Origin: a virus
Length of the DNA stretch: 21,199 nucleotides
Strand: one strand, 5' to 3'
IMG/VR virus record: IMGVR_UViG_3300025674_000488
Location: 1 to 21,199 of that record
Position 1 is the stretch's first letter. Each line of letters starts with the position of its first letter. The position numbers and the translations under genes were made by a program. This document shows, one piece after another, positions 1-21,199 of this stretch. The notes beneath the pieces were generated by a model. That model saw nothing but the letters and a program-made list of their open reading frames with translations. It ran no database searches and was not told where the DNA came from.

Positions 1-820
1 TGACTGCGATGTCGCAGTAGAGCTGGTTCGCATCGAGGAACAGCGCAGCGGTCTGCAGCCGCGCCGTGTCGATCATGTCGGCCGGGAGCTTCGCACTCAC
101 CTCCATGGCCAACCTGAACAGGTCGGCAAAGTTGCTGCTGGGGCCTGAGACGCTATCGGCCAGCCTGGTGACCGTCCGGCCCTCGCGGATGAAGACTTGC
201 ACCTCGAGCGCCCAGTCGCCCGATCCGTCCGGGTAGGAGTTCTCGTAGCTGAAGGTCGTCATCCCCTCGCCGGTGCCCTTGCTGCCGCAGTAGTCCGGTA
301 CGTTCTGGAGGGTGTAACCCTCGCGCTCCACTAGGAAGTTGCCGGGGTCCCAGTCACCTGCCCTCCGGTTGTAGGTCTGCGTGAACGATCCGACACGGCA
401 GGTGCACTGGAACACATCGCGCACCTGAACGCTGCCCATCGGGCCATCGCCCAGAATCAGGTGATAGCTCGCCGTGAGGTTGTTGCTGGCGTCGTTCTCG
501 TATCGAGCATCGGTTGCCGGTGGTGTGATGAACACGCCGCCTCGATCGCCCACACGCCGCGCGAAGACGATCGGGACGGCCTGACCGATGACGGCTGCCT
601 GCTGCCTGCCGCAGAGCTCTCCCTGGGCTCCCTGGGCCGGTCCTACAGCGTTAGGTGGCTGCACCTCCGCAGCTGCAATGCTGCCGACGGCGATCGTGGA
701 GCCTCTGCCTGTTGCGCCACTGGACGCCACCCCACCGCTCGCGAAGTAATCTTCAATACGCTCTCGCCGCTCTTGCTGACGCTTCAGGAATTCCGGGCTT
801 CTCTCGTAATAGCTGCCCAT
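1..820 (-). CDS. Tail-tip / host-specificity-type protein, N-terminal part (cut by window edge)
   Basis: An open frame starts at the ATG at 820 and runs without a stop for 273 codons to the left edge, so only the N-terminal part is visible. The protein begins MGSYYERSPEFLKRQQERRE, has a low-complexity Gly/Ala/Ser stretch (about residues 29-65), and then a beta-rich region with IGQAVPIVFARRVGDRGGVF, YHLILGDGPMGSVQVRDVF and TYNRRAGDWDPGNF. Its place after the tape measure and one minor tail gene is where siphophages encode tip-complex and J-like proteins. The start overlaps the stop of the preceding gene as TGATG, implying coupled translation. I infer an adsorption-apparatus component. The assignment rests on position and general character rather than on a diagnostic motif. 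A baseplate hub or a tail assembly protein is an alternative. Confidence 0.65.
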   Translation of the reverse strand, partial: MGSYYERSPEFLKRQQERRERIEDYFASGGVASSGATGRGSTIAVGSIAAAEVQPPNAVGPAQGAQGELCGRQQAAVIGQAVPIVFARRVGDRGGVFITPPATDARYENDASNNLTASYHLILGDGPMGSVQVRDVFQCTCRVGSFTQTYNRRAGDWDPGNFLVEREGYTLQNVPDYCGSKGTGEGMTTFSYENSYPDGSGDWALEVQVFIREGRTVTRLADSVSGPSSNFADLFRLAMEVSAKLPADMIDTARLQTAALFLDANQLYCDIAV

Positions 821-1287
821 CAGAACTGCATCCCCATGCCGATCAGATTGTTTGTCATCGTGCGCGGCGGGAACTGAGCGCCGACAGGTGACAGGCTGCT
901 GCCCATCTGCAGTGTGAACTCAAAGCCGGCCTCAGATGCGCTGGTGATCTCACCCAGGAACGTGGAGATCAGCGTCTGCCCAGCCGGTGGTGAACTGACA
1001 CCATCCGCCACGGGGTCGAACTCGTAGGTCTTCACCTCGAACAGTCGCGCCTGCTCCATCGCCAGGTCGACGGCCTGAACCACGACGCTGGTGGCCGGGA
1101 TGGTCAGCGTGATGCCGCCCTCATCGCCCGTGGCGCCTGATGCCACACCGGAGGCAGTAAAGGCCACATAGACCCAGCTGGCGCTGTCCCAGGAGACGAT
1201 CGCGTTGCTGTAGAAGTTCTGCCACCGCTGATAGGTGACGCCCGCTGAGTCGTAGATCCGCAGGAACTGAGACTGTGCTCTGGCCAT
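820..1287 (-). CDS. Minor tail protein (distal tail, gpM/gpL position)
   Basis: A 155-residue protein that starts MARAQSQFLRIYDSAGV and ends PPRTMTNNLIGMGMQF. It is predicted to be mostly beta, with a central GGITLTIPATSVVVQAVDLA segment, and it contains no cysteine, unlike lambda gpL, which carries a metal cluster. It sits directly after the tape measure gene and before the tip protein, the place occupied by lambda M and L. Both junctions are TGATG overlaps (1287 and 820). The likely role is capping the distal tail around the tape measure C-terminus. The specific family is not recognised, and the call rests mainly on gene order. Confidence 0.6.
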   Translation of the reverse strand: MARAQSQFLRIYDSAGVTYQRWQNFYSNAIVSWDSASWVYVAFTASGVASGATGDEGGITLTIPATSVVVQAVDLAMEQARLFEVKTYEFDPVADGVSSPPAGQTLISTFLGEITSASEAGFEFTLQMGSSLSPVGAQFPPRTMTNNLIGMGMQF

Positions 1288-4085
1288 CAGGCAACCCCCA
1301 CAGCACGACGACCGGCATAGGTGCGCAGCCGGGCCATGGTGGCCGATTCAGTGGCACGCATCGCCCTCTGCAGGTCCTGCATGGTCACCCAGTTCTGGCC
1401 ATCAGCCTGCATCACAGGGCCGGTGGTGATGTTGATCTGGGCCGGCTGCATCGCAACGCTGCCGCCACCTCCGGGGGACTGCAGGTAGTTCAGGGCCGTG
1501 GCCCTCATCTTGCTCTGCGGGATGATGTACTCCGGTTCGCCGCCATCACCCACGAGCGCCAGTGTCGGCTTGGTGACAACACCGCCTTGTGCGTAGGTGG
1601 GGATCTGCTGCTGTTGCGGGCCGGGGACCGGGGGAATGTTGGGGATTTTGACGCCAACCCGTCTCGCCAGGTCAATGGCGAAGTTCACCTTCTGGATGAA
1701 GCTGTTCAGGCTGTTGGTGACGAACGTCAGGATGCCGTTCCACACGTTCTGGATCATTTGGCTGACGGCAATAAACGGCGCCTTCAGCGCATCGGCCAGC
1801 GTGTTGAACAGGTTGACCGTGCCATCCCATGCGGCCTGGGCGAATCCTGTGATCTTGTCCCACAGGTCCTTCGCAAACTCCAGCATTGGAGTGACGTAGT
1901 AGTCAACGTAAGCCTGAGCCAGCGCCTTAAAGCCCTCGATCAGCAGATTCGACGCGTTGTTCAGGAACTCACCTATGCCAGTGATGATCGCGCTGATCTG
2001 CTCACGGAAGATGTAAACGATGCCCACCAGGGCAGCGGTGACCAGCACTACGATCCCAACCGGGCCGGTGAGCACGGTGCCGATCGCCGCCAGGATCCCC
2101 TTGAACGCTCCTAGAACGCTTGCAACGATGCCCGCAGCCCACGGAGCAACGAAAGCGGCCAATGTCTGCAGGCCGGCAACAATGCCAGCAATGCCGGTCT
2201 TGATCGGCAGCAGCAGGGCCGCATAGCCGGCGATGGTGGCGGCGATCTTCAGGCCTGCCAGTGCCTTAAGAGCGCCGACGACGGTCGCGATGCCAGGGGC
2301 CAGCACGACAATGGCGCTTAGGCCGCCAGCAATGGCGATCAACCCAGCGGAAACCGTCGGGTGAGCGGTCACGAAGTCCGCGACCCTGTTCAGAATCGCG
2401 CCAAACGGCTTGTCTAGCTTCTGCATGGCTCCGAGCACCTCGCTGCCTATGGCGATCTGGCTGATCTTCAGCTGGTTGTTCATCAGCTGCAGCTTGTTTG
2501 CCGTGGTCTCCGATCGCACGCCGAACTCTTGCAGCACAGACCCAGCGGCGGACGTCTCATCACCAGCCAGTGCGATCAGCCGCTGCATCTCGTCAAGGTT
2601 CCCCAGCAGCGGAGCCAGGGCTCTTGCCTCATCACCGAACAGGCTGGACAGCAGGCTGATCTGCTGAGCCTGGGGCAGCGCGGCAATGCGCGAGAACACT
2701 TCAGACACAAGCCCGATGGCGTCCTGCTGGAAGCGATCAGCGAAGGCCTGCGCTGACGATGCCGCCAGCTCTTGCGCCCTGACCTTGGCCGCCTCCTTCT
2801 GCTTGGCCAGCATGGCGTTTTCCGCCGCTTCGACTGCCTTCTGCCGATCCTCGACGGCTTCCACCTCTATCTGCTTCCGGTCGTCCATCTCGTCTCGGAT
2901 GCGGGTCAAGCGATCGCGCTCAGCCCTGCGCTGAATCTTGAGCTGCCTCTCAACGTTGTCCCGGATGATGTCGATCCGAGCCTCGTAAGCATCGTTGATC
3001 CGGTCCACCTCCCGCTGGCTGTCGGTGTTGGTGGCCCTGGCTCGATCTCGCGCTGCTCGGGTCAGCTGTTCCTGCTCTCGCCTCAGCGCCTTGATCTGTG
3101 CATCAGAGCGGTCCCTGATGCCATCCTCGGCTGCGTCAAACTCATCGCTCACGCTGTCCTGGATCGCCGTTAGCTGGTCCCGGTAGCGCCGGTCGATCTC
3201 TTTGCGCAGCTGATCGGTTTCGTCTCGGGCGATGTCCACACGAGCCTGTGACTCGCGCTCCACGGCCCTGGTCAGTTCTGCCTCATAGGCGCCTGCGTCC
3301 TGCAGCGCATAGCCCAGCCGGTTCAGTGCGCCGATCTGCTTGTCCGTCATGTTCGGGCCAGCGCTCAGCGCCCTCACCAGGTTGCGGAAGCTGGTGGCTG
3401 CGACCTCAGACTCCGCGCCGGCCTGGATCATGGCAGCACCGAGAGCCATGGTCTCAGACGCGGCAAAGCCGGCAATCTTGCCAGCGGAGCCGGCCCTCTT
3501 CATGAACTCGACCAGGTTCGACGCCGTAGCGCCGCTGTTATTGCTGACGTAGTTCATCTGGTCTGCGAACGAACGCAGCTCCTCGGTGCTCATTCCCAGC
3601 GCCACGCGCATCTGGGACAGCGCCGTCCCTGCGTCAGCGGCTGTCATGTCGAACGCAATGCCGACCTGGGCCACAAGCGTGGCAAAGTCCTTCAGCTCCT
3701 CGCGGGCGATGCCTGACTGGCCCGCTGCCGCGTAAATCTCAGCGAAGCCCTCAGCGGCCACCGGGATCGTCTTTGTCAGATCCAGGATCTCGTTCTGGAT
3801 CTCCTTGAACGCCGTCTCCGACTCCAGGCCGCTCACCACCTTCCGAACGTCGGCCATGCTGCTCTCGAAGCGCATTGCCTCACGAGCCGCCAGCGCCAGG
3901 CCCGCCGAGAGTCCCGCAGCAGCCGCTGCAGTGGCCTGGAACGACGCAGACGATACGACGGTGCCAATGGCGCCTCTCACGTCTCTGGCGGCGCCCTCGA
4001 TGCCGACCAGGCCCTTCTGCAGCTTGCCCAGGTCCGCCAGGCCGGTGATCTTCGCGGAGATCCGCAGAATGGCATCCATGTTCAT
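1287..4085 (-). CDS. Tail tape measure protein, TP901 type
   Basis: A 932-residue protein. Residues about 1-245 match the TP901 tape-measure core: an alanine-rich segment, then FESSMADVRKVVSGL, an AAAGQSGIAREEL region, and SNLVEFMKRAGSAGKIAGFA. Residues about 270-445 are extremely charged and repetitive (RDETDQLRKEIDRRYRDQ style), a long predicted coiled coil. Residues about 555-700 hold several hydrophobic stretches of membrane-segment character. The C-terminus carries YAQGGVVTKPTLALVGDGG and PEYIIPQSKM, a common end of this family. It sets tail length and is ejected with the DNA. At the usual rule of about 0.15 nm per residue a tail near 140 nm is expected (inference). The start overlaps the end of the T frame by ATGA at 4082-4085, placing it under coupled translation with the chaperones. 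Confidence 0.95.
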   Translation of the reverse strand: MNMDAILRISAKITGLADLGKLQKGLVGIEGAARDVRGAIGTVVSSASFQATAAAAAGLSAGLALAAREAMRFESSMADVRKVVSGLESETAFKEIQNEILDLTKTIPVAAEGFAEIYAAAGQSGIAREELKDFATLVAQVGIAFDMTAADAGTALSQMRVALGMSTEELRSFADQMNYVSNNSGATASNLVEFMKRAGSAGKIAGFAASETMALGAAMIQAGAESEVAATSFRNLVRALSAGPNMTDKQIGALNRLGYALQDAGAYEAELTRAVERESQARVDIARDETDQLRKEIDRRYRDQLTAIQDSVSDEFDAAEDGIRDRSDAQIKALRREQEQLTRAARDRARATNTDSQREVDRINDAYEARIDIIRDNVERQLKIQRRAERDRLTRIRDEMDDRKQIEVEAVEDRQKAVEAAENAMLAKQKEAAKVRAQELAASSAQAFADRFQQDAIGLVSEVFSRIAALPQAQQISLLSSLFGDEARALAPLLGNLDEMQRLIALAGDETSAAGSVLQEFGVRSETTANKLQLMNNQLKISQIAIGSEVLGAMQKLDKPFGAILNRVADFVTAHPTVSAGLIAIAGGLSAIVVLAPGIATVVGALKALAGLKIAATIAGYAALLLPIKTGIAGIVAGLQTLAAFVAPWAAGIVASVLGAFKGILAAIGTVLTGPVGIVVLVTAALVGIVYIFREQISAIITGIGEFLNNASNLLIEGFKALAQAYVDYYVTPMLEFAKDLWDKITGFAQAAWDGTVNLFNTLADALKAPFIAVSQMIQNVWNGILTFVTNSLNSFIQKVNFAIDLARRVGVKIPNIPPVPGPQQQQIPTYAQGGVVTKPTLALVGDGGEPEYIIPQSKMRATALNYLQSPGGGGSVAMQPAQINITTGPVMQADGQNWVTMQDLQRAMRATESATMARLRTYAGRRAVGVA

Positions 4086-4824
4086 GGCCGCTGCCTCGCC
4101 GCTTTCTTGCCTGCCTCGTCAATCAGTTGGAGTGCGTGGGCTTCCATCACCTGCAGATTCTCCAATGACTGGCGACGGTCCCGTACATTGTAAATCCGCA
4201 TCATCTCGAATAAGACGCCATAGTCAAAGCCCAGCAACCCAGCAGGGCCGGCCCTCCATTGCGTCGTCATGCCTAAGAACAGACGCACGTCAGTCTCGTG
4301 CTCGGGCCAGACCGCCACGTCGGCAGGCTTGCGGATGTGCTCTGGCAGGAATGACTCATCCAGCCCGTAGCGGGCCAGCTGCTCCTCCATGTCAGCGCCT
4401 GCGCTGTTGCTGGCTTGCCACCACCAGTCAACAGCGCCCGTCAGTTTTTTTTCTTCGCCGCGTCGAGGGACTTGGCCCACTGCATCACGATCTGAGCTGC
4501 CACGGTCGGAATCTCGACCAGCTCTGTCAACGCCTGAGCGGTGAATGGCACCTCGTCTCCGTCATCGTCCACAACGTCAGACCAATCGATCAGGATCTCG
4601 CGGCAGGCGCTGATGTTGGTCAGGCCTTCGGTCTCCTCATCGTCTGAGCTGTAGCGGCCAGCATCGAGCCGATCGGCCAGGCGCTTGATCTCGTCGATCC
4701 TGGACTGCTTCAGCCACGCGAAGGTAGCGGTGAAGGTCTCGGTGATGCGCTTGCCTCCATCGGTCGGGAGGGTGATCTTGACGGGCCAGGAGTAAGGCTC
4801 TTTCTGCTTGAGAACAAGTGCCAT
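4082..4824 (-). CDS. Tail assembly chaperone GT fusion made by -1 ribosomal frameshift
   Basis: The second open frame (T part, 4444 down to 4082, about 120 residues beginning LTGAVDWWWQASNSAGAD) lies in the -1 frame of the 127-residue G protein and has no convincing start of its own: the only upstream option is a GTG at 4480 inside the G gene. The frames meet at a run of eight A (minus strand) forming the slippery heptamer A AAA AAC immediately before the G stop. A slip there gives a protein of about 247 residues. In lambda, gpG and gpGT bind the tape measure and recruit tail tube protein during assembly, and a similar pair precedes the tape measure in many siphophages. The T part contains GLLGFDYGVLFEMM, typical of the mainly helical T domains. 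Its stop overlaps the tape measure start. Confidence 0.88.
4401..4450 (-). promoter_or_regulatory. Programmed -1 frameshift signal: slippery heptamer plus stem-loop
   Basis: On the minus strand, A AAA AAC occupies 4450-4444 with the zero-frame codons AAA and AAC, followed at once by the TGA stop of G (4443-4441). After a 6-base spacer a perfect 9-bp stem forms between GCGCTGTTG (4437-4429) and CAACAGCGC (4409-4401). Inside its 19-base loop, CTGG (4427-4424) can pair with CCAG (4413-4410). Heptamer type, spacer length and downstream stem all match the textbook arrangement for -1 frameshifting. Confidence 0.88.
4441..4824 (-). CDS. Tail assembly chaperone G (unshifted product)
   Basis: A 127-residue acidic protein, MALVLKQKEPYSWPVKITLP to SLDAAKKKN, ending at the TGA just after the slippery A run. 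The middle has IKRLADRLDAGRYSSDDEETEGLTNISACREILIDWSDVVDDD, with the acidic patch and the WSDVVDDDGDEVPFT motif common in the small tail-chaperone family. It lies between the tail tube gene and the tape measure gene, exactly where G/gp13-type chaperones sit. It is expected to be made in large excess over the frameshifted GT form and is absent from the finished virion. Start is ATG at 4824. The 38 bases between it and the tail tube stop hold no strong ribosome-binding sequence. Confidence 0.88.
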   Translation of the reverse strand: MALVLKQKEPYSWPVKITLPTDGGKRITETFTATFAWLKQSRIDEIKRLADRLDAGRYSSDDEETEGLTNISACREILIDWSDVVDDDGDEVPFTAQALTELVEIPTVAAQIVMQWAKSLDAAKKKN

Positions 4825-4862
4825 GGATCAGTGGGGGTGGTGTGGGGTGGTCTGGCCCTGGG

Positions 4863-5795
4863 TCAGGTGAACGCCAGGGTGAAGTCGTCGTTGCCGGCCG
4901 AGGATGGCAGGCAGCGGAACGGCAGGGTGATATGCGTCACGCTGTCGCTCTCGACATAGGTCGGAGAGTCGAAAGCGGTCTGATCAGCCGTGAAGGTGAT
5001 GATGTTGCCGGCACTGCTGCCATGAACCCAGGTGATGGTTGCCTCGGTCTGAGCGTTGACGGCAGCGATGAAGTCCTTCGTGGCGAACGCCGGCAGCTCG
5101 ATGGTGATCGAGCCGGTGGTGCGGCGATCGGTCAGGCGGACTTGCTTGGTGCAGCCAGCCTTTTGCTCGAACGTCATCTCGGTGCCGAGGCTCAGGCTGA
5201 ACTCCGTCATGCAGGCACTGAAGCCATGGACGGTCACCGTGGCGGTGTTGTCAGCATTGACCGAGAGCGGTGTGGCCTGGTTGCTGTAGGTCGGGCTTGG
5301 CAGCGACAGCGCAGTCGGAGCACCAAAAATGCCCATATGGCTGAACGCAATCGTGGGGATTGCGCCGGTCGACAAGCTCATGTCGAACGAGCCGCGAATG
5401 CCGGTGATGGCCTGCTCGCTGCCGTTGTCGATGAAGAACTGCATTGTGTAGCTGTCGAAGCTATCACTCACCGGGGCGTAGGTGACGCTGGTCGCAGATA
5501 CGATCGTCTCGCCCAGGCCGGAAGCAGTCAGCATCGGGCCATAGCGCGGGGCTGTGCCAGCGGTGCCGGAACCAGCGAGCTCAACCGTGGCGCTGATCGG
5601 CACTGAACGCTGGCCGATGACGTTCTGGCGGTTGCCGAAGTAGCTCTGGATCGTCTCGCGCTCGATCAGCTCCATCTCCAGGGGCGTGACATCGAGCTCG
5701 GTGAACAGCAGCGCATCAGTCGCCGCTGGTGTGGGATTGGTGCCGTAGACGCTTTCGGCCTTCACCAAGGCCAGTCGGTTTCTCCACAGGGCCAT
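4863..5795 (-). CDS. Major tail tube protein
   Basis: A 310-residue protein beginning MALWRNRLALVKAESVYGTN, where the pattern of ESVYGT followed by P-x-P and a residue run leading to LLFTELDVTPLE is typical of phage tail tube proteins of the Phage_tube_2 type. The remainder is beta-rich with many Thr/Ser, as expected for a tube subunit with an additional Ig-like C-terminal region (about residues 195-310). It directly precedes the G/GT chaperones, the canonical position. It polymerises into the hexameric tube around the tape measure. Upstream the small Pro-rich gene ends only 3 bases away. Confidence 0.85.
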   Translation of the reverse strand: MALWRNRLALVKAESVYGTNPTPAATDALLFTELDVTPLEMELIERETIQSYFGNRQNVIGQRSVPISATVELAGSGTAGTAPRYGPMLTASGLGETIVSATSVTYAPVSDSFDSYTMQFFIDNGSEQAITGIRGSFDMSLSTGAIPTIAFSHMGIFGAPTALSLPSPTYSNQATPLSVNADNTATVTVHGFSACMTEFSLSLGTEMTFEQKAGCTKQVRLTDRRTTGSITIELPAFATKDFIAAVNAQTEATITWVHGSSAGNIITFTADQTAFDSPTYVESDSVTHITLPFRCLPSSAGNDDFTLAFT

Positions 5796-5798
5796 TGG

Positions 5799-5996
5799 TT
5801 ACTCCGGGTCGGGAACAGGGGAAGGCTCCGGCTCATTCTGACAGGCCACGGGGGCAGGGCAGACAAGGGGCTCCGGCTCCGGCAATGCCTCACCAGGCTG
5901 CGCTGTGCGCCTGACGCAGACCCACTCGTTGTTCACCAGCTCATACGATCCGCCCTCTGTTGGCCGTGGCGGGATTGGGGCTGACTTCTTGGCCAT
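5799..5996 (-). CDS. Small proline-rich protein of unknown function
   Basis: A 65-residue protein, MAKKSAPIPPRPTEGGSY then ELVNNEWVCVRRTAQPGE, with a C-terminal half rich in Pro and Glu (LPEPEPLVCPAPVACQNEPE). It contains three Cys. No family is recognised. It is kept as real because it fills the space between the tail terminator and tail tube genes, with gaps of 25 and 3 bases, and has an ATG start at 5996. It resembles the small tail-cluster proteins found in many siphophages only in position and size. Confidence 0.6.
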   Translation of the reverse strand: MAKKSAPIPPRPTEGGSYELVNNEWVCVRRTAQPGEALPEPEPLVCPAPVACQNEPEPSPVPDPE

Positions 5997-6021
5997 GGGC
6001 AGGATGCGATGCCCAACGGTA

Positions 6022-6444
6022 TCAAGCCTGCGTCAGGTCGCCCTCCCGCGTCCTGTATTGCACCTCGTAAACGTGGACCCACCACATCGAGCTGAGGTCT
6101 GCAGGATCGAGCTGGGGATTGTCGTTTGTCGGCACGATGTCAGTGGCCAGGCCGCCGATGGTGGTATCAGCCATCAGCAGCGCATGGGCCGAGATAATGA
6201 TCGGATCCACCAGCACGTCGGGGATGTCCCCCCGGGTGTGAACGATCACCTCCACGTCCATGGTGTGGTGCAGCTTGCAGGTGCTGTGCCTCTGTGCGCG
6301 ACCGGGGCCAGGCTGCACGATCAACACGGGAGCCTCAGCACGAGCGATTGCTGCTGCCCTGCTGCGGTAGACCGCCGTGACGCCGGTGGTGGAGCCCAGG
6401 ATGCTGGTCAGGGCGGCGAGGATTTGCTCACGGATGCTGGCCAT
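6022..6444 (-). CDS. Tail terminator protein (gpU-like)
   Basis: A 140-residue protein beginning MASIREQILAALTSIL, an amphipathic helix followed by PVLIVQPGPGR, a run of beta strands with DVEVIVHTRGD, a helix around LVDPIIISAHALLMAD, and a C-terminal strand WWVHVYEVQYRTREGD. This helix-strand-helix-strand plan and length are those of the lambda gpU / tail terminator family, which forms the hexamer that stops tail tube growth and meets the head. Its position before the tail tube gene agrees. Its start overlaps the stop of the upstream gene as TGATG at 6444. Confidence 0.75.
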   Translation of the reverse strand: MASIREQILAALTSILGSTTGVTAVYRSRAAAIARAEAPVLIVQPGPGRAQRHSTCKLHHTMDVEVIVHTRGDIPDVLVDPIIISAHALLMADTTIGGLATDIVPTNDNPQLDPADLSSMWWVHVYEVQYRTREGDLTQA

Positions 6445-7052
6445 CAGCTGCGCACCTCGATCGCGCTGATGCGGCCGCGCTGGAATTGGATCGTAGTTGT
6501 GTCGTTGATGTTGGCCACATAAAGCGCGATTTCATCGCCATCAGCGAGCTCAACCATCCAGAAGCAAAAGAGCTTTGCAATCTGCCCCGTGGAGCCGCTG
6601 AAAGCGCGGCACTCGGACTGATCAATGCCGACGCCGTTCTTAGCCAGCTTGATGCCGAGCGTGTGGTTATTGCCGGCATAGGCATCCATGCTGGCCTGAA
6701 CCATGAACAGCTTGGTTGCGCCGCTGTCGTTCTTCAGGCCAAACGTATCGTTAGTGCCCAGCACCACCTGGTAGTCGGTTGCGCTGTCAAGCGTCGCCGT
6801 GAGTCCGGTGCTTTGGTAGGTGCCGGCGCTTGTGATGGCGATGGTGCCGCTTGTGGTTTTGCTGGCCTGGCCGCGTGCCAGTACGCCTTCGATGTAGTAG
6901 CTCAGGCTCGACCATGCGGTCGTGCCATCACCGATCTTGTATCGGCGGGTGTCAGTCTCGACGCCGATCTCGCCCAGCAGCAGGACAGGATTCGCTGCGG
7001 TCCAATCAGCGGCTGTGTCATTGCGCAGCTTGAAACGGGTGAAGGTCGTCAT
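6444..7052 (-). CDS. Fibre-like protein with Mtd N-terminal (tropism determinant) domain
   Basis: A 202-residue protein. Residues about 4-55 match the N-terminal domain of the major tropism determinant and many fibre proteins: FKLRNDTAADWTAANPVLL, then GEIGVETDTRRYKIGDGTT and AWSSLSYYIEG. Residues about 65-202 are a beta-rich, Thr/Gly-rich domain ending FQRGRISAIEVRS, plausibly a trimeric jelly-roll head. It lies between the head-tail joining and tail terminator genes, unusual for a receptor-binding protein, so it may decorate the neck or head. No reverse transcriptase or variable-repeat pair is seen, so there is no evidence for a diversity-generating retroelement. Coupled by ATGA upstream and TGATG downstream. 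Confidence 0.75.
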   Translation of the reverse strand: MTTFTRFKLRNDTAADWTAANPVLLLGEIGVETDTRRYKIGDGTTAWSSLSYYIEGVLARGQASKTTSGTIAITSAGTYQSTGLTATLDSATDYQVVLGTNDTFGLKNDSGATKLFMVQASMDAYAGNNHTLGIKLAKNGVGIDQSECRAFSGSTGQIAKLFCFWMVELADGDEIALYVANINDTTTIQFQRGRISAIEVRS

Positions 7053-7474
7053 GCGCCGCCGCTGTCGAGCACGTTGCCCTCAATGTAGGTCGTGCTCGCG
7101 TTGCCTCCATCCATTACCACGGTGCTGGTGGTTCCCACGCTGTCGCCATCAAGTACGGCCGGGTCTGACGTGCTCTGCTCTGGTGTGGCGAGCCGCTCTA
7201 GGGTCAGGCTGCAGAATGCGCCGTCATCCAGCAGCATCGGAGGCCCGAGCAGCTTGTAAGGGTAGCCGTCGACGTTGATGCCAGCGCCGTGCATCAGATC
7301 GCCGAACTGATCAGTGCGGCAGGTCAGGGTGTAGTCAGTGCTCACCACCATGCCGCCGGCGATCGTCTCGCTGGGCATGTCGAGGATGCCATTGCCTGAG
7401 ACGCTGCCAGCTGTCACCGGTACAGCGTGCTCGTCGGTGTTTAGGAACAGGTCTAGGTCTTCGGTGAATGCCAT
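7049..7474 (-). CDS. Head-tail joining protein (FII-like)
   Basis: A 141-residue protein, MAFTEDLDLFLNTDEHAVPV followed by a small beta barrel with YTLTCRTDQFGDLMHGAGINV and GYPYKLLGPPMLLDDGAFC. The opening (F-x-x-D-L-D-x-F-L-N-x-D-E-H-A) and the strand with D-G-Y-P-Y-K match the lambda gpFII-like head-tail joining family that sits between the connector and the tail. About 40 extra C-terminal residues, rich in Ser, Thr and Gly, extend beyond the usual core. The start at 7474 lies 2 bases after the stop of a 20-codon mini-frame, and the stop overlaps the next start as ATGA. Confidence 0.7.
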   Translation of the reverse strand: MAFTEDLDLFLNTDEHAVPVTAGSVSGNGILDMPSETIAGGMVVSTDYTLTCRTDQFGDLMHGAGINVDGYPYKLLGPPMLLDDGAFCSLTLERLATPEQSTSDPAVLDGDSVGTTSTVVMDGGNASTTYIEGNVLDSGGA

Positions 7475-7476
7475 GG

Positions 7477-7539
7477 CTATCGCCCCACCTGACTCAGCCT
7501 AATCGTGCAGTCGGCTGCACTGCCCAGGGTGGTGGTCAT
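7477..7539 (-). CDS. Possible 20-residue mini-ORF coupling two genes
   Basis: The frame MTTTLGSAADCTIRLSQVGR opens with an ATG at 7539 that overlaps the stop of the LamG gene (TGATG) and closes with TAG at 7479-7477, two bases before the ATG of the head-tail joining gene. It could be a translational relay, the stub of a deleted gene, or chance. Nothing in the peptide suggests a function. Confidence 0.3.
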   Translation of the reverse strand: MTTTLGSAADCTIRLSQVGR

Positions 7540-8246
7540 CAGGCGTCAGGGAACGGCGCAGTGGGTGGGGTGAAGTTGGCGGTATAGCGGGCGACGCCTT
7601 TGGTGATGCGGAGGTCGTCTATGTGGCCTTTCCATTGAAGTGATGAAGGTGTTTCAGACAGCGCTCCGATTCTTACCACATGCGAAGCTGAGCCTGTTAT
7701 ATTGTCAGTAGCATTACTATTCGAGCCTACAGAAGTTCCATTAACATACAGAGTCAAGACGCCTGATGCACGTACTGCGGCAATGTGCGAAAACGAATTT
7801 ACGGTTACAGTACCGGCTGCGACGCTCGTATACCCAACCTTAGCGAACCACTGGCCTATGTTTTGAATAACGATCACTCCATCGCTATTGTTACTTCTGT
7901 AACAAAAAATAGTCCCGGTCCTGGGTTCAACAGGGTAAGCAAACGCTTCTATTGTAAAATCGCCTGTTCCGAAATTGAAATCTGCGTCGTTTGACGGGCC
8001 TGTTAAATAATCATCACTGCCATCGAATGCAATACTGCTGCCACCAAACTTGCTTTGCGCCGTACTGATCTGCGCGTTGCCAAACGCCGTCACCGTCTTC
8101 GATGACGAGCTGCTGTCAACAATCGTCGTGCTGCCGTTGGTGCCATCGCCATGCAGCAGCAGGGAGACATTTGCGAAATCGGGATCTGTTGGCCCTGTTG
8201 GCCCTGCCGCCGCGAACCGATACGGGTTGATGTAGATGATGCTCAT
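7539..8246 (-). CDS. LamG / concanavalin A-like lectin domain protein
   Basis: A 235-residue protein. The first 20 residues (MSIIYINPYRFAAAGPTGPT) resemble a short attachment segment. Residues about 26-230 form a LamG/ConA-like jelly roll with the usual landmarks: VSLLLHGDGTNGSTTIVDSS, FGGSSIAFDGSDDYLT, DFNFGTGDFTIEAFAYP, then SHIAAVRASGVLTLYVNGT and WKGHIDDLRITKGVARYTANF. Such domains are frequent on phage virions and bind glycans. By eye the central part (about 7660-8000) is markedly more AT-rich than its neighbours, suggesting recent acquisition. It is coupled by ATGA to the upstream gene and by TGATG to a mini-ORF. An adsorption or capsid-decoration role is inferred. Confidence 0.8.
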   Translation of the reverse strand: MSIIYINPYRFAAAGPTGPTDPDFANVSLLLHGDGTNGSTTIVDSSSSSKTVTAFGNAQISTAQSKFGGSSIAFDGSDDYLTGPSNDADFNFGTGDFTIEAFAYPVEPRTGTIFCYRSNNSDGVIVIQNIGQWFAKVGYTSVAAGTVTVNSFSHIAAVRASGVLTLYVNGTSVGSNSNATDNITGSASHVVRIGALSETPSSLQWKGHIDDLRITKGVARYTANFTPPTAPFPDA

Positions 8247-8905
8247 TCCGTCACCTCGACCCAGTAGAGCGACTCGCGTTCAAGCGTCATCGGGTCATCC
8301 GGAAGGAACTGGCCATCCTCGCCGCGTGATTGCTCGACACGCCACAGCTGGCCTGCGTCGTCCATCCACTCCTGCCCCAGATACTGTGCAGCTGGCTGAG
8401 CACCACCGCCCAGTGCCTCCACAAAGGCCTCGGGCAGGTTGCTGCTGATCGCCAGCGCACGCACCTCCTGGAGCAGTTCAGGGCTCACCAGACCCAGCCT
8501 GCGCATGCTCAGCCATGCAGAGCGGAAATCCGCAACATCGCCACCGGCAGCATTCAGCAGCGTCGCAGGCAGGCTTAGAGCCGCTGCAGGGGCTGCAGCG
8601 ATGCCGCCATTGAGCAGGGAGTTGATCTCAGGATGGCTCAAGAGCGCACGCTTAAATGTGCGCCAGTCAGCAGCAGGGGCCGGTGTCGGCAGCTCGATCA
8701 GCTCCCAACCGTGGCGCCATTCCAATGCATCGAGGTCAACAGTCCACCGCTGCTGCACCGTGAAGCCTTCAACGTCATCGGGCCGGACTTCCTTGACGAT
8801 CCGCAGCACCAGATAGCGCGGGTCGAGCCCCACCACGGGCTGGTCGTCAGCCCTCGGGTAGCTGAGGATCTGCTGATTGATCGTGTCCCAGAGTGCGAGG
8901 TTCAT
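8243..8905 (-). CDS. Hypothetical accessory protein of the fibre cassette
   Basis: A 220-residue protein, MNLALWDTINQQILSYPRAD with a following VVGLDPRYLVLRIVKEVRPD segment, then EWRHGWELIELPTP, a mainly helical middle (ADWRTFKRALLSHPEI, FRSAWLSMRRLGL, LLQEVRALAIS) and a C-terminal strand region. The opening, with DxxxxQQILxYPRxDDxPVVGLDP, reminds me of proteins coded beside fibre genes in cyanobacterial phages, but I cannot name a family. A GGAG motif at 8917-8914, 8 bases before the ATG, gives a clear ribosome-binding site and overlaps the end of the upstream gene. It lies between a collagen-like fibre and a lectin-domain gene, so a fibre chaperone or virion accessory role is possible. Confidence 0.6.
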   Translation of the reverse strand: MNLALWDTINQQILSYPRADDQPVVGLDPRYLVLRIVKEVRPDDVEGFTVQQRWTVDLDALEWRHGWELIELPTPAPAADWRTFKRALLSHPEINSLLNGGIAAAPAAALSLPATLLNAAGGDVADFRSAWLSMRRLGLVSPELLQEVRALAISSNLPEAFVEALGGGAQPAAQYLGQEWMDDAGQLWRVEQSRGEDGQFLPDDPMTLERESLYWVEVTE

Positions 8906-8909
8906 GGCT

Positions 8910-9638
8910 TCAGCTCCGGGAGACGTAAAGGGTGACCTTCAGGCCAGCGCCTGCGGTGCCGCTGCCCACCTGGTCAATGTCGATCGTGATCTCTGCATCA
9001 TCCGCCAAGGCTGAGTCTGAGATCACCGGAGGGGTCGCTGCCGTCTCGCTCGTTTTCTCTCCGTCATCAATGCTCAGCTTCGTGCTTAGCACTGACGTTC
9101 CGGCTTCGTTGATGTCAACGATCAGATCGCTGCCCACTGGCGCCGTGGTCACTGTTGCCTTCACTGCGGTCAGTGTGCCAGCGGTTGGCATCCTGAGCGT
9201 CACCTTCGCGGTGCCGGTCGTCAGCGCTGTCGTTTCGTCGCTGCAGGCGATGACGTAGATGTCATCAGCGCCGCCCCACTGCGTTTCGTAATCGACTCCG
9301 CTTGACTTCTTCAGTAGCTGCCCCGCTGTTCCCCCTGCGGGAACTCCTACTCCATCAGCACCATCGGCACCATCGGCACCATCGGCACCATCGGCACCAG
9401 CGGGGCCTGTTGGACCTGTTGGTCCTGTTGGGCCAGCCAGCGTGCCGAGGTTGTCCCAGGCGCTTCCATCCCAAACGTAAAAAACTCCTGTATCTTCCGC
9501 TTGGTAAATATCGCCCGTGGTGGCGCCACCAGGGAGTGCGGCTTCATTGGCGACGGTGCCGAGCACATTGAGCGCACTGAATGAAGACCCTGAATCATCC
9601 AGGCCAATACCGATCAGTGGGTTGAATTTATAGGCCAT
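8910..9638 (-). CDS. Collagen-like phage fibre protein
   Basis: A 242-residue protein in three parts. Residues 1-68 are an N-terminal domain with ATTGDIYQAEDTGVFYVWDG and SAWDNLGTLA, the short strand repeat found at the base of many fibres. Residues 69-98 are ten Gly-X-Y triplets (mostly GPT and GAD), enough for a short collagen triple helix, so the protein is probably a trimer. Residues 99-242 are a beta-rich domain with GTAGQLLKKSSGVDYETQWG and a C-terminal strand LKVTLYVSRS. The start ATG at 9638 has GGAG at 9650-9647 with 8 bases of spacing. Collagen-like triplets occur in many phage fibres and spikes. Position after the capsid module suggests a head fibre or adhesin. Confidence 0.8.
   Translation of the reverse strand: MAYKFNPLIGIGLDDSGSSFSALNVLGTVANEAALPGGATTGDIYQAEDTGVFYVWDGSAWDNLGTLAGPTGPTGPTGPAGADGADGADGADGADGVGVPAGGTAGQLLKKSSGVDYETQWGGADDIYVIACSDETTALTTGTAKVTLRMPTAGTLTAVKATVTTAPVGSDLIVDINEAGTSVLSTKLSIDDGEKTSETAATPPVISDSALADDAEITIDIDQVGSGTAGAGLKVTLYVSRS
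9357..9434 (-). repeat. 9-bp tandem repeats coding the collagen triplets
   Basis: Five near-perfect 9-bp units (plus-strand ggcaccatc) at 9357-9401 are followed by further 9-bp units of the pattern tggNcctgt up to about 9434. Each encodes three residues of the Gly-X-Y segment. Tandem arrays of this type change copy number easily, so fibre length may vary between relatives. Confidence 0.8.
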
Positions 9639-9642
9639 CTCT

Positions 9643-9834
9643 TCAGCTCCAGTAGATGGTGTCTATGCGCGTGCTCGTGCTGACGTAGGTAATGTTGAGC
9701 ACACCGACAGTTCCACCACCAGAGCCGCCTTGCTTGTAGGTGATCGTGATCAGCCGATCGCTGCCGTCGTAGTCAAGATCAGCGAAATCAGCAGTGGCCG
9801 GGGCTGAGAAGCCACCGATTCGGGGAAGGCTCAT
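9643..9834 (-). CDS. Small hypothetical protein
   Basis: A 63-residue protein, MSLPRIGGFSAPATADFADL then YDGSDRLITITYKQGGSGGG and VLNITYVSTSTRIDTIYWS. It looks like a small all-beta fold with a glycine turn. No family is recognised. It is the first gene after a terminator, and its final codons (TGG AGC TGA) carry the ribosome-binding site of the fibre gene that follows by 5 bases. I infer it belongs to the fibre/decoration cassette. Confidence 0.55.
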   Translation of the reverse strand: MSLPRIGGFSAPATADFADLDYDGSDRLITITYKQGGSGGGTVGVLNITYVSTSTRIDTIYWS

Positions 9835-9858
9835 AGCACACCGGCTAAAGTCCTCATC

Positions 9859-9886
9859 ATCTTACCCGTCCGCGCAGGCATGAAAA
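9859..9886 (-). promoter_or_regulatory. Weak candidate promoter after the terminator
   Basis: On the minus strand TTTTCA (9886-9881), a 16-base spacer and TAAGAT (9864-9859) resemble a sigma70-type pair with four of six matches each. The site lies between the terminator and the 63-residue gene, where transcription of the fibre cassette would have to restart. The match is weak and partly inside the terminator T-run. Confidence 0.2.
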
Positions 9887-9906
9887 AACCCCGCCATGAG
9901 GCAGGG
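9883..9906 (-). terminator. Rho-independent terminator after the capsid module
   Basis: On the minus strand CCCTGCC (9906-9900), loop TCAT, GGCGGGG (9895-9889) and six T (9888-9883) form a 7-bp stem with one T-G wobble and a following T tract. It lies 22 bases past the stop of the decoration-protein gene and ends the packaging/capsid transcript, fully or partly. Confidence 0.8.
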
Positions 9907-9928
9907 CTTGCCCACTCGCAGGTAGAGC

Positions 9929-10306
9929 TTAGCCGTACTTCTTGAGGCCAAAGCCGAAGCAGGTGACCGCAGAGCTGGCGGTGCCAGTCTCAGCAGTGCA
10001 GCTCAGGCGGATGTAGCGCTTGAGGTCGTTGGAGTTGAGGGTCAAGACTTCCTTGTAGGCAGCGTTGCCGATCGCGGTGAAGGTGCCACCGGTGGCTGCG
10101 GTGTAGGTCGAGTCGTCGGCAGACTCTTCAATGCGGAAGGTCAGGTCTGCGGCAGCGCCTGCAGCGGTGCCAGACAGAATGATCTGGACATCGCCCTCGT
10201 AGCCGGCGAGGTCGACGCCGGTCTGATCGCCAGTGGCGGTGATGGTGGTTGTGGCCAGGAGGGTGAAGTGCTCGAGCTTGTCGAGCGTGAGCTCATGGAG
10301 TGCCAT
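9929..10306 (-). CDS. Probable capsid decoration protein
   Basis: A 125-residue protein, MALHELTLDKLEHFTLLATT, with beta-strand pattern, many Thr/Ala/Gly, a DLTFRIEESADDSTYTA segment and a YIRLSCTAETGTASSAVTC strand, ending FGFGLKKYG. It is the last gene of the capsid transcript before a terminator and is close to the major capsid gene, the place where decoration or stabilising proteins (lambda gpD analogues) are coded. No family-specific motif is recognised. It overlaps the preceding small gene by 14 bases. Role inferred from position and fold character. Confidence 0.55.
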   Translation of the reverse strand: MALHELTLDKLEHFTLLATTTITATGDQTGVDLAGYEGDVQIILSGTAAGAAADLTFRIEESADDSTYTAATGGTFTAIGNAAYKEVLTLNSNDLKRYIRLSCTAETGTASSAVTCFGFGLKKYG

Positions 10307-10514
10307 GGGTCGTGGAGCGACGGGTTCGTGGTTTGCGTTTGATCGGCTCTGGATCCTCCGCCAGCGGCTGCACCTCTGGGACTGCTGCCGGGGCCAGCTG
10401 CGCCTTGCCGCTGCCGATCAGCAGCCGGGCGTCGCGGCCGTCCACCTCCACCACGTCGCCAACCCTTGCGGGCTGGCCGGCGATGGAGGTCTGACGCAGG
10501 ATCTCAAGCCTCAT
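10293..10514 (-). CDS. Small head-cluster protein
   Basis: A 73-residue protein: MRLEILRQTSIAGQPARVGD followed by VVEVDGRDARLLIGSGKAQL, then a Pro-rich and basic tail (IKRKPRTRRS). The N-terminal half follows the pattern of short phage proteins found next to capsid genes (K/R-x-L-x-x-x-x-x-x-G-x-x-x-x-x-G-D-x-x-E-V-D, then D-A-x-x-L-I-x-x-G-x-A). Their function is not established. The basic tail might contact DNA or a structural partner (inference). It starts 6 bases after the capsid polyprotein stop. Confidence 0.65.
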   Translation of the reverse strand: MRLEILRQTSIAGQPARVGDVVEVDGRDARLLIGSGKAQLAPAAVPEVQPLAEDPEPIKRKPRTRRSTTHGTP

Positions 10515-10520
10515 GGGTCA

Positions 10521-12803
10521 TCAGAGGGTGTTGTTGCCGCGACAGAAGGCCTCGGGGTGACGCACAGCCACATCGACATCCTGCAGTGCAGTGACGCGCA
10601 CGCCGCCGCTCTTGTCGTTGGCGTAGGGGTTCACCTGGATATCCAGCGACCCCCACATCCCCATGATCATCTGGCTCCACACCCCCATGAAAACGTCACC
10701 AGTGGCCACCTGGTTGGAGCGCACCACGGGGTAGCCGTTGACAGTGCCGCCGGGCTCGAGCACAAACTGAGCGGTGCTGGCTGCCTTCTCGGTGGTCTTG
10801 AAGCCGCCGTAGATGGTGCTGTTGGTCAGGTAGCTCATCGCGCCGATGTCGGCGTTGTCGGCGGCAATCTTCGACTCCATGCTCACCAGTTCGGCATAGG
10901 TCGGGTTAGCGGCGTTGAAGTCCTCGGTGTTGATGCCTGTCACCAGCTTGAGGCCTTCGGGCTGGCTGCTAGAGCCCAGGCCATACAGCGCAGCGCGGTC
11001 GATCTCCAGGGCGATCACAGTGGCCAGCTCGGTGCGGACCATCTGCTCAACGTCGATGGAGCTCTGCAGCATCAGGCGGCGGGAGAACTCGGTGAAGGCG
11101 CCGAGCGTTTTGGCCACCAGGCTCACCTGATCAACGGTGGGCTCGGATTCGGTGGGGTCACCACCTTCAGCCACCCAGTAGGCAGTCGCGGCGCCAGTCT
11201 GGCGGGGGATTGCCACGGGGCCTTGCAGGCCGGTGAGCATGGTTACGCCGAGGGTGTTCAGGGCCAGGCGGTTGCGCAGCAGTTCGATGAAGCTGCCGGG
11301 GCGAGCATCGGTGAACACCAGATCGCCAGCGCTGGAGGCGTTGCTGACGGTCAGGTCGCGGCTCAGCACGTCGTTGGGGGCCAGGATGCCGCGAGGGGTC
11401 ACGCCCATGCGCTGAGCGGTGGCATCGGAGACTTCGCGCTCGAAAGCGGCAGCCTCGTAGGCAGCGCGGTCGTTGGGCATCATCTGCGCGCGGATTGCCT
11501 TCACGAAGCTGAAGCTGCGAGCTTCTTTCTCGGTCAGGCCGATGTCAGCAGAACCACCACCGGATGCGATGGGCTGAGCGGAACGGGCAGGGGTTGCAGG
11601 GGTTGCAGGCTGGGCAGCGGGACGCTTAGCGATCTCGGCCAGAACCGAGCGCATAGCGTCAGCTTCAGAGGCACCGGATTCGATCAGGCCCTGGGCCAGG
11701 TCGTCTGCCTTGTGCTCACGGCAGAGGGAAGTAATAGAGGCAACGCGGGTGCGCTCATCGGCCGCAGCCTGAGCCCGCACGGCCTCCATGTCGATGGTGG
11801 AGGTGTCCATTTCGGTTTTGATGTTTTGGGACAGGGGTGCGACCGTGGTCGCTGCAGCACCGGGGGGACCGGCGCTGCTGGTGGCCTTGCGGCCTTGGCC
11901 AACCGTATGGTCGGCGGGGATTGACACGGCGCTGACCTCCATCGGAGTGAAGGATGTCACCAGTGCCATGCCTTCCCGGCTGGTGGTGTCGAGCGGTGCA
12001 TCGATGCTGTACATGAACGACACGTTCCTGATCGTTCCGCTCTCCCAGTCCTGGCGGCGCTTGTATTCTTCGCTTCCTTCGATCTTGGTGTTCGGGCTCC
12101 AGCGAGTGCGGACACGGCCGCGGCGGTCGTCGCCCATCCAGGCACGCTCAACGACTCCCAGCACGACCTCAGCATTGTGATTCCACAGCCATGGCGCCGC
12201 GCCACTGTTCAGGCGGCTCATGTTCATGGCCTCGGGGTCGTGGCTGAGCACCTCCATCCCGAAATATCGCTCGACCGGCTGCTCTGAGCTGAATGTGAAC
12301 TCCACTACCTCGGGATCCTCATCAGCACGCGCAACCTCAGCCACCACCGCCGAGCGGTAGAGGGGCTGAGAGTTGAGGTCGCGCAGATCCATCGTCGAAG
12401 GGTGGCCCTTTGCTGCCATGCTATCCGCTGGGGGTTCAGTGCTCTCTGCGCTGCGCTCGCCTCGCGCCTTCTTTATGCTCTCGCCCTTGGCGGTGCTCCA
12501 GGTCTGGCCAGCGTCACCACCCCAGGCTGCCCATGCGACACGCCCAGGTGAGGGGTAGCCGTCCTCGTCTGGGCTGAAGCCCTTGCCCTGCTTGTCCACC
12601 TCATGCCTGGCGAACCAGGCCGCCATGACAATCACCGTGTCGGGGCTGAGCTCATCGCCGGAGAGGATCTGGCTGGCCCTGCGGGCTGCCACGTCGGTGC
12701 CGCCAGCCTCGCCGTCTTCCTTCCACGCGCGATAGCGCCGTGCCTCTGCCCTCATGCCCTCGGTGGGCATCAGGTTGATCTCAGTGCCGTTGACGTTGGC
12801 CAT
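10521..12803 (-). CDS. Capsid polyprotein: N-terminal phage domain + HK97-type prohead protease + major capsid protein
   Basis: A single 760-residue frame. Residues about 10-115 hold a small phage domain recognisable by KGFSPDEDGYPSPGRVAWAA followed by WGGDAGQTW. Residues about 140-310 are an HK97-type (S78) prohead protease with PVERYFGMEVLSHDP, NHN containing candidate catalytic His209, IRNVSFMYSI, and EVSAVSIPAD with candidate Ser291 (or Ser294). Residues about 325-395 are helical and charged, like the scaffolding delta domain, followed by a Pro/Ala linker (395-412). Residues about 420-760 are an HK97-fold capsid protein: GDLVFTDARPGSFIELLRNR, IPRQTGAATAYWVAEGGD, and ALEIDRAALYGLGSSSQPEG. 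Self-cleavage presumably frees the capsid subunit. Start ATG at 12803 overlaps the portal stop as TGATG. The frame is continuous, so this is a genuine fusion. Confidence 0.92.
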   Translation of the reverse strand: MANVNGTEINLMPTEGMRAEARRYRAWKEDGEAGGTDVAARRASQILSGDELSPDTVIVMAAWFARHEVDKQGKGFSPDEDGYPSPGRVAWAAWGGDAGQTWSTAKGESIKKARGERSAESTEPPADSMAAKGHPSTMDLRDLNSQPLYRSAVVAEVARADEDPEVVEFTFSSEQPVERYFGMEVLSHDPEAMNMSRLNSGAAPWLWNHNAEVVLGVVERAWMGDDRRGRVRTRWSPNTKIEGSEEYKRRQDWESGTIRNVSFMYSIDAPLDTTSREGMALVTSFTPMEVSAVSIPADHTVGQGRKATSSAGPPGAAATTVAPLSQNIKTEMDTSTIDMEAVRAQAAADERTRVASITSLCREHKADDLAQGLIESGASEADAMRSVLAEIAKRPAAQPATPATPARSAQPIASGGGSADIGLTEKEARSFSFVKAIRAQMMPNDRAAYEAAAFEREVSDATAQRMGVTPRGILAPNDVLSRDLTVSNASSAGDLVFTDARPGSFIELLRNRLALNTLGVTMLTGLQGPVAIPRQTGAATAYWVAEGGDPTESEPTVDQVSLVAKTLGAFTEFSRRLMLQSSIDVEQMVRTELATVIALEIDRAALYGLGSSSQPEGLKLVTGINTEDFNAANPTYAELVSMESKIAADNADIGAMSYLTNSTIYGGFKTTEKAASTAQFVLEPGGTVNGYPVVRSNQVATGDVFMGVWSQMIMGMWGSLDIQVNPYANDKSGGVRVTALQDVDVAVRHPEAFCRGNNTL

Positions 12804-14320
12804 CAGTCCTCAGTGGTCGGGTCGGGTTCCTGCTCTGGTGTGGCGTTCGGGGCGCCGCCCTGCTGATCGTCGGCCGGGTTGGTGTCGAACTGCAGGCCCA
12901 GTTGTTCAGCCCTGTCCACCTCATTGGCACGAGCAACCAGCAGATCCTCGATGTCACCACCACTCTCGGCGACGATCTGCGCCTGCGTCTTGAAGCCAGA
13001 TCTGACGGCTTCCTTGTATGCCGCCACTTCCTTCTGCGGATCCACCCAGGCCCATCCGCGCGGATACCACTGAACGGCCTCATAGCGCTCTGGCATGGCC
13101 TCATAGTCGGGCAGCCGCAGCTGGCCGGCTCCAACGGCAGCGGCCAGCCAACGCTCATAGATCGGCTGCAGCAGGTGCTCGATCATGAAATCTTGCAAGA
13201 TGCGCCACTGCTCGCGATCTTCCAGCAAGCTCAGCCGGCTGCTGCTGTAGTTGCTCTGGCTGAAGTCGCGGCTAATCGTCTCGTAGCTGCAACCGATCGC
13301 GGCGGCCACCGAGCGGAGCATTCCGCGCAGGAACGGCTCAAACTGCCCATCAGGGGCGTCGAGCTGGGGAACGTTGACGGTTTCGCCGGGCGCCAGGTAC
13401 TTAAAAACGCCAGGCTCGAAGCGGCTCACCTGATCGCCGTCGAGCACCTCATCACCCTGGAGCTCGCCCTCGGGCGATTGGATGAAGCCCATAAGGCTGC
13501 TGTTGGCCCTGGCTCTGACCACCTCGGCCTCCTCGTAGCCGTCCAGGTGGTGAAGTCGCTTGATGGCGCTGGCCACCCATGGAGCGCCACGGGTCTGGCC
13601 GGGTCGCTCGGGGATGAACAGGTGGATGATCTGATCGGCAGGCACCTCGATCACTTCGCCGCCGCGAGCGTTGGCAATGTCGCCCGGGTGCGTTGTGCGG
13701 AACGCATACCGCACAGGCCGCCCCCAGCGGTTGACTTGGACGCCCATGCGCCACTGGTTCCCGTTGGCATCCTTGCCGTAGCTCTTGCCCTCGTCGCAGT
13801 AATCCGACTCGATGATCTCGATCCCGAGGGGGATCCGGCTGCGCCCGAACGGTTCGGGGATGACCCGCAGGAACACCTCGCCGGATTCGGCCACGGCCGT
13901 GATCGCCAGCCGCAGGATCTCGGCCATGCTCAGCCGGCCAGCGACGTGGCAGCGGTCAGCCCTGCACCAGGTCTGCCAGGCTGCCTCAATGCGGCGATTG
14001 ATCGGCTCGTTCAGCCGGTTGCCGCGTTGCATCCGCACACGGCCCTGCATCCTGATGCCACGCCCGACGACATTGGCGCCGATCGCGCGGATGGCTTGGC
14101 GGGCGTAGGGAGAATCACGGACGAGCTGACGCGAGCGGTTCCGCAGCCGCACCAGGCTGCCGTCGATCTCCGCGTCTGCGCTGGTGCTGCTGGTGATCCA
14201 GTTGGCAGTCAGCCGGGACTGCAGTGCGCCCTCATAGGCTCGCCGGCGTTTCGGGGTGTGCGCCTCCGGCATGGATGCGGCTTTGCCGGCGATGCGGCCA
14301 CCCGCTGCTTTCCTGGCCAT
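12803..14320 (-). CDS. Portal protein, lambda family
   Basis: A 505-residue protein of the lambda portal family. Landmarks are RLRNRSRQLVRDSPYARQAI near residue 60, IGANVVGRGIRMQG, AWQTWCRADRCHVAGRLSMAE, the SGEVFLRVIPE strand, the ADQIIHLFIPERPGQTRGAP motif, and AAIGCSYETISRDFSQSNYS followed by SSRLSLLEDREQW. Length and order agree with the family. The dodecameric portal forms the DNA entry pore, docks the terminase and nucleates capsid assembly. Both junctions are TGATG overlaps (14320 and 12803), so it is translated together with the upstream gpW-like gene and the capsid polyprotein. The C-terminus is acidic and low-complexity (NATPEQEPDPTTED). Confidence 0.93.
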   Translation of the reverse strand: MARKAAGGRIAGKAASMPEAHTPKRRRAYEGALQSRLTANWITSSTSADAEIDGSLVRLRNRSRQLVRDSPYARQAIRAIGANVVGRGIRMQGRVRMQRGNRLNEPINRRIEAAWQTWCRADRCHVAGRLSMAEILRLAITAVAESGEVFLRVIPEPFGRSRIPLGIEIIESDYCDEGKSYGKDANGNQWRMGVQVNRWGRPVRYAFRTTHPGDIANARGGEVIEVPADQIIHLFIPERPGQTRGAPWVASAIKRLHHLDGYEEAEVVRARANSSLMGFIQSPEGELQGDEVLDGDQVSRFEPGVFKYLAPGETVNVPQLDAPDGQFEPFLRGMLRSVAAAIGCSYETISRDFSQSNYSSSRLSLLEDREQWRILQDFMIEHLLQPIYERWLAAAVGAGQLRLPDYEAMPERYEAVQWYPRGWAWVDPQKEVAAYKEAVRSGFKTQAQIVAESGGDIEDLLVARANEVDRAEQLGLQFDTNPADDQQGGAPNATPEQEPDPTTED

Positions 14321-14886
14321 CAGAACCTCACAAAGACGTTGCGGGGATCACCCAGTCCCTGCGCGATCTTCTCTGCTGCTCGCTCACGGGCGACGATGGC
14401 CTTGAGCTGCGCCTCGCGCTGCATCAGCAGGCCGAGGTCGTTGCTGGTGTAGCTGCGGTTCCCGATCGAGTATTGCTTCGCGCCCTTGCTGACGATGGCT
14501 CTAATGGCAGCCTGAACCGCGTCCAGATCTTGCTCTGCCTGGCTGCGGCCATCAAATGCCGTGGGGTCGCCGGTGAATGACAGTGACGGCAGCACCTCGG
14601 TTGTTCCGCTGCCGGTGACCACCACCACGGCGCCGGACGTGATGCGGCGCTGCCAGTACCAGGTGCCGCTGGCCCAGGATTCCGTAGTCGCTGCTGACAG
14701 GGCCACGTCCCAGCCACCATCAGCGCGGGCCGATCCGGCAACAGTCGCGCCCTCGCCTGCGGTGTTGGTCCTGAAAGAAATCTGCAGCGTCCAGGTGTCC
14801 GACGTGGCCGGGGAGTCGGTGACAAGCGCAGGCGGCTCGATCCACTGGATTGTCGAGCCGCTGTAAATCAGGGCGGGAACAGTCAA
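14320..14886 (-). CDS. Ig-like domain fused to a gpW-like head completion domain
   Basis: A 188-residue protein with two parts. Residues about 1-108 (MTVPALIYSGSTIQWIEPPA; DTWTLQISFRTNT; SWASGTWYWQRRITSGAVVV) form a small beta-sandwich of the type seen next to phage head genes. Residues about 112-188 (AEQDLDAVQAAIRAIVSKGA; YSIGNRSYTSNDLGLLMQRE; GLGDPRNVFVRF) follow the helix-hairpin-helix plan of lambda gpW, which plugs the portal after packaging. The start must be TTG at 14886, because a TAA stop lies in frame two codons upstream and no later ATG precedes the conserved opening. No ribosome-binding site is visible. The gene begins directly after the non-coding repeat region, so its translation may depend on the structure there. 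Confidence 0.72.
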   Translation of the reverse strand: MTVPALIYSGSTIQWIEPPALVTDSPATSDTWTLQISFRTNTAGEGATVAGSARADGGWDVALSAATTESWASGTWYWQRRITSGAVVVVTGSGTTEVLPSLSFTGDPTAFDGRSQAEQDLDAVQAAIRAIVSKGAKQYSIGNRSYTSNDLGLLMQREAQLKAIVARERAAEKIAQGLGDPRNVFVRF

Positions 14887-14917
14887 GTTTTAGCCCGCGC
14901 AACTGCGGACAGTGTAA

Positions 14918-14944
14918 GCAGCGCGGAGAATAACCCCGCGCTGC
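14918..14944 (-). other. 9-bp GC-rich hairpin closing the repeat region
   Basis: GCAGCGCGG (14918-14926) and CCGCGCTGC (14936-14944) are perfect complements around a 9-base loop. It takes the place that the constant block occupies after the other pentamer tracts (both follow a gcaag pentamer on the minus strand). There is no T-run after it on the minus strand, so a classic terminator is unlikely. A processing, anti-decay or start-site-masking element is possible. Confidence 0.6.
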
Positions 14945-14980
14945 CCTTGCCGCGCCGCGCCGGGCCTCGCCACGCCGTAT

Positions 14981-15040
14981 CAAAACCATCCATGAGGATG
15001 GCAGAGAGCCCCGAAGGGCTCTGTGCCACCGTCTGTGACC
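14981..15040 (-). other. Structured block 1 (hairpins, UUCG loop)
   Basis: On the minus strand: a constant GGTCACAGACGGTGGCAC, then stem AGAGCCC / GGGCTCT closed by a C-UUCG-G tetraloop, then CTGCCATCC TCAT GGATGG, a second 6-bp hairpin. GGTGGCA can also pair with TGCCATC (one wobble) to extend the first stem, competing with the second hairpin. The UUCG loop is right only on the minus strand, pointing to RNA made in the direction of the phage transcript. Confidence 0.7.
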
Positions 15041-15100
15041 CTTGCCATGCCCGTCCTGACCTGGCCACGCCTCGCCAAGCCGCGCCTCGCCGTGCCGGGC

Positions 15101-15160
15101 CTGCGACCATCCGTGAGGATGGCAGGGAGGGGAAGACCCTCCGTGCCACCGTCTGTGACC
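15101..15160 (-). other. Structured block 2 (covarying copy)
   Basis: Same layout as block 1, with its start 120 bases away. The flanking constant parts are nearly identical, but the central stem is GGAGGG / CCCTCC around TCTTC in place of AGAGCCC / GGGCTCT around TTCG. Both arms changed and pairing is kept, which is covariation evidence for a selected hairpin. The second hairpin loop differs by one base (TCAC against TCAT). Confidence 0.7.
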
Positions 15161-15263
15161 CTTGCCGGGCCTCGCCCAACCAGGCCGTACCGCACCCGGC
15201 CTTGCCTAGCCCGTCCCGACCTTGCCACGCTGGGACTTACACCTTGTGAGGATGCCCAGTGCA

Positions 15264-15854
15264 TCAGTCGAAATCGACTTCAAAACGGCCATGCTTGGGT
15301 CGCCAGTCACCCATGCCGACAAATCGGCCAGCATCGCTAGCGATTTCCTCGACGTCTCGCCGGTTCAGCACGTCAGGGTCGTACTGGAATCGAGCCACGC
15401 AGACCCAATGCCGAAAGATCGGGCGTGTGCGCATGACCTTTGCCATGCCGACCTTGACGCGGACTTTGTGCGTGAAATCACCTGACTCAAACATTTCGGC
15501 CAGCGTGTCGTCATTGATTACGTCTGGCTTGCCTTGAAAATCCAGCGTTGCGTGCTGCGTGAAGTACAGGCCACACCTGGCATCGCCTCCACGTTTCTGT
15601 TTCTTAGCGCCAGCAATCATCAAGCTTTCAATCACATGGTCTGGAATGAGCAGATCATCCTCAGAACGATAGAGGCCAGCCAGCCATTCAAGGCGAGACA
15701 TCTCATCAAAATCAGCGTCAGTCTTTTTGCGTTTGCCGCTTATGACTTTCATTGCCTTGGCATAAGCGTTCTGCGGATCGGCGGTTTGCCCGTTGTGGCA
15801 CAACAACGGGCTCAAACCCCGCATCCGTACTTGGATCTCTGGGAGGTCGAACAT
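15264..15854 (-). CDS. Phage protein of unknown function with C-terminal GxGDWRPxxGRF motif
   Basis: A protein of about 196 residues from the ATG at 15854 (MFDLPEIQVRMRGLSPLLCH). An upstream TTG at 15899 would add 15 residues without conserved character. Recognisable parts are MRGLSPLLCHNGQTADP, KVISGKRKKTDADFDEMSRL, a LIPDHVIESLMIAGAKKQKR segment, VGMAKVMRTRPIFRHWVC, and the end FVGMGDWRPKHGRFEVDFD. I recognise the pattern as a recurrent phage family without an assigned role. The terminal glycine-rich G-x-G-D-W-R-P-x-x-G-R-F loop recalls RAMP/Cas7-like RNA-binding proteins, but that is only a resemblance. Its first 137 bases overlap the HNH frame. Base composition is closer to 50% GC than its neighbours. 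The pentamer array begins just after its stop. Confidence 0.75.
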   Translation of the reverse strand: MFDLPEIQVRMRGLSPLLCHNGQTADPQNAYAKAMKVISGKRKKTDADFDEMSRLEWLAGLYRSEDDLLIPDHVIESLMIAGAKKQKRGGDARCGLYFTQHATLDFQGKPDVINDDTLAEMFESGDFTHKVRVKVGMAKVMRTRPIFRHWVCVARFQYDPDVLNRRDVEEIASDAGRFVGMGDWRPKHGRFEVDFD

Positions 15855-16200
15855 TGGTGCGTGTTTTGGTGATTGGGATGGCCAGTGATGGCGCTGCAAC
15901 GTGAACGGCTTGCACCTGCTTGCGTGGATCGAGCTTGAAGCGTTGGCGGCGGACTGAGTTGGTTATGCCGTCGTGGCATTCGGAGCACAGCGTCAGAAGG
16001 TCAGACAGTGGCTCGTTGCCGAAAGACGGGTAGCGATAGTCCGGGGGTCCGGCATTGCGGTGGTGAACCTGCAGAGCAGGCCAGCCCAGCTCGGCCAGTT
16101 GCTGCCGCGTTATGCCGCAGCCTTGGCAGGTGTGCTGATCGTGATCGAGGCGTTGCTTGCGCTTGCGCTGCCAAGCGGCAGAGCGGTAGTAATCCTCCAT
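15718..16200 (-). CDS. HNH endonuclease next to terminase
   Basis: A 160-residue protein. The HNH core is clear: YYRSAAWQRKRKQRLDHDQH, zinc ligands C25-x2-C28 and C72-x2-C75, catalytic His pair at 46-47 in LQVHHRNAG, and LSDLLTLCSECHDGI. Core and length fit the phage HNH proteins coded beside the terminase, which in HK97-type phages act with the large subunit in DNA cleavage during packaging. The 65 residues after the core (from about 95) are basic, Pro/Arg-rich and overlap the next gene out of frame, so the C-terminal end may be a non-conserved extension. A homing endonuclease is the alternative. Start ATG at 16200. The intergenic space to the plus-strand regulator is 60 bases. Confidence 0.85.
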   Translation of the reverse strand: MEDYYRSAAWQRKRKQRLDHDQHTCQGCGITRQQLAELGWPALQVHHRNAGPPDYRYPSFGNEPLSDLLTLCSECHDGITNSVRRQRFKLDPRKQVQAVHVAAPSLAIPITKTRTNVRPPRDPSTDAGFEPVVVPQRANRRSAERLCQGNESHKRQTQKD

Positions 16201-16237
16201 TCCGGGTAGGGTGTGTGTGGATCGGGTTCGATCCTGC

Positions 16238-16268
16238 TCAAATCATACCACGTTCAAACCATGGCACA
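16238..16268 (+). promoter_or_regulatory. Imperfect direct repeat at the start of the RHH gene
   Basis: TCAAATCATACCACG (16238-16252) and TCAAACCATGGCACA (16254-16268) match at 11 of 15 positions with a 16-base offset. The second copy covers the RHH start codon. RHH proteins bind short tandem sites, so an autoregulatory operator in this divergent spacer is possible. The evidence is weak. Confidence 0.25.
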
Positions 16269-16428
16269 GGGCATACGGGTTCAGGTGGTGATGCCGCCAG
16301 CTGTCGCGGACCAGCTCAAGGCCAGGGCCGAAGCCCAGGGCCGGACCGTCTCAAGCCTTGCCGCCTACATCATCGAGACGGCGCTGCGCTCACCAGCCGG
16401 TGACGAAACCGGGGCCGCTGGGCTCTGA
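16261..16428 (+). CDS. Small ribbon-helix-helix (Arc/CopG-type) protein
   Basis: A 55-residue protein starting MAQGIRVQVVMPPAVADQLK, with RAEAQGRTVSSLAAYIIETA following. The plan is that of a ribbon-helix-helix dimer: one strand (IRVQVVMP), helix A (AVADQLKARAEAQG), the turn with TVSS, and helix B (LAAYIIETAL). A GTG start at 16213 would add 16 poorly conserved residues, so the ATG at 16261 is chosen. It is the only supported plus-strand gene, divergent from the HNH gene and overlapping the last 39 bases of the terminase gene tail to tail. It probably regulates its own promoter or the divergent HNH gene. An orphan antitoxin-like role is possible but no toxin partner is present. Confidence 0.7.
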   Translation: MAQGIRVQVVMPPAVADQLKARAEAQGRTVSSLAAYIIETALRSPAGDETGAAGL

Positions 16429-18270
16429 TCGACGGCGGCGCTTTGGTTTGGACTCTCCCCCTTTGCGGCGCTCTTCTGCTGCTGCCTCTAATTGCGACCA
16501 GATACTGGCCCTGCTGTATCTGCGCTTGACCAGCTCCAGGATCGCCAGGCTGTAGACGGTGAGATCGAGCGGTTCGTTCCTGGCGCCCGAGGGGTTCTCC
16601 CAGTGGAGCACCTGGAAGCCCTTGACCATCTTGGGCACGAGTCGCTCACAGGTCAGCCCCTGCAGGTACTCCTCCGTCACGTCATTGGGCAGGTGGATCG
16701 CGCCGGGGCCGGGCGCGTCTTTCTTGAGCCTGGCGTAGATGGTGCGCTTCAAGGTGTCGCCTCCCACCTGATACAGCGTCAGGCCTTTCTTGATCGTCTG
16801 CCCTCTGCTGTTGACGTCGACACGGCTGCCCTTGCCCAGCGCTGGCGCTGCCTTGGTGCTGCTGCCCTTCAGGGCCACCACGCCCTCCCTGGCCCGCTGC
16901 CTGCAGTATTCGTAGGCCTCCTGGGTGAAGTGGCCGCCGGTGTCAACGCCGCAGTGACGGACCGTCAACGTGCCGCCGCCCTCCATCGGCCACTCGGTCT
17001 TCCTGATGCTGTCGATCTGCTCCCAGACGTCAGCCTCAGCCGGGCTGCCCTCCACCTTCTGATGCCAGATCCGCCACATCTCCTCACCACGACCAAAGCC
17101 CCAGACGGTGGTCTCCAGCCAGGTGTCTTGGGTGTCAACGGCCATCAGCAGCAGGACGACGCCCTCGGGGCAGGTGCCGCTTGAGAACGTCTCAGCCTGT
17201 GCCCTGGCCATCAGGCCCTCGGCGTTGATCACCGCCACGGCCTCATCCTCCCAGGCCTCGGCTGCGCGCTTGTTCACCCAACCCTTCAGCAGCAGTGGGT
17301 CAGGCTTCGCCCTAAGGAACTCATCGCGGATTTGCTCCCAGCTGGTCCAGCCAGCCGGGGCATACCACCCGGGCAGGTGGAATCCTGCGGTGATGCCGTC
17401 GCCCTTGGCGGTCGCCTGCCATTGGGCACCGGCCAGCATCGTGGTCTTGTGGTGCTCGCTGACACGTTCTCCACAGGCCGGGCATTGCGCGAACACCTCA
17501 CCATCGGGCCGGTCCCACTTCATGTGCTCGCGCCAGCGGAGCACCTCAAGCGATCCGCAGCAGGGCATGAGCACCGCCAGCTGTCGCCGATCTGATCGCG
17601 TCTCGTACTCGCTGGTGATTCTGCACATCCCGCGAGTGCCGGGTGTGCTGGTGATCAGCACCTTCCCCATGGGGAACGTCGATGTCCGAGCCTCTGCGTT
17701 CTCCAGGGGGTCGCCCTTGTCGTCTGCCTCGAACGGGTAAGACGACACCTCATCAGCCAGCAGGTAGGCCGCAGGCATCGACTGCAGGCCGCTGCCGCTG
17801 TTCGCGCCGGTGAGGACGAACAGGCCGCCCCTGAACTCCTTGAGGAACATGGTGTTGCCGCTATCCCTGGCCCTGGCGGGTGCGATCAGATCCGACAGGA
17901 CAGGCGTCTCGCGCAGCAGGGGCTCCAGCCGCTGGCGGTTCAGACGCTTGGCCATGTCGAGGGTCGGCTGCACGAGCAGGGTCGGCGCTGGCCACAGGTG
18001 GATGATCGCCCCCAGCCAGTTCAGCACCACCTCGGTCTTGCCCATCTGGCTGCCGAACATGAGCACGACACGACGCCACGGGCTGGAGGGGCTGAGGCAT
18101 TGCATCGGCTCCCGCAGATAGGGGGTCCGATCGGTGCGCCACGGGCCAGGCTCTGCTGAGCCCTTGGTCGACAGGATGCGGTGACGATCGGCCCACTGGT
18201 CAACGGTCATCGGATCCGGTGGCCGGAATCCGGTTTTGAATGCCGGCGTGTAGATCAGCCGGTTACTCAT
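16390..18270 (-). CDS. Terminase large subunit (GpA family)
   Basis: A 626-residue packaging motor of the lambda GpA type. The ATPase has Walker A GSQMGKTE (73-80) preceded by RRVVLMF, Walker B YLLADEVSS (about 169-177), and the coupling motif ITSTPGTRG. A Cys-rich insert (MPCCGSLEVL ... FAQCPACGERVS) is typical of this family. The nuclease part has AVDTQDTWLETTVWGFGRGE with candidate metal-binding Asp, then HCGVDTGGHFTQE. The C-terminus is basic (KRRRRSEPS). Length is normal for the family. It cuts concatemers and drives DNA into the prohead through the portal. Start ATG at 18270 overlaps the small subunit by 8 bases. Confidence 0.95.
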   Translation of the reverse strand: MSNRLIYTPAFKTGFRPPDPMTVDQWADRHRILSTKGSAEPGPWRTDRTPYLREPMQCLSPSSPWRRVVLMFGSQMGKTEVVLNWLGAIIHLWPAPTLLVQPTLDMAKRLNRQRLEPLLRETPVLSDLIAPARARDSGNTMFLKEFRGGLFVLTGANSGSGLQSMPAAYLLADEVSSYPFEADDKGDPLENAEARTSTFPMGKVLITSTPGTRGMCRITSEYETRSDRRQLAVLMPCCGSLEVLRWREHMKWDRPDGEVFAQCPACGERVSEHHKTTMLAGAQWQATAKGDGITAGFHLPGWYAPAGWTSWEQIRDEFLRAKPDPLLLKGWVNKRAAEAWEDEAVAVINAEGLMARAQAETFSSGTCPEGVVLLLMAVDTQDTWLETTVWGFGRGEEMWRIWHQKVEGSPAEADVWEQIDSIRKTEWPMEGGGTLTVRHCGVDTGGHFTQEAYEYCRQRAREGVVALKGSSTKAAPALGKGSRVDVNSRGQTIKKGLTLYQVGGDTLKRTIYARLKKDAPGPGAIHLPNDVTEEYLQGLTCERLVPKMVKGFQVLHWENPSGARNEPLDLTVYSLAILELVKRRYSRASIWSQLEAAAEERRKGGESKPKRRRRSEPSGPGFVTGW

Positions 18271-18778
18271 CCGAAATGCTCCTGATGGCTGTTCGGATCT
18301 CTTCTGTCAGGTATTGGTGCATTGCCCGGAGGTCGCTCATGCTCGCAAGCGTGGGGATCACCCGGTCGGGGATGGCCAGCATGTTGTCTCGCACGACTCG
18401 GGCGACGTTGAACGCTTCGGCTTTGACTTCAGCAGTAGAGATCAACTCGCCTTTCAGCTGCTGCAGCTCGATCCGTTCACGCTCGGCTTGCCAGACCGCC
18501 CGTGCTCGTTTGGCTTCTGCGAGTGATGGGCCGCCCCCTGCAGGGTGTGGCTGACGGGTGTCGATCGGGGCTGGCGGTGGTGGGAGCGCTCCACGAGGAT
18601 CTGTGTTCCCGGCCCATTGCTGGTCTGCGAGCGTGGCGTCGATGTGCCAGCGGCCGTCAACCTTGCGAACGGCAGGCTCAGTCAGGCGGCCTGACTCGAT
18701 CGCTTTGAGGACAGCAACGTGGGACGTACCGCGCAGGCCCTGCTCCTTGCGGTGCTTGGCATAGGCCTGGAGGTTCAT
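18263..18778 (-). CDS. Terminase small subunit (Nu1-like)
   Basis: A 171-residue protein. The first 60 residues carry a helix-turn-helix (GTSHVAVLKAIESGRLTE then VRKVDGRWHIDATLADQQWA) like the winged helix of lambda Nu1, followed by a Pro-rich linker (GALPPPPAPIDTRQPHPAGG) and a helical part KRARAVWQAERERIELQQLK with GELISTAEVKAEAFNVARVV RDNML typical of Nu1-like subunits. It recognises the packaging site and hands the DNA to the large subunit. Its start forms an ATGA overlap with the stop of the CmoA-like gene, so packaging and modification genes are translationally linked. Confidence 0.9.
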   Translation of the reverse strand: MNLQAYAKHRKEQGLRGTSHVAVLKAIESGRLTEPAVRKVDGRWHIDATLADQQWAGNTDPRGALPPPPAPIDTRQPHPAGGGPSLAEAKRARAVWQAERERIELQQLKGELISTAEVKAEAFNVARVVRDNMLAIPDRVIPTLASMSDLRAMHQYLTEEIRTAIRSISDE

Positions 18779-19452
18779 TTGTAAGGGAAGTCAGGGCCTT
18801 TTGCGGTTTTTTCGATTATCCACCCGGCAAAGTCACCAAACTTAAACCACAAATGACCTGGGGCTCCTAGTTGACTTTCAAGAATCGGCCGCTGCACTCC
18901 GCATAGGCTTAACTCTTTCTCAATAATCTCATCAGGCGCGACCCCGGCAGCGCGTTTTCCCGCAAGCGTGAGCCGATAGAAGACTGTGCTTAAGTAGCCG
19001 CCGGCTGGTTCTAGCTTGTCGAATACAACAATCGCTCCGCCTGGTCTACAGGCATTACTTAAGCGATTCATAAGCTGAACACGCTTTCGAGGCTCAATAA
19101 ACATCAGCGTTAAGAAAACAACGGCGAAATCAAAACCTTCATAATCAACATCTTCTGCCTTCGCGCAGGTTACTTCGCCAGGTGCGTCGTAGCGCTTTGT
19201 CATTTCAACAGAGGGCTCAACCCCAACCAACCGCGCTGAGCGATCTTCAAGGATCGGCGCAAGCGCTCGGCCAATGTTTCCCGTCGCTGCGCCTAAGTCG
19301 TAGACCAACCCGTTGTCGGGGATGTAGTGCCGCGCAATGTGCGTAATAGCATTCGTCGCCAGGTCGTACCAGGGCAGCTGCTCGCGAACGTGCCGGTCAA
19401 AGCCTGCGGCAACGTCTGATGCCTCGAAGGTCCAATTGCTTGGGATGTCCAT
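18775..19452 (-). CDS. CmoA-like class I SAM methyltransferase-fold protein (candidate carboxy-SAM synthase)
   Basis: A 225-residue protein from ATG 19452 (a longer reading from 19542 lies inside the DNA methyltransferase gene). SAM-binding motifs: VYDLGAATGNIGRAL (50-64), acidic VGVEP (77-80), DFAVVFLTLMFIEP (108-121), CRPGGAIVVFDKLEP (135-149). Compared from memory with E. coli CmoA, the correspondences run the whole length: WTFe..Va..Fd near the N-terminus, YDLG, FTLQFLEPSER against LTLMFIEPRKR, NPGGALVLSEKF against RPGGAIVVFDKL, FKRANG against GKRAAG, and LWFQCFNFGSL against LWFKFGDFAGW. CmoA makes carboxy-SAM from SAM and prephenate. Its Arg199 aligns with Glu180 in the shortest alignment, or with Arg188 (GVQRPILE) if gaps are allowed, so activity is uncertain. 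GC is lower than in neighbours, hinting at separate origin. Other methylation substrates remain possible. Confidence 0.75.
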   Translation of the reverse strand: MDIPSNWTFEASDVAAGFDRHVREQLPWYDLATNAITHIARHYIPDNGLVYDLGAATGNIGRALAPILEDRSARLVGVEPSVEMTKRYDAPGEVTCAKAEDVDYEGFDFAVVFLTLMFIEPRKRVQLMNRLSNACRPGGAIVVFDKLEPAGGYLSTVFYRLTLAGKRAAGVAPDEIIEKELSLCGVQRPILESQLGAPGHLWFKFGDFAGWIIEKTAKGPDFPYK

Positions 19453-19454
19453 AG

Positions 19455-20513
19455 TCAGAGCTTGCTGAGGATCTTGTCGGCAATGGACTGAGCGATGCGG
19501 GCCATCATCAGGGGCGGCACGGCGCGGCCGATCCGCTCCCACTGCTGGCTGAAGTTGCCGGTCAGAACGAAGTCATCAGGGAATCCGCCAATCCTCCGAA
19601 GCTCTTGAAGGGTGAGAGTCCGAGGCTCCGCCCAGTGATAGAGCTGCTGTGTGCCTTGGGTGATTGTGTTCGCCTGCCGGTGCGGCGATTGCTTGACGTG
19701 CGTCAGGAAGCTGTTCTTGCCCGTTAGCTCCAAACAGGTATCGGAAAGTGATGCGCCCGGCTTCGTCGCAAGCCAGTACCTATGCGTGTCAGTCCCGGGC
19801 TTAAGCCACTTTGCCTCTCCGCTTGCCGGGAGGCCCTCCACGGCTTCACCGACCGTGTACCGGTAGGTGAGGGGCGCGGGGTGCGCCGGCTCCTGTCCTA
19901 GATCATCCCGCACGCCAATAAAGATCGTCCGCTGCCGCATCTGCGGTACGCCGAGCCATTGTGCATCGAGCACACGGCAGCTCACCCGGTAGCCCGGCTC
20001 GCGGAGAGCCGCGAGGATCCGCTTGAAGTAGCCCTTCGCCGTGCCCTTCACCAGGCCGCTGACGTTCTCGGCAACGAAAACCTTCGGCCGGATCCCGTCG
20101 ATTAGCCGGACGTACTCAAAAAACAAGTCGTCGACCCGCTGCGCCTTATCGCTGTAGGCCTTGACCTTGCCCCACCCGGCCTCTCTCTTTCCAGCTGTCG
20201 AAAACGCTGAGCACGGTGGCGAACCATCGAGCAAGTCGAGCTCGCCCCGATTGACGCTCGCCTTCTCCATCACCTCCTCCGGCCTGACCTGCCGGATGTC
20301 TCGGGTATCGAGGTAGCTGTTCGGGTGGTTGGCCTTGTAGGTTCGCTGCGCCTCTTCGATGAACTCGTTGGCATAGACCACCCGATAGCCCGCCATGCGG
20401 TAGCCGAGGCAGCTCCCGCCGCATCCGCTGAAGGTCGAAGCTACTTGGTAGCCGTTCCACGAGATTGCCTCGATCTCGCGCATTGAAGGAATGCGGTAGG
20501 CCGGTTTGCTCAT
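19455..20513 (-). CDS. DNA cytosine-C5 methyltransferase with Arg in motif X
   Basis: A complete 352-residue C5 methyltransferase from ATG 20513, chosen because it forms an ATGA overlap with the upstream stop. Motif I is ASTFSGCGGSCLGYRMAG (25-42), motif IV DGSPPCSAFSTAGKRE with catalytic Cys101, motif VI VFVAENVSGL with Glu149, motif VIII VPQMRQRTIFIGVR, motif IX RTLTLQELRRIGGFPDDF, and motif X QQWERIGRAVPPLM. The target-recognition region between VIII and IX is short (about 95 residues), so the recognition sequence is probably short; it cannot be read from sequence. Motif X normally reads GNAVPP or GNSV; here the Asn is Arg330 (codon at 19526-19524). There is no partner restriction enzyme, so it probably marks phage DNA. 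It is followed after 2 bases by the CmoA-like gene. Confidence 0.95.
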   Translation of the reverse strand: MSKPAYRIPSMREIEAISWNGYQVASTFSGCGGSCLGYRMAGYRVVYANEFIEEAQRTYKANHPNSYLDTRDIRQVRPEEVMEKASVNRGELDLLDGSPPCSAFSTAGKREAGWGKVKAYSDKAQRVDDLFFEYVRLIDGIRPKVFVAENVSGLVKGTAKGYFKRILAALREPGYRVSCRVLDAQWLGVPQMRQRTIFIGVRDDLGQEPAHPAPLTYRYTVGEAVEGLPASGEAKWLKPGTDTHRYWLATKPGASLSDTCLELTGKNSFLTHVKQSPHRQANTITQGTQQLYHWAEPRTLTLQELRRIGGFPDDFVLTGNFSQQWERIGRAVPPLMMARIAQSIADKILSKL

Positions 20514-21043
20514 TTCGTCTTGCCGCTCCACTCGTAGCCGCACGATGGGCAGCGGTGGTCAGTTTCAATGTCGTCGTCAACCTCTGCAAATTCTTCGGGA
20601 GGCTCTGCTCTGTCGATTCCCTCGGGGTCCAGCAGGCCTGCCAGCTCATCCTCTGACCAGCCCATGAGGGAGAGGTCGAAGTCCACCAGGTTCAGCGCGG
20701 CGATCTCCTGCTGCAACAGATCGGCATCCCATCCAGCGTTCAGGGCCAGCTTGTTGTCAGCCAGCACATAGGCGCGTTTCTGATCCGGGGTCAGGTGATT
20801 GAGCACCACCACGGGCACCTCAGCCAGCCCCAGATCCTTCGCCGCGGCCAGGCGGCCATGGCCCGCGATGATGCCATCCTTGCCGTCAACCAGGATCGGG
20901 TTGGTGAAGCCGAACTCCTGGATGCTCGCCGCGATCTGCGCCACCTGCTCGGGGCTGTGAGTCCGGGCGTTGCGCTCGTATGGCACCAGGCGCTCAATCG
21001 GCCAGCGCTCGAGCTTCGACGGCATCACGGGTTTGTCGGTCAT
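20510..21043 (-). CDS. ParB/Srx-fold nuclease-like protein with C-terminal CxxC
   Basis: A 177-residue protein. Residues about 11-105 form a ParB N-terminal-type domain: IERLVPYERNARTHSPEQVA, IAASIQEFGFTNPILVDGKD, GIIAGHGRLAAAKDLGL (GHGR replaces the GERR of chromosomal ParB), VPVVVLNHLTPDQKRAYVLA. The middle (YVLADNKLALNAGWD then LLQQEIAALNL) is typical of phage ParB-like proteins found with DNA methylases. The C-terminus HRCPSCGYEW holds one C-x2-C, half of a zinc ribbon. Absence of a ParB HTH domain argues against partitioning. Likely a DNA-associated protein acting with the C5 methyltransferase, whose start overlaps its stop (ATGA). Confidence 0.85.
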   Translation of the reverse strand: MTDKPVMPSKLERWPIERLVPYERNARTHSPEQVAQIAASIQEFGFTNPILVDGKDGIIAGHGRLAAAKDLGLAEVPVVVLNHLTPDQKRAYVLADNKLALNAGWDADLLQQEIAALNLVDFDLSLMGWSEDELAGLLDPEGIDRAEPPEEFAEVDDDIETDHRCPSCGYEWSGKTK

Positions 21044-21067
21044 CGCCTCAGGCCTTGTAAGCGCAGG

Positions 21068-21199
21068 TTACAGCTCCCGAGCGTTCGGGCGGCCTGGCGT
21101 AGGGTTGCCTTTCTCTTTATCCACTGCGGCGCAACGGCTCCCGGCTTGTAACCCTGTCAGATTTCTGCCGCTAGGAAAACAACGCGGTTCGAATACCAT
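21068..21199 (-). CDS. Partial open frame at the right edge
   Basis: On the minus strand a frame is open from the window edge for 43 codons to TAA at 21070-21068, ending VDKEKGNPTPGRPNARELQ-like (last residues RPNAREL). The stop lies 24 bases before the ParB-like start. It may be the C-terminal end of an upstream phage gene, but the visible part is too short to identify and chance is possible. No promoter is convincing in this stretch. Confidence 0.25.
   Translation of the reverse strand: MVFEPRCFPSGRNLTGLQAGSRCAAVDKEKGNPTPGRPNAREL

Follow-up and report, generated by a model that had tools for sequence, protein, structure and literature searches.

Gene content of the locus

The DNA analysed here (the window) is a stretch of 21,199 nt, positions 1-21,199 of IMG/VR record IMGVR_UViG_3300025674_000488, which carries on its minus strand (15231-14947) an array of short repeats directly downstream of the gene at 15264-15854. 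The genes around the array are:

16390..18270, minus strand: large terminase (TerL) gene (Pfam GpA_ATPase, 5e-72; GpA_nuclease, 1e-86)
15718..16200, minus strand: HNH endonuclease gene (PHROG HNH endonuclease, E-value 1e-10)
15264..15854, minus strand: vipr gene, 196 residues, predicted RAMP/Cas7-like (phrog_4652, E-value 7.6e-48; PDB 36pp)
14320..14886, minus strand: head-tail joining gene, the other flank of the cassette (phrog_5774, E-value 3e-55)

When we searched the PDB with a profile of 29 relatives of the 15264-15854 product, one strong protein was identified, the 'SUSP1 Vipr protein' (36pp, 1.2e-45, residues 4-193), and a tblastn search found the SUSP1 gene itself (2e-22, 29% identity); on this homology the product is Vipr. 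A RAMP fold of the Cas7/Csm3 kind is predicted for it: the top folds matched by its AlphaFold2 model (pLDDT 89.7) were Csm3 and the type VII Cas7 (Z ~10-11). Invariant glycines lie near its C-terminus. There were no matches to vipr among the PADLOC families, no close Vipr relatives in species genomes, and no homolog of SUSP1 vap1 in the window. A possible upstream TTG start of vipr lies at 15899; the HNH gene overlaps vipr in a different frame by 137 nt, or by 182 nt (15718-15899) with this start, and similar HNH/vipr overlaps were seen in L002 and other relatives.

Vipr is the Cas7-like phage protein of the VIPR (Viral Interference Programmable Repeat) systems of Escherichia phage SUSP1 and a Pseudomonas fulva prophage, which, as described in the main text of a 2026 bioRxiv preprint (PMC13142463), uses RNAs composed of GGY/NN repeats with a structured tail, the NN letters reading DNA with one base skipped each. 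In these systems, of which seven types are distinguished, Vipr is an early-branching small RAMP homolog with an RRM core, a G-loop, and a thumb, and its gene has a vap gene for company. Based on the Vipr identity of the adjoining gene, we therefore read the array as a VIPR guide-RNA (vrRNA) array. When the SUSP1 locus was read in this way as a positive control, the published layout was recovered, with vipr preceded by one vrRNA and followed by three. An earlier sequence-only reading of the window had already pointed, correctly, to this neighboring gene of then unknown function.

Anatomy of the repeat array

The array consists of three tracts of GGY-NN pentamers with structured blocks between them, bounded by two hairpins (in the order of the minus strand):

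15229..15259, minus strand: 5' leader hairpin, CTGGGCATCC..GGTGTAAGTCCCAG, before the first tract; predicted to fold
15162..15231, minus strand: vrRNA 1 guide tract, 14 GGY pentamer repeats; candidate target in sibling phages
15102..15161, minus strand: structured block (tail) 1, 60 nt; covarying consensus helix
15042..15101, minus strand: vrRNA 2 guide tract, 12 GGY pentamer repeats
14982..15041, minus strand: structured block (tail) 2; same fold as block 1
14947..14981, minus strand: short tract 3, GATAC plus six GGY pentamers
14918..14946, minus strand: terminal GC-rich hairpin closing the array; -26 kcal/mol by RNAfold, flanks included

At most 10 GGY units follow one another in phase without a break; such runs reach 3-4 units elsewhere in the window, and shuffling the whole window 200 times under an order-2 Markov model gave a maximum of 6 (mean 3.3). 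The GGY-NN unit is the GYNNG of the sequence-only reading in another phase. The 33 in-phase pentamers claimed there are present once the degenerate units GGACG (twice), AGCGT, and GATAC are counted, 29 being strict GGY, and the series of six pentamers said to recur does so with 4 changes in 30. That reading had also described the outer bases as nearly fixed and the inner ones as variable, which is borne out by ~1960 units from the clade, with G at 92% of first and 77% of second positions, C or T at 93% of third positions, and a near-uniform composition at positions 4 and 5. What it missed was that these variable inner dinucleotides are the information-bearing part. In order, they are GT AA CG CG TA AA CG GC AC CT TG GA CC AA for guide 1, CC AC GA GC TT GA GT CA CA CG AT AA for guide 2, and AC GT GA CC GC GC AA for tract 3.

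With hypervariable NN and 14 and 12 repeats, respectively, tracts 1 and 2 agree with the 9-16 GGY/NN repeats that define vrRNAs; tract 3 (6-7 repeats) is shorter than this published range. Among 60 related vipr loci taken from IMG/VR, arrays were found downstream of vipr in 59, with tracts mostly of 12-15 units, and the only locus without one (L059) is truncated. One tract of 23-26 units (L019:4902-5016) consists of a tandem duplication of about nine units, which suggests that guides grow by internal duplication; and a near-identical guide (GC AC AT CA TG AT GA CC GC GC AC), aimed at the head-tail gene start, occupies the closing tract in one array and the opening tract in another (L066:3962-4046 and L002:3805-3864), a sharing which indicates that guides move between array positions.

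In the window the starts of the two blocks (15161 and 15041) are indeed 120 nt apart, and the pentamer phase is kept across both, which is what favored the original proposal, in which blocks fixed at 60 bases leave the 5-base register unbroken and the whole is under selection for a filament that binds DNA or RNA. Block 1 (15161-15102) is exactly 60 nt; block 2 extends for 65 nt to the first strict GGY and has 60 nt only when GATAC is counted as a unit. The check proposed with that reading, whether lengths remain multiples of five in related phages, went against it: among 86 distinct tract-block steps from relatives, 24 had a start-to-start distance divisible by five, and the others left remainders of 4 (28 steps), 1 (17), 3 (11), and 2 (6), so that 62 of the 86 (72%) lose phase. 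Since block lengths vary among relatives, the register is lost across blocks; the single register in the window is, judged by these relatives, a coincidence, and we consider the fixed-register explanation very unlikely. The suggestion of selection on spacing for a filament-forming protein or an RNA fold nevertheless came close to the mark at its core, as the pentamer spacing within tracts is the one expected if a RAMP (Cas7-like) protein reads the vrRNA, and the blocks in between are RNA structures that covary; its extension of phase across the blocks is unsupported.

Structured tails and hairpins

The two blocks differ in their apical stem, where the changes are compensatory (GGAGGG/CCCUCC versus AGAGCCC/GGGGCUCU). 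Over the relatives, in which blocks are 48-74 nt long and occur in all phases, the consensus helix has 14 pairs, 11 of them with double-sided compensatory changes, and 99.5% of cells are paired; there were 51 doubly changed cells as compared to 14 in shuffles, and none of 500 shuffles scored as high. Single block sequences gave two alternative predicted folds, either three hairpins or one long nested helix. The covarying tail follows tracts 1 and 2, and tract 3 ends in a different hairpin, the terminal one, to which the hairpins ending the arrays of relatives are related. The leader hairpin is near-invariant in most relatives and occupies the same place, adjoining or overlapping the 3' end of vipr. 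Rfam searches at gathering and permissive thresholds returned nothing meaningful for the window array, with weak matches in relatives only; a tRNA search of the window and scans for sigma-70 promoters and terminators around the array found none.

A tandem repeat near the terminase gene with several open frames through it might also be taken for a slippage microsatellite, a coding repeat, or a packaging (cos/pac) element. To these we give practically no credence: the inner letters are hypervariable while the scaffold is fixed, the blocks covary, and most relatives that have the same terminase lack the unit altogether. Furthermore, because a period of five together with indels between relatives fits no frame, the array is not coding, as the sequence-only reading had held.

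Guide 1 matches the terminase gene of sibling phages

We searched all of IMG/VR with guide 1 as a gapped pattern of 20 fixed letters with a 1-nt skip, and a single contig matched, L064, which is 91-93% identical to the window and has no HNH gene, vipr, or array between its terminase and head-tail genes. The match lies in the large-terminase gene, at its 3' end; this site (GTC AAG CGC CGC TAC AAC CGC GCG ACG CTT TGG GAT) agrees with 24/24 letters of the first 12 dinucleotides of guide 1 and 25/28 overall, every skipped base being a codon wobble position. Among relatives collected by their terminase or head-tail genes, guide 1 matched at ≥19/20 in 65 loci (median 24/28 in the matching relatives), including Synechococcus phages S-CBS1 and S-CBS3 (24/26 each), for which L085 and L078, respectively, were taken. 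In the matching phages the wobble letters vary freely and the NN letters hold; because the skipped base is the wobble base, guide 1 would cover phages down to ~73% terminase protein identity.

The clade as a whole allows the skip to be examined. With 108 clade guides, a threshold of ≥19/20, and all arrays strictly masked, the searched DNA being mostly cassette flanks, 13 guides matched at skip 1, seven of them perfectly, as compared to one guide at skip 0 and none at skips 2 and 3; guides that were shuffled or reversed in order had no matches at ≥19/20 at any skip in the same DNA. Apparent skip-3 matches in a first skip test were gone under strict masking, and were therefore matches of array against array. 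In the sense targets identified the first N is at codon phase 0, and the skipped base is therefore the wobble base. Terminase-directed guides are those of the window, L003, L049, and L198; head-tail-directed guides are those of L002/L088, L066, and L075, with the L002/L088 and L066 guides aimed at the N-terminal codons of the gene; and other guides have their targets in structural genes downstream of the relatives' arrays. We also considered that the matches to terminase and head-tail genes might be due to chance or shared codon bias, given that these genes are GC-rich, that ~108 guides raise the number of chance matches, and that 18/20 matches were found for 6 of 120 shuffled guides; however, the 13 guides at skip 1 against none or one at other skips and none for shuffled or reversed guides at ≥19/20 make this explanation exceedingly improbable.

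Guides 2 and 3 had no target above chance. A match of guide 2 to L203 from an exact 18-letter search reached 19/24 in total with its ends unmatched, and a single one to the proteobacterial contig L205, from an exact 20-letter search of genome contigs, covered the first 10 units, with ~0.5 such matches expected by chance; we accepted neither of the two. Neither guide 2 (≤3 mismatches) nor guide 3 (≤1) matched any of 36 related phage records.

Carriers differ from their own guides

The counterpart of the guide-1 target in the window itself is:

16490..16530, minus strand: homolog of the guide-1 target in the window's own terminase gene, codon-changed; agrees with guide 1 in 18/28 letters

At this site the window has the arginine codons AGA and AGG where siblings have CGC, which is synonymous, yet alters letters that are read. 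None of the 14 guides with such targets matched its own locus, and the homologous own sites that could be aligned were all below 19/20 (product of chances 0.002, assuming independence and ignoring kinship). These observations point to a way in which a carrier could stay clear of its own weapon, and in which targets could escape: a switch between codon families, since wobble changes are ignored.

Five phages with no detected cassette (L065, L067, L068, L072, and L073) carry an AGR/AGY-recoded guide-1 site, and because of these the changed terminase site is not unique to carriers. In cassette-free phages it may be a feature of the clade, an escape, or the remnant of a lost cassette, and the phages themselves are possibly escape variants or former carriers. 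One of them, L067, keeps the window's terminal hairpin just before the head-tail gene, as if it had once borne an array. A separate observation is that a guide of L198 (L198:2299) matches the terminase gene near residue 328 in 101 loci, the window's own included; the window phage itself is therefore a predicted target.

A present/absent cassette with an HNH gene

The relatives were fetched by terminase (80) and by the head-tail gene (74), and in the 154 terminase loci counted, in which some contigs appear twice, 30 have both HNH and vipr, 124 have neither, and none has only one. HNH is present, adjoining vipr, in 58 of the 60 vipr loci, and its HNH motif looks intact on inspection. Where closer relatives have the empty site, the TerL and head-tail genes are mostly 25-45 nt apart. 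When the window is compared to its empty-site sibling L069, terminase identity is ~0.95 and then 0.52-0.73 in the last 120 nt beside the cassette, and it is 0.67 at the start of the head-tail gene. Other two-gene cassettes occupy this slot in L067 (2562-4420; 189 and 354 residues) and L155 (470-2640; 185 and 374 residues), their genes having no confident Pfam match.

By its linkage, the HNH protein is a strong candidate for a VIPR accessory (vap); it may serve this clade as its vap, or it may be a homing enzyme. The second option leads to a more speculative possibility, that of an RNA-guided homing cassette, whose guides would direct Vipr, with HNH, to the genes flanking the empty site of siblings, where cutting or marking would be followed by repair from the carrier, copying the cassette along with the changed flanks. 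Three observations point this way: HNH and vipr are always together at the fixed site, several guides address the two flanking genes, and the window and L069 diverge exactly where the 3' end of the terminase gene meets the cassette, and again at the head-tail start. However, the HNH protein could be an independent homing enzyme, its cutting being only putative, SUSP1 VIPR represses without such linkage according to the preprint text (PMC13142463), and some targets are away from the insertion site, such as that of the L198 guide at TerL residue ~328. We regard homing as doubtful; it extends the explanation we consider best and does not contradict it.

Proposed function and relation to known systems

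That explanation, which we think very probable, is that a cyanosiphophage relative of S-CBS1 and S-CBS3 encodes here a vrRNA array of the VIPR kind, with guide 1 addressed to the terminase gene of siblings and the carrier spared. We infer transcription, processing, binding, and repression, and any part played by HNH, as follows. The minus strand would be transcribed through HNH, vipr, and the array, and the array RNA would yield guides each consisting of a GGY/NN tract and a structured tail. Vipr would assemble along the tract with the GGY letters as scaffold, and each NN pair would read the double-stranded DNA and skip one base. Guide 1 would thereby find the 3' end of the large-terminase gene in sibling phages competing for the same host, and binding, perhaps with cutting by HNH, would block the packaging genes of the competitor. 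The carrier would be spared because its own terminase differs at the site, partly by CGN-to-AGR arginine codon switches. A broader and tentative proposal, which we consider rather unlikely, is that of a self-sparing RNA-guided cassette, inserted beside packaging genes and acting against the allelic flanking genes of siblings, possibly by homing, as a natural gene drive among cyanophages. In this proposal the carrier's own flanks would have been recoded at non-wobble positions (CGN to AGR), wobble changes offering no escape from the code.

The locus shares with the known VIPR systems a homologous Vipr, phage-encoded GGY/NN tracts mostly of 9-16 repeats, a structured 3' tail, and 1-nt-skip targets in competing phages with the skip on the codon wobble. 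It differs in that HNH is fixed beside vipr and overlaps it, whereas vap1 lies downstream in the known system; in the position of the array between the terminase and head-tail genes of cyanosiphophages; and in that guides address the packaging and head genes of siblings, cassette flanks included, from which the carriers' own copies differ. On sequence grounds, it is a new VIPR member from cyanosiphophages, and one of its guides has a clear natural target while the other two have none. HNH, terminase, and homing are not mentioned in the main text of the preprint, and relative to that text the new elements are guides naming the genes that flank the cassette and carriers whose own sites differ.

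Class 1 CRISPR-Cas (Csm3/Cas7) has in common with this locus a RAMP fold, a guide RNA with a structured handle, and periodic non-pairing positions, but here there is a single small RAMP protein and a non-contiguous guide code, with no repeat/spacer array or adaptation genes. CRISPR-Cas loci are marked by a cas operon and by direct repeats that are identical and enclose unique spacers; no such repeats were found, and the gene neighbors scanned were phage structural, methylase, and HNH genes. The locus also resembles free-standing phage homing cassettes in having an HNH gene present or absent at a fixed site beside an essential gene, with border sequences that differ between carriers and empty-site phages, and its presence/absence, fixed site, and border divergence fit such a cassette; it differs in being an RNA-guided module whose guides name the neighboring genes, with homing hypothetical. 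The matches described above confirm the VIPR reading rule independently and from sequence only, in a clade distant from both tested systems; the isolated phages S-CBS1 and S-CBS3 are among the natural targets. The fixed linkage of HNH at a present/absent site makes RNA-guided homing directly testable.

Other genes in the window

Elsewhere in the window, 10521-12803 encodes a fused prohead protease and major capsid protein (Peptidase_S78, weak; Phage_capsid, 3e-39), and collagen-like 9-base repeats (9352-9403) lie within a tail-region gene (8910-9638). Upstream of the terminase genes, 18775-21043 contains genes for a SAM-dependent methyltransferase (PHROG 'tRNA methyltransferase') and a C5 cytosine DNA methylase, together with a ParB-like gene.
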